Assembly: GCF_016595435.1 (NCBI RefSeq)
Contig: NZ_JAENIJ010000001.1
Span: 62,001 to 126,000, forward strand
Direction: 5' to 3'
DNA from: Luteolibacter pohnpeiensis
GTDB taxonomy: Bacteria > Verrucomicrobiota > Verrucomicrobiia > Verrucomicrobiales > Akkermansiaceae
DNA: 64,000 nucleotides
The translations under genes and the position numbers were made by a program. Positions 1-64,000 of the stretch are shown here, one piece after another. Each line of letters starts with the position of its first letter. Positions within the stretch are counted from its first letter, which is position 1. The notes under the pieces were generated by a model. That model had not been told where the DNA came from and did not search any database. It worked only from the letters and a program-made list of their open reading frames with translations.

Positions 1-1472
1 CCGGCGTGTCCTTGGTTCCATGGCATGCTGAAGTCAGCTTCGTTGCCATTGTTGAGAAGTTTCGCCGCGAGCATCACGGGAATCGCAAGTGAAGTGTCAC
101 GATCCATGGTTCCATGGCGGATTCTCCAGAAGTGGGCGGTTGCAGTTCCATCCGCGCCGATGTAGTTCATCGGGTTCATCATTTTGATCACCGCTGGCTC
201 GGCCATGGCATGATTTTCTCCGGTATCTTTTGAAAATTCGGTGAAGTGCTGATGATCGACGGTCGCCGTGCCGAACAGGTCATTTTCCGGTGCGCTCAGA
301 TCCAGTGCATCGAAAGCCGGAGGGGTCTTCATCCGGTTGGCGAAGGTGATGTATGCATTGAAGTCCAAGTCGGTGACTTTGCCGTCCTTCAGGGTGAGCC
401 AAGGGTATTTGCTCAGATCCTCGCCATGACTGGCTGCTTTTTGAGCGGATGCTGCCACGTAAGCCTTCACAACATCCTTGAAATTGCCTTCGCCATTTTC
501 ATCCAAGGTTAGTGCCGTTCCATCAGCTTTTGTTAGGCCAAGATTATTCAGATAAGCCGGAAACTGGGATTTCAGTTTCTCAGAAACCTCGATTTGTGGA
601 GCCGTGAGCTCTCCGGATTTGCCGCGCTGATTGTAGCTGTTGATGCCGTGAAACAGCCACTCATAGGCTGCGTCCGCGTGATCCAGATTGGTGATCGGGC
701 AGTAACAGGACGCTGCAAAAACTATATCGGATTCTTCAGCCGCACCGATTTCCTTGAGATACGGCTCGTAGTCCGAGTTATCGCCAGTGGCTCCGAGAAG
801 TGCGGATAGCGCGCCTCCGGCGCTGGTGCCATTCGAAATGATCTTGGTCGCATCGCCCGGCATTTCGGCATCATTGTGGTGCAGATAACGGACTGCGGCT
901 TTGAGATCGACGATGGCAGCAGGGGCTTTGCCGGTGAAGTTGCCATTTTGATCCTTCAAGGTGCGACCACGCGCCCCTGGGGCAGCGACGACATAGCCTT
1001 TGGAAAGGGCGACTGCGATTGGGTTGGGGCTTGCTGCATCACCGCTGGGGCCGGGCGGGCGTCCTGATTGATCTGGAGTGCCAGGTTTTCCGGGCATGTA
1101 GCCACCGACTTGATTAGGGAAAAAAATGGGGGCCGTGTCCTTGGTGAAATCGCCGATGGCTTGATCCTCGAAGTAAGCCTCCGGAACGTAGAAATTCAGT
1201 TGCTGATATGCAGGATCGACAGGTTTTGCAACGTAGACAATGCCTTCGACCGCGCGATAGGCGACTTCATCGTCGCCCAGTTTCAGGGATTTTTTGGTGA
1301 AGGCATTAGCATCAAATTTCAGCGGATCGGCATCCTTTGGCTCATCTGCCATCGCGGCGTTTGCCAGAGCTACCATGGCGATGAACGGCGAAGCTGCCTT
1401 AACGCACCGGCGGCTGAAGAAATTGAGGCGTTGAAGCGGGTTTGCGCAGCGATCGGTGATGGTAGCCTTCAT
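1..1472 (-). CDS. Subtype-B tannase-like secreted esterase (C-terminus beyond window edge)
   Basis: An open frame runs leftward off the window; 490 codons are visible. The N-terminus has an export signal ending near ALANAAMA-DE (about residue 43). The alpha/beta-hydrolase nucleophile elbow is NGTSAGG with Ser217 as probable nucleophile, followed by GATGDNSDYEPYL and CPITNLDHADAAYEWLF, which match the bacterial (Lactobacillus-type, subtype B) tannase family. RDTSLAIPVMLA near the edge also fits that family. The family hydrolyses galloyl and related phenolic esters, so a role on plant polyphenols or another aromatic ester is likely but inferred. The last few dozen residues and the catalytic His are outside. 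It lies downstream of the efflux operon on the same strand, about 100 bp away. Confidence 0.82.
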   Translation of the reverse strand, partial: MKATITDRCANPLQRLNFFSRRCVKAASPFIAMVALANAAMADEPKDADPLKFDANAFTKKSLKLGDDEVAYRAVEGIVYVAKPVDPAYQQLNFYVPEAYFEDQAIGDFTKDTAPIFFPNQVGGYMPGKPGTPDQSGRPPGPSGDAASPNPIAVALSKGYVVAAPGARGRTLKDQNGNFTGKAPAAIVDLKAAVRYLHHNDAEMPGDATKIISNGTSAGGALSALLGATGDNSDYEPYLKEIGAAEESDIVFAASCYCPITNLDHADAAYEWLFHGINSYNQRGKSGELTAPQIEVSEKLKSQFPAYLNNLGLTKADGTALTLDENGEGNFKDVVKAYVAASAQKAASHGEDLSKYPWLTLKDGKVTDLDFNAYITFANRMKTPPAFDALDLSAPENDLFGTATVDHQHFTEFSKDTGENHAMAEPAVIKMMNPMNYIGADGTATAHFWRIRHGTMDRDTSLAIPVMLAAKLLNNGNEADFSMPWNQGHA

Positions 1473-1573
1473 GAATAGATCCAGATTCGTGTGGAAAGAA
1501 TGCATTCTTGAGGCAGAAGTTGCAATCCAACTTGAATTTCATCTGCACGAGGCAGGAATTCGGGATCGAATTC

Positions 1574-4500
1574 TCAGCCAACGGCTGGCTCTAGGGGCTT
1601 TTTGGGTTTCACCCGGAACAGTCGCATGACCGTGACGAAGTAAAACGGCACGAAGAATAAACCAAGGAGTGTGGTGGTGATCGCACCGCCGACGATGCCG
1701 GTGCCGACGGCATTTTGAGCGCCCGCACCCGCGCCGGTGCTCAGCGCCAGAGGCAAGGTGCCGAGACCGAAAGCGATGGAGGTCATCATGATGGGGCGTA
1801 AGCGCTGTCTGACGGCGTGGACGGTGGCTTCGATCAAGGTGGCCCCTTCGTCGAAGGCTTCTTTGGCGAACTCGACCACCAGAATGGCGTTCTTTGCCGA
1901 AAGGCCGATGATGGTGATCAAGCCGATTTGGAAATAAACATCGTTCGGCATGTTGCGGATGAAGCAAGCGCTCAGCACGCCAAGTGCTCCCAGTGGCATG
2001 TCCATCAAGACGGATACCGGGATCGCCCAGTTTTCGTAAAGTGCGGCCAGGCACATGAACACGACGAACAGGGAAAGGGTGTAAAGTAGCCCTGTTCGCG
2101 AACCGGCAAGATTCTCTTCGTAAGACAAACCGGCCCATTCAAAGGTGATGCCTGCGGGGAGTTCCTTTGCGAGATTTGCCATGACCTCCATCGCCGCGCC
2201 CGAGCTGTAGCCTGGAGCTGCGACACCGGAGATGGCGACGGATGATTTTCCGTTGAAACGCGAGAGGGTGGTCGAGCCAAGTTCCCATTGCGAGCTGATG
2301 AATGCGGAGAACGGAACCATTTCACCGTTGCCGTTACGAATATACCAGCTGTCGATGTCGTCCGGCGTCATCCGGTAATCGGCGGCTCCTTCCAGATATA
2401 CTTTTTTCACCCGGCCACGGTCGATGAAATCATTCACATAGGATGAGCCAAAGATGTTCGAGAGTTCGGTTTTGATATCGCCGATGTTAAGTCCCAGTGC
2501 GCCTGCCTTTTCGAAATTGATGTCGAGGCGGAGTTGCGGTTTGTCTTCCAGGTTGTTAGATCGGACGTTCTGGACCTCGGGACGTTGGCTGGCCATCTGG
2601 ATGAGCTTTTGCTGCGCCTCGATGAGCGCTTCGTGGCCAAGGCCCGCATTGTCCATCAGGCGGAAATCGAATCCATTGGTGTTGCCAAGTTGGCGAACTG
2701 CCGGTGGGATCATGGCGATGACTCGGGCTTCCTTGATTTGGGAAAAGGCGCCCATCGCCCGTTGCTGGATTTCTTGGATGCTTTGGCCTTTGCCTTCGCG
2801 TTCAGACCAGTCTTTCAGATGGGCGAACACCATGGCCTGGTTTTGACCGGAGCCAACAAAGCTGAACCCGGTAACGGCGAAGACCCCTTCGATCGAATCC
2901 GAAATCTGGTTGATGTAGATATCCTGGACACGCTTCAGCACTGCCTGGGTTTGTTCGGAAGTCGCGCCGGTCGGGAGTTGGACCAGGGTCATCATTTCCC
3001 CGGAGTCCTCTTCGGGAAGGAAGCTGGTGGGCAGGTGCTTGAACATCAGGACGACCCCGGCGATGATAACCAGATAGGCGGCGAGCAGCACCCATACGCG
3101 ATGCAGAGTGAATCGAACGGCTCCGCTGTAGCGCTCTGCGATGCGGTTGAAGCCACGGTTGAACCAACCAAAAAATCCGCGTTGATGCTTCGCGTCTCCC
3201 TGATGCCCCGGCTTCAACAGGGTGGCACACAGAGCGGGGGAAAAGATCAGCGCGACCACCACCGAAAGAGCGACGGAAGTGGCAAGGGTGATGGAAAACT
3301 GCCGATAGATCACGCCAGTGGAGCTGCCTAGAAATGCCATCGGTGCGAAGGCGGCGCAGAGCACGATTCCGATGCCGACGAGCGCGCCGGAAATTTGCTT
3401 CATCGATTTGACGGTCGCTTCACGGGCGGGCAATCCGTCCTCCTGCATCACGCGTTCCACGTTTTCGACGACGACGATGGCGTCATCGACCAAAAGGCCG
3501 ATTCCCAGAACGAGGCCGAAGAGGGTGAGGGTGTTGATGGAATAGCCGGCGATGGCCAGCACGCCGAAGGTGCCAAGGAGAACCACCGGAACCGCGAGAG
3601 TGGGAACCAGAGTGGCGCGGATGTTTCCCAGGAAAAGATACATCACGAAGAACACCAGGATCACGGCTTCGATCAGGGTTTTCACCACCTCTGAAATCGA
3701 GTGATGTACGAAGGCTGTCGTATCAACCGGGTAGATGACTTTGAGGCCGGTTGGGAAAGATGGCTTGAGCTCGTCCATCTTCGCCTTCACCGCAGAAACG
3801 GTGTCGAGCGCGTTGGCGCCCGGGGCGAGGCTGATGCCGAATCCGCTTGCTGGCTGGTGATTGTATTCAGCCTGCATGCTGTAGCTTTCACTGCCGAGTT
3901 CCACACGGGCGACATCTTTGAGCAGCACCTTGGAACCGTTTTCGTTTACCTTCAGCAGGATGTTTTCGAACTGGGAAACATCTTCCATCCGGCCTTGGGT
4001 GACGATGGTTGCATCGATCAGGTGGCCTTTCACGGCAGGGTCCGCACCGAGCGAGCCAGAGGAAACCTGGGCGTTTTGATCCGTGATGGCATTTTTGACA
4101 TCTTCGGAGTTCAGCTTGTATTGCATCAGCTTGGCAGGATCGAGCCAGATGCGCATGGCGTATTGGGAGCCGAAGCTGCGGACATCACCCACGCCGGAGA
4201 TTCGGCTGATGGTATCCTGCAGGTTGCCCAGGAAATAGTCGCTGATGTCCGCGCTGCCCATCTTTCCATCTTCGGAAACGAGCGCCAGCACCATCAGCAT
4301 GGAGTCGGACGCTTTGCGCACGGTGATTCCCTGATTCTGGACCTGTTGCGGCAGCATGCCGCTGGCGCTCTGGACCTTGTTTTGAACCTGAACCTGGGCA
4401 ATGTCCGGATCCGTGCCGACTTCGAAGGTGAGGTTGATCGTCGCCGTGCCGTTCGAGCTGCTGGAGGATTCCATGTAGCGCAGGTGATCGAGCCCGGTCA

Positions 4501-4705
4501 TCTTTTGCTCGATGATCTGGACAACGCTGTCCTCGACCGTTTCAGCGGAAGCTCCCGGGTAGGTCGCGCTGATCGAGACACGCGGCGCGGCGACATCCGG
4601 GTATTGTTCGACGGGAAGCAGGAAAATGCAGAGCCCGCCCGTGGCCATGATCAGGATGGCAACCACCCAGGCAAAGATCGGGCGATAAATGAAAAACTTG
4701 GACAT
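1574..4705 (-). CDS. RND multidrug efflux pump, inner-membrane subunit (AcrB/MexB type, HAE-1)
   Basis: This 1043-residue protein has the usual length of HAE-1 RND pumps. It starts MSKFFIYRPIFAWVVAI, the first membrane helix, and carries the proton-relay pair Asp407-Asp408 in GIGLLVDDAIVVVENV, at the same numbering as E. coli AcrB. The TM10 relay motif GLSAKNAILVVEFAKE is also present. It should export hydrophobic drugs or metabolites from the inner membrane and periplasm in exchange for protons, working with the adaptor encoded 12 bp upstream. No outer-membrane TolC-type gene is seen in the operon, so the outer channel is probably encoded elsewhere. Expression is probably repressed by the divergent MarR protein. 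Substrate range cannot be read from sequence. Confidence 0.96.
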   Translation of the reverse strand: MSKFFIYRPIFAWVVAILIMATGGLCIFLLPVEQYPDVAAPRVSISATYPGASAETVEDSVVQIIEQKMTGLDHLRYMESSSSSNGTATINLTFEVGTDPDIAQVQVQNKVQSASGMLPQQVQNQGITVRKASDSMLMVLALVSEDGKMGSADISDYFLGNLQDTISRISGVGDVRSFGSQYAMRIWLDPAKLMQYKLNSEDVKNAITDQNAQVSSGSLGADPAVKGHLIDATIVTQGRMEDVSQFENILLKVNENGSKVLLKDVARVELGSESYSMQAEYNHQPASGFGISLAPGANALDTVSAVKAKMDELKPSFPTGLKVIYPVDTTAFVHHSISEVVKTLIEAVILVFFVMYLFLGNIRATLVPTLAVPVVLLGTFGVLAIAGYSINTLTLFGLVLGIGLLVDDAIVVVENVERVMQEDGLPAREATVKSMKQISGALVGIGIVLCAAFAPMAFLGSSTGVIYRQFSITLATSVALSVVVALIFSPALCATLLKPGHQGDAKHQRGFFGWFNRGFNRIAERYSGAVRFTLHRVWVLLAAYLVIIAGVVLMFKHLPTSFLPEEDSGEMMTLVQLPTGATSEQTQAVLKRVQDIYINQISDSIEGVFAVTGFSFVGSGQNQAMVFAHLKDWSEREGKGQSIQEIQQRAMGAFSQIKEARVIAMIPPAVRQLGNTNGFDFRLMDNAGLGHEALIEAQQKLIQMASQRPEVQNVRSNNLEDKPQLRLDINFEKAGALGLNIGDIKTELSNIFGSSYVNDFIDRGRVKKVYLEGAADYRMTPDDIDSWYIRNGNGEMVPFSAFISSQWELGSTTLSRFNGKSSVAISGVAAPGYSSGAAMEVMANLAKELPAGITFEWAGLSYEENLAGSRTGLLYTLSLFVVFMCLAALYENWAIPVSVLMDMPLGALGVLSACFIRNMPNDVYFQIGLITIIGLSAKNAILVVEFAKEAFDEGATLIEATVHAVRQRLRPIMMTSIAFGLGTLPLALSTGAGAGAQNAVGTGIVGGAITTTLLGLFFVPFYFVTVMRLFRVKPKKPLEPAVG

Positions 4706-4717
4706 GGCCGGGGGGAG

Positions 4718-5974
4718 TTAGTTGCTGGAGGTGGATGGCAGATATTCCGCGGACAAATTCGCCGCGGTGCCCTTCACGGGGGTGCCTTCGCGCACTTGTT
4801 GCAGATTGGAAACGATCAGTTGATCGCCAGCATCCAAGCCGGATTCCACCAGCCACTGGTTGCCGATGCTGCGCGAAGTTTGGAGAATCCGGGCTTTGGC
4901 GAGGCCATCGCTGCCGATGGTGTAGGCGACAGCTTGCCCTTGGTGGTTGCGGGTCACGGCGAGTTGCGGAACCAAAATGGCTTTCGGCTTTTCTCCTTCA
5001 ACCAGTCTCGCACGCACAAACATGCCGGGCAGGAGATCCTTTTTTGGATTGGGAAAAATCGCACGAAGCGTCACCGAGCTGGTGGTTGGGTCCACGGTGA
5101 CATCCGAGAATTGCAAGGTGCCTTCTTCCGCGTAGTCGCTGCCATCGTCCATGATCAATCGGGCAGGAGCTTTGCCATTTTCATCACTTTGGATTTCTCC
5201 GTTGGCGAGGCTTCGCTTCAGGCGCAGCAACTCGTTGCTGGATTGGGTGAGGTCGACGTAAACCTTGTCGAGTTGCTGGACCGTTGCCAGCAAGGTGGCG
5301 GAGGAGGCCTGCACGTAGGCACCTTCGGTGACTTGTGAGGTGCCGATGCGGCCGTTCACCGGAGCGGTGACTTTGGTGTAGCCGAGATCGATTTCCGCAG
5401 TTTGTACCGCAGCTTCGGCGGATAACACATCGGCCTCATTTGCATGCAGAGTCGCGACGGCGTTGTCGTAATCCTGCTGACTGATGGCCTGGGTTTCGAT
5501 GAGTTTTTTATATCGCGCCTCGGTGAGCTTGGCTCCTTCCGCATTGGCTTTTGCTTTTGCGAGATTCCCCTTTGCGCTGCTCAAGGCGGCTTCATAGGGC
5601 GCTGGATCAATGAGATAGAGCACCTGACCCTCCTTCACATCGCTGCCTTCCTCGAAGTATCGTTTCAGCAAAATACCGCTGACCCGAGCGCGAATTTCAG
5701 CGACTCGAAATGCGGAAACCCGGCCCGGCAGGTCTTTGAACAAAGTCACCGGTTGCGGCTGGATTTCCAGAACCCCGACTTCCACCGCGCCGCGTGGTAT
5801 GGCGGACGAGCTTGCCTCGGTCGATGACTTCCGGTTGCACGATGTCAGCCCACCCACGCAGACGGCGACGCCAAGGATCGAAACCAGTTTCTGAAAACGT
5901 AACGTCGTGAGGAAGCGCGGGCGACCCGATGATCTCGGTGTCGCCAAATGGGCGGCTGCATATTTCTCTTTCAT
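4718..5974 (-). CDS. RND efflux periplasmic adaptor lipoprotein (AcrA/MexA type)
   Basis: With the start at 5974 the protein has 418 residues. A hydrophobic stretch ends in the lipobox GGLTSC (Cys46), predicting attachment to the inner membrane, although the segment before it is longer than usual for a lipoprotein. The order is that of membrane-fusion proteins: a barrel-sandwich half (GRVSAFRVAEIRARVSGIL), a coiled-coil hairpin (about 145-215), the second lipoyl half (TAPVNGRIGTSQVTEGAYV) and beta-barrel regions. It bridges the RND pump and the outer-membrane channel. The frame stays open upstream to 6181, but that would overlap the divergent marR gene and the operator, so 5974 is preferred. 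The pump gene follows after 12 bp. Confidence 0.94.
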   Translation of the reverse strand: MKEKYAAAHLATPRSSGRPRFLTTLRFQKLVSILGVAVCVGGLTSCNRKSSTEASSSAIPRGAVEVGVLEIQPQPVTLFKDLPGRVSAFRVAEIRARVSGILLKRYFEEGSDVKEGQVLYLIDPAPYEAALSSAKGNLAKAKANAEGAKLTEARYKKLIETQAISQQDYDNAVATLHANEADVLSAEAAVQTAEIDLGYTKVTAPVNGRIGTSQVTEGAYVQASSATLLATVQQLDKVYVDLTQSSNELLRLKRSLANGEIQSDENGKAPARLIMDDGSDYAEEGTLQFSDVTVDPTTSSVTLRAIFPNPKKDLLPGMFVRARLVEGEKPKAILVPQLAVTRNHQGQAVAYTIGSDGLAKARILQTSRSIGNQWLVESGLDAGDQLIVSNLQQVREGTPVKGTAANLSAEYLPSTSSN

Positions 5975-5988
5975 TGCGCGGGGGTAAC

Positions 5989-6034
5989 GTTGATAATATC
6001 CACTATGAGTCGCAGCAATGTTGATAAAGTCAAC
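5989..6034. promoter_or_regulatory. Probable MarR operator between the divergent regulator and efflux genes
   Basis: The octamer GTTGATAA occurs at 5989-5996 and again at 6020-6027, 31 bp apart (about three helical turns). The second copy is part of an inverted repeat, GTTGA-N5-TCAAC (6020-6034). The first lies between the two start codons (5974 and 6005); the second lies in the first codons of the regulator. Such paired sites fit a MarR dimer controlling both directions. No binding data are available. Confidence 0.5.
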
Positions 6035-6487
6035 AGAAAAAAATCGAACCAGGCAGACGAGGTGTTTGAGTCGATCCATCACCTGATGCACCAGTTTCGT
6101 TCGGAACAATACCGGATGTTGCGGGACGGGCCGTATGAGATGACTCACATGGAAGGAAAGCTGATGGGGTATTTCGCCCACAATCCGGGGTCGACCCTGC
6201 GGGAATTGGTCGAATTCACCGGCAAGGACAAGGGGCAGCTAGCGCGTTTGATCCGCAGTCTGAAAGATCAGGGACTGCTTGAGGGTGAGGAAAATGCGAA
6301 AGATAAGCGGAGCGTTCGCCTGTCGCTGACCAGTGAGGGAAATGCGATCCATGACGCGTTGAGGAAACAGCTCAGCCGGGTTTCGAAAATTGCCGTGGCG
6401 GGGCTGGATGCGGACGAATTGCGGCAGCTGATTTCGATGCTGAACCGGATTAAGGGAAATCTGGAAGAGTCGCGGGACAAAGAGTGA
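6005..6487 (+). CDS. MarR-family transcriptional regulator
   Basis: This 160-residue protein has the MarR layout: an N-terminal dimerisation helix, a winged helix-turn-helix (STLRELVEFTGKDKGQLARLI, about residues 65-85), the wing with KDKRSVRLSLT (the DxR motif of the family), and a C-terminal helix. It is transcribed divergently from the RND operon, with 30 bp between start codons, which is the classic layout of a local efflux repressor relieved by the pump's substrate. The start at 6005 (MSRSNVDK) is chosen because the longer frame from 5948 would run through the adaptor start. Regulation of its own promoter is likely from the repeats described at 5989-6034. Confidence 0.93.
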   Translation: MSRSNVDKVNRKKSNQADEVFESIHHLMHQFRSEQYRMLRDGPYEMTHMEGKLMGYFAHNPGSTLRELVEFTGKDKGQLARLIRSLKDQGLLEGEENAKDKRSVRLSLTSEGNAIHDALRKQLSRVSKIAVAGLDADELRQLISMLNRIKGNLEESRDKE

Positions 6488-6505
6488 CGGCATGCCGTCC
6501 GGCGG

Positions 6506-7891
6506 TCACAGCTCGTCCGCCAAGTCTTCGAGCGGATAGCTCCAGATTTCGCTCAAGGTGGGATGGTACCAGTGGACTTTCAGCAGGTCGGCCGGAGTGG
6601 CTCCCAGTGATAATGCCACCGCCATGGAGTGGATGAGTTCACCAGCATCCTTGCCCACACATTCGGCGCCGATGAGTTTCCCGGTCGAGCGGTCCGCCCA
6701 GGCTTTGACGTAGCCGTATTTGGCTTCCATCAGGATGGATTTGCCATGGTCATCAAACGGGTAATCCGCAACCACGACGTCCAGTCCGCGTTCAGCGGCC
6801 TCGGCCAGTGAAATTCCGGCCGTCGCGACTTGAGGATCGGTGAAAACCACCCCGGTGCGGGTGTTGTAATTTACTGGATCTGGCGATTCTCCACGAGCGT
6901 GTTTGGCGGCGACTTCTCCTTGGATGATGGCGATGTGGACGATCTCGAAAGGTCCCGAAACATCCCCGGCTGCGTAGATGCGCGAGTTGCTGGTTTGCTG
7001 GAAATGATTCACCATGATTTGCCCGTTCGGACGGGTTTCGACGCCCGCCGCTGCGAGTCCCAATCCGCTGGTGTTCGGTTTGCGACCCAGCGCGTTGAAC
7101 AAGTGGGCGGCCCGCGCCTGCTGGGCTTTGCCGTTTTGGGTGAAATGGACGACAAAAGCCTCGCCGTCTTTTTCTACCGAAACGAGCTGGGTGTCAGTGT
7201 GCAGCTCGATTTCTTCGTCGCGAAACGCTTGCTCCACCACCTTGGCGGCATCCGGTGACGTTTCCTTGAGAATCAACGGACTGCGTTGGATCTGGATGAC
7301 TTTGGAACCAACCCGGTTGAGAAACTGCGCCAGCTCGCAAGCAACAATCCCGCCGCCCAAAACGATGACGGATTCCGGCAGGAAATCCAGATCCAGCACA
7401 TCATCGCTGGTCCAGTGCGGTGTTTCCGCAAGACCGGGAACATCCGGAGTGTTCACGACCGAGCCGGTGGCGATCATGAAATGGTCTGCTGTGATGTGTT
7501 TGCCGGATTTTGCGAGAAGCAGGGTTTTCTCGGCGATGAAGGTCGCGCGGTCGCGGATGAGGTGAAATCGCTCGGATTCGAGTTGTTCCCGGCGATACGA
7601 GGCGAAGTCTTCGATCGTGACCAGCTTGCGCTGATGAATCGCCGCCATGTCTGCTGTTGCGGTTGGGATCTTCAGGCCGAACTTTTCCGCTTCGTGCGCC
7701 AAATGCAGAACTTCTGCGGAGTAAATGAGCGTTTTGGACGGCATGCAGCCTCTCAGGATGCACAAGCCACCAAGTTCGGCACCGTCATCGATGATGGCGA
7801 CTTTGTTCTTGGTCTCGCGCGCGGTTCGGGCTGCCGCGTAGCCTGCGCTGCCGCCGCCGATGACGACAAAGTCGAAATGCTCAGAATCCAT
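6506..7891 (-). CDS. Pyridine-nucleotide disulfide oxidoreductase (dihydrolipoyl dehydrogenase-like)
   Basis: The 461-residue protein begins with an FAD-binding Rossmann motif (VVIGGGSAGYAAA). The redox-active disulfide is GGLCILRGCMPSK (Cys44 and Cys49), and an NAD(P)-binding motif VVLGGGIVACELA-like segment is near residue 170. A C-terminal dimerisation domain has the proton-transfer pair in HPTLSE (His443, Glu448). This identifies a class I flavin disulfide reductase. The specific substrate is uncertain: no E1/E2 2-oxoacid dehydrogenase genes are adjacent, so a stand-alone lipoamide, mercuric-type or transhydrogenase-like role is possible. Start 7891 (MDSEHFDF) places the FAD motif at the normal distance. 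It is convergent with marR and lies 73 bp downstream of the Sua5 gene. Confidence 0.88.
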   Translation of the reverse strand: MDSEHFDFVVIGGGSAGYAAARTARETKNKVAIIDDGAELGGLCILRGCMPSKTLIYSAEVLHLAHEAEKFGLKIPTATADMAAIHQRKLVTIEDFASYRREQLESERFHLIRDRATFIAEKTLLLAKSGKHITADHFMIATGSVVNTPDVPGLAETPHWTSDDVLDLDFLPESVIVLGGGIVACELAQFLNRVGSKVIQIQRSPLILKETSPDAAKVVEQAFRDEEIELHTDTQLVSVEKDGEAFVVHFTQNGKAQQARAAHLFNALGRKPNTSGLGLAAAGVETRPNGQIMVNHFQQTSNSRIYAAGDVSGPFEIVHIAIIQGEVAAKHARGESPDPVNYNTRTGVVFTDPQVATAGISLAEAAERGLDVVVADYPFDDHGKSILMEAKYGYVKAWADRSTGKLIGAECVGKDAGELIHSMAVALSLGATPADLLKVHWYHPTLSEIWSYPLEDLADEL

Positions 7892-7964
7892 GCGCCAATG
7901 AAGCCGATGAGATCCTGCTGGGCAAGTGCCACGTCGACCCGGATGGGAGCGTGCCAAAAATTTC

Positions 7965-8996
7965 TCACTCCCGCACCGAAGCCCGGCGCAGCCGGTCCAT
8001 GATGGCAACACCCAGACCGGTTTCGCTGAGAGGCTCGGCGACGATGCAGTCCAGACCTGCTTCGTCCATCAGGCGCATGGTGAAAAATAACCGGATTGCC
8101 GCTTCGGCGAGTTTTCCACTGCCGGGGCTCAGTGCCTCGATCATTTCCCAGTCGTGAATGTCGGCGTATGGGCTGTCGTCCTCACCCTTGTAGGAAAGCA
8201 GTCCGTATTTCTTGCCTGGCTCGGGTTTGAAATCGGTTGGGCTTTCTAACAGAATCAGAGGAGTCAGAGGGGCGTAGTGGCTGGGTAGCTGACCTGGCGC
8301 GAGCGGTTGATCGGCGGATACCTGCTTGAGCTTTTCGACTTTGCCGAAGGCTTGGAGCTGCTCCTTGGTAATCGGTCCCGCGCGATGCAGGCGGAAAATC
8401 GGCTTTTTGCCTTCGCGCGGCTCAATCGAGATGATCGTGCTTTCCAAGCCCTCCGAGCAGGCCCCGGCGTCAACGATCAGCGGGATTCTGCCGTCGAGTT
8501 CCTTGCTGACCGCAGAAGCAGAGGTCGGTGAAATTCGACCGAATCGATTCGCGCTCGGGGCTGCGATGGGTCGGCCAAGTTCCTTATTAATGGCACGGAA
8601 TACCGGATGGGCGCTCTGGCGCACCGCCACCGTGGGCAGGCCACTTGTCACCAAATCGGGAACATCCGGATGTTTTGGGAGAATGAGGGTGAGGGGACCT
8701 GGCCAGAATTCGGAAATAAGTCGGTTCACCGTGTCGGAAATTTCGTCCGGCACGATCGCGACGCTCTTCAGATCGGTGACGGAGCCGATATGAACGATGA
8801 GCGGGTCAAACGATGGCCGTTCCTTTGCCGCGAATACTTTGGCTACGGCTTCTGGATTAAATGCATCCGCGCCGAGTCCATACACGGTTTCCGTGGGGAG
8901 GGCCACGACCTCTCCGGCACGGAGCAGGGTGACTGCTTCACGCACGGCATTTTTGAAATCGTCATCAGCGGCTTGGATCGTTTGAGTCTCGAACAC
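7965..8996 (-). CDS. L-threonylcarbamoyladenylate synthase, Sua5 type
   Basis: The enzyme makes threonylcarbamoyl-AMP from threonine, bicarbonate and ATP for t6A modification of ANN-decoding tRNAs. The YrdC domain occupies about residues 10-200 with VVALPTETVYGLGADA, KERPSFDPLIVHI and APSANRFGRISPTSA, and a Sua5 C-terminal domain follows to the end, so this is the long, two-domain form. The start is uncertain: GTG at 8996 gives 343 residues and begins just before the conserved region; the frame is open to a GTG at 9062. The gene ends 73 bp before the flavin reductase and lies head-to-head with the tRNA-Arg gene. Confidence 0.93.
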   Translation of the reverse strand: MFETQTIQAADDDFKNAVREAVTLLRAGEVVALPTETVYGLGADAFNPEAVAKVFAAKERPSFDPLIVHIGSVTDLKSVAIVPDEISDTVNRLISEFWPGPLTLILPKHPDVPDLVTSGLPTVAVRQSAHPVFRAINKELGRPIAAPSANRFGRISPTSASAVSKELDGRIPLIVDAGACSEGLESTIISIEPREGKKPIFRLHRAGPITKEQLQAFGKVEKLKQVSADQPLAPGQLPSHYAPLTPLILLESPTDFKPEPGKKYGLLSYKGEDDSPYADIHDWEMIEALSPGSGKLAEAAIRLFFTMRLMDEAGLDCIVAEPLSETGLGVAIMDRLRRASVRE

Positions 8997-9131
8997 GGGC
9001 CGATCATGACCTGTGAGTCGCTGCTGGCCAATCCCGAACTTCAATTCGAATGGCAGAAGCACGACATTTTACGCCCTTCTCCTTGCCAAGCGGGCACGAA
9101 GGGGGTAAAGCTGCCGCCCGCGAAGGAAAAA

Positions 9132-9206
9132 GGTCCCGTAGTCCAATGGATAGGACGATGGTCTCCGAAGCCGTAGGTACAGGTTCGATTCCTGTCGGGA
9201 CTACCA
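9132..9206 (+). tRNA. tRNA-Arg, anticodon CCG
   Basis: A full cloverleaf can be drawn. The acceptor stem is GGTCCCG paired with CGGGACT, the D-arm contains TCCAATGGATAGGA, the anticodon loop CTCCGAA gives anticodon CCG, and the T-arm is ACAGG-TTCGATT-CCTGT. The CCA end is encoded (9204-9206). It reads CGG arginine codons. Confidence 0.96.
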
Positions 9207-9214
9207 CTTCGCAT

Positions 9215-9239
9215 GCCTCAGCAGTTGTTTTGCCGAGGC
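9215..9239 (+). terminator. Hairpin after tRNA-Arg, possible terminator
   Basis: A nine-base inverted repeat with one mismatch, GCCTCAGCA and TGCCGAGGC, starts nine bases after the CCA end. No clear T-run follows, so it may be a processing or weak termination structure. Confidence 0.45.
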
Positions 9240-9307
9240 CCAGTCTTTGAGGATGAGCCGACGATGGGCCATTTTTTCTCCAATTGTTGGGAATGGTTCA
9301 GAATGAT

Positions 9308-9490
9308 TCACTTGTGGGGTGCTTCGGGAATCCTTGATTTCTCCTTTGCTGGCAAAGGCATTTGACATGGTTCGATGGAATGAAGATAAGAGCCGGACAA
9401 ACCCGTTACATCCGAAAGATCGACCGCATAACCCTGTCCGATTTTCGCGATTCTCTGGCCGGGTTTGATTGCCAAACCCATATCATCCAT
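9308..9490 (-). CDS. Possible small hypothetical protein (60 residues)
   Basis: A short open frame beginning MDDMGLAIKPGQRIAKIG has balanced amino-acid composition. Its ATG shares the CATG at 9488-9491 with the ATG of the divergent permease gene. The frame remains open upstream to 9604, but that part is antisense to the permease start. No family is recognised. It may be only a chance frame in the permease upstream region. Confidence 0.3.
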   Translation of the reverse strand: MDDMGLAIKPGQRIAKIGQGYAVDLSDVTGLSGSYLHSIEPCQMPLPAKEKSRIPEAPHK

Positions 9491-10937
9491 GACCCAGACC
9501 TCGGCCCCATCGGGCAATCGTTTCGCTTTCACTACCGTAACAGTGTTGTTCTTCATGTGGGGTTTTATCACCTGCATGAACGATCTTCTCATTCCGAAGT
9601 TCAAAGCAGATTTTGATTTGACCCAAACCCAGGCAAATTTGGTGCAATCGGCCTTCTTCGGTGCCTATTTCCTTGTCTCGCTCGCCTATTTCCTGATTTC
9701 TGCGGCGAAGGGAGATCCGATCAATCGAATTGGCTATAAAAATGGTTTGGTTTTGGGCCTCATCGTGGCGGGGTTGGGTTGTTTCATGTTTTATCCGGCG
9801 GCCGTGTCCAAAAGTTATCCCCTGTTTCTTGGGGCGATGTTAATCGTCGGAGCTGGCGTTACGTTGATCCAAATTGCGGCAAATCCCTATGTTTCGATCC
9901 TCGGGCCTGAGGCTTCCGCTCCTGCAAGATTGAATCTTTCCCAAGGTATCAATTCCTTGGGATATGTCATTGCACCCTTGATCGGCGGCATCCTGATTTT
10001 TGGAAATGAAATCTACAACGATCAGGCGGGCGGTGTAGATTCATTGAAACTCCCTTACGTGGGACTGGGTGTTGCTTTCATCGCTCTTGCCGTCATTTTT
10101 AAAATGATCACTCTTCCGGAGTTCACCCAGGAAGGCGAAGTGGAAGCAGGTGTTCGAGCTTTCCGGCATAAGCATTTTATTTGGGGATGGTTGGCAATTT
10201 TCTTTTATGTCGGTAGCGAGGTGGCGGTCGGAAGTATTCTGATCAATTACCTGGGCGATGCTGGTGTGATGGGGCTTTCGGAAACGAGCGCGGCTCACTT
10301 TTTGTCCTTTTATTGGGGAGGTGTCATGATTGGACGCCTTATGGGGGCGATTTCATTGAGCAACATCAAGGAGTCGAAGAAGTATGGTTTCATGGTGCTC
10401 TCAGCGGCAATCGCAACTGCGATCATCTATGCAAATGCAACGTTTAAGGAAAAGGTGACCAATGGGCATCATATCAATCCCATGGACATCATTCCTTATG
10501 TTGGATTGGTGGTGCTGAGTTTTGTGTTCTTTGTGCTGGGTCAATCCAAACCGGGACGCATGGTTGGCCTCTTTGCTCTGATGGCAACCCTGCTCACCGT
10601 GTTTTCCATGGCAACCCACGGGCAGTTGGCTCTTTGGTCAATCGTCGGCATCGGATTGTTTAATTCGATTATGTGGTCGAATATTTTCACCCTTTCGATT
10701 CGTGGACTGGGCCGGGACAAAGCACAAGGTAGCTCGCTTTTGGTCATGATGATCGTGGGTGGTGCTGTCCTTCCACTGATTCAGGGAATCTTAATGGACG
10801 CCAAGGGAGTGCGAATTTCACTCGCGGTGGTTTTGGTGGGATACGTGTATCTCGTCTTTTTCGGATTTTTCGGTTCGAAATCGGGCAAGCTCCTTACGGA
10901 GGAAGAAGAGGAAAAGGCAATCACTGCAGGACATTGA
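9489..10937 (+). CDS. MFS sugar permease (FucP/GluP-like, FHS family)
   Basis: The 482-residue protein has about 12 membrane helices. Near the N-terminus it carries FFMWGFITCMNDLLIPKFK, the family signature of fucose and glucose/galactose:H+ symporters, with the Asn-Asp pair at the position used for sugar/proton coupling in FucP. The middle loop is GEVEAGVRAFRHKHFIWG. It probably imports a hexose released outside the cytoplasm. Downstream, at 70 bp, lies a sugar kinase and then an exported GH125 mannosidase, so mannose is the most likely substrate, by inference. The start at 9489 is chosen because the family N-terminus (polar, then FAFTTVTVLFF) follows directly. Confidence 0.9.
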   Translation: MTQTSAPSGNRFAFTTVTVLFFMWGFITCMNDLLIPKFKADFDLTQTQANLVQSAFFGAYFLVSLAYFLISAAKGDPINRIGYKNGLVLGLIVAGLGCFMFYPAAVSKSYPLFLGAMLIVGAGVTLIQIAANPYVSILGPEASAPARLNLSQGINSLGYVIAPLIGGILIFGNEIYNDQAGGVDSLKLPYVGLGVAFIALAVIFKMITLPEFTQEGEVEAGVRAFRHKHFIWGWLAIFFYVGSEVAVGSILINYLGDAGVMGLSETSAAHFLSFYWGGVMIGRLMGAISLSNIKESKKYGFMVLSAAIATAIIYANATFKEKVTNGHHINPMDIIPYVGLVVLSFVFFVLGQSKPGRMVGLFALMATLLTVFSMATHGQLALWSIVGIGLFNSIMWSNIFTLSIRGLGRDKAQGSSLLVMMIVGGAVLPLIQGILMDAKGVRISLAVVLVGYVYLVFFGFFGSKSGKLLTEEEEEKAITAGH

Positions 10938-11007
10938 TAATAAATGGATGATCGCCGCCGTTGGTTTTGCGGCTGCCATTGGTAAGGCACATTGAGAAAA
11001 AAGTTAG

Positions 11008-12129
11008 ATGTCAGATATCACCACCGATTCACGAATCGTCATGACGCTCGATGCGGGCGGGACGAATTTCAGATTCTCCGCGATGCGCGGCGGCAAACCT
11101 GTTACGGAGACGATCTCGTTGCCAAGCAATGGCGATGATCTCAACCAGTGCCTCGCCAATATGGTGGAGGGGTTCAATCTGGTGAAGGCCGGGTGCCCGG
11201 AGCCTCCGGTGGCGATCAGCTTTGCGTTCCCTGGGCCATCGGATTATGCGAACGGCATCATCGGAGATCTGGTCAATTTGCCAGGTTTCCGCGGCGGTGT
11301 CGCAGTGGGGCCGATGCTGGAGGAGAAATTTGGTATCCCTGTTTTCATCAATAACGATGGCGACCTTTTTGTCTACGGGGAAGCGATTGGCGGATTCCTG
11401 CCTTATGTGAACAGTCTGTTAGAGAAAGCAGGCAGTCCGAAGCGATATAAGAATCTGTTCGGCATCACCCTAGGCACCGGACTGGGTGGCGGGATCTCTC
11501 GCGATGGCGAATTGTTCATCGGTGACAATTCCATTGCATCCGAAGTCTGGATTCTGCGCAACAAGCTCAATCCGTCGATGATCGCGGAAGAAGGTGCCTG
11601 CATTCGTGCAGTCCGCCGAGTTTTCGCGGAACAATCAGGAATTTCCTTCGATGAAGCTCCGGAGCCTAAAGAAATTTACGAAATCGGCACCGGTGAGCGC
11701 GTTGGAAATCGTGCCGCGGCATGTGAAGCCTTTCGTCGGCTTGGTGAAGTGGCGGGTGATGTGATGTGCGCGGCGCTGAACCTCGTTGATGGCCTTGGCG
11801 TTATTGGTGGCGGCGTTTCAGGAGCATGGCCGTTGTTCCTTCCATCGCTGGTCAGCGAAATGAACAGCTCATACGTCAATCCGCAGGGTGAGAAACTCCG
11901 CCGCTTGGCATCGCAGGCGTTCAATTTGGAGGATGAAGCCGATTTGAAAACCTTCCTCGCGGGGCAAACCCGGGAGATCACTGTGCCTGGCGGAACGCGG
12001 ACGATGAAATACGATCCGCTGCAGCGCGTAGGTATCGGGATGTCCAGACTTGGAACCAGTGAAGCGGTTGCTTTAGGAGCTTACGCCTATGCTGTCAGGC
12101 ATTTGCCGGTGGCCGCCATCAGCCTCTGA
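11008..12129 (+). CDS. ROK-family sugar kinase (probable mannokinase/hexokinase)
   Basis: The 373-residue protein starts with the phosphate-binding motif LDAGGTNFRFS (about residues 14-24) and has a second motif GITLGTGLGGGIS (about 152-164) and a late GVIGGGVSG adenosine loop. These define a ROK/hexokinase-fold kinase acting on a sugar in the cytoplasm. The usual ROK zinc motif (CxCGxxGC) is not seen, so this is a divergent branch. It sits 70 bp after a FucP-like permease and 58 bp before an alpha-mannosidase gene, which points to mannose as substrate. Fructose or glucose remain possible. Confidence 0.82.
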   Translation: MSDITTDSRIVMTLDAGGTNFRFSAMRGGKPVTETISLPSNGDDLNQCLANMVEGFNLVKAGCPEPPVAISFAFPGPSDYANGIIGDLVNLPGFRGGVAVGPMLEEKFGIPVFINNDGDLFVYGEAIGGFLPYVNSLLEKAGSPKRYKNLFGITLGTGLGGGISRDGELFIGDNSIASEVWILRNKLNPSMIAEEGACIRAVRRVFAEQSGISFDEAPEPKEIYEIGTGERVGNRAAACEAFRRLGEVAGDVMCAALNLVDGLGVIGGGVSGAWPLFLPSLVSEMNSSYVNPQGEKLRRLASQAFNLEDEADLKTFLAGQTREITVPGGTRTMKYDPLQRVGIGMSRLGTSEAVALGAYAYAVRHLPVAAISL

Positions 12130-12187
12130 AGTGATCAAAGAAAATCTGGCATCACAGGCCCAATCGGGTGATAAATACCACAGACCT

Positions 12188-13603
12188 ATGAACCGAAGAA
12201 ACTTCATTCAGAAATCCGCCATCGCTGTTTCGGCGATCGCTTTCGCAGGTTCCGCCTTTGCGGAAGAGTCCGAATTTCCCGTTGTCCGCACACCAGTGGG
12301 CGAAAGAAAATTCAAAAGCGAAGCCGTCGAGCGAGTGATCAAGGAAGTTCGGTCTTCCATCGGCAACAAGGAGTTGGGCTGGATGTTTGAGAACTGCTTC
12401 CCCAACACGCTGGATACCACGGTCGATTTCTCGATGGTCGATGGCCGCCCGGACACCTATGTCATCACCGGTGACATCGACGCGATGTGGCTGCGCGACA
12501 GCTCCGCACAGGTCTGGCCCTACCTTCCTCTGATGAAGGAGGACAAGCCGCTCCAACAACTGATCGCGGGCGTGATCAACCGCCAGACGCGGTGCATTTT
12601 GTTAGATCCGTATGCCAACGCGTTCTACAAGAACCCGACGGATACCGGACATTGGAAAGACGATCACACCGACATGAAGCCGGGTGTTCACGAGCGGAAA
12701 TGGGAAATTGATTCGCTCTGCTATCCAATCCGTCTTGCCTATCAATATTGGAAAGACACGGGCGATACCGATCCCTTTGATGAAAAGTGGCATGAGGCGA
12801 TCAAGCTGACCCTCAAAACGTTCAAGGAACAGCAGCGCAAGGATGGCCATGGTCCCTACAATTTCATGCGCACGACCCAATGGGCGACGGATACCGTTCC
12901 GGGCAAGGGATATGGCAATCCAGCCAAACCGGTCGGGCTCATTTACAGCATTTTCCGTCCGAGCGACGACGCCACGATTTTCCCGTTTTTGGTCCCGTCG
13001 AATTTCTTCGCAATGGTGAGCCTTCGCCAAGCGGCTGAAATGTTAGAGGCGATGCCGAAGGATCTGGAAACGGCGAAGGAATGCCGGGCTCTGGCGGACG
13101 AAGTCGAGAAAGCACTGGCGGAATACGCGGTGGTCAATCATCCGGAAGCCGGGAAGGTCTACGCCTTTGAGGTCGATGCTTATGGCAACTACTACTGCAC
13201 CGATGATGGCAACATTCCCAGCCTGCTTTCGTTGCCTTATCTCGGAGCGGTCAAAATCAGCGATCCGCTTTATCAAAGCACCCGCAAGATGTTGCTTTCC
13301 AAGCTGAATCCTTACTATTGCGTCGGAAAAGCCGCGAGCGGAATCGGTGGACCACACGTGGCCGCAGATTCGATCTGGCCTTTGGGGGTCGTGATGGAAG
13401 GCCTGACCGCGAACAACACCGAAGAGGTGAAACAATGCCTTGCGACCTTGCAGAAAACTCATGCCGGCACTGGCTTCATGCACGAGGCTTTCAACAAGGA
13501 TGATCCGACCAATTTCACCCGTCCGTGGTTTGCTTGGGCCAACACGATCTTTGGTGAGTTTGTCCTGAAAACCTATCACGAGCATCCTGAGTTGCTGGAT
13601 TGA
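12188..13603 (+). CDS. Exported glycoside hydrolase family 125 exo-alpha-1,6-mannosidase
   Basis: The 471-residue protein has a twin-arginine-like signal (NRRNFIQKSAIAVSAIA, ending near AFA-EE). The (alpha/alpha)6 GH125 hallmarks are DIDAMWLRDSSAQVWPYL (about 97-114), a WEIDSLCYP segment and, near the end, TGFMHEAFNKDD. In this family an Asp and a Glu in the latter two regions serve as acid and base of an inverting mechanism. Such enzymes remove terminal alpha-1,6-mannose from mannans or N-glycans. Together with the upstream permease and kinase it forms a small mannose-salvage locus. The start at 12188 is chosen because the signal peptide begins there; the frame extends to 12089 inside the kinase gene. 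Confidence 0.9.
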   Translation: MNRRNFIQKSAIAVSAIAFAGSAFAEESEFPVVRTPVGERKFKSEAVERVIKEVRSSIGNKELGWMFENCFPNTLDTTVDFSMVDGRPDTYVITGDIDAMWLRDSSAQVWPYLPLMKEDKPLQQLIAGVINRQTRCILLDPYANAFYKNPTDTGHWKDDHTDMKPGVHERKWEIDSLCYPIRLAYQYWKDTGDTDPFDEKWHEAIKLTLKTFKEQQRKDGHGPYNFMRTTQWATDTVPGKGYGNPAKPVGLIYSIFRPSDDATIFPFLVPSNFFAMVSLRQAAEMLEAMPKDLETAKECRALADEVEKALAEYAVVNHPEAGKVYAFEVDAYGNYYCTDDGNIPSLLSLPYLGAVKISDPLYQSTRKMLLSKLNPYYCVGKAASGIGGPHVAADSIWPLGVVMEGLTANNTEEVKQCLATLQKTHAGTGFMHEAFNKDDPTNFTRPWFAWANTIFGEFVLKTYHEHPELLD

Positions 13604-13628
13604 TCTGCAACGGTCATCAAATCATTTC

Positions 13629-13663
13629 AAAAGCCGTTTCCGTGACCCGGGAGCGGCTTTTTT
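13629..13663 (+). terminator. Rho-independent terminator after the mannosidase
   Basis: An inverted repeat AAAAGCCG...CGGCTTTT with a GC-rich interior is followed by TTTTTT. It closes the sugar locus 26 bp after the GH125 stop codon. Confidence 0.85.
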
Positions 13664-13738
13664 GTAGGATCTGGCTGCTTTTTTCAGTCCGGATTTGACC
13701 CTGCAGGCGGATGCCGTCATTTGAGGTCCCCACCCGCC

Positions 13739-14818
13739 ATGTCTCTGAAAATTCGCTTCACCTCCGCATCTGCCACCGAACTTTTCCTCGCAAAAATCGG
13801 CCACCCTCAGCGTGACGAGCCGTTGCAGACTTCCAAGGAGGTTTTTGCGGTCGATGAGGATGAGCAGGACGTGCTTTCGCCGATTTTCCTGAAACCCTTC
13901 AAAAACCTCACCGGGCACCGCTTCAGTCATCATTCGTCGTTGGATCAACACGAAATGAACTCTCTTACGGCGGATATTTTTGCAACACCTTCATCGTTGT
14001 TGGAAAAGGCTTCCGCGATTGCCCGCCGCCTCTATTCGAAATCGAATCACCCCAATATCAAATCCGGTGATCTCTGCATTTCCTATGTTCGCAATGTGGA
14101 AGTTGAAGGAAATCTAACCGATGCGATTTGTATCCTGAAGTCGGAGAGTGTGGTGCCATTCCTGAGCATCTCCACACGTGATGGCGATCTTCGTTTATCG
14201 ACCGAGCAAGGCATCAATCCGGAGAAGATCGATAAAGGCTGCTTGATTCTCAATCATGCTGCGAACAAAGGTTATTACGTTCTGACATTTGACCGGTCTG
14301 GTTCGGACTCGCGATTCTGGGTTCGGGATTTCCTCGGCGTTCTGCCTGTGACGGATCCTTCGTTTCTAACGAATCAATATGCCAAGATGGCGGTGTCATT
14401 TGTCGAGAAAGAGCGGGAAGCCAAAAAGGAGGAAACCGGTAGTGAGGAAAGCCCGCCATGGGATACTGCAAGCGCTGCGCGGGATGCTCTGGCCTACTTC
14501 GAAGGCAAAGAGAATTTCAGCCTGCAGGAATTTGAAGAGGAGGTGCTGAAAACTCCCGAGGCAGTGGCGAAGTTTGCGGAACATCGTTCAAAGGTTGAGG
14601 AAGAACAGGGGCATCGCCTGGAAGACAGCTTCCAGATTTCCAAAAAGGATGTGACCAAGGCGAAAAAGAAAATTCAGAAAGTGATGAAGCTCGATACCGG
14701 TGTGGAGATCCATCTGAAACCCGGCTTCGAAGATGAAACCTCACTTGAGCACGGCTTCGACGAAGACCGTGGGATGAAGTACATCAAGGTCTATTTCAAT
14801 AAAGACCGCAACGCGTGA
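13739..14818 (+). CDS. Nucleoid-associated protein, NdpA/YejK family
   Basis: The 359-residue cytoplasmic protein matches the 37-kDa nucleoid-associated (NdpA) family in length and layout. It has FSHHSSLDQHEMNSLTADIF near residue 65, SGDLCISYVRNVEVEGN near 110, GCLILNHAANKGYYVLTFDR near 165 and SRFWVRDFLGV. The family binds the nucleoid; its precise role is poorly known. It stands alone between the sugar locus terminator and a convergent gene, with only 9 bp to the stop of the DUF1501 gene. Start 13739 (MSLKIRF) removes six codons of unlikely leader. Confidence 0.75.
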   Translation: MSLKIRFTSASATELFLAKIGHPQRDEPLQTSKEVFAVDEDEQDVLSPIFLKPFKNLTGHRFSHHSSLDQHEMNSLTADIFATPSSLLEKASAIARRLYSKSNHPNIKSGDLCISYVRNVEVEGNLTDAICILKSESVVPFLSISTRDGDLRLSTEQGINPEKIDKGCLILNHAANKGYYVLTFDRSGSDSRFWVRDFLGVLPVTDPSFLTNQYAKMAVSFVEKEREAKKEETGSEESPPWDTASAARDALAYFEGKENFSLQEFEEEVLKTPEAVAKFAEHRSKVEEEQGHRLEDSFQISKKDVTKAKKKIQKVMKLDTGVEIHLKPGFEDETSLEHGFDEDRGMKYIKVYFNKDRNA

Positions 14819-14827
14819 AGCCACGGC

Positions 14828-16234
14828 TCATGCCATGATTTCCTTGATCACCTTGCCATGGACGTCGGTGAGCCGGAAATCCCGGCCGGAGTAATGGTAG
14901 GTGAGCTGTTCATGATCGAGGCCTAACAAGGACAGGATCGTGGCATGCAGGTCGTGCACATGCATGGGGTTTTCCGTCGCGGCGAAGCCGAATTCATCGG
15001 TCGCGCCGTGAACATGGCCGCCTTTGACGCCGCCACCTGCCATCCAAACGGAAAACCCGTAGTGGTTGTGATCGCGACCTTTCATGACACCGGCATTTGA
15101 TCCCGGCTTCGGCAATTCGACGACCGGGGTCCTGCCAAATTCTCCGCCCCAGAGGACGAGTGTTTCTTCTAACAACCCACGCATTTTCAGATCGGTTAGA
15201 AATGCACCGATCGCCTGATCGCATTGGGCGGCAAGCTTGCGATGATCCTCGATATCATCATGACTGTCCCACGGTTGGCCGTTTCCATGCCAGAGTTGGA
15301 TGAAGCGGACGCCTCGTTCTAACAGGCGGCGGGCCATGATGCACTGGCGGGCGAAATTTCCCTCACCATACATCTCGCGGATGTTGGTGGGTTCTTTTTC
15401 GATATCGAAAGCGTCGGTTGCCTCGCCCTGCATGCGGTAGGCGAGCTCGAAGGAACGGATGCGCGCTTCGAGCTGCGGATCGTGCTGGTGGCTTTCCAGA
15501 TGTTGCTGGTTGAGTGCCCGCAGAAGTTCCAGTTGATTGGCCTGGCGCTTTTGATCCGCGTTTGGATTGCGAAGGTTTTCGATCATGCGATCGATGTCCT
15601 TGATGGAGGTGTCCAAATACGTGCCCTGATAGCTTCCAGGAAGGAATGCAGCGCGCCAGTTTTCGGCACGTTTGATGGGCATGCCGCCTGGGCACATGGA
15701 CACATAAACCGGGAGATTATCGTTTTCACTGCCCAGACCGTAGCTGACCCATGAGCCAAGCGACGGCCGGGACAATCTGCCATCTCCGCAGTTCATCAGC
15801 ATGAGAGAAGGCTCGTGATTCGGAACGTCCGCGGTCATGGAGCGGATCACACATAGGTCATCCGCATGCTTCGCGGTGTGTTGAAATAATTCGCTGATTT
15901 CCAGCCCGGATTGTCCATAACGCTGGAATTTGAAGGGCGAACGCAATGCGGCGCCGGTGGGGCGTTCGGTTTTCAATCCTTCTAACGGAATCGGTTGCCC
16001 ATGGTATTTATCCAGTGAGGGTTTGGGATCGAAGGTATCAACCTGGGACGGTCCGCCATTCATGAAGAGGTGGACCACGCGTTTTGCCTTCGGCGCAAAA
16101 TGGGGAATGACCGGAGCGGCGGATAGATTGCGCGTGAGCAGTCCGCCTAAAGCGAGGCCGCCAAAGCCCATACCGCAGCGACGCAGAAAGTCGCGGCGGT
16201 CGAGGATGAGATCGTTTGGGGTAGGAGCATGCAT
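14828..16234 (-). CDS. DUF1501 family exported protein (sulfatase-fold, twin-arginine signal)
   Basis: The 468-residue protein begins with a twin-arginine signal (RRDFLRRCGMGFGGLALGG) and continues VVHLFMNGGPSQVDTFDPKP, the DUF1501 signature. Later it has GVRFIQLWHGNGQPWDSHDD, LWGGEFGRTPVVE and GRDHNHYGFSVWMAGGG, regions shared with the alkaline phosphatase/sulfatase fold. It ends with YSGRDFRLTDVHG. The family is greatly expanded in Planctomycetes and Verrucomicrobia and nearly always follows a DUF1553 gene, as here (5 bp apart). The substrate is unknown; hydrolysis of a sulfated or phosphorylated polymer is often proposed. Confidence 0.93.
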   Translation of the reverse strand: MHAPTPNDLILDRRDFLRRCGMGFGGLALGGLLTRNLSAAPVIPHFAPKAKRVVHLFMNGGPSQVDTFDPKPSLDKYHGQPIPLEGLKTERPTGAALRSPFKFQRYGQSGLEISELFQHTAKHADDLCVIRSMTADVPNHEPSLMLMNCGDGRLSRPSLGSWVSYGLGSENDNLPVYVSMCPGGMPIKRAENWRAAFLPGSYQGTYLDTSIKDIDRMIENLRNPNADQKRQANQLELLRALNQQHLESHQHDPQLEARIRSFELAYRMQGEATDAFDIEKEPTNIREMYGEGNFARQCIMARRLLERGVRFIQLWHGNGQPWDSHDDIEDHRKLAAQCDQAIGAFLTDLKMRGLLEETLVLWGGEFGRTPVVELPKPGSNAGVMKGRDHNHYGFSVWMAGGGVKGGHVHGATDEFGFAATENPMHVHDLHATILSLLGLDHEQLTYHYSGRDFRLTDVHGKVIKEIMA

Positions 16235-16239
16235 GGCAT

Positions 16240-18462
16240 TCAGTCGATGTAGTGGAATTCATTCGATGACCAGAGCATCTGAATCAGGTCAGCCCAGCGT
16301 GTGGTCGGATCTGAAGTCGAGATCCAGTTTCCAACCAATTGTTTTTCGTCAGCTCTCGGTTCGCGTTCGAAGATGCGTTGATAGAGCCACGTGATCCGGT
16401 CCTGATCGTTTTGGATTTTTGCAAAGTCCGGAGCATTGGCTAAGGACTCCGCCTGGCGGATCACGAAGGGACTGTTGAGGAAATAAAGTGCTTGTTGGGG
16501 AACGGTGGTTTCAACACGCGCGGCCGCATGCTGGTCAGGATGGGGGAGGTCGAAGGAAATGAACGTACTAGGAAGAGCGTAGCGATCAATGAACGCATAG
16601 ACGCTGCGCCTGGAGTCCGATTCTTTCTTGTCGATCCGAACCGACCGGCCGCCGATTTTTGTTAGATCGAGTGAGCCTGAGGTCATGAGCAGGCGATCTC
16701 TCATGGCTTCAAAATCCACCCGGTGGGTGCTCCATTTCCAAAATAGGGAATTCGCTTCATCCGCCGCGCTGTTGGCCGCGGGCCCTGTCGATGCCAGACG
16801 GAATGCTTTTGAAGAAAGGATGATGCGTTGGAGTTCCTTGATCGATCCACCACTCTCGTCGAACCGCAAGGTCAACCAATCTAACAAGGGAAGCAATGGC
16901 GGTGTTGGCTGCTGGGGTCCGAAGTCCGCTGGGTCTGCCAGTGGATGCCCGAAGTCCCATGCCCATACCCGATTTACAATGACCCGTGAGGTGAGGGGAT
17001 TGGCCGGATCCGCGATTTTTTCGGCGAGAGAGAGACGCGGGCTTTGCCCTTCTGGAAATGGTTCGCCGCCGAGGAAGGATAGCCAGTGACGCTTGAAAGG
17101 TTCTCCTGGATTGCTTGGATTGCCGCGAACGAAAACTCTGGCACTGGAATATTTATCTTTGTCCGCGACCACCATGGCGCGTGGTGGCGAGCCAGGGTGC
17201 TCGGTTTGTAGTTTGGATCTGGCAGACGTCCGGGCATTGTTGTCGTTGTTGTCCTTCTGATCCATGATTTCACCCACCCGATCCATGCCGATGGAGAGCG
17301 GGCAGGCATGGTTCACGGCAAGTTTGCCAAGTTCGCTATCTGATGATGCATTGGCCCATTCCTCGGCCAATTTCAGGGCTGTGGTGCCTAACTGATCCGC
17401 AGGGGTTGATTCCATTTCCTGCATCCACGCCGCTAGTGCAGGCGACTCTGCATGTTCCTTTAAAAACTTTTTCCACAAGGAAACCACGTTCAGCCGGAAG
17501 CGACCACGCTTGAACGCCTCGCTCGATATCTTGCCGCTGTCCCAGTCGTTATGAATCGATAGCCAGGCAAGTTCCAGATAGGTGGCTGATGTTTCAGGAA
17601 GTCGTACTTGGTCGATGATGTCCTGCCTGGCTTTGCTATTTTTCGCGTCAAGCTCGGCCAGTTTGTTACGGTAATCCTCGTAGTCTGGATTGTCAGCGGG
17701 CTGACCGATGACGGGGCCCTCGCTGGGTACTTTTAAGTTATCCAGTATCGAATAGATGGAATAGTAATCTTCGGTGGTGATCGGATCGGTTTTGTGGTCG
17801 TGGCAGCGTGCACAGGCGACCGTGGTGGACATGAATCCACGGGTGATGACATCGACCCGGTCATCGTTTGTTTCCAGATTTCCGGAACGTCTCCCGACTG
17901 TTAGGAAACCGAGTGCGGCGAGATCAGGATCATCCTTTTGATCGCAGATCAAATCGGCAGCGAGCTGAAGTTTTACAAATTTCGGGTAAGGCATGTCTTC
18001 GTTGAATGCCTTAATGAGCCAATCGCGATAGGTGTATGCGTAGGGGTAACGGTTGTCTTTGTCGAAATTGTAGCCGAGCGTGTCCGAGTAGCGTGCAACA
18101 TCCATCCAGTGACGCGCCCAGCGTTCACCGTATGCGGGTTGGGCGAGGAGTTCGTCTATCAGCGCACGCCATTGTTCATCAGTCGGGTTATCGCTGAGCT
18201 TTTTCAGTTGCTCTGCCGTCGGCGGCAGTCCTGTTAGAGCGTAAGTTGCCCGTTTGACCCAGGTTTTCGCATCCGCAAGTGGAGCACTGGTTAGATTGGA
18301 TTTTTTCTGTGCGGCGAGCAGGTAGGCATCGACTGGATTGGCCTCTCCAGCTGGTGGTTTGGAATCCACCGGCGGAACATATGCCCAATGTTCCTCAGCT
18401 CGTGCAGACATTTGCACGAAGATGAGCAAAATGCAGAAAATCGCACCATGGAGCTGGACCAT
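16240..18462 (-). CDS. DUF1549/DUF1553 domain exported protein
   Basis: The 740-residue protein has a signal peptide (MVQLHGAIFCILLIFVQMSARA). The DUF1549 region (about 40-250) has YALTGLPPTAEQ, RWARHWMDVARYSD and the CxxCH motif in CARCHDHKTDP, a potential haem- or metal-binding site conserved in the family. The DUF1553 region (about 470-740) has NRVWAWDFGHPL, TPPLLPLLDWL and IILSSKAFRLAS. There is no separate N-terminal cytochrome domain, unlike many planctomycete members. It is the upstream partner of the DUF1501 gene. The frame extends to 18522, but 18462 gives a normal signal peptide. Function is unknown. Confidence 0.92.
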   Translation of the reverse strand: MVQLHGAIFCILLIFVQMSARAEEHWAYVPPVDSKPPAGEANPVDAYLLAAQKKSNLTSAPLADAKTWVKRATYALTGLPPTAEQLKKLSDNPTDEQWRALIDELLAQPAYGERWARHWMDVARYSDTLGYNFDKDNRYPYAYTYRDWLIKAFNEDMPYPKFVKLQLAADLICDQKDDPDLAALGFLTVGRRSGNLETNDDRVDVITRGFMSTTVACARCHDHKTDPITTEDYYSIYSILDNLKVPSEGPVIGQPADNPDYEDYRNKLAELDAKNSKARQDIIDQVRLPETSATYLELAWLSIHNDWDSGKISSEAFKRGRFRLNVVSLWKKFLKEHAESPALAAWMQEMESTPADQLGTTALKLAEEWANASSDSELGKLAVNHACPLSIGMDRVGEIMDQKDNNDNNARTSARSKLQTEHPGSPPRAMVVADKDKYSSARVFVRGNPSNPGEPFKRHWLSFLGGEPFPEGQSPRLSLAEKIADPANPLTSRVIVNRVWAWDFGHPLADPADFGPQQPTPPLLPLLDWLTLRFDESGGSIKELQRIILSSKAFRLASTGPAANSAADEANSLFWKWSTHRVDFEAMRDRLLMTSGSLDLTKIGGRSVRIDKKESDSRRSVYAFIDRYALPSTFISFDLPHPDQHAAARVETTVPQQALYFLNSPFVIRQAESLANAPDFAKIQNDQDRITWLYQRIFEREPRADEKQLVGNWISTSDPTTRWADLIQMLWSSNEFHYID

Positions 18463-18546
18463 TGTAGTGTGACGAGCATAGCAGGAAATATCTTTCAGTG
18501 CGACTGCAAATGAGCTGCGCATTTTCCGGGGATGCTACTGTGCATC

Positions 18547-19518
18547 TCAACGATGCACCCGGATGGCTATTGGGCCGCCTTCCGGCGCGCTGTCGAAAAT
18601 GACGAGTAGGTCGCAGTGGGAAGGCGTGTCATCCAGCACCAACATTGCTTCTGCCTTGCCCGACGAGTGAGGGAGTTGTCCGATCTTCTCCGCTTTCTGA
18701 CCCGGTTTCCAGAAATACAGATGAAACGTGTCGTCGGGTTGATTGGTCAGGGTAACCGGGATTTTCTTGCTCGCTTCGGCCGCTGAATTTCCGGCGATGA
18801 TCAGAAATCCGTCGCGCACGGCCGTGAGCTCGCGAACTCCATAGTCGTCGCCGAGTTGGATTTCGTGGCTTTTGCCTTCCGTTTTGTCTCCGCTGAAAAG
18901 CGATTCTGAAGAAATCTCGATGATGTGGCAGGTGCCGTCGATGTTCGGTCCGCGCATGCCGAACCAGAGTTTGCCATCGCGAAAGGCTAAGCCTTCGATG
19001 TTGATACCATTTTGTTGCAATGGCGCGCGCACGAAGTCCTGGAACAGGTCATCGTTTTGAAACCATGGGAGCAAGCTGCTGCGACGAATTTGCGAACGGA
19101 GGATTTCTCCGGATTCGGGATCGACCGGGACTTCGAAAACCGTCTCGCGCGGCGGTTGGACATCGGCCTTCTTTTTGCCGACGCCATGCGAGCCGGTAAC
19201 AAAATAGCGATGGTTTTCCGGATCGGCGGCGATGGCCTCGATGTCGAGTTCGGGAGCACTGCCGCTGTAGGTATCGAGTAGTGGCATCAAGGGCTTGGCA
19301 TGAACGACGTGCTTCGCGAAATCGATCCTGGCGGGTTGAACGCTGAACAATTCGTCAGTGCCGACGAGTGCGGAGCGGTTGCCGATCGCGGCGATGCCGC
19401 TGAGGTCGAGTGATTCAGCGAATCCATCGAGCTTCCAGTTTCGGTCAAGAATCTCGAGCCGATGTGGGGCTGCTTGAAGGGAACCGGCGGCGAAGATGAG
19501 CAAGGTGAGCGATTTCAT
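18547..19518 (-). CDS. DUF3616-like secreted protein
   Basis: The 323-residue protein has a signal peptide (MKSLTLLIFAAGSLQAA) and beta-propeller-like repeats such as LDLSGIAAIGNRSALVGTDE, LDIEAIAADPENHRYFVTGS and INIEGLAFRDGKLWFGMRGP. The last of these resembles the DUF3616 signature. A role in binding or catalysis at the cell surface is possible, but nothing specific is known. It lies 84 bp upstream of the DUF1553 gene on the same strand, so it may share its transcript. The start at 19518 is preferred over 19542 because it gives a standard signal. Confidence 0.7.
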   Translation of the reverse strand: MKSLTLLIFAAGSLQAAPHRLEILDRNWKLDGFAESLDLSGIAAIGNRSALVGTDELFSVQPARIDFAKHVVHAKPLMPLLDTYSGSAPELDIEAIAADPENHRYFVTGSHGVGKKKADVQPPRETVFEVPVDPESGEILRSQIRRSSLLPWFQNDDLFQDFVRAPLQQNGINIEGLAFRDGKLWFGMRGPNIDGTCHIIEISSESLFSGDKTEGKSHEIQLGDDYGVRELTAVRDGFLIIAGNSAAEASKKIPVTLTNQPDDTFHLYFWKPGQKAEKIGQLPHSSGKAEAMLVLDDTPSHCDLLVIFDSAPEGGPIAIRVHR

Positions 19519-19639
19519 GAAAACATGGTTCCATGATTGCATGACGGCACGATGAGCGGGAGTCGAAAATTTTTGCCTTCATGCCTCACAAGTTGATGAT
19601 TCTGAAAATTTGACTCAATCTGGATCGACCTCGGAACTC

Positions 19640-20212
19640 ATGACTAAAATTCTTTGCCACACCTTTATCGGCCTTCTAACCCTGGGTATCTCGGGGTGTG
19701 TGAATTCGTCTCAATCAGACAAGCCATCGGCATGGCCAGAGAAGGTGATGAGTTTCGACGAGAACCGATTTGTCGGTGTGTATGAAAATCAAGGGGCTAC
19801 TGATCCTGAATCAGACCAATCAGAGCATTCGAACCAGCTCTTTGACTATTTGGCGAACGATGGCCAGTTCAAGGGGCGGCGTGGGAAGTATGTGGCAATC
19901 GCTTATTCACCCGACCAGGAAACGTTGGAGATCACGCTTCTTGATAAGTCACGTCGGCGAATGGATTTCATAGCACTGAAAAAGAATAACAATTACACTT
20001 TCACTGAGGGCACTATCAGAATCAAGGGACGCAACTATATTGGCGGAAATGTCGGTGGTGGTTTCGAATGGTTCGATTTCAAGCTTTCGAAGAATTCCAG
20101 CGATGGCTTGCTGGGAGAAGATTCGAGACGTGGTGCTGCACTTCTGTTTTATTTTCTGCCCATCGCCGGTGAGCGAACCGATTGGTTGCTTTGGCCGCGA
20201 GCCGGACAATGA
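19640..20212 (+). CDS. Hypothetical lipoprotein
   Basis: The 190-residue protein has a lipoprotein signal with lipobox LGISGC (Cys20). The mature part reads EKVMSFDENRFVGVYENQG and then has a beta-rich domain (VAIAYSPDQETLEITLLDK, IRIKGRNYIGGNVGGGFEW). No family is recognised. The stop overlaps an ATG (20209) of the next frame by four bases, suggesting coupling if that start is used. Divergent from the DUF3616 gene. Confidence 0.75.
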   Translation: MTKILCHTFIGLLTLGISGCVNSSQSDKPSAWPEKVMSFDENRFVGVYENQGATDPESDQSEHSNQLFDYLANDGQFKGRRGKYVAIAYSPDQETLEITLLDKSRRRMDFIALKKNNNYTFTEGTIRIKGRNYIGGNVGGGFEWFDFKLSKNSSDGLLGEDSRRGAALLFYFLPIAGERTDWLLWPRAGQ

Positions 20213-20259
20213 CGAAGGATTTCTTGAATGATTCCGGTTCTGAGCGTTGTATCGGGAGC

Positions 20260-21429
20260 ATGACAGGGATTCAGATCGCAATGGGCCTGGTGGCCGCCGG
20301 GGCACTTACCGCAACTTTGCCGGCCACCGCACAAGAGATTCCAAAGGTGCTGGAAATCGGCTCATCGGCTCCGGATTTCTCGCTCAAGGGCATTGATGGG
20401 AAAACTTACACGCTGTCGAGTTTCGCCGACGCAAAGGTGCTCTGTCTGATTTTTACCTGCAATCACTGCCCGGATTCCGTGGCGGCGGCGGGCCGGATCG
20501 AAGGCGTCTACGAAGATTACAAGGACAAGGGAGTCCAGGTGGTCACGGTCAACGGCAACAATGCAAACAGTCTGAGGCCAGACGAGTTGGGCTATTCGCC
20601 TTACACCGACTCGTTTGAGGAAATGTCGTTGTTTGCCAAGGACTATGGCTGGACCTTCCCATATCTTTACGATGGGGAGAAGCAGGAGCTGGTGAGCGCA
20701 TGCGGCGGCCAGTCGACCCCTCATGTTTTCATTTTCGATCAAGACCGGAAGCTTCGTTACACCGGGAGGATGGATGATGCCCAACGCAATCCGGGGGCGG
20801 TTGACAAGAGTTACATCCGTGATGCTCTGGATGCCGTTCTCGCTGGCGAGGAGGTGAAGGAGAAAGTGACTCGCTCGTTTGGTTGTTCGACCAAGTGGCT
20901 GTTCAAAGTCGGCGATGTGGCGAAGGATCAAAAAAACTGGGAGTCCAAGGAAGTGACGCTCGAAGAGATGGACGAAGCTTTGGCGAAGAAAATCCGCGCC
21001 AATGCGACCAATAACATCCGACTGGTGAATTTCTGGTCCACGACTTGCGGTCCATGCATCATTGAGTTTCCGGATTTGGTGGAAACCTATCGCCGTTTCC
21101 AAAACCGGGAAGTCGAGTTCATCTCGATTACGATGGACCCAGCCGACAAGAAAGCGAGCGCTGAGAAATTTCTGAAAGGAAAACACGCGGCGCTCGCCGA
21201 CGCCAACGTGAAGTCACTCAAAGCCGACGGCAGAACGAGCAACAACTACATCTGGACCGGGGGAAATCCTGACAAGGTGGCAGACGCGATCGATCCAGAG
21301 TGGACCGGCGCCTTGCCAGATACCGTGATTCTCGCTCCAGGCGGAGAAATCCTGTGGCGGCATTCAGGTGCGTTGGACATCGTCGAGATGCGCAAGGCAT
21401 TGATCAAAGCTCTCGAAGGCAGGCCATAA
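20260..21429 (+). CDS. Secreted protein with two thioredoxin-like domains (AhpC/TSA-like plus TlpA-like)
   Basis: The 389-residue protein has a signal peptide ending near ATAQE. The first domain (about 30-200) is AhpC/Prx-like with GSSAPDFSLKGIDGKTYTL and the cysteine pair TCNHCPDS (Cys67, Cys70). The second (about 250-389) is TlpA-like with WSTTCGPCIIEF (Cys263, Cys266). Both pairs have CxxC spacing, so it may be a periplasmic thiol-disulfide reductase relaying electrons between two centres. The start is uncertain: ATG 20260 gives a clean signal, while ATG 20209 overlaps the stop of the lipoprotein gene by four bases. Confidence 0.85.
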   Translation: MTGIQIAMGLVAAGALTATLPATAQEIPKVLEIGSSAPDFSLKGIDGKTYTLSSFADAKVLCLIFTCNHCPDSVAAAGRIEGVYEDYKDKGVQVVTVNGNNANSLRPDELGYSPYTDSFEEMSLFAKDYGWTFPYLYDGEKQELVSACGGQSTPHVFIFDQDRKLRYTGRMDDAQRNPGAVDKSYIRDALDAVLAGEEVKEKVTRSFGCSTKWLFKVGDVAKDQKNWESKEVTLEEMDEALAKKIRANATNNIRLVNFWSTTCGPCIIEFPDLVETYRRFQNREVEFISITMDPADKKASAEKFLKGKHAALADANVKSLKADGRTSNNYIWTGGNPDKVADAIDPEWTGALPDTVILAPGGEILWRHSGALDIVEMRKALIKALEGRP

Positions 21430-21510
21430 ATTGCCTGGTTCGGCAATCCAGCGTTGATTTGAGACAATCCTGCGCGAGCGGGATTTTCCAATCATCGCTA
21501 GATTCCAGGC

Positions 21511-22236
21511 ATGTTCTGTTCCTGGAAGAGCGAGCGAGGAGGCGGCTGCAATTGTGCTTACCGCCTTCGCAGACCGATCGGTGAGATTCTCAATCACCTG
21601 TGCAGCATCGGCCCTTCCACGCTGATTCTGCGCAGCCCCGGTCTGACGGTGGCGAAAGCCACCCGGTTCGGCCTTCACATCCGTGAAAAGGCGGGGGATT
21701 GGAACGTCCTTCATGATGCGGTCAGCGGCCTTCGCACCAACTTGGAGGTCCAGCAGCATGCATTCATCATTCGGGAGTTTTCGGATCAGTGCCCGATTTT
21801 GGCTTTCGCGGTCGATGGGCGGCCCGCTGATCTATCGGTTCGTTTGGTAGGACACGATTGGGGATCACCCGCTGTGCGGAAAATGATCGCGGATTTTGAT
21901 GGAGTCGCACTCGATTGTGCTCAAAGTCGGCAACTTGGGGCAGGTGCCTGGCTAGATGAATGGGAGCAACCGAAGGCAAAGGCACCCACAGTCGAAAACC
22001 GATTGGATGAGGCATGCGAAATTCTTCATTCCTGCCAATTATTGGCGGTCGAGGTGAAAACGCCGACAATGCAATGCGATGCCTGTTTCAGTCCATCCTT
22101 CATCGATCATGAAGGAACGGTAATCCGAATCGCGGATCGGAAGCGGAACCACATCGTCTATGCGGACGTGGATGCCGCTGGCTTCCGACTCGATCACATT
22201 GGCAGCCAAACCGCGCAATTATTTCACTCCATTTGA
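21511..22236 (+). CDS. Hypothetical protein (241 residues)
   Basis: The protein is not recognised. It begins MFCSWKSERGGGCNCAYRL and then has a mixed alpha/beta region (PSTLILRSPGLTVAKATRFG, CPILAFAVDGRPADLSVRL). A C-terminal part contains TPTMQCDACFSP with a CxxC pair. No signal peptide or membrane segment is seen, so it is probably cytoplasmic. It is followed after 10 bp by another unknown gene on the same strand, with which it may form a functional pair. Confidence 0.65.
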   Translation: MFCSWKSERGGGCNCAYRLRRPIGEILNHLCSIGPSTLILRSPGLTVAKATRFGLHIREKAGDWNVLHDAVSGLRTNLEVQQHAFIIREFSDQCPILAFAVDGRPADLSVRLVGHDWGSPAVRKMIADFDGVALDCAQSRQLGAGAWLDEWEQPKAKAPTVENRLDEACEILHSCQLLAVEVKTPTMQCDACFSPSFIDHEGTVIRIADRKRNHIVYADVDAAGFRLDHIGSQTAQLFHSI

Positions 22237-22246
22237 AAACCAAGCG

Positions 22247-23062
22247 ATGCATTCTCTCGCCAAAACCCGCTATCATCTGATTGAGGCCCCCGCTGACTCG
22301 GTTCTGGAAAACCTCTACTGCGGCGTCCCGCTGTATCTGAACGGGAGGACTCCCATGGCTGAAATCACAACGGTGGTTCCGATGAGCGACTCCTTCTTAT
22401 CGGATGACGATTGGTTTTGTTTTCCAGAGCAAAACCTCCATGTGTGGATGCCTCAAGTTCAGGTAGTGCACGCGATCGAGGTCGACCATCCGTTGCGGCC
22501 TTGCCTGACATTGGAAGTGGCCGCTCGGGACGAACCGAGCGCGCTATCGTTTGCGGCGATCGGCAACAGCAGTGAGCGTGACGCATTTCGCAAAGGTCTG
22601 GCCAAACATCCGGCCCGTGAGTTGACGGCAAAGCAGTATGAAAAGTGGCGCCTAAAGCATTTTGCCAAGCCACATCAGTGTCCATGTTGTGAAGAAGCTG
22701 CCGAAATCCGTCGCAAAGCGCCCGGAAACAGTCCGATCGCGCTGATTTTTGCGGATGCCATCCGGTCCCGCCGCTCTCTTCACTGCCGCGCCGTTGCCAA
22801 ATCGTTTCAGTTCGGCGTCGAAATGATGCCGAGTGAACTCTTGGTCGGTGATGAGCGGATTGGCGTAGCAGGTGAGGATCAATCCTCGATGATTGAGATC
22901 GATCCGGGAATTTGCTATTCGATGGTCATTCGTGAAAACCGGATCGACGATGCACCCTTTACCTCGGTCTATCTCTCGAACTCGATGGGTATTACAGAGT
23001 TAGTCATCGAAACTCCAGGTTTCGAGTCCGCCAGAAAGTGGGCGGATCTTTGCCGGAAATAG
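22247..23062 (+). CDS. Hypothetical protein (271 residues)
   Basis: The protein is not recognised. It has a beta-rich N-terminal part (VPLYLNGRTPMAEITTVVP), the segment PHQCPCCEEAAEIRR in which three cysteines could bind a metal, and a C-terminal part ending TELVIETPGFESARKWADLC. No signal or membrane segment is visible. It lies 10 bp after the preceding unknown gene, so the two are probably co-transcribed. Start 22247 is used because the longer frame to 22160 overlaps the upstream gene. Confidence 0.7.
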   Translation: MHSLAKTRYHLIEAPADSVLENLYCGVPLYLNGRTPMAEITTVVPMSDSFLSDDDWFCFPEQNLHVWMPQVQVVHAIEVDHPLRPCLTLEVAARDEPSALSFAAIGNSSERDAFRKGLAKHPARELTAKQYEKWRLKHFAKPHQCPCCEEAAEIRRKAPGNSPIALIFADAIRSRRSLHCRAVAKSFQFGVEMMPSELLVGDERIGVAGEDQSSMIEIDPGICYSMVIRENRIDDAPFTSVYLSNSMGITELVIETPGFESARKWADLCRK

Positions 23063-23069
23063 CGGGTGA

Positions 23070-23309
23070 TCAATATCGGACCTCTTGCGCCTGCCAGCCT
23101 TCGTCGCGGATACGGCGCAGCCAGGATTGATAAGATGGCAAGTCCATGGCTTCTCGTGGAGCGGTGGCTTTGCTTGGCCCCTGAAGCACGATGATCGAGC
23201 GCTCAATGCTCATACCGGCTGGCAAATCGCCGAATGGAATCAGTTGAATCGATTCATGCCGATCACTGGGATGAATATGGAATTTTGAGGTAACTTTTAG
23301 AGATTGCAT
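23070..23309 (-). CDS. Small hypothetical protein (79 residues)
   Basis: A convergent short gene ending 8 bp after the preceding stop. The C-terminal half, SYQSWLRRIRDEGWQAQEV, has the look of a real amphipathic helical domain, and the middle reads GMSIERSIIVLQGPSKATA. An internal start at MSIERS would give 46 residues. No family is recognised. Confidence 0.5.
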   Translation of the reverse strand: MQSLKVTSKFHIHPSDRHESIQLIPFGDLPAGMSIERSIIVLQGPSKATAPREAMDLPSYQSWLRRIRDEGWQAQEVRY

Positions 23310-23438
23310 AGGTTACGTTATCAAAATCCCAAAAAAGCGGCAAGTTACGAATCCGTTCATAACATGGCGAAATCAGGACTGCTCAGCCGCTCGTGAAATC
23401 AACCGCCTATCGCTACCGGAAGCGGTATTTGCCGCAGT

Positions 23439-23651
23439 TCAATTTTTCATCAGCTTCAACCGAGCGATCTGCCATTCCTGCCAGGCGCAGTCGGGCTCGA
23501 TTTCGTCAACAAAATCGCAATTTTCCCACGAAGCCTGCAGCGTATGGGATTTGATCCGCGAAGCCGCCATGGCATGTGCGATGTGGATCACCTCTTTTTC
23601 CGTCAACGCTCTACCCAAGCTTTCCTCAGAAGCGGAAAGCAGGTGTATCAA
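23439..23651 (-). CDS. Small hypothetical protein (70 residues)
   Basis: A short frame with natural composition: EESLGRALTEKEVIHIAHAM, then ASWENCDFVDEIEPDCAWQE and a basic C-terminus ARLKLMKN. It is mostly helical and acidic. No family is recognised. The opposite-strand frame here (from 23544) has poor composition and is not favoured. Confidence 0.5.
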   Translation of the reverse strand: MIHLLSASEESLGRALTEKEVIHIAHAMAASRIKSHTLQASWENCDFVDEIEPDCAWQEWQIARLKLMKN

Positions 23652-23920
23652 CGGAGGAAATGCAATAAATTCACTCTCCTCCTCTGTCGGTTGCTCGGAT
23701 ATTCAAAAATCATATTATTTTTGAACGAAATGGCGAGTCGATTGTCGTTGGATTTAAATTTTTCCTTCCAACCGTTTGATGCAAAATGCGGATTGCTGAC
23801 CCAACGATTGAGCACGTGGGATGCCGATTGGAATTCGTTGCTTCGCGTTGCTCAGCTTTGGGAAAAAGGACTTTTGATACTCAAAAACGTAAATTGCTGA
23901 AGATCAGTTCATAAATGAAA
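23652..23920. other. AT-rich spacer with no supported gene
   Basis: No convincing coding region or repeat is seen between the small gene and the helicase terminator. Its base composition is clearly more AT-rich than the surroundings. The only long frame on the plus strand lacks a start context and recognisable features. Confidence 0.5.
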
Positions 23921-23952
23921 AAAACTCGGCATCCGTTTCGATGCCGAGTTTT
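23921..23952. terminator. Terminator downstream of the helicase gene
   Basis: A perfect 13-bp inverted repeat (AAAACTCGGCATC and GATGCCGAGTTTT) with a six-base loop. The flanking A and T runs allow it to work in both directions. It lies 27 bp beyond the helicase stop codon. Confidence 0.9.
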
Positions 23953-23979
23953 GGAGAAAAAGAAATGGAACGGGTTCCT

Positions 23980-25653
23980 TTAGTTGTTAGGGCCGCGGTC
24001 GTAGTCGATGCGGAAGGTTTTTCCGCGCAGCTTGGAATTGCGGGTGCGTTGGATCACTTGATCGGCGACTTCGGATGGGACATCGACCAGCGTATGCTTC
24101 GGGAACAGGGTGATCCGGCCGAGAGTGCCATCCGGTACGCCGGCTTCGCGATACATCATGCCGACGATATCCTTTGGCAGCAGTCCCTGGCCTTTGCCGA
24201 GGGAAAGGAATAGCCGGGCCATGCCTTCTTCGCTGCCTTGGGAATTGCGCGGGCCACGTGGTGGGCGTGGTCCTGCTTCGCGATCGCGGGTATTCCGGGT
24301 GTTCTGACGACGCGGACCGCGTTCCGGCTCGCGATCTTCCTCGATCATCGATCCTTCACGGCCACTGGCTTCGCGCAGCATGGTGACCAAGGCACCGGCG
24401 ATGTCGGTTGGGGTGTGGCCTTGCTCGAGCAGGCGGTCGATGGCTTCCTGATGGGATTCAAATTTTCCGCCCTCGAGGCGCTCCTTGAGTGCGTCAAAAA
24501 TCAGATCGGCGCGGCGGCCTTCGACTTGCTCAACCGATGGGATCTTCTCGCGGGTGATGATGTGGCGCGTGTAGCGCTCAATCGCCTGCATGCGATAGAT
24601 TTCCCGGCCGAAAACAAACGAAACCGCGCGTCCGGAACGTCCGGCCCGACCGGTGCGGCCGATCCGGTGGACGTAGTCCTCGGGGTCGGTGGGGAGGTCG
24701 TAGTTGAAGACGATGTCGATTTCATCAATGTCGAGACCGCGTGCAGCGACGTCGGTAGCGACCAAAAGCTCAACCGATCCGTCGCGGAAGCGCTTCAGCA
24801 CCCGCTCGCGCATTTGCTGGGTGATGTCGCCGTGCAGACGGTCTGCCGCGTAGCCGCGATTGATCAGGTCTTCGGTGCACTCGTCGACCGAACGCTTGGT
24901 GTTGCAGAAAATGATGCCGAGCCGCGGCGGATTCATGTCGAGAATCCGTGAAAGAACCTCGACCTTGGAACGCTGGCGAACCTCGAAGTAGGATTGCTCG
25001 ATGGTGGAAACCGTGCGGGCTTTTTGCTCGATCTCGATGATTTCCGGCGTGTTGCCGAAGCTCTTGATCAGGCGCGAAACGCCGGGGTTCATCGTGGCGG
25101 AGAAGAACAAGGTTTGGCGTGCTTCTGGCAAAGCGCCGAGAAGCTCGTCCATTTCATCCTTGAAGCCCATGTCGAGCATGCGGTCCGCCTCGTCCAGAAT
25201 CGCCATTTTGATGTGCGATGGGTCAAAGGAGCCACGACGCAAATGGTCGAGTAGGCGTCCAGGGGTGCCGACGACGAGCTGCGCTCCGGAACGGAGTGCG
25301 CGAAGTTGGCGATCGATTGGTGCACCACCGTAGACCGGCGTTGCGTGCAGGCCTTTCATCTTCGAGCCGAGGCGATGGACTTCTTCGCAAACCTGCACCG
25401 CGAGTTCGCGGGTCGGGCAAAGGATGAGGACTTGTGGGTAACTCGCCTGAACGTCCAGTTTGGTCAGTGCGGGCAGGGAGAATGCTGCGGTTTTACCGGA
25501 GCCGGTGGCGGACAAGCCGAGAATGTCTTTTCCTTCCAAGGCTGGTGGAATGGACTTGGCTTGGATAGGGGATGGTTTTTCGTAGCCGAGAGCTTCGATC
25601 GCATCGAGAAGTTCCTGCGGCAGGCCGAGTTCAGAAAAGGGAGGGGTGTCCAT
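23980..25653 (-). CDS. DEAD-box ATP-dependent RNA helicase (DeaD/CsdA type)
   Basis: The 557-residue protein has all DEAD-box motifs in order: Q-motif (GYEKPSPIQ), I (SATGSGKT), Ia (PTRELA), Ib (TPGR), II (DEAD), III (SAT), IV-V ([17 protein letters not shown]) and VI ([10 protein letters not shown]). A helical extension and a basic, Arg/Pro-rich linker (about 435-480) follow. The C-terminal domain ([18 protein letters not shown] to the end) is the DbpA/CsdA-type RNA-binding fold. It should unwind structured RNA, for example in ribosome assembly or cold adaptation. Start 25653 ([11 protein letters not shown]) gives the standard N-terminus; the frame runs on to 25746. Confidence 0.96.
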
Positions 25654-25813
25654 GGAAGATAAAATGGTACGTGTTGCGGCGTGAAAGTCAGATCGGACGG
25701 CGCGGGAGGGAGAGGCAATCGCTGTTTTCGTCAAGAACACAAGCACAGAATGCAGTTTCTGCCGATCGAAGATTCCGGGTTGCAGATCCGGGAAGATCGG
25801 GGATGCTCGCGCC

Positions 25814-26725
25814 GTGGCCAGCTACGAGGAACAAAAGAGGGTAATGAATTGGTCGTTGGCTGCAGCGGTGGTTTTACTGATTGCCAAGGGATTAGCGGCG
25901 ATTTTGACCGGTTCTTCGGCAATTTATTCCGACGCGGCGGAGTCGGTGGTGCACCTGTTGGCGGTGGCGTTCGCGGTCTGGGCGCTGAGATTCTCTCATA
26001 AACCGGCGGATGAGACTCACCACTTCGGTCACGACAAAGTCGCTTTTCTATCTTCCGGTTTTGAAGGGGCGATGATCGCCGCCGCGGCTTTGCTGATTCT
26101 GAGCGAAGCCGGTCGGCAGTTTTTTTCCGGTGTTCACCTGTCGAATCTAGGAATAGGTGCGCTGCTGACTGGAGCGGCGGCCGTGATCAATCTGATCTTG
26201 GGCCTGTCCTTGGTGAGAATGGGAAAACGCAGTGGCTCGCCATTGATCAAGGCAAACGGGATCCACGTTTTGACAGATGTCTGGTCGAGCATCGCCGTTC
26301 TGGTAGCGATCGGATTGATCTGGTGGACCGGTTGGTTGTGGTGGGACCCGATCGCGGCGACGATTGCAGCGCTCAACATCCTGCGCTCGGGCGCGAAACT
26401 GATGCGGCAAAGCTTTGGAGGCTTGTTGGATGAGGCGGATTTGGAAATGGAGCGCCAAATCTGTGAGCTGCTGGATACGGAAGTCTCCAAGCGCGGCCTG
26501 AGTTATCATAATTTCCGCCATCGCCACTCCGGGCGCACCCACTGGGTGGAGTTTCATTTGGTTTTCGACGATCATTTAACCGTCGGCAAAGCTCACGAGC
26601 AGGCGACTGAGGTGGAGTCGGCTGTTGCCGCGTTGCTCTATCCGGATGGCCGGGTGATTTCCCACCTGGAACCGAAATCCGCCGAGCACGAGGAAGAGGT
26701 TTGGGAAGAAGCGCGGAAGGTTTGA
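25814..26725 (+). CDS. Cation diffusion facilitator (CDF) metal exporter
   Basis: The 303-residue protein has six membrane helices followed by a cytoplasmic CDF C-terminal domain (about 210-303). Metal-site residues are seen in TM2 ([12 protein letters not shown]) and TM5 ([11 protein letters not shown]), with the interhelix motif [18 protein letters not shown]. The family exports Zn2+, Fe2+, Co2+ or Mn2+ in exchange for protons. The TM2 SDxxE arrangement is not enough to fix the metal. It starts with GTG and is divergent from the helicase gene. Confidence 0.92.
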
Positions 26726-26735
26726 GAGCGAAATT

Positions 26736-26775
26736 CCGGTCCGCATGGGGGTGGAGATACGGACCGGTGATTTTT
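26736..26775 (+). terminator. Terminator after the CDF gene
   Basis: A perfect 8-bp inverted repeat, CCGGTCCG and CGGACCGG, lies 10 bp after the stop codon and is followed by TGATTTTT. Confidence 0.75.
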
Positions 26776-26783
26776 CATGCCAT

Positions 26784-27260
26784 TTACGGATTCTGCCTCC
26801 GTAGATAAACGACCTGAGCGCTCACACCGAGGATCAGTGCTACCAGCAAGCCCGCCTGGGTGCCGAGCAGCAGTGGCGATTTCAAATCGGTGACGATCGG
26901 ATGACCATTGGGAACCCGCCGTAAAACTTCGGAAACGGTGGGCAGAAACAGTAAAAACGCGGTCATGCTCAGGAAAATCGTTTCCAGATAAACGCCGGCG
27001 CGTTTCAGCGAACCGATTTTACCCACGGTGTAACCGGCGAATAATAACAATAACGTCAGGATTGCGATGACCCGGCTGACGTTCTGATGGGCAATCGGGA
27101 AAACCGTGACTGCTCCGAGCAACATGCAGATGAAATAGACGACCCCGGGCACGGATCGCGGCACGATTCGACCTTTTCGGGCAAGCATGTAGATGGCGAC
27201 TGGGATGGCGGGCAGGCTACTGAGGGTGTGCACCCATCCAAGTGGTGAGATTCCAAACAT
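26784..27260 (-). CDS. Hypothetical four-helix membrane protein, probably TetR-controlled
   Basis: The 158-residue protein has four hydrophobic helices (around residues 10-27, 40-57, 63-82 and 90-110, with a last one at 130-152). The first loop contains LARKGRIVPRSVPG. No family is assigned with confidence; it resembles small DUF2306-like membrane proteins. It is the next gene downstream of tetR on the same strand, and an inverted repeat matching the one upstream of tetR lies 40 bp before its start, so it is the likely target of that regulator. Confidence 0.8.
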   Translation of the reverse strand: MFGISPLGWVHTLSSLPAIPVAIYMLARKGRIVPRSVPGVVYFICMLLGAVTVFPIAHQNVSRVIAILTLLLLFAGYTVGKIGSLKRAGVYLETIFLSMTAFLLFLPTVSEVLRRVPNGHPIVTDLKSPLLLGTQAGLLVALILGVSAQVVYLRRQNP

Positions 27261-27300
27261 ATTCGTGGTTCTTGTGGTTCAGTTTTGTGGATTCAAGCTA

Positions 27301-27316
27301 TCTACCAGTAGGTAGA
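27301..27316. promoter_or_regulatory. Probable TetR operator upstream of the membrane-protein gene
   Basis: The inverted repeat TCTACC-N4-GGTAGA shares both arms with the site upstream of the tetR gene (27950-27969). It lies 41 bp before the start at 27260. Confidence 0.6.
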
Positions 27317-27356
27317 CTTGACAATGAGAGTTATGCATTTCGTTTTTTAGGCAAGA

Positions 27357-27941
27357 TCAAGAATGGAGCGTCAGGCGATCGATCAAGGCATGAACGATGG
27401 TGCTAAAGATGGAGGCATCACCGTAGGCCCTGGCTGAAAGCATGGCTCCGTGAAGTGTCGCCATGAACTTTTCCGCTTCAGTTTGCGCGGAGGAGGACAG
27501 TTTGAGGTCGCCAAGCTCCTCGCCTCGTTCGATCACGCGAGTCAGCCACTTGGATAGCATCTGGAAATGAGACCTGACCTCAATCACCACTTCCTCAGGC
27601 AGAACCGGAATTTGTGAAGCCAGTAACGCGCAGATGCAAAACGGAGCGGTCGCGTCCGCGATGCATTTCTCCCAGTATCCGGTGTAGGCTTTGAGCTGAT
27701 CGATGGGATTTTTCACATGCTGCTCAAGTTGAGCCAATCCTGCTTCGGCTTCCTTCCGATAGCGCGAAACAAGAGCCACCACCAATCCTGCTTTGCTCGG
27801 AAAATGGTGATGGATGCTGGCCTTGCGAATCCCGACCTGAGCCGAAATATCCGCATAGCTAAACCCATTGTAGCCCCCCGCAACGATCAGCTCCCGTGCG
27901 CTGGAAAGGATGGAGTCTGCGGTGGAAGACAAGTTGGTCAT
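27357..27941 (-). CDS. TetR/AcrR-family transcriptional repressor
   Basis: The 194-residue protein has the TetR N-terminal helix-turn-helix (GFSYADISAQVGIRKASIHH, then HFPSKAGLV; residues about 25-55) and an all-helical ligand-binding domain. The C-terminal domain contains FCICALLASQIPVLPEEV, a segment found in a common group of TetR regulators. The ligand is unknown. Inverted repeats with the same arms lie just upstream of its own start and upstream of the next gene, so it most likely represses both itself and the membrane-protein gene. Confidence 0.94.
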   Translation of the reverse strand: MTNLSSTADSILSSARELIVAGGYNGFSYADISAQVGIRKASIHHHFPSKAGLVVALVSRYRKEAEAGLAQLEQHVKNPIDQLKAYTGYWEKCIADATAPFCICALLASQIPVLPEEVVIEVRSHFQMLSKWLTRVIERGEELGDLKLSSSAQTEAEKFMATLHGAMLSARAYGDASIFSTIVHALIDRLTLHS

Positions 27942-27949
27942 GAATGAAA

Positions 27950-27969
27950 TCTACCGACTGATAGGTAGA
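27950..27969. promoter_or_regulatory. Probable TetR autoregulatory operator
   Basis: The inverted repeat TCTACC-N8-GGTAGA begins 9 bp before the tetR start codon. The arms are identical to those at 27301-27316, but the spacer is four bases longer. Confidence 0.6.
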
Positions 27970-28152
27970 TTGCAATCGAAATTTTCTTGGGAAGATTTGA
28001 AGATCGTTTGTGTTGGCTGAAGGCCTCCTCCGTAAAGACGGTGCGCATGAATCATTGGTCGGGTTTGCGGTGATACCCAATCCCATGTTTGGGCGAAATC
28101 CCTGCGGACAGTGGTTGATCCGGTTCGTTAAGGGCGGTTAAGTGGCGGGGCG

Positions 28153-29955
28153 ATGCCGAAGATCCGAGTCCTTTCCGATATTCTCGCCAGCCAGGTGGCG
28201 GCGGGGGAGGTGGTGGAACGTCCGGCTTCGGTGGTGAAAGAACTGGTTGAAAACAGCATCGACGCCGGAGCAAAGGAAATCCGGGTGGATGTCGACAAAG
28301 GCGGTGCGGCCTTGATCCGGGTGTCGGACGATGGCTGCGGCATGTCGCGCGAGGACGCGCTGCTTTCACTGGAGCGCCATGCGACGAGTAAACTGCGCGA
28401 ATCCAGTGACCTTGCGGCGGTGCGGACCCTTGGATTTCGCGGTGAAGCGGTGCCGAGCATCGCCAGCGTTTCCCGTTTTCGCATGGTGACCCGGGAAACC
28501 GATGCCGTCTCCGGTACCGAAATTTCCGTCGATGGTGGCAAGCTGCGGGACGTGCGCGATGCGGGTGGCGCGCCGGGCACCCAGATCGAGGCGAAGTCGC
28601 TTTTTTTTAACATGCCGGCGCGGCGGAAATTCATGCGCGCGGAGAGCACGGAGTCGGCGCACGTCGAGCATCAGGTGCGCTTGCACGCGCTGGCGGCACC
28701 GTGGGTGCGGTTTCGCTTGCGGCGCGATGATCGCAGCATTTTCGATTTGCCGCCGGTGGCGAAAGCCGTGGATCGCGTGCGGCAGATCGTTGGCACTGAG
28801 TTGGCGCGGGAGCTCATTTCCTTACCAATCGGGCATGGCAACGGGGTGTCCGTGGAGGGTTTCGTGCTGCCAGCCAAACATGCGCGCAAGGGGCGGCGGC
28901 ATCAGTTTGTGTTTCTCAACGGTCGGCCGGTCGAGGATGCGGTGATTTCCCGTGCATTGGCAGAAGGGTTTCGCGGCGCGATCGCGGATGGTCTGCATCC
29001 GGCGGCATGGCTGTGGATCGATCTGGAACCGGGGTTGGTCGACGTCAACGTTCATCCCGCCAAACGCGAGGTGCGATTTCATCGGCCGCTGGATTTGAGA
29101 GACGCCATTCTGGAATCGGTGACTGCGGGGCTCAAACCTCCCGTCCAAAGTGCGACGCCTGTGCCGGTGACGCGGGTGGAGTCGCCTGCGGTTGATTTGC
29201 CGACCCGATCCGTTGCCGCTTCGCGAGTGCCGCAACGACCTGTTTTCAGCGCTAAAAACGTTCAGCCCGAATTGAAGTGGTCGCCGCCCAAGCAGTCGGT
29301 GGTGAAGTCTGAACCTGATGTGAAATCTACTGCACTTCCCGTAGAACCGGCTGAATCCAAAGCAGTGGAAACCATGGCATCGCCGCGCGCGAGGTTCAAG
29401 GTGATGGCGATGTTGCATCAGCGCTATGTCTTGCTGGAAAGTGAGGACGGTCTTGTGGTTTTAGATCCGAAAGCAGCGAAAGAGCGGATCTTGTATGAGG
29501 CCATGCTGGCGTGCCGGTCCGGAAGCATGGCAACCCAGGGATTGTTGGTGCCGGTTTTGTTAGAGATGGACCCGCGTGACCTGGATTTGCTGTTGCGCGA
29601 GCGGGATGCGTTGGCGGACGCGGGAGTGGAATTGGACGGATTTGGCGGCAATACCGTGCAGGTCCGGAGTTTGCCGGCTTGCCTGCCGGTTTCCGAGCCG
29701 CGTCCGTTTTTGGAAGAGTTGGTCGAAGAATTGTTGCACGAGGCAACGCCTGGGAAGCGGTTTGCCTTCGAGCGTCTGGCGAAAATTCTGGCGAAACGTG
29801 CTTCGTGGTTGGTGCGTCCGAAATTGGCGGAGATCGATGGTTTGTTGGATGAGCTTTTCCGTTGTGATCTGCCGTATTGCGCCGCTGATGGACGGCCGAC
29901 ATTGACCGAGTTCAGCTTGAGCGAGCTGCAGCGCCGATTTGGCGGAGCGGGGTGA
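28153..29955 (+). CDS. mutL: DNA mismatch repair protein MutL
   Basis: The 600-residue protein has the GHKL ATPase domain (residues 1-330) with ENSIDAGAKEIRVD, DDGCGM and the GFRGEA ATP lid, and the MutL transducer segment DVNVHPAKREVRFH. A variable linker (about 330-410) leads to the C-terminal dimerisation domain. In nuclease-type MutL proteins that domain has a DQHA(x)2E(x)4E motif. Here the matching site (about residues 437-448) reads DPKAAKERILYE, so the Gln-His pair is lost, and the late CPHGRPT-like site reads CAADGRPT. It matches mismatches with MutS; whether it keeps nicking activity is doubtful. Confidence 0.96.
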   Translation: MPKIRVLSDILASQVAAGEVVERPASVVKELVENSIDAGAKEIRVDVDKGGAALIRVSDDGCGMSREDALLSLERHATSKLRESSDLAAVRTLGFRGEAVPSIASVSRFRMVTRETDAVSGTEISVDGGKLRDVRDAGGAPGTQIEAKSLFFNMPARRKFMRAESTESAHVEHQVRLHALAAPWVRFRLRRDDRSIFDLPPVAKAVDRVRQIVGTELARELISLPIGHGNGVSVEGFVLPAKHARKGRRHQFVFLNGRPVEDAVISRALAEGFRGAIADGLHPAAWLWIDLEPGLVDVNVHPAKREVRFHRPLDLRDAILESVTAGLKPPVQSATPVPVTRVESPAVDLPTRSVAASRVPQRPVFSAKNVQPELKWSPPKQSVVKSEPDVKSTALPVEPAESKAVETMASPRARFKVMAMLHQRYVLLESEDGLVVLDPKAAKERILYEAMLACRSGSMATQGLLVPVLLEMDPRDLDLLLRERDALADAGVELDGFGGNTVQVRSLPACLPVSEPRPFLEELVEELLHEATPGKRFAFERLAKILAKRASWLVRPKLAEIDGLLDELFRCDLPYCAADGRPTLTEFSLSELQRRFGGAG

Positions 29956-29963
29956 GCGCATCA

Positions 29964-30060
29964 GAATGTCGCCCCGTTGGGGCTCGGTTTTCGTGGGGGG
30001 CTTGTATCCAAGGTTGCACCTTGGGCTAATGCATTTCACCCCGTTGGGGAGATGGGAGAT
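29964..30060. repeat. Partial palindromic repeat, degenerate copy
   Basis: This stretch holds the same word types as the two units downstream, in rearranged order: GTCGCCCCGTTGGGG, GGTTGCACCTTGGGC and CATTTCACCCCGTTGGGG. It directly follows mutL and appears to be a decayed or partial member of the same repeat family. Confidence 0.6.
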
Positions 30061-30069
30061 GGTGATTCT

Positions 30070-30239
30070 GTTAGAACGATGATGAACGAAATCCCATGGA
30101 ATCACGCATTGATGAAACGGTGTCGCCCCAATCGGGGCGAAATGAGATAGCCCAGGGCATCGCCCTGGGTTGAATATGCCTCCCCGTTCAACCCCAACGG
30201 GGTGTCATGATGGTGGTATTGGAGGCGAGTTTATCCGGA
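30070..30239. repeat. Palindromic intergenic repeat (REP-like), copy 1
   Basis: Contains three hairpins: CGCCCC/GGGGCG (30124-30139), CCCAGGGC/GCCCTGGG (30151-30169) and CCCCGTT/AACGGGG (30182-30202). It repeats almost identically 186-187 bp downstream. The words resemble REP-type palindromes common between genes in Verrucomicrobia and Planctomycetes, which are often mobilised by RAYT transposases. No such transposase is present here. Confidence 0.85.
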
Positions 30240-30255
30240 GGACTCCGAGTGTGCT

Positions 30256-30425
30256 GTTAGAGCGATGTTGAACGAAATCCCCACGGAATCACGCATTGAT
30301 GAAACGGTGTCGCCCCAATCGGGGCGAAATGAGATAGCCCAGGGCATCGCCCTGGGTTGAACATCCCCCCTATTCAACCCCAACGGGGTGTCATGATGGT
30401 GGTAGGGGTTCGAGTTTACACCGGT
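30256..30425. repeat. Palindromic intergenic repeat (REP-like), copy 2
   Basis: Same hairpins and flanks as copy 1. It differs by a few substitutions and a one-base insertion. The left arm of the third hairpin is broken (CCCCCCTATTC instead of CCCCGTT). Both copies begin with GTTAGA and end near CGAGTTTA. Confidence 0.85.
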
Positions 30426-30451
30426 GAGTGCAAATGTTTTGCTAACTTGTA

Positions 30452-30964
30452 GTGAAAGCCATTCTTAAAATCTTCCTATGGATACTCACTGCGCTGGCAG
30501 GATTTTTCTCGCTATTTGTTGGGGCGACCTCCGCGTCGGATTGGTTCGTGATTCGTCACTATGACGACTATATCAAGCAAGACCTCGTCGTTCATGGGGT
30601 CAGCAAAGAATCCAATCCGGATGGGACGTCCGGATATCGCCTTGAAGGATTCATTGGGAGTGAGAGCATCACGTTCTCAGTCGATTCGTCGAAATACGAA
30701 TATTTCTCACAACCAAAGGCACGAGGGGAAGTGGTTCAAATTTATCGGAACCCAAAGGCAATGTCGGTGACCTTCCAGCAAAAGAGCCTCAATGTGATTT
30801 TTGCGGATGAGTGGCGGGATCTTGAGCCGCTTGTAATCAGCGCAAGGTCGACAATGTGGATTGCGATCGCTTTATTTTCGGTCGCTGCGGTGTTATGGAT
30901 CATCGCCCGATTCGCTCTTCCGCCGATTCATTCTCGGGGTGGGGGTATGGGCATTACAGGATGA
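30452..30964 (+). CDS. Hypothetical membrane-anchored protein
   Basis: The 170-residue protein starts at a GTG. It has a hydrophobic N-terminal segment (ILKIFLWILTALAGFFSLF), an exported-looking beta-rich middle (about 35-125) and a second hydrophobic segment near the end (MWIAIALFSVAAVLWIIA). The layout resembles small two-helix proteins such as DUF3592 members, but no assignment is made. It directly follows the repeat array. Confidence 0.7.
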   Translation: MKAILKIFLWILTALAGFFSLFVGATSASDWFVIRHYDDYIKQDLVVHGVSKESNPDGTSGYRLEGFIGSESITFSVDSSKYEYFSQPKARGEVVQIYRNPKAMSVTFQQKSLNVIFADEWRDLEPLVISARSTMWIAIALFSVAAVLWIIARFALPPIHSRGGGMGITG

Positions 30965-31008
30965 TCCTTCTTGTTTCGATCGTCCGATTCGCTAAAACGC
31001 TGACGGAC

Positions 31009-31788
31009 ATGAGGCTGCCAAATTTCCAGAATGCCCGCCGGGCGATCATCGGCTGTATCGCCTTGGCGGCGGGATCACTGCAGGCTGGCCCGATGGAAGT
31101 TCGGCTGGCTGCGGCTCATGATGAATTTTTGGTAAATCGGCGCGAAGCGATTCATGGTTTGCTGGATCCGTTCGGCGTGCCAGAGGTGGCGCGGCCTGTG
31201 ATCGAGACCCCACGCGGACCATTTCATAAGCCCGAGGACTGGAAGCGGCACGTGGTGGCAACCGTGTTTTGGGTCGGCGAGCAACCGAGTGAAAATAATC
31301 CTACCGCGAACACCAAAAGTGCTTGGGATCCGAACTGGCAGGCAAATTTTGGTGGGTATGATGACCCGTTGGCTCGTGATGGATATGCGCCTGCGGGGTT
31401 TGTCCCCCAGCAAAACTCATTTTATGTCGCTCTGCCTTACAATGATCTAACATCTGGCGGAAAGCACCGGGAAGAAGCATCCAAAGTCATTCCCTGGTTC
31501 TGGGAGAAATATCGCGGCGATGGCATCTCGGTTTGCAAAGGGCATTGGGTCGAAATTCATCGAGGGGGCAGGGTCTGCTATGCCCAGTGGGAGGATGTCG
31601 GACCGTTTGTCGTAGATCATTGGCAGTATGTTTTTGGCCAGGAAAGGCCGCGATTGAATCGAAACAACGCAGCGGGAATCGATTTAAGCCCGGCAGTGCG
31701 GGATTTTCTCGGATTGCGCAGTGGCGAGGAAGTCGAGTGGCGTTTTGTCGAAGACTACGAAGTGCCAGTCGGGCCCTGGAGGCGCTGA
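31009..31788 (+). CDS. Hypothetical secreted protein, possibly with a double-psi beta-barrel
   Basis: The 259-residue protein has a signal peptide ending near GSLQAG. The middle carries AWDPNWQANFGGYDDPLARD and NSFYVALPYNDL, and the C-terminus CYAQWEDVGPFVVDH, AGIDLSPAVRDFLGL and the ending VPVGPW. The pattern of a conserved Gly-Ile-Asp-Leu-Ser and a short barrel resembles RlpA-like domains, but this is only a fold-level suggestion. Start 31009 is used because it begins the signal peptide; the longer frame overlaps the preceding gene. Confidence 0.7.
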   Translation: MRLPNFQNARRAIIGCIALAAGSLQAGPMEVRLAAAHDEFLVNRREAIHGLLDPFGVPEVARPVIETPRGPFHKPEDWKRHVVATVFWVGEQPSENNPTANTKSAWDPNWQANFGGYDDPLARDGYAPAGFVPQQNSFYVALPYNDLTSGGKHREEASKVIPWFWEKYRGDGISVCKGHWVEIHRGGRVCYAQWEDVGPFVVDHWQYVFGQERPRLNRNNAAGIDLSPAVRDFLGLRSGEEVEWRFVEDYEVPVGPWRR

Positions 31789-31980
31789 TGCTCAATAGCT
31801 GATCCGCGCCGATCGTCTCGGATCATCACCACTGACGACCACCATTACGCGATCGCGTTCAAATCTTTATTGAAAAAAGATCCTGAGGTTTCTACGACTG
31901 ATGCGTCCCATGACAACACGCCCAGCCTGTTGGTGAACCTGACTGAGCTTGGCAATCCCCCCCAACAACCTCCCCCCGAG

Positions 31981-32718
31981 ATGAATACCAGCCACTTGGC
32001 TGCCTTTGCGGCAGCTTTGGCAAGCGCATGCTTGTCGCCAAATTGCTTCGCTGATTCCAGCGAATTGCAGCTCCCCGTTGGCAGTCTGACTGCCAGCCCC
32101 GGATGGGTCCGGGAAGGGGTAAAGCCACAACTCACCTGGAGCATCACCTATCCTGAGGTGGTCACCGATTTGGTGGAAATCGAGGAGCCGGGCACGATTT
32201 GCGCAAAGGTTCCTGTCAACATGGACGTTCGTGTGATCGGAGCCTCGGTGAAGGCTGTCTGGACGGACTCCCTGGGCAAGATCCTCAAATGGCAGTGGGT
32301 GCCAACCGAAGCTAGAATCAGCCTCAATGGCGGGTCCTATTCCCGGATTTTCTACAACACCCAGGATCAGGTAAATCCTAACACCATCATCTACTCGAAG
32401 AGTCTTTCCAAAGGGAACAAGGTCGATTTTGGCGGACGTTATTACTTCCAGAGTCTCTGGTCTCATTTCTACACGACCACGAATGGCAACTACAACGTCG
32501 TGGCATTGGTAAATGGTGACGTTCCGCCAACCACGGTTCCGCTTTATCAGCAGCCGACGATCGAAAGTTTCATCAAGCCGTATCTGGATGAGGAAGGGCG
32601 GATCAAAATCGGCCCGAAAGATGTGATCTATCTGATGGAACTGACCCATACGGATCGCAACGACGGTGGTTTCGATCTCCAGGACTTGGCCTTGATCGTG
32701 ACCTTTACCAAACAGTAG
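31981..32718 (+). CDS. Hypothetical secreted protein upstream of the prepilin cassette
   Basis: The 245-residue protein has a signal peptide ending near CFADS. The body is beta-rich (PVGSLTASPGWVREGVKPQL). Near the C-terminus are NGDVPPTTVPLYQQPTIES, KIGPKDVIYLMELTHTD and GFDLQDLALIVTF. The GDVPPT element recurs in the protein encoded from 33299, suggesting related surface proteins. It heads a run of three same-strand secreted proteins (39 bp, then a 4-bp overlap), probably one operon. Function is unknown. Confidence 0.8.
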   Translation: MNTSHLAAFAAALASACLSPNCFADSSELQLPVGSLTASPGWVREGVKPQLTWSITYPEVVTDLVEIEEPGTICAKVPVNMDVRVIGASVKAVWTDSLGKILKWQWVPTEARISLNGGSYSRIFYNTQDQVNPNTIIYSKSLSKGNKVDFGGRYYFQSLWSHFYTTTNGNYNVVALVNGDVPPTTVPLYQQPTIESFIKPYLDEEGRIKIGPKDVIYLMELTHTDRNDGGFDLQDLALIVTFTKQ

Positions 32719-32756
32719 CCGGGTCGCCTTAGGGCGATCCATTTCCTGAAAAGTCG

Positions 32757-33302
32757 ATGAAATTCCTGTTATCCAGCTTGCTCGCACTTGGGCCATCGTT
32801 GGTGCTTGGACAGACGCCTGTCGCTCCGGTTCAGCCGGCGAAGACGGTGACCAAAGTGACTGAGCAGGAGCTCGCGCAGCGCTTGCTGCAGACCGAGATG
32901 CGCGATCTTCAGAAGAAATCGAAATCAGCCGATTCTTCCGATCCATCCGAAGGTTCGCGACCGAAAAATCTGTTAGATCGATCGACCATCCTCTGCTTCG
33001 GAGGCATGGCGACACTGGTGCCGAAGGGAGCGGTGTTGCACATTCCGGCATCCATCGCGGATCGGATTGGCATGCAGGATGGCGCGAAAATCGTCACCTG
33101 GCGGGAGTTCCAAATCGCCAATCGCGGCTGGATTGTCACTCAAGAGGTGACCATGGCCCAAGCCGAAGGCAAGGAGCCGTTAGCCGCGAATGTGGCGAAT
33201 CGATTGGGTAAGGAAATCAACATGGTTGTCGCAACTTATCAGGGCGGGCCGATCTCAATGTTGAAACCGCTGGAAACCCATAGCGAAAGCAGCCAACCAT
33301 GA
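32757..33302 (+). CDS. Hypothetical secreted protein
   Basis: The 181-residue protein has a signal peptide (MKFLLSSLLALGPSLVLGQ). A charged, probably helical segment (about 35-70) is followed by a small beta domain with LVPKGAVLHIPASIADRIG, VTWREFQIANRGWIVTQEV and VVATYQGGPISML. The family is not named. Its stop overlaps the start of the next gene by four bases (ATGA), indicating co-translation with the protein at 33299. Confidence 0.8.
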   Translation: MKFLLSSLLALGPSLVLGQTPVAPVQPAKTVTKVTEQELAQRLLQTEMRDLQKKSKSADSSDPSEGSRPKNLLDRSTILCFGGMATLVPKGAVLHIPASIADRIGMQDGAKIVTWREFQIANRGWIVTQEVTMAQAEGKEPLAANVANRLGKEINMVVATYQGGPISMLKPLETHSESSQP

Positions 33303-34345
33303 ATACATTCAAGGTCCTATTCTGCGTTGCAGTCGCCGCGATTTCAACCGGGGCCGTGCTGGCCGAGGATGTGATATTTACCAATTCCATCCGCCAAATT
33401 CAGGTGCCGTCCGGCGTCGAATGGGACATGCCGGTGGATCCACAAGGGGAAGATCAGTCACAGGTGGGGGTGGATAGTACCGGATCAAAATTTGAACTTT
33501 GGACGGTCCGGACTCCCGGCCCGATCGCCTATTTGTTAGATACGGCTTACGTCGGTGCCTACATCCCGAAAGCGAGTATTGTTATTGAGTCCGCGGATCC
33601 ATTCAGCAAAGAGGGACTGGTCCGTACCAGGGCGGATCAACCCTTCAAGGTTTATACAACGGTTCAGAATCTCGTTGCTGATTCAGAGGCACCAACTGCG
33701 GCGAAGCAAGTGACTTATGTTCACCATAAACAAGCCTATGGTGAAGGTGGTCCGGCGGCAAATCAGCCCGATCAGGCGATTTTGCATTCGAAGGATACTT
33801 TGACTGAGAACAAGACCTACGAGGATGATCGTGACATCACGGTCGTTCCGGGTGCTGAACGGATGAAGGTCTGGGGTGAGGAGCGGTTTTCCGTATTTTC
33901 CGTCCAAGATGGAGATGTGCCGCCGACTGAGCTGGATTCCAAGACCATCCAAATCCTGCCAGTGGTGACCGGTGAAATTTCAGGAATCACCGAGGGCGAA
34001 TCGATCAAATTTGCATTACCGGAAATGACGTTCACGGCGCAGGATGTTTACCCGCAGGAAGGTATTACCGTGCAAGTTTATCAGGGCGCTTACGATGAGA
34101 CAAAAGCGACAAAGACGGTGGTGCAAATGCCGATCGGCTGGACCAACACTTCATGGGATAATCCACAATCGATCGAACTCACTGGCAGCAAATCCGATTT
34201 GAGTCGTGTGATCACTTCAGACGGTGAGTGGACGATTGAGCTTTGGGCGGACAATCCATATTTTGGTAAGCTAGAACTCGCCCATGTCACCTTCGACTAC
34301 AAGTCAGCGATCCAGGTGCAAGGATTGGTTGGTGGTCTGGAATGA
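33299..34345 (+). CDS. Hypothetical secreted beta-rich protein
   Basis: The 348-residue protein has a signal peptide ending at VLAED. The mature part looks like extracellular beta-sandwich material without cysteines (VEWDMPVDPQGEDQSQVGV, IVIESADPFSKEGLVRTRA, SVFSVQDGDVPPTELDSKT). The GDVPPT motif is shared with the product at 31981. It may be a surface or filament-associated protein. It is translationally coupled to the preceding gene and ends one base before a convergent gene. Confidence 0.8.
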   Translation: MNTFKVLFCVAVAAISTGAVLAEDVIFTNSIRQIQVPSGVEWDMPVDPQGEDQSQVGVDSTGSKFELWTVRTPGPIAYLLDTAYVGAYIPKASIVIESADPFSKEGLVRTRADQPFKVYTTVQNLVADSEAPTAAKQVTYVHHKQAYGEGGPAANQPDQAILHSKDTLTENKTYEDDRDITVVPGAERMKVWGEERFSVFSVQDGDVPPTELDSKTIQILPVVTGEISGITEGESIKFALPEMTFTAQDVYPQEGITVQVYQGAYDETKATKTVVQMPIGWTNTSWDNPQSIELTGSKSDLSRVITSDGEWTIELWADNPYFGKLELAHVTFDYKSAIQVQGLVGGLE

Positions 34346-34346
34346 T

Positions 34347-34955
34347 TCACTTTTCCGGCTGATGGGCTTTTTCGGCCTTCACCAATTCCAATCGCAAATT
34401 CTCATTTCGATAAATCAACGAAACCTTGGCCTCACTTTTCTGGCGGAGAAGATCTTCGACTTCCGTGAGAGCGAGCAACAAGATCAGCCCCTTGACTGGT
34501 TCACGATGACAAGACTCGGTCCGAGTGACATACTGATCTTCCATGGTCCGGTTTTTCCGGTCGGTGGTCAAAGCTCCGTATTCGGCGCCAAGCTGTTTTC
34601 TCAGGTCCTCGAATCGGGCCAGAATGATGTCCGAGGTGGCCGAAGGATCCGAGTAATCGACCGTCAGCTCATACATGCGGCCGGTGAGAAATCGCCCCTC
34701 GACAGCGGCCGCCTTGGTGTCCGGCAAATAACCGCTCCGGGGTTGGATGCGGACCACGCGCAATGCGGGTTGATCTCCGGGCAGAGAAATAGTAACGTCA
34801 AGCGAATGTCGGGAGGCCCAGTCTATCAACTTTTCCGGAGAATCTCCCCAGCGCAGGCCGAAGGGAGGGTCGACCAGTGCTTGCCCATGAGCCGGACCCA
34901 TGGCGAAAGCCATCAGAATCGCGGTGAGGATCAGTTTTCTGGCAGCAAGGAACAC
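34347..34955 (-). CDS. Hypothetical secreted protein
   Basis: The 202-residue protein starts at a GTG and has a signal peptide (KLILTAILMAFAMGPAHGQA). The first mature segment, PPFGLRWGDSPEKLIDWASR, resembles small periplasmic proteins that begin with a FGxxWG segment. The body is alpha/beta. It is placed in opposite orientation between the secreted trio and the prepilin-like genes, and its start faces the next gene across 18 bp. Confidence 0.7.
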   Translation of the reverse strand: MFLAARKLILTAILMAFAMGPAHGQALVDPPFGLRWGDSPEKLIDWASRHSLDVTISLPGDQPALRVVRIQPRSGYLPDTKAAAVEGRFLTGRMYELTVDYSDPSATSDIILARFEDLRKQLGAEYGALTTDRKNRTMEDQYVTRTESCHREPVKGLILLLALTEVEDLLRQKSEAKVSLIYRNENLRLELVKAEKAHQPEK

Positions 34956-34973
34956 GCAGGCAGTTTAGGCGGA

Positions 34974-35459
34974 ATCGAAACCCGCCACAAGCCGCGATCA
35001 AGCGCTCAAGCCGGGTTTGCCTTATTGGAAGTGACGGTGGCGCTGGCATTACTGGTCGTTATCGGCATGGTAATGCTCAAATTGTCTCTCAACGTCGTTT
35101 ATCCGCGACAGTGGATGATGCAGCAGAGCCTCACGGATGCCTATCTTTCCGGGGAACGGGCGCGGGCCGAACGGATTTCTTTTTCGGATCTGAACCAAGA
35201 CGATGCCAGTGTTTCCCTTTGGACCACGACGGCGAATACGACGGATGATGTGCTGCTTGGTAAACTTCCAGGAGGAAAGGAAGTCACGGGATCGGTCACC
35301 CGGGTGATGACTGCGGATTCAAATAATCCTGAAAATGGAAATCTGCATGAGGATGAAAATCCGGCGGCCATGAAGATCTGGAAATTGGAAAGCACGCTGA
35401 AATATACCATTGGCGGTAGAAACTACGAGAAATCTCGTACCATCATTCGAATGCAATGA
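34974..35459 (+). CDS. Prepilin-like protein, Verru_Chthon cassette protein B type
   Basis: The prepilin signature AGFALLEVTVALALLVVIGM is present, with Gly before the cleavage site and Glu5. It is a PilV-like minor pilin. The start is a problem: between an ATG at 34887 and the signature there is no ATG, GTG or TTG in frame. ATG 34887 would give a 42-residue leader that overlaps the divergent gene. An ATC at 34974 would give a leader of about 15 residues, basic like that of the next gene. The coordinates given use the ATC. The stop overlaps the next start by four bases. The cassette name rests on the gene order and motif. Confidence 0.7.
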   Translation: METRHKPRSSAQAGFALLEVTVALALLVVIGMVMLKLSLNVVYPRQWMMQQSLTDAYLSGERARAERISFSDLNQDDASVSLWTTTANTTDDVLLGKLPGGKEVTGSVTRVMTADSNNPENGNLHEDENPAAMKIWKLESTLKYTIGGRNYEKSRTIIRMQ

Positions 35460-36019
35460 AAATCCAGCGCGGTCATCACCAACGGGGGTTTACTCTGATC
35501 GAACTGGCATTGGCCATGGGGCTTGGCATTACTGTGGGTGCCATGCTGCTGGCGGTGGTGAATCAGCAGGTCTCATTTCTCACCATTTACCGGGCACAGG
35601 GATTTCTCATCGATGAGGCCCCGATGATGAATATGTATTTTTCCCGTGTGATGGCCAAGGCGGATCAGGTGGAGTTGAAATACCTCAAGGATAACGGGCT
35701 AACGGAAGATCCAAATTCAGGCAGCAAGGATGCGAATGCGTTATTGATGCATTTCCGTCAGCCGGATGGAACGTGGACATCCTCGGTTCTGGGTTACAAC
35801 GAAGAGACTCTGGAGTTGGCTTATTTCACCACCACGGACACGGGGAATAATCCCGTGTGGACCAAGCAATGGACAGTGGCAAAATTGACCAGCGGTGAAA
35901 ACGTCGGTGTCGTATTTGAGATCGAAGACGGTGTTGTTGAAATGGCGCTGACCGGGCCGGCCGGAGAAGAGATATCCTATTACAGTTACCCCTCGTATTC
36001 CGGGGACATCAGCGAATGA
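35456..36019 (+). CDS. Prepilin-like protein, Verru_Chthon cassette protein C type
   Basis: The 187-residue protein begins with a short basic leader and the canonical prepilin signature RGFTLIELALAMGLGITVGA, including Glu5. It would be cleaved and N-methylated by a PilD-type peptidase and assembled with its neighbours in the inner membrane. The C-terminal part is a beta-rich, PilW-like domain. Genes before and after overlap by four bases each, so the three are one operon. Role in a type IV pilus-like or secretion filament is inferred. Confidence 0.8.
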   Translation: MKIQRGHHQRGFTLIELALAMGLGITVGAMLLAVVNQQVSFLTIYRAQGFLIDEAPMMNMYFSRVMAKADQVELKYLKDNGLTEDPNSGSKDANALLMHFRQPDGTWTSSVLGYNEETLELAYFTTTDTGNNPVWTKQWTVAKLTSGENVGVVFEIEDGVVEMALTGPAGEEISYYSYPSYSGDISE

Positions 36020-37887
36020 GACTCACCTTCCATCATCGCCGCAATCGTGGATTCATCACCCTGTTGATGGTGATCTCCACCGGCGTCTTGCTCACTTTCA
36101 TGATGATCTTCGCCTATCGCAGCGCGATGAAATCCCATGCGGTGCAGGCGGATGTTCAACTGTATGTGGATTACGGTGAAAAGGAGGATGCGATCCTGCG
36201 ATCCATCGTCTCAAATGTGCCGAATCAAGCCATCAATACGATGCGCTATGCTCCTGTCTCAAGCGGTGCGGCGGATGAACGGACCTGGGAATCGATTTTC
36301 ACCAAGGCAGTCGAGGATGCGAATATTTTACGCACGGACGGAACTACGGGAAACATCGGAGATATCCGCCTGAGTTCGGATGAGGATGCGGAGCCCTTCA
36401 GTATCGGATCGCCTGGTGAAATGTTCGGCAGCATTCATAGATCTGGCGACTCGAAAGAATGGGTTTCGCCAGCGGTTTCCTTTGATTCGTCAGTTGATCC
36501 CTGGAAAACTCCGCGGAACGGTTACCCACCACTACTGGTGTGGAATTCTGCTGAGGCGATTAATTCCGCCACCATGGAGTTGGATTATGATTATCCGATC
36601 ATTGCGAACGACAAAATGTATCAACTGGCGGGTGAGGAAAGCCGCTTTCAGGTCTTGAATTATCCAGATATCAACTTCGGTTATTTCTTTACTGAAAATG
36701 GATCGACCCAAAGAAAGTTCGTCGCCAAACGCAATTGGTGGGCGTTCGAGATGGATCTGGGAGCGCATGATCGCGCGACCACCAAGGTTGCTCGATTTGG
36801 CCGGAAGTTCGTGCTGTCAATTTATGAAGTGCCGTCTCAGCTGGCACTTTCCGCATCTGCATTCATGAATCTCCAAGGGGATGCATGGGATGCGGCCACC
36901 ATTGATGGGACCGTCTTCGCTGGCAGGGCTAATGGCGGTGCTGGTGTGGACCAATTGGCGCTTCGGCGCGGTGAGGAATCCACCGATGTTGCGGTTTCTT
37001 CAGAGAGCGGTCGCGTCGCCTTTGTGCCGATCAATCGCGGCGCATTATTTTTCGACCGCTTTGCCAGTAGCAATCCGGTCGGTGGAACAGACACCGTTTC
37101 ACCAACGACGTGGGATGAATACACCATGGGCTCGGTGCAGTGTGCGATGCAGCTCGATGTGGTGGCAGTTGATGGTGATAGCAAGCCGACCAGCATCCGC
37201 ATGTCATGGTTGAATGCGACGGGCGATCGAGTTGACCGTGAGTATGCTGCAGCCGAGTGGAATGATGGTGCCCTTCCTTTCGAGGTCGATACTGTAATCA
37301 GTGCGCAAACTGCGGTGGTTTTGAAGCCGGATATGCTGGCTGCTTGGCTGGCGAGTGTTGGCGGCGCAGATACTTCCGTGAATGATTCCATCGCAGTGAA
37401 TGTCGATTACCGCTCGGCCTATCTGGGGGCCAGCTATAAGCCGAATTGGGATGCTGATGCCGGAACAATCGATGCCGGGAATGTGGCAATGGTCCTGCGT
37501 AATTGCTCGGATCTAACCAGTTTCCCCAAAGGGTTTTCCCTGGTTTCGAACTTGCGCCTTTATATCGATGACGACTTTAACCAAGAGAAAATCTCCGATA
37601 AGTCCTCGGCCTTGGATAATAAATATCCACCGTGCTCGATTTTTGCTCCGGAAAAACGTTATGGCGCCAATGAAACGCCCAAGTCCGTTGAATTCGCCGG
37701 TCAGATCGGCTCACTGAAAGACGAAAACAAGCAGGGAGATGACGATGCGATTGATCCACTGCAAACCCAGAGCGGTTCGGGGGAGGACTTGGATGTTTCG
37801 ATGGATCTGGCGCCGATCCGCACCGTGGAGGAACTGCCGCCGATCATGATGATGAACTGGCTGGTGGTGCTGGAGGAAGTGAAGTAG
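36016..37887 (+). CDS. Large prepilin-like protein, Verru_Chthon cassette protein A type
   Basis: The 623-residue protein starts with a basic leader and a hydrophobic helix, NRGFITLLMVISTGVLLTFM, that resembles a prepilin signature but lacks Glu5. A long extracellular part follows (LYVDYGEKEDAILRSIVSN, a Ser/Thr-rich middle, and a C-terminus ending PPIMMMNWLVVLEEVK). It resembles large PilX- or PilY-like members of the Verru_Chthon cassette. It overlaps the preceding gene by four bases. Missing Glu5 suggests a role as a capping or start subunit rather than as a main pilin, which is an inference. Confidence 0.8.
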   Translation: MRLTFHHRRNRGFITLLMVISTGVLLTFMMIFAYRSAMKSHAVQADVQLYVDYGEKEDAILRSIVSNVPNQAINTMRYAPVSSGAADERTWESIFTKAVEDANILRTDGTTGNIGDIRLSSDEDAEPFSIGSPGEMFGSIHRSGDSKEWVSPAVSFDSSVDPWKTPRNGYPPLLVWNSAEAINSATMELDYDYPIIANDKMYQLAGEESRFQVLNYPDINFGYFFTENGSTQRKFVAKRNWWAFEMDLGAHDRATTKVARFGRKFVLSIYEVPSQLALSASAFMNLQGDAWDAATIDGTVFAGRANGGAGVDQLALRRGEESTDVAVSSESGRVAFVPINRGALFFDRFASSNPVGGTDTVSPTTWDEYTMGSVQCAMQLDVVAVDGDSKPTSIRMSWLNATGDRVDREYAAAEWNDGALPFEVDTVISAQTAVVLKPDMLAAWLASVGGADTSVNDSIAVNVDYRSAYLGASYKPNWDADAGTIDAGNVAMVLRNCSDLTSFPKGFSLVSNLRLYIDDDFNQEKISDKSSALDNKYPPCSIFAPEKRYGANETPKSVEFAGQIGSLKDENKQGDDDAIDPLQTQSGSGEDLDVSMDLAPIRTVEELPPIMMMNWLVVLEEVK

Positions 37888-37893
37888 GGCCGA

Positions 37894-38598
37894 TCAATCG
37901 TCCCAATAGAGAATGCGGCTGCAGTTTTCGCATTGGGCGAGTTCCCGGCCGGTCTGAACTTTGATCACAGAAGACGCGATCAATTTCATGTGGCATCCGC
38001 CGCAGCGGCCCTCGGTCATCGGCGAGACGGCGAGGCCGTCTTTGGACTTCATCAAGCGATTGTAGATGGAAAGCAGAGTGCCATCGATGGTGGCGGCGAT
38101 GGGTTCGCGTTCGGCTTCGACTTCCTTTTGGGTTTCGAGAAGTTTTTTGCGGCGGACATCGATGGCAACGAGGTCTTCCTCGACCAGTTTCCGGGTTTGG
38201 GCACGGGCAGCTTCGGCAGTGCTGAGCGCAGAGCGGAACTTGTCGGTTTCCTCCATCGCCTCAAGCTCCTGGGTTTCGAGCGAGTCGACATCTTTTTCGT
38301 AGCGCGCGATTTCGTGGTTCAGTGCCTGGTATTCGTCGTTCTTGCGGGTTTCGAATTGCTGCTGGCGTAGCCGCTTGATGGTGGTGCGGCGGGTTTCCGC
38401 GTCCATTTCGACTTTTTTCACCTTGAGCTCTGATTCACGCAGCGCGTCGTGGGCTTTGGTGACAGCGGCTTCATCGCCCGCCAGTTTGGTTTTCGCCCGG
38501 GCCTCGTCGTTTGGAAGTTTTTCCAGATCTTTGGCGATCGAAAGGAGCCGACGATCGCGGTCCTGGAGAATAAGCAGCGAACGAACTTCATCAAGCAT
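37894..38598 (-). CDS. Coiled-coil protein with C4 zinc ribbon (CT398-like, DUF164)
   Basis: The 234-residue protein is a long helical hairpin (about 1-180, rich in Lys, Glu and Arg). A C-terminal zinc ribbon follows with the pairs CGGCHMKL and CENCSRIL. This matches the CT398-like family, whose members are soluble cytoplasmic proteins of unclear function, sometimes linked to flagellar or transcription factors. It is convergent with the prepilin operon, with 6 bp between stops. Confidence 0.85.
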   Translation of the reverse strand: MLDEVRSLLILQDRDRRLLSIAKDLEKLPNDEARAKTKLAGDEAAVTKAHDALRESELKVKKVEMDAETRRTTIKRLRQQQFETRKNDEYQALNHEIARYEKDVDSLETQELEAMEETDKFRSALSTAEAARAQTRKLVEEDLVAIDVRRKKLLETQKEVEAEREPIAATIDGTLLSIYNRLMKSKDGLAVSPMTEGRCGGCHMKLIASSVIKVQTGRELAQCENCSRILYWDD

Positions 38599-38652
38599 GC
38601 CTCTGGTTAGACTGCCGGTCGGGCGGGGGCAAGCCCCGGGATGTTTCCGGCA

Positions 38653-39528
38653 TCAAGTTGATGATGAGGAAGCTTTGCGCATCGCGTCCCAAGCATACAC
38701 GCCAACGGCCAGCCAAATGAGGGTGAATGAGTAAAGTCGAGTGGAAGTCAGCGTTTCATGATACACCAGCCAGCCGACGAGAAACTGCAGCGTGGGCGCG
38801 ATGAATTGCAGGATGCCCAGAGTGGTGAGGCTGATTTTCCGGGTGGCGAAACCGAAGCAAAGCAGTGGCACGGCGGTAACCAGTCCGCTGCAAACCACCA
38901 GTCCCATTTGTAAACCGGTCTGGCCGAATGAAGTGCTAGGGGAGTGGAGTAAAATCCAGCCGATCCCGATGGGTGCTAACAGTAGCGTTTCTGCGGTGAG
39001 GCCGCTTAGCGCCTCGAGCGGTGCTTTTTTTCGCACCACCCCATAAGTGGCAAAGGTGCCGGCCAGAATCAGAGCGATCCATGGGATTTTTCCCGCCGCC
39101 GGGAGTTGGATCGCGACGCCTGCCAGGGCCAGAGCGATCGCTGCCAACTGCACCCGGTTGTGCTTTTCACCGAACCACAATGCCCCGGCGAGCATGTTGA
39201 AAAACGGATTCAGGTAGTAACCGAGGGCACTTTCGATGATGTGGCCGTGCAGGGTGGCCCAGACGTAGATGGTCCAGTTTAGCGAGAGCAAAATGCCAGA
39301 TAACAAGTGCCAACCGACCGTGGCCGGTTTCTTGAGCGCTCGAAATAGCCCGCCCGTTTCCCCTCTTAAACGGAGCACGATCAGCAAAAGCAACAACGAC
39401 CAAACAGTGCGTTGGGCGACGATGGTTGCCGGGGGCAAGAATCCGAGGAGCTTCCAGAAAATCGGCAGAATTCCCCATAAGGTAAATGCAGCGATGGCAG
39501 CGAGAACTCCGGAGCGGGCGGTAGACAC
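38653..39528 (-). CDS. rarD: RarD-type EamA membrane transporter
   Basis: The 291-residue protein has ten membrane helices in two EamA repeats. It begins GVLAAIAAFTLWGILPIFWK, which is the RarD N-terminal signature, and continues with SLNWTIYVWATLHGHIIESALGYYLNPFFNML (shown in part: IESALGYYLNPFF), typical of this family. Exported or imported substrates of RarD are not established. It is divergent from the deaminase gene across 99 bp. Confidence 0.9.
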   Translation of the reverse strand: MSTARSGVLAAIAAFTLWGILPIFWKLLGFLPPATIVAQRTVWSLLLLLIVLRLRGETGGLFRALKKPATVGWHLLSGILLSLNWTIYVWATLHGHIIESALGYYLNPFFNMLAGALWFGEKHNRVQLAAIALALAGVAIQLPAAGKIPWIALILAGTFATYGVVRKKAPLEALSGLTAETLLLAPIGIGWILLHSPSTSFGQTGLQMGLVVCSGLVTAVPLLCFGFATRKISLTTLGILQFIAPTLQFLVGWLVYHETLTSTRLYSFTLIWLAVGVYAWDAMRKASSSST

Positions 39529-39627
39529 GGTGGCACGCTGGGTGCCATTTTTGGGATTTCCAAGCGGAATCGACCGATCCCGGATTGGCGCTTGGCACTA
39601 GTCCTGTGGAAATTCAGGGTGCTGGGG

Positions 39628-40068
39628 ATGTCACGACTCTCGATCCCGCAATACGCGATGGCGCTGGCCCATGTGGCGAGCCTCCGTTCGGAAGATCCAT
39701 ATCGAAAAGTCGGTGCCGCCGCGCTGGATTTCGACAATCGGGTGATCGGCACCGCCTACAACGGATTGGCACCGGGTTATGTCGCCCCACCGGATTTTTG
39801 GGACGATCGCGAGGCGCGGCAGAAATTCATGCTCCATGCCGAGGTCAACCTCTGCAGCCTGTTTCGTCGCGGCGAGGCGAAATTGGTGGCCACCACCACC
39901 ATGCCCTGCACTGCGTGCATGCAGACGCTGTGCGCGTATGGCATCAAGGAAATCTACTTTCTCGAAATCTACCACGTCTCCGATGCTCCGGAAATCGCGG
40001 AGCTGTATGGCGTGAAATTGCAGCAAGTCACGGATTTTCCCCGGATCGGAATCCCGGACGAAATTTAA
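39628..40068 (+). CDS. dCMP deaminase-family protein
   Basis: The 146-residue protein has the zinc-dependent deaminase signature: LHAEVN (His ligand and catalytic Glu) and TMPCTACMQ (PCxxC ligands). The N-terminal helix is RLSIPQYAMALAHVASLRSE and the segment DPYRKVGAAALDFDNRVIG follows. Such enzymes deaminate dCMP or related cytosine nucleotides. Exact substrate is not readable. Start 39628 (MSRLS) gives the family's normal N-terminus; the frame extends to a TTG at 39592. Confidence 0.88.
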   Translation: MSRLSIPQYAMALAHVASLRSEDPYRKVGAAALDFDNRVIGTAYNGLAPGYVAPPDFWDDREARQKFMLHAEVNLCSLFRRGEAKLVATTTMPCTACMQTLCAYGIKEIYFLEIYHVSDAPEIAELYGVKLQQVTDFPRIGIPDEI

Positions 40069-40136
40069 TCCATCATCATATCATGATGCGACGATTTGTT
40101 GCTTGAGCGGCGGCATTCATCGACTATCGTTTTGCC

Positions 40137-41231
40137 ATGCCCCAGGCCGATCCGACCTCAGACCTTCAACGTGCGCTCGCGGAACGAATTTTCGTCCTCG
40201 ATGGCGCCATGGGAACCACCATCCGCACTTACGGATTGGAAGAGAAAGACGCTCGGGGTGAAAGGTTTGCGAAGAACGAGAAAGATCTCCTCAACAACGG
40301 TGACATCCTCTCGATCAGTCGTCCGGACGTGATTGGTGACATCCACAAACGCTTCTACGAGGCGGGATCGGACATTTGCGAAACCAACACCTTTTCCGCG
40401 ACCGGGATCGCGCAAAGCGAGTTCTTCGTCGAAGACCCGCGCGAGCATGGCGGGCGCAAAGATCCCGAGTTCTTCCAGAAAATCCTGGAGAATTCATTCC
40501 TGAACGACCTCGCCTGGGAAATGAACGTCAAATCTTCCCAGCTCTGCCGGAAATGGGCGGATGACATCGGCACCGATACCGGCCGGCGTCGCTACGTGGC
40601 CGGAGCGATCGGACCCTTGACCGTTTCGCTGACAAACTCGCCGGATGCGAATGATTCCGCCTTTCGCGTGGTCACGTTTGACCAGGTAAAGGAAGCCTAC
40701 ACGCGTCAGGTTCGCGGCCTGATCGAAGGCGGTTGCGACATCTTGATGGTCGAGACGATTTTCGATTCTCTCAACGCCAAGGCTGCGGTCGTCGCAATCC
40801 AGGAGGTTTTCGAAAGCGATGGGCTCAAGCTGCCGGTGATCGTTTCCGCAGCCGTCGGGCTTGGTGGTGAAACGATGATTTCCGCGCAAAAGGTCGAGGC
40901 CTTGTGGAACGCATTTTCGCACATCAATCCGCTCGCGGTCGGGCTGAACTGCTCGCTTGGACCGGACTTGATGAAGCCGCATTTGGAAGAACTTTCCGCG
41001 TGCGCAGCGACCCACGTTTCCTGCTATCCGAACGCCGGGTTGCCGAACCCGCTGGCTCCGACTGGTTTCGATTTGGAGCCGCAGCACATGTTCGAGTTTT
41101 TATCGGATTTCGCCAAAGCCGGACTGCTCAATCTCGCCGGCGGCTGCTGTGGCAACACCCCGGATCACATCGCCGCCATCGCGAAAGCTGTGGCCAACCA
41201 CCAACCCCGTCAGGTGCCGGTTGTGCGGTGA
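40137..41231 (+). CDS. metH: Methionine synthase, homocysteine-binding domain as a separate protein
   Basis: This 364-residue protein corresponds to the N-terminal Hcy domain of cobalamin-dependent MetH. It begins with ALAERIFVLDGAMGTTIRTY, has FYEAGSDICETNTFSATGIA, and has the three zinc-binding cysteines in GLNCSLG and GGCCGNTPDH. It should bind and activate homocysteine through zinc. It ends exactly where the Hcy domain ends in one-piece MetH proteins, and the remaining domains are encoded by the gene at 41504. The two products must work together. An inverted-repeat element fills the space between them. Confidence 0.92.
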   Translation: MPQADPTSDLQRALAERIFVLDGAMGTTIRTYGLEEKDARGERFAKNEKDLLNNGDILSISRPDVIGDIHKRFYEAGSDICETNTFSATGIAQSEFFVEDPREHGGRKDPEFFQKILENSFLNDLAWEMNVKSSQLCRKWADDIGTDTGRRRYVAGAIGPLTVSLTNSPDANDSAFRVVTFDQVKEAYTRQVRGLIEGGCDILMVETIFDSLNAKAAVVAIQEVFESDGLKLPVIVSAAVGLGGETMISAQKVEALWNAFSHINPLAVGLNCSLGPDLMKPHLEELSACAATHVSCYPNAGLPNPLAPTGFDLEPQHMFEFLSDFAKAGLLNLAGGCCGNTPDHIAAIAKAVANHQPRQVPVVR

Positions 41232-41237
41232 AGAAAA

Positions 41238-41492
41238 TTGAACCGCAAAGACGCGAAGTTCGCTAAGGAAGATAGGTTGTGATGAAAGGTATCGAGGAGA
41301 TCGCATCAGAAATGGTTGATGCTGCATTCAAGGCGCAGATCCTTACTTACCTGAAACTTTCGCGTAAATCGTTAGGCTTTTTGATCAATTTTCATGTCCC
41401 GCTCCTCAAGCATGGCATCAAGAGATTTGTAAATCATCACCAGGAAATCAAAACTCCTCTTCCTTAGCGAACTTCGCGCCTTAGCGGTTCAA
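41238..41492. mobile_element. Inverted-repeat element with a GxxExxY gene remnant (MITE-like)
   Basis: A 255-bp unit is bounded by 35-bp inverted repeats (41238-41272 and 41458-41492) that match at 33 of 35 positions. Each arm contains three CGCNAAG-like units at a 9-bp spacing. The interior encodes a shortened GxxExxY-family protein. It starts 6 bp after the stop of the Hcy-domain gene and ends 11 bp before the next metH gene, so it occupies nearly the whole gap. No clear target-site duplication is seen. Non-autonomous transposition is the likely origin, but no transposase is present. Confidence 0.7.
41282..41467 (+). pseudogene. Internally deleted GxxExxY-family protein remnant
   Basis: The 61-residue frame begins MKGIEEIASEMVDAA, like the N-terminus of GxxExxY proteins, and then jumps directly to the C-terminal part, AQILTYLKLSRKSLGFLINF and VPLLKHGIKRFVN. 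The middle, which holds the GxxExxY motif and the catalytic-looking Asp/Glu residues of a nuclease-like fold, is absent. Full-length members have about 125 residues. The deletion keeps the frame. It lies inside inverted repeats between two metH genes. Confidence 0.75.
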
Positions 41493-41503
41493 ATTCTACA
41501 ATC

Positions 41504-44269
41504 ATGCCTACTATTCCTCACGCGCTCCGGCTTTCCGGAACTGAAGCCTACAATCACACCGCCGAAAAACGGTTCCTGATGATCGGGGAACGGACGAACG
41601 TCGCCGGCTCACCGCGGTTCGCGAAATTTGTAAGGGCAGGGGATTTGGAAGCGGCGGTCGAGGTCGCCCGCCAACAAGTGGAGAACGGCGCGAACGTCAT
41701 CGATATCTGCTTCGATGACGGCTTGATCGATGGCAAGGAAATGATGGGCCGGTTCCTGCGGCTGTTGCAGGGCGAGCCGGATGTGGCGCGGGTGCCGATC
41801 ATGGTCGATTCGTCGAAGTGGGAAATCCTCGAGGAAGGCCTGAAATACCTGCAGGGCAAAGGCATCGTGAACTCGATCTCGCTGAAGGAAGGCGAGGAGG
41901 CATTCAAGTCGCACGCCCGCCACATCATGCGCTACGGCGCGGCGGTGGTGGTGATGGCTTTCGACGAAAACGGCCAGGCGGCGACCTACGAAGAAAAGAT
42001 CCGCATTTGCGAACGCGCGTATCGCATTTTGGTCGATGAGGTCGGCTTCAACCCGGACGACATCATTTTCGATCCGAACATTCTGACCGTCGCGACCGGT
42101 ATTGAAGAGCATAACAACTACGCGCTCGATTTCATCAATGCGACGCGGTGGATCAAACAAAACCTGCCGGGAGCGAAAGTCTCCGGTGGTGTTTCGAATA
42201 TTTCATTTTCCTTCCGCGGCAACAACGTGGTGCGCGAGGCGATGCATTCGGCCTTCCTTTACCACGCCGGTTTGGCGGGCATGGACATGGGCATCGTCAA
42301 TGCGGGCATGCTCGAGGTTTACGATGAAATCCCGAAGGACTTGCTGGAGCATGTCGAGGATGTGCTGTTGAACCGCCGTCCGGATGCGACCGAGCGCTTG
42401 CTGGATCTGGCGGAAAGTTTCAAGGGCGTTGGCGGCAAGAAAATCGAGGAAGATCTCACTTGGCGCGAAGAGCCGGTGGAAAAACGGCTGGAGCACGCGT
42501 TGCTCAAGGGAATCGACAAATACATCGACGAAGACACGGAAGAGGCTCGGGTGAAATACGAGCGCCCGCTGAAGGTGATCGAAGGTCCGCTGATGGATGG
42601 CATGGGCGTGGTCGGCGATCTTTTCGGTGCCGGTAAAATGTTTTTGCCGCAGGTCGTAAAATCGGCGCGGGTGATGAAAAAAGCGGTCGCCTGGCTGACC
42701 CCGTTCATGGAAGCCGACAAGGCGGCGAATCTGGCGGGCGACATCGCGGAAATCAAAGCCAAGCAACCTGAGCTTTCCGACGAAGAGGCGTTGAAAATTG
42801 CCGAGCGCGGTCGGTCTGCCGGTCGGTTCCTGATTGCGACGGTAAAGGGCGACGTCCATGACATCGGCAAAAACATCGTCGGCGTGGTGCTGGCCTGCAA
42901 TGGCTTCGAAGTCACCGACATGGGGGTGATGGTTGCCTGCGACAAAATTCTCGCCAAAGCCAAGGAGATCGGTGCCGATGTGATCGGGCTTTCCGGGCTG
43001 ATCACCCCCTCGCTGGACGAAATGGTGCATGTGGCGAAGGAAATGGAGCGCGAAGGATTTACCGTTCCGCTTTTGGTGGGCGGGGCCACGACCTCGGCCG
43101 CGCACACGGCGATCAAGATCGCGGAACATTACTCTGGCCCGGTCGTTCACGTGCTGGACGCGTCGCGCTCTGTTCCGGTCACGACCTCGCTGCTTTCGAA
43201 GGATCAAAAGGAAGGGTTCGCTGCGGAAAACCGGGCGAAACAACAGAAGCTGCGCGACAATTTCCACGGTGGGCCGAAAAAGGAAACGCTGAGTTTGGCA
43301 GAAGCTCGCGCAGCGGGTCCGAGCTACGATTGGGACAGCTACGCGCCGCCGGTGCCGGGATTTTTGGGAACAGAGGTCATTCCGGATCAATCGCTGGCGG
43401 AACTGGCCGAATACATCGACTGGACACCGTTTTTCCACGCTTGGGAATTGCGCGGTGTGTGGGATCGACAAGCGAAAGTTCTCAAAACCAAAAACGCCGA
43501 AGGTGCGGCAGAAGCGGCGAAGCTGTATCAGGAAGCGCAGGAATGGATCGCGCGCATCATCGCCGAGAACCGCTTCAAGGTTTCCGGCATCTACGGATTT
43601 TTCCCGGCCAATGCCGACGGCGACGACATCATCGTTTGGGAAAATGAAGATCGCGCGACCGAGCGGATGCGTTTCCACAGCTTGCGCCAGCAGGTCAAAA
43701 AAGACTCGGGCAAGCCGAATGTGGCATTGGCCGATTGGGTCGCGCCTGGCAAAAAAGCGGATTATGTCGGCGGCTTTGTCGTCGGCATTCACGGCGCGGA
43801 TGAATTCGCGGCCGAACTGGAAAAGGAGCACGATCCGTATGGCTCGATCATGGTGAAAGCGATTGCCGACCGTTTTGCAGAAGCATTTGCCGAGTTGCTG
43901 CACCACCGTGCCCGCGTTCGCTGGGGGTATGAAACGGAAGCGGAGTTAACGCACGATCAGTTGATTCACGAAAATTATCGCGGCATCCGGCCGGCTCCCG
44001 GTTATCCGGCGCAACCGGACCACACCGAAAAGCCTTTGTTGTTCGATCTGTTAGATGCCAGTGCGGCGACCGGTGTCACGCTAACGGAAAGCTGTGCGAT
44101 GCATCCGGGCGCGGCGGTTTGTGGTCTCTATTTTTCCCATCCGGAATGCCATTATTTCGCGATCTCGGAACTGCAGCAGGACCAGATCGAAGACTATGCG
44201 CAGCGGAAAGGATTTACTCTAACAGAAGCTGAAAAATGGTTGGGGCCATGGCTTGGATACTCGGCCTGA
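41504..44269 (+). CDS. metH: Methionine synthase, pterin-, cobalamin- and activation-domain protein
   Basis: The 921-residue protein continues MetH where the Hcy protein stops. The pterin-binding domain (about 20-280) has [19 protein letters not shown] and [17 protein letters not shown]. The cobalamin cap and Rossmann domains (about 320-560) have [16 protein letters not shown], whose Asp-x-His supplies the lower cobalt ligand. The activation domain (about 600-921) has [18 protein letters not shown] and [16 protein letters not shown], the S-adenosylmethionine site. It makes methionine from methyltetrahydrofolate and homocysteine with the upstream protein, and can be reactivated reductively. 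No cobalamin riboswitch is visible upstream. Confidence 0.96.
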
Positions 44270-44301
44270 AGATGATTCGAAAAAAAATGAGTCATTCAGA
44301 C

Positions 44302-44318
44302 GATTCTCGGAATCGTTA
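44302..44318. other. Perfect palindrome after metH, role unknown
   Basis: ACGATTC-TCG-GAATCGT forms a perfect 7-bp hairpin in the 61-bp gap between metH and the thioredoxin-like gene. No T-run follows, so it is not a standard terminator. It could be an operator or an RNA structure before the next gene. Confidence 0.35.
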
Positions 44319-44330
44319 CCGCTAAGTGCC

Positions 44331-45326
44331 ATGATGATCCCAAATTTTATCACAAGAAGCGCCGTGATTGCGGCCATGATTTGTTCCAGCACCGCATTTG
44401 CGGCCAAAGAAGGTTGGACCTCCGATTATGCGGCAGCGAAGAAGGAAGCTGCTGAAACCGGCAAGGACCTTCTGATCGATTTCACCGGTTCCGATTGGTG
44501 CGGATGGTGCATCAAGCTCGATAAGGAAGTGTTCCAACACGACGAATTCAAAACCGGCGTGAAGGACAAATTCATTCTCGTTGAGCTGGATTACCCACGC
44601 GACAAGTCGATCATTTCCGAAGAGACTCAGGCTCAAAACACAGAGCTTGCGAAGCGCTACGCGATCAAAGGTTATCCAACGATCCTTTTGACCGATGCTT
44701 CTGGTGCTCCTTATGCAGCAACTGGTTATAAAGAAGGTGGCCCGGTAACGTATGTGGCTCAGCTGGACGAACTCCGCAATGCGAAGGAAACCCGCGACAA
44801 GGGCCTGGAAGAAGCTTCCAAGGCAGAAGGCGTTGCCAAAGCTGAAGCCCTCGTCTCCGTCCTCAAGAGTATGAACCTCAGTGACGAGTTGGTCGCCAAT
44901 TTCTATCCGAATGTGACTGAAGAAATCTTTGCTGCGGATCCAAAAGACACCACTGGTTTCAAAAAGAATTACGATGAGAAGCAGCGCTTTGCCAACTTCG
45001 AGTCGAAAATCAACGATTTCGCCGCAGCTAAAGACATGGATGGTGCTCTTGAGTATGCGAGCAAATCACTCGGAGAAACCTGGCCAGGTGAAAACGCGCA
45101 GAAAATCGCTCTTACCAAATTCCAGATTCAGATGATGAAAGGTCAGCGTGACGAGGCTCTCAAGACCCTTGACGACGCGAAGGCCTATGCTCCTGAAAGC
45201 CCGGTCGTCGCAAACATCGATAAGATGAAAGCAAGCATTGAGGCCATGAAGGCAAAAGCTGGAACTGCGACCCCACGCCAAGGCGTGCCTGCTAAGCCAG
45301 TGGAAGGCACCAAGGATAAGGAATAA
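44331..45326 (+). CDS. Periplasmic thioredoxin-like protein with helical C-terminus
   Basis: The 331-residue protein has a signal peptide ending near STAFAAK. The thioredoxin-like domain (about 27-150) has the active site GSDWCGWC (Cys57, Cys60) and a cis-Pro region KGYPTILL. A helical, charged domain (about 160-310) with TPR-like character follows, and the tail is Pro- and Lys-rich. It is probably a periplasmic disulfide reductase or isomerase. The start at 44331 is a double ATG; the second ATG would also serve. A terminator follows the stop. Confidence 0.88.
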   Translation: MMIPNFITRSAVIAAMICSSTAFAAKEGWTSDYAAAKKEAAETGKDLLIDFTGSDWCGWCIKLDKEVFQHDEFKTGVKDKFILVELDYPRDKSIISEETQAQNTELAKRYAIKGYPTILLTDASGAPYAATGYKEGGPVTYVAQLDELRNAKETRDKGLEEASKAEGVAKAEALVSVLKSMNLSDELVANFYPNVTEEIFAADPKDTTGFKKNYDEKQRFANFESKINDFAAAKDMDGALEYASKSLGETWPGENAQKIALTKFQIQMMKGQRDEALKTLDDAKAYAPESPVVANIDKMKASIEAMKAKAGTATPRQGVPAKPVEGTKDKE

Positions 45327-45346
45327 TCTTTGAGATCCTGATTTCG

Positions 45347-45379
45347 ATGCCGCCTTGCAGTTGCAAGGCGGCATTTTTT
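45347..45379 (+). terminator. Strong terminator after the thioredoxin-like gene
   Basis: A perfect 13-bp inverted repeat (ATGCCGCCTTGCA and TGCAAGGCGGCAT) with a two-base loop is followed by six T. Confidence 0.93.
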
Positions 45380-45398
45380 ATGCGCGGATGAGTCCAAG

Positions 45399-46013
45399 AT
45401 GCGGCTGTGGTTGATTTTTGTCGTTCCGGCCATCCTGGTGCTCGTGACCTGGATGCTGTGGGGAAATTCGATGGAGGCTTGGCTGACTCCCGAAACCCTT
45501 GCCGCCGCGGGTAAATGGGCATGGGTGGCAGGAATCGGACTTTTGCTCGCTGACTTTTTCCTTCCGGTGCCTGGGACGGTGGTGCTGTCAGGGCTTGGCT
45601 GGATTTACGGAGCTTTGCTCGGCGGTTTTTTCGGCTGCGTCGGCTTGGTTTCAACGGGCTTGCTTGGCTACGGCATCGGCAGGCTTTGCAGCGAGAAAGT
45701 TGCGAAACGGTGGCTGGGTGGTGATTTCGAGCGCGGCGAGCAACTTTTCCGGAAGGGTGGCGGCTGGATGGTCGCGCTTTCGCGCGCGTTGCCGATCATG
45801 CCAGAGGTCATCTGCTGCAGCGCAGGTTTATTGCGCATGCCATTTCCACGATTCTTCGTCGCGTTGGTTTGCGGAAGCATTCCCATGGGGATGTTGTTTG
45901 CATGGGTGGGGTCTATCGGAACCGTCGCCCCCGCCTGGACATTTGGACTGAGTCTGGTGGTGCCGGCATTGCTTTGGCTGGCGGCGGTGGGTTTCCGGAA
46001 TTTCAGATCTTGA
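45399..46013 (+). CDS. VTT-domain (DedA/TVP38-like) membrane protein
   Basis: The 204-residue protein has several membrane helices. It contains the VTT core, FLPVPGTVVLSGLGWIYGALL and LSRALPIMPEVICCSAGLLRM, with the re-entrant helix Pro and the conserved Arg. DedA-type proteins flip undecaprenyl phosphate or phospholipids in known cases. The role here is inferred from the family only. It starts 20 bp after a terminator, suggesting its own promoter nearby. Confidence 0.82.
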   Translation: MRLWLIFVVPAILVLVTWMLWGNSMEAWLTPETLAAAGKWAWVAGIGLLLADFFLPVPGTVVLSGLGWIYGALLGGFFGCVGLVSTGLLGYGIGRLCSEKVAKRWLGGDFERGEQLFRKGGGWMVALSRALPIMPEVICCSAGLLRMPFPRFFVALVCGSIPMGMLFAWVGSIGTVAPAWTFGLSLVVPALLWLAAVGFRNFRS

Positions 46014-46044
46014 GTTGCCCTGCCACCCGGAGAATGTTCCGGGT

Positions 46045-47277
46045 GTGCGGATCGAGATCTTAAATACCGGAACGGAGCTTTTACTTGGAAACACGCTCAA
46101 CACACACGGCGCATGGTTCGGGCGGGAATTGTTCAAACTGGGACTGCGGATCACCCGACAAACCACCGTCCCGGATGGTGACGCGATCCGCGAGGCGCTG
46201 GAAGAAAGTGTGAGTCGCGCCGATGCAGTGATCGTCACCGGTGGTTTAGGCCCAACCAGTGACGATTTGACCCGGGAAATCACGGCTGAGGTATTGGGAA
46301 TCGAACTCATCACGGATGAGGCGGCTTTGCGATCGCTGGAGGCATTCTTTGCCGTCCGCGGATTGAAAATGGCACCGTCAAATCTCAAGCAGGCATTGGT
46401 GCCGGTTGGCGCGGATGTTTTGCCAAATCCGAATGGCACTGCGCCCGGGGTTTACGTGCCGCCTCGGCTGAACGGGCGGGCGAATTGCGCCGTATTTTTG
46501 CTGCCTGGTCCTCCGCGTGAACTCTATCCGATGTTCCATGATGAGGTGGTGCCGAAATTGAAAGCGCTGTCCGGGATCGAATCATTCCCCCCGGCGTTGG
46601 AACTGAAATTCACCGGGGTGGGCGAGAGCGATTTCCATCAGCAAATCGATGCGCAGCTGGCTGCGGTTCCAGGACTGGAATACGGCTACTGCGCGCATGT
46701 GGGCGAGGTCGATTTGAGACTGATTGGTGAAGAAGATGCTGTCCGATCGGGGCGGCAAATTGCTCTGGATGCCTTTGCTTCCAAGCTGGTGAGCGATGAC
46801 GGAAGTTCCCTGGAACGAGTGGTGGTTCGACTTTTAACCGAGCGGAATATCAAATTGGCCACTGCGGAAAGTTGCACAGGGGGACTGATCGCCAACCGCA
46901 TCACCAACGTCCCTGGCTCAAGTGCGGTTTTCACCCATGGTTTTGTGACTTACGCGAATGAGGCAAAAGTCGATTTGCTCGGGGTTAGCGAGACCGATTT
47001 GGAACAACACGGCGCAGTCAGTGAGCCGGTGGCACGGCAGATGGCCGAAGGCGCGCTGCGGGTGAGCGGGGCGGATATTGCGGTGTCGATCACCGGCATC
47101 GCAGGACCGTCCGGCGGTTCCGAGGAAAAACCGGTGGGGACGGCCTGGATTGGCTTGGCGATGAAAGATCGGCCGACTCTTGCCATCAAAGTCTACCACC
47201 CACGCAAGCGAAAGGATTTCAAGCAAGCCGCCAGCCAATCGGCACTCGATTGGGTGCGCCGACGGCTGGCAGAGTGA
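46045..47277 (+). CDS. cinA: CinA-family protein (MoaB-like domain plus nicotinamide-nucleotide amidase domain)
   Basis: The 410-residue protein has an N-terminal molybdopterin-binding-like domain (about 1-170) with EILNTGTELLLGNTLNTHG and IVTGGLGPTSDDLTRE. The C-terminal CinA domain (about 260-410) has LATAESCTGGLIANRITNVP and SITGIAGPSGG, which in the family hydrolyses nicotinamide mononucleotide to nicotinic acid mononucleotide. The start is set at the GTG at 46045 because the conserved domain begins immediately; the frame extends to a TTG at 46015, two bases after the preceding stop. It takes part in NAD recycling; NadE at 55639 belongs to the same pathway. Confidence 0.93.
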   Translation: MRIEILNTGTELLLGNTLNTHGAWFGRELFKLGLRITRQTTVPDGDAIREALEESVSRADAVIVTGGLGPTSDDLTREITAEVLGIELITDEAALRSLEAFFAVRGLKMAPSNLKQALVPVGADVLPNPNGTAPGVYVPPRLNGRANCAVFLLPGPPRELYPMFHDEVVPKLKALSGIESFPPALELKFTGVGESDFHQQIDAQLAAVPGLEYGYCAHVGEVDLRLIGEEDAVRSGRQIALDAFASKLVSDDGSSLERVVVRLLTERNIKLATAESCTGGLIANRITNVPGSSAVFTHGFVTYANEAKVDLLGVSETDLEQHGAVSEPVARQMAEGALRVSGADIAVSITGIAGPSGGSEEKPVGTAWIGLAMKDRPTLAIKVYHPRKRKDFKQAASQSALDWVRRRLAE

Positions 47278-47288
47278 TTTTTACAGGA

Positions 47289-49457
47289 TCAGGGAATCTG
47301 ATTGAACAGCTCCTTCAAGACTTCCGGAGAAAGCAACTCGGGAGCGATGATGGGCTCTTCTCTGCCTGGAATGTAGAGGACATTGACCGGGATCGCATCA
47401 CGATGGAGCTCGGTGAGCTTGGCGTCGATTTCAGGATCGGGATTGGTCTTGTCGGCTTTGAAGGCGACGATGTTTTTCTGCTTCATCAGCTCCACGATTT
47501 CAGGTGGGTAAGCCCGTGCTTTGTTGAGCTGGCAGGTGAGGCACCATTTCGCGGTGAAATCGACATAGACCGGCTGTCCGGCAGCAAGGCGCTGCTTCAC
47601 CTCGTCCGATGTCCAATGCTGCCAATCCACTTTGGCAACGTTCTTCCCGGCGGCATTGGTTGGAATCGGCCATGGCCACGCGGCGGCGACACCTGCACCG
47701 AGAAATGCCAACGATAGAACCCAGGCTGTTACGCGGACTCTGAACTTGCGGTAAGGCTGGCTCCAACGACCGTAGATCCATGCGGCGCAGGCGATGGCGC
47801 TCAGCCCACCCATGACCCACAGTCCTTTTTGGCCTTCATTGCGTTCAAAAACCTGGTTGCTGTAAACCCAGAGAAAGACACCGGCTGCGGCAAAAAGCAG
47901 GAACGACATGCCTTGTTTGAAGGACTCCATCCACGGGCCGGGACGTGGCAGTTTATCCACCAGCTTCGGAAAGGCGGAAAGGACCAGGTAGGGTGTGGAA
48001 AGCCCCAGTGCCATGGCGGCAAAGGCGATGAAGAACGGAATGGCTGGCAGGGTGGAGGCAGCACCAATGGCGACGCCGAGGAATGGGCCGGAGCATGGAG
48101 TGGCAACCAATGTCGCCAAAACGCCTGAGAAAAAGGTGCCTGCGATACCATCCTTTTGCATCAGCTCTCCGCCGACGCTGGTCGCTGAGGTGCCGATTTC
48201 AAAAACGCCGAACAGATTCATGCCAAGCAACAGCATGATGACAACCGTGAGAAAGATGACCCGTGGGTCCTGCAGTTGATTCCCCCAGTGGGCGATTCCG
48301 CCAAAAAAGAGGGCGACCGAGAGGACTCCGAATGAGATCAGCACACCAAGGGTGAAGATCAGGCCATGAATCATGACTTTGTTGCGATCGTGCCCAGCTT
48401 GCTGGACGAAACCCATAATTTTCAACCCAATCACCGGAAAGACGCATGGCATGAGATTCAGGATCATTCCGCCGATGAACATGCCTCCGACGATGAAAAG
48501 AAATCCACTGAAGGAATTGGCAGCCGCCTTCTGGGTCAAAGCGGTCTTCGAATCTGATGTCGCCGCAGTTGCGCCTGGCTGAGTGATCGAGGTGTCGGGG
48601 ACCAGGATGGCTTGGGTGCCAGCTGCTGTGGTGATGACCGCGATGCCGGAAAGTGAATTTCCAACCGGAATCGGTTCACCGTTAATATCGATACTGACAT
48701 GAGAGAGGGAAACGCTGAATGTTCCTGATTTAAGCGCATCTGGCTTTTTCCCTTCAAAAGGCTCAATGAATGGTTGGTTCGGGAGGAATTCGATCGATTG
48801 GATGTCCGCCACTTGGCCACCAGCTGCAGTCATCTGTAGTACCGTCGTTGCGCCATGATCGATTGCTTCGAATTTCCAATCGGTAGCTTCATGCGGCAAA
48901 TGGGACCGGGCATCTTCAAAGAACTTTGTCAGTTTGGCGTCTTTGGAAGCTTCAGCGGAAGAGTTCAGGGTAACGCTGAGATTGCTGCTTTCAAAGTTGC
49001 AGTTGGAATCGGAGCAAATTTGCCAACTGGCGTCTGCAGTCAAGGTGATGGATTGACCTGAAGGAAGCTCTGAAGGAGGGGTGATTTCGACGAGAAAAAC
49101 CGGATTGTCTGCATAGACCAGGCTTTTGTAAGCTGGAGTTTGCTTGATTTCAGGCACTGGCCATTGAATCGGCCCTGCTGTGAAGCCCGCAGGTAGTTTC
49201 CACTGAATGGCGGGTGGCGTTTCTATTCCTCCAGAGTTTTTGTAGTAGCTGTGCCAATTGGCAGGGTGCTCAAGCGACAAGGCCAGGGTGAACGGCTGAC
49301 CCGGGGCAATGCTGGTATTTTCAGATAACAAATTCGCCTTGGACTTGGCGTTCTCACCTGTTTCCCCGAATCCTAAATCCGGTGAGAGTGAAAACTGCGC
49401 ATGAGCTGAGGCGCTGAATGCGGCCAGGGCGATGGTGGAAAGAAAAAATCGGAGCAT
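47289..49457 (-). CDS. dsbD: Thiol:disulfide interchange protein, DsbD family
   Basis: The 722-residue protein has a signal peptide (ending SAHAQF). The N-terminal DsbD-alpha-like domain (about 25-280) contains the cysteine pair SWQICSDSNCNF. A CcdA-like membrane core of eight helices (about 320-570) has GGMILNLMPCVFPVIGLKIM with the first redox cysteine and ATPCSGPFLG with the second. The C-terminal thioredoxin domain has AKWCLTCQLNK. It carries electrons from cytoplasmic thioredoxin to periplasmic proteins, and could feed the two thioredoxin-like proteins at 20260 and 44331. It is convergent with cinA. Confidence 0.95.
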   Translation of the reverse strand: MLRFFLSTIALAAFSASAHAQFSLSPDLGFGETGENAKSKANLLSENTSIAPGQPFTLALSLEHPANWHSYYKNSGGIETPPAIQWKLPAGFTAGPIQWPVPEIKQTPAYKSLVYADNPVFLVEITPPSELPSGQSITLTADASWQICSDSNCNFESSNLSVTLNSSAEASKDAKLTKFFEDARSHLPHEATDWKFEAIDHGATTVLQMTAAGGQVADIQSIEFLPNQPFIEPFEGKKPDALKSGTFSVSLSHVSIDINGEPIPVGNSLSGIAVITTAAGTQAILVPDTSITQPGATAATSDSKTALTQKAAANSFSGFLFIVGGMFIGGMILNLMPCVFPVIGLKIMGFVQQAGHDRNKVMIHGLIFTLGVLISFGVLSVALFFGGIAHWGNQLQDPRVIFLTVVIMLLLGMNLFGVFEIGTSATSVGGELMQKDGIAGTFFSGVLATLVATPCSGPFLGVAIGAASTLPAIPFFIAFAAMALGLSTPYLVLSAFPKLVDKLPRPGPWMESFKQGMSFLLFAAAGVFLWVYSNQVFERNEGQKGLWVMGGLSAIACAAWIYGRWSQPYRKFRVRVTAWVLSLAFLGAGVAAAWPWPIPTNAAGKNVAKVDWQHWTSDEVKQRLAAGQPVYVDFTAKWCLTCQLNKARAYPPEIVELMKQKNIVAFKADKTNPDPEIDAKLTELHRDAIPVNVLYIPGREEPIIAPELLSPEVLKELFNQIP

Positions 49458-49508
49458 GGTGTGGAGAACTGCGACACAATAAGAGTCACCGAGCGTTTAA
49501 TTCATCCA

Positions 49509-49542
49509 AAAAAAATGAGACACCCGATATTATGGGTGCCTC
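49509..49542 (-). terminator. Terminator after the glycine-zipper gene
   Basis: An inverted repeat, GAGACACCC and GGGTGCCTC with one mismatch, is followed on the minus strand by a run of T (plus-strand A-run at 49508-49515). Confidence 0.85.
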
Positions 49543-49570
49543 AAATGCAAAAAACGATGATTGCGAGCGC

Positions 49571-49813
49571 TTAGCGGTAGCCTTGCTTGTCTTTGGTATC
49601 GCCATAGACCGCACCGGCTCCACCGCCGATAGCAGCTCCGAGAGCAGCACCTTCAAGCTCCCGACCGGATTGGTGACCAATGATGGCGCCAGAAACGGCT
49701 CCGATTCCGGCTCCGGTTGCAGCTCCGCGCTGTGCGTTAGGGCCCATTTCAGCACAGCTGGTGAATGAGAAGAGAGTGGCAACGCCAAAAAGAGTGATTA
49801 TCGAGGTTTTCAT
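49571..49813 (-). CDS. Glycine-zipper lipoprotein
   Basis: The 80-residue protein has a lipobox FSFTSC (Cys20) and a glycine-zipper segment GAGIGAVSGAIIGHQSGREL followed by AALGAAIGGGAGAVYG. Such proteins form membrane-associated helical pairs in the outer membrane and are often stress-related. It is separated by a terminator from the dsbD region. Confidence 0.85.
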   Translation of the reverse strand: MKTSIITLFGVATLFSFTSCAEMGPNAQRGAATGAGIGAVSGAIIGHQSGRELEGAALGAAIGGGAGAVYGDTKDKQGYR

Positions 49814-49974
49814 AATGTTTTGAGGTTCCCTTAGGTTCGATTGAGTTTTGATTTTCTCAAATCATTTCTATCAAAAATGGCGTTCAATGGAACGGGTGGC
49901 ATTTGATGCGCTATTTCATGCGTGGGCATAATTTGAGATGTTACCTGCACGATAAATCTGCCAAGAAAGTCGCC

Positions 49975-50388
49975 GTGACGCTTGAAGTATCCACGCCCGC
50001 TTTATTGTTTCCGGCCATTAGTTTGTTGTTTCTTTCGTTTACCAATCGCTTCCTACATTTAGCAGCACTGATCCGAAAGCTGCACAGCGATTGGCTGGAA
50101 AAAGGTGAGGAAATGCTTCGCGCGCAGATCGAAAACTTGAAGCGAAGATTGGTGTTAATTCGCCTCATGCAACTGCTCGGAGCCATCAGTCTGCTGCTTT
50201 GTGTGTCTTCCATGTTGGCCGTGATCGGGCAATTTCATGACCTTGCACTCGTTACTTTCGGCATCGCACTGATCCTGATGGCTGCATCCTTGGGATGCCT
50301 TGTCTACGAGGTCTGGATCTCAGGCGGAGCTTTGCGCATTCTTCTTAATGCGATGGAAAATACCAATCGCCCGGGAGCTAATTCTTGA
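49975..50388 (+). CDS. DUF2721-family membrane protein
   Basis: The 137-residue protein begins with the family core, LEVSTPALLFPAISLLFLS, and continues FTNRFLHLAALIRKL. Three hydrophobic helices are seen, with a charged helical loop (LEKGEEMLRAQIENLKRRLV). The function of the family is unknown. GTG 49975 is chosen because family proteins begin right before the STPALLFPA segment; the frame extends to an ATG at 49903. It heads a run of three same-strand genes. Confidence 0.8.
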   Translation: MTLEVSTPALLFPAISLLFLSFTNRFLHLAALIRKLHSDWLEKGEEMLRAQIENLKRRLVLIRLMQLLGAISLLLCVSSMLAVIGQFHDLALVTFGIALILMAASLGCLVYEVWISGGALRILLNAMENTNRPGANS

Positions 50389-50432
50389 GGAACGATTGGT
50401 TGAATTTGTGAAAATGCAGGCGATGGTCCATC

Positions 50433-50681
50433 ATGACAAAAAAAGCCGCATTTAGTATTCCGTCGATTATTTCGATTATAGCTGCCATTCTAACATTCGC
50501 TACCGGGGCCTTCTTCGGATTGATATGGGCCGGAGTGGCGGTTGTATTTGGTTTGCTGGGGGTTTTGTTATCACTTTCCCCAAGCATCAGAGGCGGCTTT
50601 TTAAGTATTTTGGGGGTTTTAGGTGGATTGATAGGCGTTATTGCCGCGATCATCAAAGCGATCGCCTATTTCCTATCCTAA
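50433..50681 (+). CDS. Small hydrophobic membrane protein (82 residues)
   Basis: Nearly the whole chain is hydrophobic, with three predicted helices rich in Gly, Ile and Leu (ISIIAAILTFATGAFFG, AVVFGLLGVLLSLS, ILGVLGGLIGVIAAI). The N-terminus is MTKKAAFSIP. It is like many small bacterial membrane proteins of the DUF4190 type, but no assignment is made. Confidence 0.7.
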   Translation: MTKKAAFSIPSIISIIAAILTFATGAFFGLIWAGVAVVFGLLGVLLSLSPSIRGGFLSILGVLGGLIGVIAAIIKAIAYFLS

Positions 50682-50703
50682 GCATCTGCTCGATTGAGCC
50701 TTC

Positions 50704-51789
50704 ATGAAGAACTTCCATTGTCAAAAGTGCGGCGAGCGGCTGTTTTTTGAAAATACCCTTTGCCTGTCTTGCTCAAGTGCCCTGGGTTTTCTTCCCGATT
50801 TTACCGAACTTGCCGTGATTGAACCGGCAGGGGATCAGGAATTCAGCACTTTGGCTAAAGGAGCTGAAGACCGCCTTTATCGGAAGTGCGCGAACTACCA
50901 GCTGGAGAATGCCTGCAATTGGATGGTTCCCGCCGATGAAACGGATGGCTTTTGTTGTGCCTGTCGGCTTAACCGGATTATTCCCGATTTAAGTGGTCTG
51001 GAAAACCGCAAGCTGTGGGTCAAAATGGAGGCTGCAAAGCGCCGCCTCATCTATGGTCTGCTGCGACTGGAATTACCCATCGTTCCGAAATCCGTTGATT
51101 TGCAGAACGGTCTGGCATTCGAGTTTCTGGCGGACCAGCCTACGACAATGGAACAGCCGGATCAGGTGGCCCGCATTCTGACGGGGCACGCGGATGGGGT
51201 GATCACCATCAATCTGGCGGAGGCAGATGATGCGGTGCGTGAAAAGACACGCATGAACATGGGGGAGGCGTATAGGACTCTGCTTGGACATTTTCGCCAC
51301 GAAAGTGCTCATTATTACTGGGATCGATTGGTGAGAAATGATCCGGGAATAGATCAAGTGCGGGCGATTTTCGGCGATGAACGGAGCAATTATCAGCTCG
51401 CGCTGCAGAACTATTATCAAACTGGAGCGCCTATCGGTTGGGAATCTTCATTCGTCACCCCCTATGCCGCATCTCACCCTTGGGAAGATTGGGCGGAAAC
51501 CTGGGCGCATTACCTTCACATCATGGCAACGCTCGAAACTGCATCCGCTGCTGGCTTGCAAATTCGGAATCGTGCCCAGAATCGCGTTCTTGCGTCTCCT
51601 TTTGGTAGAAATTTTTCGGAAATTCGCGAAGACTGGCATGCACTGCGATTCGTGGTGAATAGCCTGAATCGCAGTATGGGAATGGCTGATCCTTATCCGT
51701 TTATCCTCTCTGATGCGATCACTGAGAAGCTCTCCTTTATCCATCATTGGATCCGGAAAGACCGCGAGGTGGCCCAGTTAGTCGGCTGA
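50704..51789 (+). CDS. Zinc-ribbon zinc-metallopeptidase-like protein (Peptidase_Mx type)
   Basis: The 361-residue protein has an N-terminal zinc ribbon with CQKCGERL and CLSCSSALGFLPDF, and a second cysteine cluster (CANYQLENACNW...CCACRLNR). The catalytic zincin motif HESAH lies near residue 201, with a downstream EDWAETWAHYLH that could provide a third ligand. This layout is typical of putative zinc-binding metallopeptidases of the Mx family. It has no signal peptide and is probably cytoplasmic. Its stop codon lies one base before the sigma-54 promoter of small RNA 1. Confidence 0.88.
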   Translation: MKNFHCQKCGERLFFENTLCLSCSSALGFLPDFTELAVIEPAGDQEFSTLAKGAEDRLYRKCANYQLENACNWMVPADETDGFCCACRLNRIIPDLSGLENRKLWVKMEAAKRRLIYGLLRLELPIVPKSVDLQNGLAFEFLADQPTTMEQPDQVARILTGHADGVITINLAEADDAVREKTRMNMGEAYRTLLGHFRHESAHYYWDRLVRNDPGIDQVRAIFGDERSNYQLALQNYYQTGAPIGWESSFVTPYAASHPWEDWAETWAHYLHIMATLETASAAGLQIRNRAQNRVLASPFGRNFSEIREDWHALRFVVNSLNRSMGMADPYPFILSDAITEKLSFIHHWIRKDREVAQLVG

Positions 51790-51790
51790 T

Positions 51791-51807
51791 TTGGCACGGC
51801 CATTGCT
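51791..51807 (+). promoter_or_regulatory. Sigma-54 promoter of small RNA 1
   Basis: TTGGCACG-N4-TTGCT is an almost exact match to the sigma-54 consensus, with GG at 51793-51794 and GC at 51805-51806 (ten bases between). Transcription should start near 51818. It needs an enhancer-binding protein, which is not encoded in this window. Confidence 0.8.
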
Positions 51808-51817
51808 TTTGCATTTC

Positions 51818-51900
51818 TCGTCGTGGCATACAAATGGCCCGACTGAGATGCCTTTGGTTAATGGGTTTTCCGAAGGATGATCAGTCGGGCCATTTTCTTT
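51818..51900 (+). ncRNA. Candidate sigma-54-dependent small RNA 1
   Basis: The predicted RNA of about 83 nt has a short leader and then one long hairpin. The outer stem is 13 bp (ATGGCCCGACTGA at 51834-51846 with TCAGTCGGGCCAT at 51881-51893). An internal loop (GATG opposite ATGA) follows, then an inner stem CCTTTGG/CCGAAGG (51851-51857, 51870-51876) closed by a 12-nt loop TTAATGGGTTTT. It ends in TTTTCTTT, so the hairpin also serves as terminator. The same architecture recurs at 52178 with compensatory changes. It lies in a gap without protein genes. Confidence 0.75.
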
Positions 51901-51925
51901 GTACATCATTCTTTGTACATCATTC
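51898..51925 (+). repeat. Tandem 14-bp duplication after small RNA 1
   Basis: TTTGTACATCATTC occurs twice without a gap (51898-51911 and 51912-51925), overlapping the end of the terminator T-run. It is not present after small RNA 2. Confidence 0.8.
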
Positions 51926-52150
51926 TTTTTGCTTCTTTTGGCGGTGCTTTTCACAGAGCAAATCCTGACCGCAGTCCATGTCTCTCCGGACACCTTCAGC
52001 ATCCGATGATCGATGGATCAATCGCGTGTTTCAGTAAAGCTTTGAGCCGCAATGGCTTCGTCAATCCAGACAAGCCATATCTAGCAAATCATGAGCAAAT
52101 GGCAGCCTCTGAACAAATTTCTACGAAGTTTTTGGCGATTCGCCGAAAAC
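51926..52150. other. Spacer between the two small-RNA units
   Basis: About 225 bp without a supported gene. As the region upstream of small RNA 2 it may contain enhancer sites for the sigma-54 activator, but I could not pick out a clear repeated palindrome. Confidence 0.4.
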
Positions 52151-52167
52151 TTGGCACGACCAATGCT
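52151..52167 (+). promoter_or_regulatory. Sigma-54 promoter of small RNA 2
   Basis: TTGGCACG-N5-TGCT with GG at 52153-52154 and GC at 52165-52166 (ten bases between). It differs from the first promoter at two spacer positions only. The predicted start is near 52178. Confidence 0.8.
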
Positions 52168-52177
52168 TTTCTTCAGG

Positions 52178-52266
52178 TGTCGCGACACTAAAGCAGGCGG
52201 TCCGACTGAGATGCTCTAAGGTTAATGGGTTTTCCGCGGAGATGATCAGTCGGGCCGCTTCTTTTC
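52178..52266 (+). ncRNA. Candidate sigma-54-dependent small RNA 2
   Basis: The predicted RNA of about 89 nt starts in a short perfect palindrome GTGTCGCGACAC (52177-52188). The main hairpin has outer arms GCGGTCCGACTGA (52197-52209) and TCAGTCGGGCCGC (52246-52258), the same internal loop GATG/ATGA, a weaker inner stem (CTCTAAGG with CCGCGGAG, two mismatches) and the identical loop TTAATGGGTTTT. A T-rich tract (TTCTTTTC) follows. The outer A-T and T-A pairs of copy 1 are G-C and C-G here, so the helix is preserved although the sequence changed. Confidence 0.75.
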
Positions 52267-52291
52267 TATGCAGAAGTTGTAGGTAATACAA

Positions 52292-52327
52292 CAAAAAAGT
52301 CCCCTGCCTCCAAAATGAAGCAGGGGA
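52292..52327 (-). terminator. Terminator of the flavin reductase operon
   Basis: A 7-bp perfect inverted repeat (CCCCTGC and GCAGGGG) is followed on the minus strand by a run of six T (plus-strand A-run 52294-52299). Confidence 0.88.
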
Positions 52328-52403
52328 ATCTGTCGAAGAATCTCGAAACCTCATGGATTGAGGCGCAATGACTTTCGGAAATCGAAAGCCATCGCGAATC
52401 CGG

Positions 52404-52973
52404 TCACTTCGAGGATTCAATCAGCGATTGGACGAGTCCACGAATCTGTTGTGTCAGAGCGTCATCTTTCAATGCTCCATTTTCATCGAAGGCGAGATGT
52501 GATTCCGCAACGGTGACTTGGGCAGGAATGACCTGTGTGCCGATATTTTGCAGGATCAAGCGGAGCGAATCCAAGCCGCGGACGCCACCGTAGTGCGATG
52601 GCGAGGCTGCCAAAATCGCGGCCGTCTTGCCCTTGAAAATGGCGGCCGGTCCTTCTGCTTCCTCGTCAGCACGCGAAATCCAATCGAGCGCATTTTTCAA
52701 GGCACCACTGATCGCGCTGTTGTATTCAGGCGAGGCAATGACGTAGGCGTCATGAGCCGCGAACAATGCCTTGAGTTCCTTGGCTTTTTCCGGTTTTCCG
52801 GATTTTTCTTCATCGTCCTGATTGAAAACCGGAAGAGGAAAGTCCGCCAGGGAGGATAAGGTGACTTCCGCGCCCAATTCTGAGGCTTCTTTCGCGGCTA
52901 GTGCTGCGAGCGCCTGATTGAAGGAGGCGGCACGCATGCTCCCGCCAAAAACAAGAATTCGAGGTGTTTTCAT
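52404..52973 (-). CDS. NADPH-dependent FMN reductase family protein
   Basis: The 189-residue protein has a flavodoxin-like fold. The phosphate loop is FGGSMRAASFN (about residues 8-18), and SPEYNSAISGALKNALDWIS (about 80-100) is the conserved flavin and dimer segment. It should reduce FMN, quinones or azo compounds with NAD(P)H in the cytoplasm. It follows the YceI gene by 7 bp and probably shares its transcript. Start 52973 (MKTPRILVFGG) is chosen over an open frame to 53015 that would overlap YceI. Confidence 0.92.
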   Translation of the reverse strand: MKTPRILVFGGSMRAASFNQALAALAAKEASELGAEVTLSSLADFPLPVFNQDDEEKSGKPEKAKELKALFAAHDAYVIASPEYNSAISGALKNALDWISRADEEAEGPAAIFKGKTAAILAASPSHYGGVRGLDSLRLILQNIGTQVIPAQVTVAESHLAFDENGALKDDALTQQIRGLVQSLIESSK

Positions 52974-52980
52974 GTTCCGA

Positions 52981-53607
52981 TCAGGCTTCAGGTTTCGCTT
53001 CCATTTTGAGCTCAACGACCACTTCGTCGCGGATCAAGTCGTCGGCTTTGCCAGCATAGACAATGTTGAAATCCTTGCGATTGATATCGAACTTCGAATA
53101 GATCGCGACGCTCTCGCTGTTGCGGGTGACGGTCGCCGGAAACGAGATATTTTTGGTGACGCCGTGCAGGGTGAGGTTGCCGGCGACGGTGTAGCCAGTT
53201 TCGGAATCTTTCTTGATGGAAGTTACGTCGAAGGTGGATTTTGGATATTGATCGACATCGAAGAAATCGCTGCTTTTCAGGTGCGTCGTCAGCTTGTCGT
53301 CGTCCGCCCAAGCGGAATCCATGGTGATTTCGACTTTGTGATCGAGGCCGGTAGGCTCTCCATCCTTGATGGTGAAATAGCCGCTGAACGTTTTGAATCC
53401 GCCGTTGTGGCTGCCGGTCACCTTTGAGCCGATGAAATGGATTTCGGAGTTGGCGGTGAAGGTGTATTTGGTGCCGACAACTGCAGGATCGTCCGCTTTT
53501 TCCACAGCGGGTGCGACCTTGGCGGCTTCTGTCTTGTCAGCGGGATTTTCGCAAGAGGCGAACAAAACTGGGGCGGTGGCTGCCAGGGCGAGGTATTTGA
53601 ATTTCAT
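52981..53607 (-). CDS. YceI-like lipoprotein
   Basis: The 208-residue protein has a lipobox LFASC (Cys19). After an Ala/Lys-rich linker comes the YceI lipocalin-like domain (about 45-205), with HFIGSKVTGSHNGGFKTFSG, LKSSDFFDVDQYPKSTF and NLTLHGVTKNISFPATV. YceI proteins bind isoprenoid-type lipids in the periplasm. It is the first gene of a two-gene operon with a flavin reductase and is divergent from a LysR regulator, which is the probable controller. Confidence 0.93.
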   Translation of the reverse strand: MKFKYLALAATAPVLFASCENPADKTEAAKVAPAVEKADDPAVVGTKYTFTANSEIHFIGSKVTGSHNGGFKTFSGYFTIKDGEPTGLDHKVEITMDSAWADDDKLTTHLKSSDFFDVDQYPKSTFDVTSIKKDSETGYTVAGNLTLHGVTKNISFPATVTRNSESVAIYSKFDINRKDFNIVYAGKADDLIRDEVVVELKMEAKPEA

Positions 53608-53792
53608 GGTCGTATGGTTGGTTTGGGAGGCGTTTCCCGGATGGTCGGTAGCTTGTTCTAAGCTGGCCTGATATTTTGGTTCGATGTGCCAGATGGCTTG
53701 GTGGGTATTCTATTCCATAATTTCGCCAGATCTCAAAATGCCAAGCTGGCAGTCTGAGCATGCAATCGGCGCATGACCTGCTAGAAAAAGTC

Positions 53793-54686
53793 ATGGAGCT
53801 GCGTCAGCTGAGACATTTTCTGAAAGTGGGTGAGATGGGAAGCATCACGGCGGCTGCCAGGGAGCTTGGCCTGACCCAACCGGCGTTGAGCCGTCAAATC
53901 AAGGCCCTGGAGGATGATCTGGGCACTCCGTTGCTGGAGAGAGGTGCGCATTCGGTGACTCTCACGCCAGCGGGAGAGCTCTTGTTGCAGGAGTCCAAAA
54001 AGCTGCTGACCTTCAGCGACGGGCTGATGGAAAAGGTCCGAATCGCAGGCATGGGCGAACCTTTAAGAATCGGCTACGCCCCATCACTGGCGGGCGATTT
54101 CCTTGCGGTGGCGATTCAGAAATTCACCCAATCTTTTCCGACGGTTCGCGTCAGTTTGAGCGATTGTTCCTCTGCGGAAATGGGCGCGGGTCTGGTTTCC
54201 GGGCGCTTGGATTTGATTCTCGCGCCACCAGGCATCCATGTTTCAGGGGCTATCGGCTGGGAAACTTTGATGGAATATGGATGGCGGCTGGTGATGCCTG
54301 GGAACCATCCATTTGCGAATAAAAAGGTGATTTCGCTGAAGGATTTATCCGGCGAGCGGCTTTTGCTCTACAATCGCGAGCACTATCCGGAATACTGGGA
54401 AAGTGTGACCCGATTTTTCCGTGAGCGCAGTCTCCAGGCAAAGGTCGCTGGAGAGTTCGATGGAATTTCGAGCCTGCTATCTGCGCTGGAGGCAGGATTG
54501 GGGGTAGCGCTCCTGGCCGAAAGCTTTCCGATGGACCGCCGACGTGGCGAAGTGATTGCGAAGCCCTTGGAAGAAGAACCGGAAAGGATCCGGGTTTCCG
54601 CAGGCTATCTCAGCGATCGCCCGCTGAGCCCGGTGGTGACTTCTTTCGTTGAAGAATTAAAGAAGTCAGCCGCCCGGGGGACTTGA
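53793..54686 (+). CDS. LysR-family transcriptional regulator
   Basis: The 297-residue protein has the LysR helix-turn-helix (LRQLRHFLKVGEMGSITAAA, then LGLTQPALSRQIKALED; residues about 3-50). An effector-binding domain of the periplasmic-binding fold follows (about 90-295), with PLRIGYAPSLAG and LEAGLGVALLAES. It lies divergent from the YceI/flavin reductase operon across 185 bp, so it probably controls that pair. The inducer is unknown. Start 53793 (MELRQLRHF) is the family-typical N-terminus; the frame extends to 53760. Confidence 0.95.
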   Translation: MELRQLRHFLKVGEMGSITAAARELGLTQPALSRQIKALEDDLGTPLLERGAHSVTLTPAGELLLQESKKLLTFSDGLMEKVRIAGMGEPLRIGYAPSLAGDFLAVAIQKFTQSFPTVRVSLSDCSSAEMGAGLVSGRLDLILAPPGIHVSGAIGWETLMEYGWRLVMPGNHPFANKKVISLKDLSGERLLLYNREHYPEYWESVTRFFRERSLQAKVAGEFDGISSLLSALEAGLGVALLAESFPMDRRRGEVIAKPLEEEPERIRVSAGYLSDRPLSPVVTSFVEELKKSAARGT

Positions 54687-54699
54687 TGAGAGGGAGGCA

Positions 54700-55488
54700 T
54701 CACTCGCCTGCGCCACCGGCGGCATTAGTATCGGAATCGTCTCCGTAGAAGCTCTTCACGTAGCCGAACTCAACCAAGGTGTCCTGCCATGGCGCCAGAA
54801 TGGCTTGGTTGCGGAAAACTCTACCTGCACGGGCGAGCCATTCTTCAGCTTTCACCAAATTGCCGGAAGCGTAGTTCATGGCCGCTTGGGAGTAGTAGTA
54901 ATACGGCGAGTCATCCATGAAGTCGTATTTTTCCGCCATTTTGGCGGCTTCGTCTTCCATGCCGAGCTTCTGTTTGCAGAGAAGCAGCTTGAATTCAACC
55001 AGGCGGGAGAGTCCGATGTTGCTTTCGGGAACTTTCGCAAGCAGCGCGGTAAATGCTTCGTGAGCCTTTTGGTAATCCTTACTGACGAAATAAACCTCGG
55101 CGATGTTGAATTCGACGCTCGCGTTGTTGGGGGCGATTTTGTTGGCCCGCTCGAAATCGATCAGGGCTTTGTCAAAGGCGCGGAACTCAACATGGCAGGA
55201 ACCGCGCAGATTGTAGATCTCCGGGCTATCCTTGAAAATGGCTTCGGCTTTATCTAGCTCATCAAGCACTTCAAAAATCCGCTTTTGCTGGAAAAGGCGG
55301 GTGGCTTCCTGGATGTGCTTGATAAATTCTTTGCGCTGTTCTTCCGGCAAGTTGAGGAATGCCTTTTGGTTCGGTGCCAATTCCTTGGTTTCCTCCTTCG
55401 CAGGTGGTTCGGCGGGAGCTTCGTTCTGGGCGGGAAGGGAGCTTGCAGCTAAGGCAAATGCTAGGATGGCGCGCGGAAAAGCTTTCAT
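54700..55488 (-). CDS. Secreted TPR-repeat protein
   Basis: The 262-residue protein has a signal peptide (ending SLPAQNE) and a Pro/Glu-rich linker. Several TPR-like helical repeats follow (about 60-220), e.g. IYNLRGSCHVEFRAFDKALI and ASVEFNIAEVYFVSKDYQKA. The ending is Gly/Ala-rich (NAAGGAGE). It is likely a periplasmic scaffold. No specific partner is implied by its neighbours. It is convergent with the LysR gene. Confidence 0.85.
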   Translation of the reverse strand: MKAFPRAILAFALAASSLPAQNEAPAEPPAKEETKELAPNQKAFLNLPEEQRKEFIKHIQEATRLFQQKRIFEVLDELDKAEAIFKDSPEIYNLRGSCHVEFRAFDKALIDFERANKIAPNNASVEFNIAEVYFVSKDYQKAHEAFTALLAKVPESNIGLSRLVEFKLLLCKQKLGMEDEAAKMAEKYDFMDDSPYYYYSQAAMNYASGNLVKAEEWLARAGRVFRNQAILAPWQDTLVEFGYVKSFYGDDSDTNAAGGAGE

Positions 55489-55638
55489 TGATTCAAATGT
55501 TCCTGCGCAGACTAGCTGGAGAAGTGGGAGTCGGCAAGCCGTCGTTGTGGTCGGGTGGAAGGAAATCGGTGATCCACGGATTTGGTGTTCGGATTTGCTT
55601 TTCCTTCAGGCTCCCGCCGTTGTTTGCTCGGGCAGTTC

Positions 55639-57279
55639 ATGAATATCGGCATCGCCCAAATCAACGCCGTCGTTGGCGACTTTCCCGGAAACGTCAAACG
55701 CCTCCTGGCCGCCTACCGCGAGTGCCTGGATGCGGGAGCGGAACTGGTGATCACTCCGGAAATGTCTCTGGTCGGCTATCCTCCGCGCGATTTGGTGTTC
55801 AAATCCCATTTTGTGCCGAAGTGTCTCCAGGCGCTGGATCATCTGGCGGGTGAGATCCGCGAGGTTCCGCTTTTGGTGGGTTATGTGGATTATCACGAAG
55901 CGACGGGCGGCAAGCCGTTTCGCAATGCAGCGGCATGGCTTGAGCAGGGGGCCATCGTCCATCGTTTCTGGAAAACCCTGCTGCCGACCTACGATGTGTT
56001 CGATGAGCGTCGCTATTTCGAACCGGGCGAAGCTTGTGAGCCGATCGTTTGGAATGGCAAACGCATCGGCGTCACGATTTGTGAAGATATCTGGACTGAC
56101 GATTACCTGCAGCGGCCGTTTTACGATCGCGATCCGGTATCGGAGTTGAGCGCCAAGAACATGGATTTGCTGCTCAACCTGAGCGCATCGCCGTTTCATC
56201 TGGGCAAGCCAGCGCAGCGGCGTGACATGCTGGCAAAAGTCGCCCGCCAATCGGCGGTTCCCGTGGTTTACTGCAACTCCATCGGGGGCAACGATCAGCT
56301 GCTTTTCGATGGGCATTCGATGGTGATCAATGCCGAGGGACGCATTGCTGCGCAACTCAATGGCTTTGTCGAACAAACACGGGTGGTGAATCCATTTCTC
56401 AATTTGGAGCCGGAGGATTCGAAAGCTCTGGAAGAGGAAGCGCCTGCCCAACTTTATCGTGCTTTGGTTTTAGGACTGCGCGACTATGCGACGAAATGCG
56501 GATTCACCAGCGTTTGCCTGGGATTGAGCGGAGGGATCGACTCTGCCCTCACGGCGGCAATTGCGGCGGATGCTTTGGGGCCGGAAAATGTCCACGGTTT
56601 GACCATGCCGAGCCCGTATTCTTCCGGGGGGAGTGTGGACGATTCCATTCATCTGGCGAAATCGCTTGGCATCCGTTGTGATACGGTGCCGATCCGCGAC
56701 GCCTTCGAGACCTTCAAAGCAACCCTGGCGCCGCTGTTTGTCGGCAAACCCGAAGACGTCACGGAAGAGAATTTGCAGGCTAGAATCCGCGGCGTGCTGT
56801 TGATGGCGTTATCGAACAAAGATCATCATCTCCTTCTGACCACCGGCAATAAGAGCGAACTGGCGGTCGGCTACTGCACCATTTACGGCGACATGTGCGG
56901 AGGCTTGGCCGTGATTTCCGATTTGCCGAAAACACGGGTCTACGAAGTCTGCCGATGGCTAAATCGGGAGCGGGAAATCATTCCGTGGAATACCATCGAG
57001 AAGCCGCCGAGTGCGGAGTTGAGGCCGGACCAAAAAGATCAGGACACGTTGCCGGAATACGAAATCCTTGATGCGATTTTGGAAAATTACGTCGAGAAAC
57101 AACTTTCCAGTGAAGAAATCATCGATCTGGGCTTCGACGAAGCGACCGTGCGTTGGATCCAGCGCCGGGTTGATCTGAACGAGTGGAAACGCCAGCAGGC
57201 AGCTCCGGGCATTCGAGTCACTTCACTCGCATTTGGGATGGGTCGGCGGATGCCGATCGTCCAGCGATTTGTCGGATAG
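55639..57279 (+). CDS. nadE: Glutamine-hydrolysing NAD+ synthetase
   Basis: The 546-residue enzyme has an N-terminal nitrilase-like glutaminase domain (about 1-260), with the Glu in LVITPEMSLVGYPPRDL, the Lys in RFWKTLLPTYDVFDERRYF (in part: WKTLLPTYDVFDE) and the Cys in GVTICEDIWTDD. The C-terminal NAD synthase domain (about 270-546) has GLSGGIDSALTAAIA (the ATP pyrophosphatase SGGxDS motif) and LLTTGNKSELAVGYCTIYGD. It amidates nicotinic acid adenine dinucleotide with glutamine. Start 55639 begins the glutaminase domain directly. Confidence 0.97.
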   Translation: MNIGIAQINAVVGDFPGNVKRLLAAYRECLDAGAELVITPEMSLVGYPPRDLVFKSHFVPKCLQALDHLAGEIREVPLLVGYVDYHEATGGKPFRNAAAWLEQGAIVHRFWKTLLPTYDVFDERRYFEPGEACEPIVWNGKRIGVTICEDIWTDDYLQRPFYDRDPVSELSAKNMDLLLNLSASPFHLGKPAQRRDMLAKVARQSAVPVVYCNSIGGNDQLLFDGHSMVINAEGRIAAQLNGFVEQTRVVNPFLNLEPEDSKALEEEAPAQLYRALVLGLRDYATKCGFTSVCLGLSGGIDSALTAAIAADALGPENVHGLTMPSPYSSGGSVDDSIHLAKSLGIRCDTVPIRDAFETFKATLAPLFVGKPEDVTEENLQARIRGVLLMALSNKDHHLLLTTGNKSELAVGYCTIYGDMCGGLAVISDLPKTRVYEVCRWLNREREIIPWNTIEKPPSAELRPDQKDQDTLPEYEILDAILENYVEKQLSSEEIIDLGFDEATVRWIQRRVDLNEWKRQQAAPGIRVTSLAFGMGRRMPIVQRFVG

Positions 57280-57379
57280 CCGCGAAGTGAGGGTTTTGAC
57301 CGATCTTTTGGTTGGGCAAGCTGTGTGATTCGTGGTTCCCCACTTTCATTTCGGTGATTTCACTGCTAGATCCTCTGCG

Positions 57380-59353
57380 ATGACTTTGTCCGAAGCCCGA
57401 AACATCCTTGGCCTGAAACCGGATGAAGATCCACGCCCGCACCTGCCGGGATTGCGCCTGGCGCGGGAGAAAATCGCGGAAATGGTTCGCACAGCACCAA
57501 CCGAAGCGATCGCACTGCGGTATCAGGACAATCTGGTCGAATTTGATCGAGCACTTGCCGTGATCCGTGAACATCTGGAATCTCCACCCAAGGAAATTCC
57601 GCCAGAGGTTGCCCCCATCATCACCCCCATAGCTCCAGAGCCGGAGACATCGGCAGCTGCTGATGGTGGATCCACTAAGAGCAAAAGGTCACTTGCTCCC
57701 TTCGTTTGTCTGTTTCTGGTGCTCATCGCCGCGGCTGCGGGAGGTTTGTTCTACCTCAAGCATCTGGATGAACAGGAGCAGTTGCTGCGCGAAAAGGTTA
57801 CTCGCTTGAACCGCGAAGGCGCGTCCTACATTGAAAATCGGCGCTGGGCAGATGCCACGGAAATTTACCAACAAATTGAGACGCTGGAGCCAGATTCCAA
57901 ACTGGTGCCAATCGGTCGCCGGAGCATCGAGGCAGGAATGCTGGAGGAGCAGAAGCAATTCATCGGCTACTGGAATGGTCAGGCGATCGCCTTTTTCGAA
58001 GCCGACCGATGGGACGATGCGGAAAGCGCGGCTCGCCAAATTCTGGAAACGTATCCGGACGAGTCCGAAGCAGCCGCGATGCTGGAGAAAATTTCCGCTG
58101 CGCGACTTGCAGAAGAACGTCGGCAAGTCTTGGTCGAGGGACGTAAGCAGCTGGAGCAACGTCATTGGGAGCTTGCGATCCAGTCGGCTCAGTCAGTCCT
58201 GAGCGAACAGCCGGAGGATGCGGAGGCGAAGAAATTGCTGGCAGATGCCACCGCTGCCCAGGAAAAAGCCCGAATCAATGCCGCAAAGGCGAGAGAGTTG
58301 TTCTCTTTGGCCACGCAAAAAGACCACGGTGCCTACGATCAGGAAATTTTGGATCTCCTGCGCGAGGCGCGGGCCTTGGCTCCAGAGGATCAGGAAGTGG
58401 CAACCTTTCTGGAACGCATGTCATCGTATTCACGCACCTTGCGCGTGCCATCGGAATTTTCAAACCCAGCGGACGCGCTCAAGCAAGCTCGCGACAGGGA
58501 TCGGGTGGTGATTGATGAAGGAACCTGGAAAGGTCCATGGATCGTCAACACGGCGGTGGAACTTCAGGGCAGCGGAGCTGAAACGACGATTGTCGAATGT
58601 GCCGGTGATGAAAGTGCTGCGATCACGCTGGGACCAGGTGCGAATGGTGCAAGAATCACCGGATTCACCTTTCGCCACAACACGGTGGAAGCTGGCGACG
58701 AGCGCTACTCCGCGGCTCTGGTGCGGGGTGGTGAGGGGGATTTTGCCGATTGCAAATTTCAGGAAGCAAGTGGCCACGGCCTGCTGGTCATGGAGGGTGG
58801 GCATGCGGTGGTAAGTCGCTGCAAATTCACTGCCAACGGCTGGGATGGAATTGCGGTTTCCGGGCAGGGTAGCCTTTTGGAGGTGAAGGAATGCGAAGCA
58901 TCCGCCAATTACGGTCACGGCATCGAATCCTGGGATGGAGCGGCGATGATTCTAACCGACAACCATTGCTCAAATAACAGTCACAATGGTGTCCATGCCA
59001 GCAATGGTCAAAGCTCGGTCACCATGATCGGCAATGAGTTGGACGGGAACCGCGAATTTGGCCTGGTGCTGGACAGCGCCGGCTCCGGCCGGGTGGTCAG
59101 CAATATCATGAAAGGCAATCTACTCGGAGGGCTGGTTGTCCGTGAAGCGGCGTCTGGTGTCCGGGTGGCAGGGAATCAAGCCCTTTCCAATTTGGGTCCT
59201 GGCATCGTGCTGGAGCACGGCCTTGGACAAGAGCCGTATGGCACAAACATCAGCATTGAAAATCAGGGCGAGGCGATTCTTACCAATGCGAATTTGTCTC
59301 CCAACGAAGAGCCTCCAGCGAAAGTTCCCGCTGCCGATTCTTCGCCGGAATAA
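57380..59353 (+). CDS. Membrane-anchored TPR and right-handed beta-helix protein
   Basis: The 657-residue protein has an N-terminal helical domain (about 1-65; SEARNILGLKPDEDPRPHLP) reminiscent of a J-domain without the HPD motif. A Pro-rich linker leads to one membrane helix (about 97-117; LAPFVCLFLVLIAAAAGG). TPR-like repeats (about 130-320) follow, e.g. YIENRRWADATEIYQQIETL. A parallel beta-helix (about 360-625) comes last, with repeats such as GFTFRHNTVEAGDERYSAAL and GHGIESWDGAAMILTDNHCS. The outer part may bind polysaccharide. Start 57380 is preferred over 57332. Confidence 0.85.
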   Translation: MTLSEARNILGLKPDEDPRPHLPGLRLAREKIAEMVRTAPTEAIALRYQDNLVEFDRALAVIREHLESPPKEIPPEVAPIITPIAPEPETSAAADGGSTKSKRSLAPFVCLFLVLIAAAAGGLFYLKHLDEQEQLLREKVTRLNREGASYIENRRWADATEIYQQIETLEPDSKLVPIGRRSIEAGMLEEQKQFIGYWNGQAIAFFEADRWDDAESAARQILETYPDESEAAAMLEKISAARLAEERRQVLVEGRKQLEQRHWELAIQSAQSVLSEQPEDAEAKKLLADATAAQEKARINAAKARELFSLATQKDHGAYDQEILDLLREARALAPEDQEVATFLERMSSYSRTLRVPSEFSNPADALKQARDRDRVVIDEGTWKGPWIVNTAVELQGSGAETTIVECAGDESAAITLGPGANGARITGFTFRHNTVEAGDERYSAALVRGGEGDFADCKFQEASGHGLLVMEGGHAVVSRCKFTANGWDGIAVSGQGSLLEVKECEASANYGHGIESWDGAAMILTDNHCSNNSHNGVHASNGQSSVTMIGNELDGNREFGLVLDSAGSGRVVSNIMKGNLLGGLVVREAASGVRVAGNQALSNLGPGIVLEHGLGQEPYGTNISIENQGEAILTNANLSPNEEPPAKVPAADSSPE

Positions 59354-59371
59354 GCGATCTCTCTTTTGGAA

Positions 59372-60007
59372 ATGAGTGGAGTTCGCGCTGTTTTTTTTGA
59401 CCTCGATCATTGTTTGGCCAGCCCTGATGAATCGGGTCGGGCGTTTTATCAGCCGGCGTTGGACGCGATTCGTGCGGCAAATTGCGGGACGCTTGGGGAA
59501 ACAGCCCTGGAATCCGCCTTGGAAGATTGCTGGACCCATTCACTGGAGCAAGTGGCGGAAATCCATGGATTCTCGCCGCGGATGTATCAGGCTGGCTGGC
59601 AGGCATCGCTTAACCTGCGGGTCGCTGGGCCATTCAAAGGATTTCCGGATTTGCCGGAGCTGCTGCAAATGAAGGTCGATAGATTTCTCGTCACCAGCGG
59701 CTTCCGCACCTTGCAGCAAAGTAAAATCGAAGCGTTGGGTATCAAAGATTGGTTTGCTGAGATTTGGATCGATGCGATCGATGAGCTTCCGAGAACTGGC
59801 AAAAAAGCGATCTTTGAGGATTTACTAAGGCGGCATCAGCTTGAACCCGAAGCGGTTCTCGTCGTGGGGGATAGCGAACGTTCTGAAATCGCAGCCGGAA
59901 ATGCCCTGAAAATCCCTACGGTCCAAATTCTTCGTCCCGGCGTGGTTCGTAGCGATGCGGCCCTGCACCATATCAGCGATTTGCGAGAGCTGAAGGCGCT
60001 GCTTTGA
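59372..60007 (+). CDS. HAD-superfamily hydrolase
   Basis: The 211-residue protein has HAD motif I as FFDLDHCLA (two Asp; Thr of DxDxT replaced by Cys, as in some pyrimidine nucleotidase-like proteins). Motif II lies in FLVTSGFRTLQQSK, motif III has a Lys in RTGKKAIF, and motif IV is VVGDSERSEIAAG. A helical cap sits between motifs I and II. It is a cytoplasmic phosphatase-like enzyme of unknown substrate. A TTG at 59366 would add two residues. Confidence 0.88.
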   Translation: MSGVRAVFFDLDHCLASPDESGRAFYQPALDAIRAANCGTLGETALESALEDCWTHSLEQVAEIHGFSPRMYQAGWQASLNLRVAGPFKGFPDLPELLQMKVDRFLVTSGFRTLQQSKIEALGIKDWFAEIWIDAIDELPRTGKKAIFEDLLRRHQLEPEAVLVVGDSERSEIAAGNALKIPTVQILRPGVVRSDAALHHISDLRELKALL

Positions 60008-60138
60008 TGGATTGCTCGCCATAAAATTTATGGATCTTGAGGAGCTTTCCTAAGATTTATTGGCGATCTATCCTAGATGTGCGATATTTCACAAACGCCA
60101 GATGATTTCATCATTGGGCGATGTCTCCCAATCCTATT

Positions 60139-60342
60139 ATGAAAATGCTCAAAACTCCATTGCTGATGTCATTATGCTTGATGCCGTTTGTTGTACCATT
60201 GACATCCTGTAAAGAAAAGGGACCTGCTGAAAAGGCTGGTGAAAAATTGGATAATGCCGCCGAAAAAGTTGGCGATGCCTTGGATCCGAAAGGGCCCGCT
60301 GAAAAAGCAGGTGAAAAGATCGACGACGCGCTCGATCATTAA
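60139..60342 (+). CDS. Small lipoprotein with an internal repeat
   Basis: The 67-residue protein has a lipobox PLTSC (Cys24). The mature part has two copies of a charged unit, KGPAEKAGEKLDNAAEK and KGPAEKAGEKIDDALD, joined by VGDALDP. It should be a short amphipathic, helical peptide anchored by lipid. Similar YtxH-like or entericidin-like small lipoproteins are stress-related, but assignment is only tentative. Start 60139 is the ATG before KMLKTPL. Confidence 0.75.
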   Translation: MKMLKTPLLMSLCLMPFVVPLTSCKEKGPAEKAGEKLDNAAEKVGDALDPKGPAEKAGEKIDDALDH

Positions 60343-60364
60343 TAGTTCTGAATGATTATTGCAG

Positions 60365-60405
60365 CCGCAGGTTTGGTATATGCCATTCCTGCGGTTTTTG
60401 TTTTT
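60365..60405 (+). terminator. Terminator after the small lipoprotein gene
   Basis: CCGCAGG and CCTGCGG form a perfect 7-bp stem, followed by TTTTTGTTTTT. Confidence 0.85.
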
Positions 60406-60572
60406 CGGCTCACTACGGAAACAAAATAAAACGTTGCAATTTATATCAATTGCAAATTGCATTATGCCTTCTGCGGGTCGTTTTTCGTTTTTAATCCTAA
60501 ATGTATAATGTTGATAATGAAGGATTTGGGTGATTTTTGGGTCTCGGCATAGCTTTCGCTATACTCATGGTT

Positions 60573-61055
60573 ATGAATACCCAATCAGAAGAATCTGTCA
60601 GAGGTTTCCTTAATTACTCACGTCAATCCCTGAAAGCGGTCGTTACCGCATTCAGTATCATAATTTCTCTGGGAATTCTTCAATTTGCCAAAGCGGATGC
60701 GCCTGCCACGAGTCCGGAATTATCAGGATTGTATAAAGTCACCGCTAGTTCCGATCCGCTTTTTCCGGCGCGGCAAAATACCGATTGGTTTTTAGATTTC
60801 GGCAAAGGTGTGTCGGCTGGCAATACAAGCGGCAATGTTGCCATTTCCATGCGACAAAATCCTCATGTGCAAGTCCGTTTGCTGGTTTGGCAATTGTTTG
60901 GAAGCCATAATCTATTTATTGGGGCACAGACTCATGAAGGTTCCCGCCAAGCGGTTGCGGTTGCAAATTGGGAAGTCACTCGCCAGGGAGAGGCTTTGGT
61001 ATTCCAACGCAATTCATACCAAGTCGTGCTCAAGCGTGCGACTGAGCTGGATTGA
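60573..61055 (+). CDS. Hypothetical exported protein
   Basis: The 160-residue protein has a long N-terminal region with a hydrophobic helix (LKAVVTAFSIIISLGILQF) ending near AKADA, a probable signal. The mature domain is beta-rich (VQVRLLVWQLFGSHNLFIGA, AVANWEVTRQGEALVFQRN). No family is recognised. It is AT-rich in its first half compared with the neighbours. The start at 60573 is preferred because the upstream frame (from 60537) adds an unlikely leader. Confidence 0.6.
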   Translation: MNTQSEESVRGFLNYSRQSLKAVVTAFSIIISLGILQFAKADAPATSPELSGLYKVTASSDPLFPARQNTDWFLDFGKGVSAGNTSGNVAISMRQNPHVQVRLLVWQLFGSHNLFIGAQTHEGSRQAVAVANWEVTRQGEALVFQRNSYQVVLKRATELD

Positions 61056-61072
61056 TGCCTTGGTGCACTCTG

Positions 61073-61110
61073 AAGCCGGGTTTCCGCTTTGCCGGACTCG
61101 GCTTTTTTCG
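61073..61110 (+). terminator. Terminator before the FAH-family gene
   Basis: AAGCCGGGT pairs with ACTCGGCTT (one mismatch), followed by TTTTTT. It lies 17 bp after the stop at 61055. Confidence 0.75.
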
Positions 61111-61173
61111 TTTGTGGTTTGTGGAAAGCGATTTTGGAATTTGCGAATCTTGGAAATCCATTAATTTGAAAGC

Positions 61174-62028
61174 ATGAAGCTAATTCGATTTGGTGAGGCG
61201 GGGCGTGAGGAGCCAGGGGTGTTGTTGCCGGATGGCAGAATGATGGATGCGAGTGGTGAATTCAGTGATTTCGATGAAGGATTTTTCGGCTCCGGGGGTT
61301 TGGAATCATTGGCGGAATGGGTAGCGGATGGTTGTCCGGGCGCGACCGAAGTCGATCCGATGAGTCGCCTGGGGCCGCCGATTGACCGTCCCTCGAAACT
61401 GGTTTGTGTGGGAAAAAACTATTTGGAGCACGCCAAAGAGCTCGGCGAGGGAATTCCCTCCGAACCTACGCTGTTCATGAAGGCGACCAGCGCCTGGAGT
61501 GGTCCCTATGACGATGTGATCACCCCTCGGGGCTCCACCAAGCTGGATTACGAGGTCGAGCTGGCAGTGGTGATCGGTCAAACCGCGAGTTATGTCGATG
61601 AAGCTGACGCTTTGTCCTACATCGCTGGGTTTTCCAGTTTTTGCGATTATTCAGAAAGGGCATTTCAGAAGGAAATGGGCGGTCAATGGATGAAGGGCAA
61701 AAGCGCGGACACGTTTGCGCCGATGGGACCCTGGTTGGTAACGGCCGACGAGGTAGCGGATCCGCAGGGTTTAAGACTTTGGTGCAAGGTGAATGACGAA
61801 TACCGGCAAAACAGCTGGACGGGAGACATGATGTTCTCGGTTCGGCAAATCATCAGCTACATCAGTCGTTTCATGACGCTGTTGCCGGGGGATGTCATCG
61901 CCACGGGAACCCCAAGCGGTGTGGCGATGGGGATGAATCCGCCAAAATATCTGCAATGCGGAGACTTCGTGGAATGTGGGGTTGAAGGACTGGGCAAAAT
62001 CAGGCAAAGGGTGGTGGCACCTCACTGA
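61174..62028 (+). CDS. Fumarylacetoacetate hydrolase-family protein
   Basis: The 284-residue protein has a short N-terminal domain (about 1-70) and the FAH catalytic domain (about 75-284). It has KLVCVGKNYLEHAKELGE, the metal ligands in DYEVELAVVIG, and GDVIATGTPSGVAMG near the end. Such enzymes cleave C-C bonds in acylpyruvates or decarboxylate and isomerise catechol-derived acids. Lack of adjacent aromatic catabolism genes leaves the substrate open; acylpyruvase or oxaloacetate decarboxylase activity are options. Confidence 0.92.
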   Translation: MKLIRFGEAGREEPGVLLPDGRMMDASGEFSDFDEGFFGSGGLESLAEWVADGCPGATEVDPMSRLGPPIDRPSKLVCVGKNYLEHAKELGEGIPSEPTLFMKATSAWSGPYDDVITPRGSTKLDYEVELAVVIGQTASYVDEADALSYIAGFSSFCDYSERAFQKEMGGQWMKGKSADTFAPMGPWLVTADEVADPQGLRLWCKVNDEYRQNSWTGDMMFSVRQIISYISRFMTLLPGDVIATGTPSGVAMGMNPPKYLQCGDFVECGVEGLGKIRQRVVAPH

Positions 62029-62081
62029 TCCTTCCGGCCGCGCCAACTCGGATGCGCGGTTGCGGCACCTGATTCCCGAAA

Positions 62082-62747
62082 ATGCCATTCATCAAAAGGC
62101 GATTTTTGCTATCGAAGCGTCCGTGGCCCAAGCCCCGCGGAGGCCCGCATTATGCTGCCTGCCACTTTTGCGATACGCTGCATCTGGAGCGTCCGCCGAG
62201 GGAGGGAATGGCGGCGCGTTGTGTGCGGTGCCATGCGGTGCTCTACCAGAATCGCCCGGCATCGCTTGCCAGAGCCAGTGCGTTGTCTTTGGCATCACTG
62301 TTACTGATGGTGATTGTCTATTGGTTCCCTTTCCTCACGCTTGAATACAATGGCATCCTGACCCGGCTGAATCCGGCTCAGGCTGCTTGGGCTCTATACG
62401 AGCAAGGAGATTGGCCGGTGGGGTTAGGAATCGGTTTGTTCACCGTGCTGGTGCCGCTTTTCATGGCTGGCGGTCTGCTTTACGTGTGTGGGCCGTTGAT
62501 GGCCGGATACGCCGCTCCGGGTGCGCGGACGATCGCGAAATGGATGCATCGTGCAGAGCCGTGGAACATGATTGAGGTGTTTCTTTTGGGGGTATTGGTC
62601 AGTTTGCTGAAACTGTGGCACATGGCGCATCTCGAGTTCGGTTCCGGCTTTTGGGCATTTGCTGCCTTGATGTTGTGCATGGCTGGTGCGCTCGCTGCGA
62701 TTGATCGCAATGAGCTATGGGATCGCCTGGAGGTGGCGAAATCATGA
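62082..62747 (+). CDS. pqiA: PqiA-domain membrane protein (first half)
   Basis: The 221-residue protein has an N-terminal zinc-ribbon-like part with CHFCDTLH and CVRCHAVLY, then four membrane helices (VYWFPFLTLEYNG and later WNMIEVFLLGVLVSLLKL). This is one PqiA/LetA repeat; in E. coli PqiA has two such repeats in one chain. The next gene supplies the second and overlaps by four bases. PqiA-PqiB works in lipid transport between membranes. Confidence 0.88.
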   Translation: MPFIKRRFLLSKRPWPKPRGGPHYAACHFCDTLHLERPPREGMAARCVRCHAVLYQNRPASLARASALSLASLLLMVIVYWFPFLTLEYNGILTRLNPAQAAWALYEQGDWPVGLGIGLFTVLVPLFMAGGLLYVCGPLMAGYAAPGARTIAKWMHRAEPWNMIEVFLLGVLVSLLKLWHMAHLEFGSGFWAFAALMLCMAGALAAIDRNELWDRLEVAKS

Positions 62748-63400
62748 AAAAAGACTGTCCAAAGCCATCGCGTGGAATTGAGCACGGCCTGGCGGGTTGT
62801 CATTCCTGTGGCAAGGTGTCGCCGGTTTCAAAGGGGCACTGTCCACGCTGCGGCAGCCATCTTCACTTGCGAAAACCGGACAGTATTCGCCGCACCGTGG
62901 CGTTTCTGATTGCTGCCGTGGCGCTCTATGTTCCAGCCAATTTGCTGCCGGTGATGGTGGTTTATGAGATTGGTGTCACCACGCCGACCACGATTGTGGC
63001 GGGGATGATCGAATTCTGGAAATCCGGTGCCTATCCCATTGCCTTGGTGATTTTTACCGCCTCGTTGTTGATCCCGATATTGAAAATCGTGGCACTGACG
63101 TGGTTATGCGCGGCAGCCTCCGGCAAACTTCATCCATCGCCCTGGGTGCTGGGGAAGGTGTATTTCCTGACCGAATTGTTCGGTCGCTGGTCGATGGTGG
63201 ATGTTTTCGTGGTGGCGATTCTGGTCGGATTGGTTCAGGTTGGCGCCTACACGACCATTGTTCCCGGCCCCGGTGTGCTTGCATTTGCATCCGTCGTGGT
63301 GATGACGATGCTGGCGGCAATGAGTTTCGATCCGCGGTTGCTGTGGGACCGTTTCGATGATTTGGATGTAGTTTCTCCTGATACCAAGAAAGATGACTGA
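62744..63400 (+). CDS. pqiA: PqiA-domain membrane protein (second half)
   Basis: The 218-residue protein has its own N-terminal zinc ribbon (GCHSCGKVS and HCPRCGSHL) and four membrane helices. LYVPANLLPVMVVYEIG and LTELFGRWSMVDVFVVAILVG are the conserved PqiA segments. It overlaps the preceding PqiA gene by four bases and the following PqiB-like gene by eight, so translation is probably coupled and the two chains likely form one inner-membrane unit. Confidence 0.9.
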   Translation: MKKDCPKPSRGIEHGLAGCHSCGKVSPVSKGHCPRCGSHLHLRKPDSIRRTVAFLIAAVALYVPANLLPVMVVYEIGVTTPTTIVAGMIEFWKSGAYPIALVIFTASLLIPILKIVALTWLCAAASGKLHPSPWVLGKVYFLTELFGRWSMVDVFVVAILVGLVQVGAYTTIVPGPGVLAFASVVVMTMLAAMSFDPRLLWDRFDDLDVVSPDTKKDD

Positions 63401-64000
63401 GACGAAAGAACCTGTGATCACTCCCGCGACCCCGGAGTATAAGGCCGCCCAGCGCTGGAACATCATTTGGGTGGTCCCGATTCTGGCGATTTTGATCGGT
63501 GGCTACTTGGTGTATCGGAGCTTCGCCTCCCAAGGTCCTCTGGCCGAAGTACGCTTCGAAACGGCGGATGGAATCATTGCCGGCCAGACCGAAGTCAGAT
63601 GCCGCTCGGTTCTCGTGGGGAAAGTCGAGGATGTCAAATTGTCGAAAGATCTGAAATCAGTGATGATCTCGTTACGGATCGATCCTGAATCGGAGAGCCT
63701 GCTGCGTGACGGGACTCAATTTTGGGTAGTTCGTCCCCGGGTCTCGGTTTCAGACATCTCGGGCCTCGGGACTTTGATCACTGGTGCCTACATCGAACTC
63801 GACCCAGGCAGCGGTGGAGAGTTGAAAACCAGCTACATCGGTAGGGAGACGCCGCCAGCCACCAGCCGCAGCATCCCAGGCCGCCGCTTGGTTTTGACGG
63901 CAGATGAGGCTGGCTCCTTGATGCCTGGTTCGCCGATTTATTACCGTGGCTACGAAGTGGGACGGATTGAAAGCCGCCGCTTGGACATCGAAAACAGACA
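63393..64000 (+). CDS. pqiB: PqiB-like MCE-domain protein (runs beyond window)
   Basis: The frame opens at ATG 63393, eight bases before the end of the second pqiA gene, and continues past the window; about 202 residues are visible. It has a single membrane helix (IIWVVPILAILIGGYLVYR) and then the first MCE domain (about 45-130), with VRFETADGIIAGQTEVRCRS and the start of a second one (about 160 on: LTADEAGSLMPGSPIYYRGY). In the family these domains form stacked rings across the periplasm that carry lipids between membranes. Confidence 0.92.
   Translation, partial: MTETKEPVITPATPEYKAAQRWNIIWVVPILAILIGGYLVYRSFASQGPLAEVRFETADGIIAGQTEVRCRSVLVGKVEDVKLSKDLKSVMISLRIDPESESLLRDGTQFWVVRPRVSVSDISGLGTLITGAYIELDPGSGGELKTSYIGRETPPATSRSIPGRRLVLTADEAGSLMPGSPIYYRGYEVGRIESRRLDIENR

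Follow-up and report, generated by a model that had tools for sequence, protein, structure and literature searches.

The two hairpin units examined here, which lie in tandem in a 64,000-nucleotide stretch of Luteolibacter pohnpeiensis DNA (the window), are on sequence evidence two members of a multi-copy Verrucomicrobiales RNA family, apparently undescribed until now. The members with sigma-54 promoters, the window's pair included, are probably regulatory RNAs produced when nitrogen is short; this nitrogen-linked role is drawn from a promoter type common to these RNAs and to nitrogen-uptake genes, and both transcription and induction are inferred. We found no description of sigma-54-dependent sRNAs in Verrucomicrobiota, or of such an sRNA family in Luteolibacter or Akkermansia, in the open-access literature; because the search covered only that literature, a prior description elsewhere is not excluded. 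One review counts just 8 sRNAs for the entire PVC group (PMC9029176). An Hfq-independent family that is conserved, multi-copy, and linked to nitrogen genes would give the phylum a specific, testable RNA regulator, and the same RNA under two sigma factors would offer a natural experiment in sRNA regulon rewiring.

The tandem pair and its RNA family

Searching the L. pohnpeiensis genome with the pair's DNA returned four additional copies, six in all, from which a covariance model (R1) was built. The locus contains the following features.

47289..49457, - strand: dsbD-like gene; a relative lies near an RNA copy in 11 sampled loci, the window's locus counted
50704..51789, + strand: Peptidase_Mx protein with a zinc ribbon (Pfam), upstream neighbor
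51791..51807, + strand: putative sigma-54 promoter of copy 1 (TTGGCACG-N5-TGCT; letters TTGGCACGGCCATTGCT), GG at 51793-4 and GC at 51805-6, lying as far from the RNA start as its counterparts in relatives
51819..51902, + strand: predicted sRNA copy 1 (R1 match of 86.7 bits, and fold), with a short leader, a 15-bp stem (51832-51846 with 51881-51895), loop GGTTAATGGGTTTTCC at 51856-51871, and a T-rich 3' end
52151..52167, + strand: putative sigma-54 promoter of copy 2 (letters TTGGCACGACCAATGCT), GG at 52153-4 and GC at 52165-6, from sequence match
52177..52188, + strand: palindrome GTGTCGCGACAC, the predicted 5' end of copy 2, from alignments; kept in most family members
52178..52265, + strand: predicted sRNA copy 2 (R1 match of 97.1 bits, E 9e-21 in the genome search, and fold), with a 15-bp stem (52195-52209 with 52246-52260), a GAUG/AUGA internal loop, loop GGTTAATGGGTTTTCC at 52220-52235, and a T-rich 3' end
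52404-53015, - strand: FMN reductase (Pfam), on the other flank of the pair

A preliminary description of this DNA had placed two sigma-54 sites of GG-N10-GC geometry 360 bp apart in a protein-free interval, each followed by a long hairpin. Both sites are where it put them, positions 51790-52403 hold no credible gene, and both hairpins fold far better than shuffled sequences (-38.2 kcal/mol, z -5.7, and -37.7 kcal/mol, z -3.9; 0 of 200 shuffles fold as well). Its RNA start at 52178 can be kept, while the one at 51818 has shifted, the conserved RNA beginning at about 51819. The promoters meet the criteria of the sigma-54 class in geometry (GG-N10-GC), in their TGGCAC/TTGC-like context, and in their fixed distance to the start. 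Promoter 1 abuts the stop codon of the Peptidase_Mx gene, and at another locus (L044) the C-terminus of the orthologous protein is likewise encoded upstream of a sigma-54 copy.

The 4.67-Mb genome has five instances of the exact promoter word, TTGGCACG-N5-TGCT, against a chance expectation of about 0.6 (arithmetic from 12 fixed bases and two strands), and the window's units account for two of them. Sufficient sequence was available for 106 related loci; in these, 39 strict sigma-54 sites fall 8 to 16 nt before the RNA start, exactly 11 nt in 33 of them, where the site density further upstream would predict 0.54. Because both the word count and this positional coupling so exceed expectation, the promoter-hairpin arrangement of the window is not due to chance. 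Absence of the pairing from relatives would have refuted the preliminary description; the pairing recurs there and thus supports the proposal of tandem sigma-54-dependent regulatory RNAs, whose transcription is inferred. The "twin" siblings of that description are a real tandem pair, but they belong to a larger family that is multi-copy across Akkermansiaceae.

The predicted family RNA is about 85 nt long. At its 5' end stands a small palindrome or hairpin, followed by a strongly covarying 15-bp stem with a G/U-rich loop of nearly invariant sequence, and then by a T-tract. All six genomic copies of L. pohnpeiensis have the 15-bp stem and a loop near GGTTAATGGGTTTTCC or GGTTTTTGGGTTTTTCC; five of them start with a TGTCGCGACA- or TGTCGCAAGACA-like sequence, the start of copy 1 having diverged. 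Across 87 copies, 99.2% of stem cells are paired and 9 of the 15 pairs have changed on both sides. In a covariation test, 13 pairs showed double changes with 96.7% of cells paired; none of 500 shuffles equalled the full structure on any measure, and sliding the structure out of register lowered the paired share to 33-59%. The terminal loop is the most conserved part, and little else is single-stranded. A run of at least four T's stands at the 3' end of 97 of 109 copies. The leader is UGUCGCGACA or UGUCGCAAGACA, and since single leader variants retain a small hairpin (for example CGUC-GAAA-GACG at L044 and UAUCGA...UCGAUA at L064), selection acting on the RNA is suggested, although this rests on a listing and not on a formal test.

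In the L. pohnpeiensis genome, R1 gives six strong matches and a weaker tandem member at C111:22397. It matches 91 of 195 Akkermansiaceae genomes, including 44 of 44 from the same genus, and many family copies stand in tandem, spaced about 180-390 bp. Among 388 phylum-wide genomes, matches to a wider model from 87 copies (R2) were confined to Akkermansiaceae. Weaker matches in other families of Verrucomicrobiales (E about 1e-5 to 1e-9) are uninspected, and one genus of the Akkermansiaceae (g3) has no match in the R1 or R2 result lists. Among named records, the family pattern turns up chiefly in MAGs of Akkermansiaceae and Verrucomicrobiaceae, and also in Rubritalea profundi and Luteolibacter marinus. 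Synteny is conserved at dsbD and pyruvate-carboxylase-like loci.

Some copies stand apart. At 12 loci of genus g7 (L050 and L053-L063, not L051 or L052), a sigma-70-like copy and a divergent biotin/pyruvate-carboxylase-like gene lie ~130-157 bp apart. Four other copies in that genus (L125-L128) lack the usual leader and share a conserved stretch (GGTGTAAGGC.ACTGCG...) ~130 nt upstream of the hairpin, which has no Rfam match; they are perhaps a longer RNA with an additional 5' domain. Two weak, divergent members in genus g14 (L121 and L130) have the loop GGTTATGGGGGTTTCC and are without the usual leader. An Acido-Lenti-1 match lies among four family copies, with one on either side of it, at L079:3024-3077 (38.6 bits, cut-off 37).

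Several candidates were rejected. A weak genome match at C122:2898-2943 is an ordinary terminator, model matches on the antisense strand are shadows of the palindromic hairpin, and pattern matches at L181, L184, and L197 look like chance; a genus-wide promoter-plus-leader pattern proved too loose against its control. Membership in a known Rfam family found no support, as cmscan with gathering cut-offs found a tRNA and nothing else in the window and a permissive scan of the interval gave matches at chance level. Nor is a coding function tenable, because the overlapping ORFs are mechanical and the loop AUG is absent from the subclass with a U5 loop.

Promoter subclasses and the sigma-54 regulon

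The preliminary description's attribution of the RNAs to sigma-54 holds for a subclass, but about 60% of sampled copies have another promoter, often sigma-70-like, so that sigma-54 control is a subclass property and not one of the family. Many of the other copies carry a TTGAC-type -35 box and a -10 region positioned for the identical RNA start. The loop differs with the promoter: UUAAU is found in 34 of 41 sigma-54 copies, whose predominant loop is UUAAUGGG, and the U5 loop in none of the 41, against 32 of 68 other copies. Related sequences are among the copies counted, and the counts do not represent independent events.

The five exact sigma-54 sites of the L. pohnpeiensis genome precede the two window RNAs, glnB (PII), amt, and one unassigned ORF. 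In seven genomes of the genus, the promoter word, otherwise exact but with Y at position 7, gave 35 sites, compared with 12 in a reversed control. Thirty-one of the 35 precede family RNAs (14), glnB (6), amt (7), or glnA, rpoN, ureJ/hupE, and an NMT1-type binding protein (1 each), and 4 are unassigned; ten of the RNA-linked sites were assigned by script, one (L304) by reading, and three by coordinates. Co-regulation with nitrogen genes through sigma-54, as predicted from these sites, holds for promoter type only.

The rpoN gene is present in 182 of 195 Akkermansiaceae genomes and in that of L. pohnpeiensis. The latter also encodes four clear enhancer-binding proteins; an RtcR and a PAS-kinase/NtrC-like pair are among them. 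The NtrB/NtrC-like pair is on a different contig from the window. A search for an enhancer site common to the sequences preceding glnB, amt, and the sigma-54 copies found none, so no activator can be tied to them. The RtcR-type activator adjoins a Ro60/TROVE-type gene, an RNA-repair arrangement (L299:1387-4758; G000, contig C99). Identity with Y RNA, by way of RtcR and Ro60, was considered because of a presumed resemblance of GGUCCGA to Y RNA; it was dropped, there being no Y RNA among the matches that the permissive scan of the interval against Rfam listed. The short 5' leader of glnB (L259, L311, L314, L326, L328, and L331) lacks an obvious Shine-Dalgarno sequence and contains an A/C-rich, ACCAATC-like motif that is conserved.

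Proposed mechanism and rival readings

We consider it likely that the window's units are nitrogen-regulated sigma-54 sRNAs, their transcription and nitrogen induction being inferred. Under nitrogen limitation, an enhancer-binding protein, probably of the NtrC type (itself an inference), would activate RpoN polymerase and yield RNAs of ~85 nt ending at their own hairpin terminators. The PII protein and the ammonium transporter would be co-produced, as would glutamine synthetase, RpoN, and UreJ in some relatives. The RNA may then work in trans without Hfq, its G/U-rich terminal loop most likely base-pairing with mRNAs at A/C-rich sites. No Hfq gene was found in 20 genomes, that of L. pohnpeiensis included, in a search that did detect Hfq in control genomes. 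Genome-wide matches to the loop complement showed no clear excess (59 versus 46 in the control, own copies included), and duplexes with the leaders of glnB, amt, glnA, and rpoN had ordinary energies that were not significant. AUUAACC in some amt leaders complements GGUUAAU, which is only a lead. Action by base pairing alone, an inferred mode that we prefer to protein titration, can be put forward only tentatively. Doubtful, though compatible with the data, is the idea of a regulatory RNA family native to Verrucomicrobiales whose near-identical hairpins, under housekeeping and nitrogen-starvation promoters, would have slightly differing loops, so that nitrogen state would shift the dominant loop variant and retune a shared, unidentified partner without Hfq.

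The hairpins could instead be decoys, the loop binding an RNA-binding protein or other abundant partner and the sigma-70 and sigma-54 copies together setting its free level, by the logic of CsrB or CrcZ. The conservation of the loop above all else, with little other single-stranded sequence, would suit such a role, as would several copies per genome under different promoters and the lack of a clear excess of loop-complementary sites. Known sponges, however, have repeated sites where each of these RNAs has a single conserved loop, and with no partner protein identified and no Hfq detected we regard titration as possible but unlikely. A nitrogen link that is merely incidental, the sigma-54 RNAs answering another enhancer-binding protein (RtcR and RNA repair, or the response regulator on contig C111), is allowed by the presence of four true enhancer-binding proteins, one of them the RtcR beside the Ro60-type gene, and by the missing enhancer motif; the most perfect sigma-54 sites across the genus nevertheless belong to glnB, amt, glnA, and the family RNAs, and we think this reading quite improbable. 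Copies that are dispersed, multiple, palindromic, and mostly intergenic might suggest selfish repeats of the REP kind, or mere terminators standing behind promoters by accident, but this reading is largely refuted by the fixed promoter-to-RNA spacing, the conserved synteny at the loci with dsbD and pyruvate-carboxylase-like genes, and the conservation of loop and leader, and we give it very little credence.

Comparison with known systems

REP/RAYT elements are mobile hairpins without promoters of their own or a conserved position, unlike the present family with its fixed promoter spacing and conserved synteny. Acido-Lenti-1 (RF01687) is likewise a short structured RNA, but of other bacterial phyla; it is a separate element at separate coordinates, and family members do not match RF01687. 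The Qrr RNAs of Vibrio form a sibling set of short sigma-54-dependent RNAs that require Hfq and have a role in quorum sensing. The window RNAs are also short sigma-54 siblings, but their family occurs in bacteria without detected Hfq, has a promoter type in common with nitrogen genes, and matches no Rfam sRNA.

CrcZ, CrcY, and CrcX of Pseudomonas are paralogous RNAs for nutrient use, driven by RpoN and an enhancer-binding protein, that sequester Hfq/Crc (PMC8657755). The window RNAs are also paralogs with RpoN-type promoters; unlike a CrcZ-type sponge, they have one conserved loop each, and no Hfq/Crc-like partner was found. NrsZ of Pseudomonas aeruginosa is an sRNA induced in nitrogen limitation by NtrB/C and RpoN, a processed 226-nt RNA encoded beside ntrC (PMC9308961). 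The window pair stands not beside ntrC but between Peptidase_Mx and FMN reductase genes, and its RNAs, in a host without detected Hfq, would be ~85 nt, hairpin only, and multi-copy, with no recognized sequence relation to NrsZ. NrsZ is even so the closest functional parallel, the likeness lying in co-regulation with nitrogen genes through sigma-54 and extending only to promoter type.

Follow-up and report, generated by a model that had tools for sequence, protein, structure and literature searches.

Twin hairpins of Luteolibacter pohnpeiensis as probable genes of a conserved, multicopy small RNA family with differing predicted promoters

The window analysed here, a stretch of 64,000 nt of Luteolibacter pohnpeiensis DNA, holds two closely similar hairpins on the same strand, and the question is what these hairpins are and why two of them are kept. 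A preliminary description had pointed to compensatory base changes between the stems and to loops that stay fixed, and had suggested a conserved RNA fold. In both copies an outer stem of 14-15 bp is followed by a 4x4 internal loop (GATG/ATGA), an inner stem and a 16-nt apical sequence GGTTAATGGGTTTTCC (Table 1). As described, the apical sequence and the internal loop are identical in the two copies, the outermost pairs A-T and T-A of copy 1 are G-C and C-G in copy 2 (alignment columns 22/86 and 23/85), the inner-stem pairs C-G and T-A of copy 1 are T-A and C-G in copy 2 (columns 40/68 and 41/67), and two mismatches are present in the inner stem of copy 2. The RNA fold has an energy of -38.2 kcal/mol for copy 1 (z -6.5) and -36.0 kcal/mol for copy 2 (z -4.8), and 0 of 200 shuffles were as good in either case.

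The earlier description overlooked a promoter-driven gene, a role as terminator and the existence of further copies. Judged from the sequence, each hairpin is the 3' half of a putative small RNA gene of about 80 nt with its own predicted promoter, from which it would be transcribed, and we are confident that the hairpins are genes of a real and conserved small RNA family.

Table 1. Positions of the hairpins, predicted genes and candidate promoters in the window
Feature	Position	Strand	Basis and remarks
Copy 1 candidate sigma-54-type promoter TGGCACGGCCATTGC	51792..51806	+	GG 51793-51794, GC 51805-51806; read in sequence
Copy 1 predicted sRNA gene, 5' GTCGTGGCA	51819..51900	+	covariance model, 90.9 bits; in the model's own seed
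Copy 1 hairpin	51832-51895	+	fold
Copy 1 outer stem, 5' arm	51832..51846	+	pairs with 51881-51895; fold and covariation
Copy 1 internal loop GATG	51847..51850	+	ATGA opposite at 51877-51880; fold
Copy 1 inner stem, 5' arm	51851..51857	+	pairs with 51870-51876; fold
Copy 1 apical loop TTAATGGGTTTT	51858..51869	+	invariant part of the family; alignment and loop reading
Copy 1 outer stem, 3' arm and U-rich tail (predicted terminator)	51881..51901	+	T-content of 3' ends
Copy 2 candidate sigma-54-type promoter TGGCACGACCAATGC	52152..52166	+	GC 52165-52166; read in sequence
Copy 2 predicted sRNA gene, 5' TGTCGCGACA	52178..52265	+	covariance model, 99.9 bits; in the model's own seed
Copy 2 hairpin	52196-52259	+	fold
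Copy 2 outer stem, 5' arm	52196..52209	+	pairs with 52246-52259; fold, alignment and covariation
Copy 2 internal loop GATG	52210..52213	+	ATGA opposite at 52242-52245; fold
Copy 2 inner stem, 5' side (CTCT..GG, two mismatches)	52214..52221	+	pairs with 52234-52241; fold
Copy 2 apical loop TTAATGGGTTTT	52222..52233	+	alignment and loop reading
Copy 2 outer stem, 3' arm and U-rich tail (predicted terminator)	52246..52266	+	sequence; T-content of 3' ends

Two copies alone prove little, and we therefore compared 135 distinct relatives. The 191 model matches were reduced to 147 by dropping overlaps and repeats seen via two loci, three antisense duplicates were further removed by hand, and the 135 distinct cores were aligned with MAFFT on sequence only. 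Sixteen pairs were counted, 14 of the outer stem and two at the base of the inner stem. Standard pairs make up 97.0% of the 2160 cells, 13 of the 16 pairs change on both sides (77 such cells) and none of 500 shuffles reaches any of five covariation measures; it should be noted that these counts are inflated by relatedness and that a structure model was used to retrieve most of the members. When the partner was slid by 1-3 columns the pairing fell to 24-48%. As a control for the selection bias we used 31 matches found by a sequence pattern alone, in which all 186 of the outer pairs left free by the pattern are intact; this control adds little, because there is so little variation in these pairs that 14 of 500 re-dealings perform equally well. 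The proposed fold with compensatory stem changes is borne out by the wider comparison, and both uncompensated stem changes and a freely varying loop were sought in the wider family and found absent.

The statement that the loops stay fixed holds for the apical loop but not for the internal loop GATG/ATGA, which only one subtype keeps unchanged (columns 38-42 and 84-88). The loop TTAATGGGTTTT is identical in 69 of the 174 copies read and has one extra T in 26 more, and other members retain TT..GGG.TTT, as read by a regular expression whose frame can be mis-set in the second subtype. The pair closing the apical loop swaps between G-C, A-T and G-U while remaining paired in places. Distant members from other families have a loop of like kind, e.g. 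TTATGGGGGTTT.

Upstream of both window copies we find TGGCACG-N4-[TA]TGC, which we take to be the -24/-12 pattern of sigma-54, followed 12-13 nt later by GTCG. The conserved 5' end of the RNA is GTCGC with a small 5' hairpin, and transcription is predicted to start at about 51818-51820 in copy 1, 12 nt past the GC element, and at about 52178-52179 in copy 2. For the wider family we considered 176 copies, distinct by the 40 nt upstream plus the core, of which 150 had 60 nt of upstream sequence and GTCGC-like letters to serve as an anchor, and 26 were left out. Requiring GG-N10-GC and at least 8 matches to the consensus, a sigma-54 element was called in 57 of the 150 anchored copies and in 0.9% of shuffled upstreams (a first count had given 53 of 143). 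The distance from GC to GTCGC in the 57 copies is 12 nt in 51 and 13 nt in 6, and 55 of them have the loop subtype TTA.TGGG.

The other 93 copies show TTG[AC][AC] starting at -35 in 36 cases and at -34 in 15 (51 in total), and a cruder two-hexamer score is reached by 57 of them, though also by 16% of shuffles. AGACARA is found upstream in nine of the 93, and from a reading of the rows by eye eight of these seem to share a GCGTT-like element; the AGACAAA type is possibly a promoter for an ECF sigma factor. This third kind, AGACAAA followed by GCGTT-like letters, was noted at L035, L036, L045, L079, L110, L118, L145 and L149. Under a stricter rule 61 of the 176 copies are left with no promoter call. 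As the differing kinds of promoter stand at a matching distance they point to one common start base, and the 5' end is thereby fixed. Sigma-54 and -35-type copies occur together in at least 21 genomes, two of which (G029 and G034) have all three kinds. Parsimony gives a minimum of 6 switches between the sigma-54 and the -35 type, on a quick and weakly resolved tree of the short cores.

RpoN (PF04552) was detected in 57 of 59 genomes (in the own genome at C210:47260-47733), and since nearly all genomes have rpoN its presence does not discriminate between them. A search for an enhancer site shared by the sigma-54 copies gave none that was clearly specific when 47 de-duplicated upstreams were set against 96 others, the top words being A/T-rich runs and GGCGATGA. 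A copy of the RNA in G035 lies about 2.3 kb from rpoN (G035:C26:1621-2091 and 4364-4451).

At the other end of the gene, at least six of the 3'-terminal 10 nt are T in 159 of the 176 copies, compared with 29 of 176 just before the core; as the hairpin ends in a U-run it would also be the terminator. A small ORF reading from the ATG of the loop was considered and rejected, as ATGGG is absent in 67 of the 176 copies and, of the 109 that have it, 58 run into a stop after 4 or 6 codons.

The own genome contains the loop pattern exactly three times, with a fourth hairpin at two mismatches; in all, the loop-pattern search matched ten places, two of them on the minus strand (L006 and L008), L006 lying inside a long ORF. 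A covariance model built from these four copies finds seven sense copies in this genome at E about 1e-8 or better, and its eight other matches there at E up to 1 are six antisense of sense copies and two weak ones. At E up to 0.01 a match is present in 45 of 59 relatives, namely in all 37 genomes of the genus, the own genome included, and in 8 of the 22 from other families of the order. A model built on 135 copies gives matches in 118 of 288 genomes of the order (E up to 0.001), and a draw across the phylum gave 14 matching genomes of 337 at E up to 1e-4, of which 13 belong to the same order. As far as these sequence models reach, weaker members appear across the order and the family seems nearly absent beyond it. 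Genus g18 of the same family, with small and complete genomes, has no match among the matches listed. Genomes that carry the RNA have 1-11 matches among those listed, with some copies in tandem. A plain sequence pattern retrieved 35 contigs, all metagenome assemblies titled Verrucomicrobia, Verrucomicrobiaceae, Akkermansiaceae, Akkermansia or Luteolibacter, and from the sample names most of these seem to come from lakes; a DNA search of plasmid records found nothing. We also note a diverged copy directly after an intact one (L001:1614-1716, the same as L013:1662-1749), with the loop TTTTTGCGTGTTTT and no clear promoter, which is perhaps decaying.

What might such an RNA do? On balance we favour a family of trans-acting sibling sRNAs, in which the invariant loop would pair with mRNAs near their start codons. 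According to this explanation a short non-coding RNA of about 80 nt would start from a promoter of its own, placed at a fixed distance, and end at the hairpin and U-run, and the copies, whether they carry a sigma-54, a -35/-10 or the rarer AGACAAA promoter, would all be set to the same start base. The exposed loop UUAAUGGGUUUU would pair, loop to linear RNA, with AAACCCA-like sequences beside the start codons of targets and thereby change the translation of these mRNAs, and the different promoters would feed different signals into one shared set of targets. Hfq (PF17209) and CsrA (PF02599) were each found in 0 of 39 genomes (control genomes were positive in 5 of 14 and 3 of 14, respectively), and the pairing would therefore take place unaided or via another protein.

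Apart from the apical loop, no unpaired stretch of appreciable length is conserved, and the complement of this loop was therefore tested near gene starts. Over 1.25 Mb of the own genome, AAACCC outnumbers every other permutation of its letters (20 in all) at -25 to -5 (30 against a mean of 8.9), and AAACCCAT is the commonest of 280 permutations at -30 to +5 (8 against 0.8), on starts called by a simple script and with words and windows refined on this genome, the idea of testing the loop complement having preceded the refinement. Eight-nt words of the loop complement at -40 to +20 of starts number 42 in the same 1.25 Mb, which 1 of 200 shuffled words reaches; the corresponding numbers are 11 (6 of 200) in 0.4 Mb of the carrier G009 and 1 (157 of 200) in 0.4 Mb of the non-carrier G060, a family member. 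Pooled starts of other family genomes (553, from 169 loci) gave no enrichment, with 5 against 4.6 expected, and AAACCC in 541 pooled starts of other genomes came to 6 against 3.75, so that the signal was not repeated there. A test on duplex energies was weak, with shuffles as good or better in 2 of 60 for the own genome, 8 of 60 for G009 and 10 of 60 for the non-carrier G060. The A/C-rich composition of start regions may explain part of the target signal. That the loop pairs near start codons seems to us a fairly close call, and we stay slightly on the doubtful side of it.

Start regions with AAACCCA include those of the ORFs at L246:5770, L246:8387 and L215:1725. AAACCCA was also noted near the starts of several ORFs (window 9489, L208:16390, L209:1680, L227:5915, L249:7992 and L220:18839) which, judged by eye from their first residues, look like genes for sugar uptake or breakdown: fucose permease-like, glucan phosphorylase-like, a sugar porter, GH57-like, sugar kinase-like and sulfatase-like. 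More tentatively, we speculate on a hub RNA that works without Hfq or CsrA, its copies wired to their own sigma factors and one loop marking an AAACCCA-box regulon. Up to eleven matches per genome would then be driven by sigma-54, by the housekeeping type or by the third AGACAAA type, perhaps of an ECF factor, from the same start base, with the boxes beside the start codons.

The conserved loop could instead serve a protein, the RNA acting as a decoy that titrates an RNA-binding protein through its loop and internal loop, as CsrB and RsmY do for CsrA and GlmY for RapZ. The loop is kept over its whole length in many copies, which is more than a seed of 7-8 nt needs, the sequence of the outer stem is also well kept in the 135-core alignment, and many copies raise the dosage. 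Against this stand the lack of CsrA and Hfq matches in all 39 genomes searched, the internal loop that is kept in one subtype only, and the loop complement enriched at starts in two carriers; we consider a decoy unlikely.

The trans-acting family that we favour is also to be judged from the genes around its copies. A Peptidase_Mx gene (50704-51789) precedes copy 1, its stop codon 43 nt before the copy, and a convergent FMN reductase gene (52404-53015) follows copy 2, with a minus-strand, terminator-like hairpin between the two (52300-52327). Directly 3' of the copy 1 terminator lie two perfect tandem 14-nt units TTCTTTGTACATCA (window 51895-51922). Elsewhere the neighbours, identified by a Pfam run on 20 representatives, are DsbD, PqiA, FAA hydrolase, SelR, aminotransferase IV, an AraC-type regulator, a pyruvate carboxylase type, an aspartyl-tRNA synthetase type, DUF1015 and others, in both orientations. 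As the neighbouring genes differ and occur in both orientations, there is no single cis target. Several positions of copies are common to multiple genomes (the dsbD side, the aminotransferase and other clusters), and varied neighbours along with shared positions favour a trans-acting RNA over a leader or a mobile repeat. We find it likely that the RNA acts in trans.

A cis-acting role as leader, attenuator or riboswitch for the gene that follows would suit those copies that have a gene 50-300 nt downstream on their own strand, such as FAA hydrolase or aminotransferase IV. However, the next genes vary and are often on the opposite strand, window copy 2 is followed by the terminator-like hairpin and the convergent gene, and the hairpin itself ends in a U-run behind predicted promoters of its own, which makes a cis role very improbable. 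Just as improbable is a dispersed repeat of the REP or MITE kind, kept by copying and not by function: several copies per genome, tandem arrays and near-identical cores at different places would suit it, but the copies are few per genome, their positions are shared between genomes, different kinds of promoter stand at one fixed distance, and the stems covary. Ordinary strong terminators of neighbouring genes, alike by chance, would account for the stem, the U-run and the place of copy 1 behind the metallopeptidase gene but hardly for a fixed loop with varying stems, a conserved 5' part, promoters at fixed spacing and neighbours on either strand, and are the least probable of all. Simple terminators, cis leaders and REP-like repeats were thus set aside on covariation, neighbours and promoter spacing.

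A comparison with Rfam 15 (4227 families) at the gathering cut-off yielded only tRNA in the window and no match on a copy in ten further loci, and at E up to 5 gave four chance-level matches, the best with 16.6 bits against a cut-off of 80. We found no publication on this RNA family in open-licence full texts. Several related, independently promoted copies, the mark of a sibling family, are present here, the promoters being called by sequence only. For promoters of two sigma factors on homologous sRNAs, GlmY/GlmZ appear to be the nearest parallel. These RNAs are longer than the one of about 80 nt here, and their sigma-70/sigma-54 promoter arrangement was reportedly described by Reichenbach et al. 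in 2009. They are sibling sRNAs of enterobacteria transcribed from overlapping promoters for sigma-70 and sigma-54, with the kind differing between species, and as two genes they act with RapZ and Hfq on glmS (PMC4098024). In contrast, the promoter kinds in the present family do not overlap on one copy but are predicted sequence elements on different copies (57 and 51 of 150), and the RNA has no homology to GlmY/GlmZ by Rfam models.

The Qrr sRNAs are sigma-54-dependent, which is a point of likeness, and Hfq-dependent, whereas no Hfq was found in the 39 genomes searched here, and the RNA has no Rfam match to Qrr. Like the Qrr sRNAs of Vibrio, it is encoded by related, dispersed genes, several per genome; for Qrr these are 4-5 per genome (PMC4211561). 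Multicopy or tandem sRNAs are likewise seen in LhrC of Listeria, AbcR, OmrA/OmrB and the csRNA siblings, again with no Rfam match here, and differing promoters are described for the siblings OmrA/OmrB and RsmY/RsmZ (parts of PMC4132741 and PMC4211561). In the same parts we found no description, for LhrC, AbcR, OmrA/OmrB or csRNA, of sigma-54 and a second kind of promoter on different copies in one genome. We suggest that the RNA is so far uncatalogued, resembling sibling sRNAs but, from these comparisons, apparently no member of the known families.

Very few regulatory RNAs are known from this phylum; for the Planctomycetes-Verrucomicrobia-Chlamydiae group as a whole, a review of 2022 lists 8 distinct annotated sRNAs (PMC9029176). 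The present one, conserved over an order and in many copies, offers a test case for sRNA function in bacteria without recognisable Hfq or CsrA, and for an RNA gene that would change its controlling sigma factor while the start base stays put.

One Rfam sRNA entry, Acido-Lenti-1 (RF01687), does occur in the same genomes, even between copies of this RNA family, but it differs in sequence and fold, and the hairpins themselves are not matched by its model. Acido-Lenti-1 has matches in 45 of 59 relatives, with up to 45 per genome. It forms inverted pairs 148 nt apart, as at L092:1876-1920 (-), 2024-2077 (+), 2721-2765 (-) and 2869-2922 (+), and an array of 68-nt period in G058:C38, and looks like a repeat of the REP/BIME type rather than an sRNA gene.
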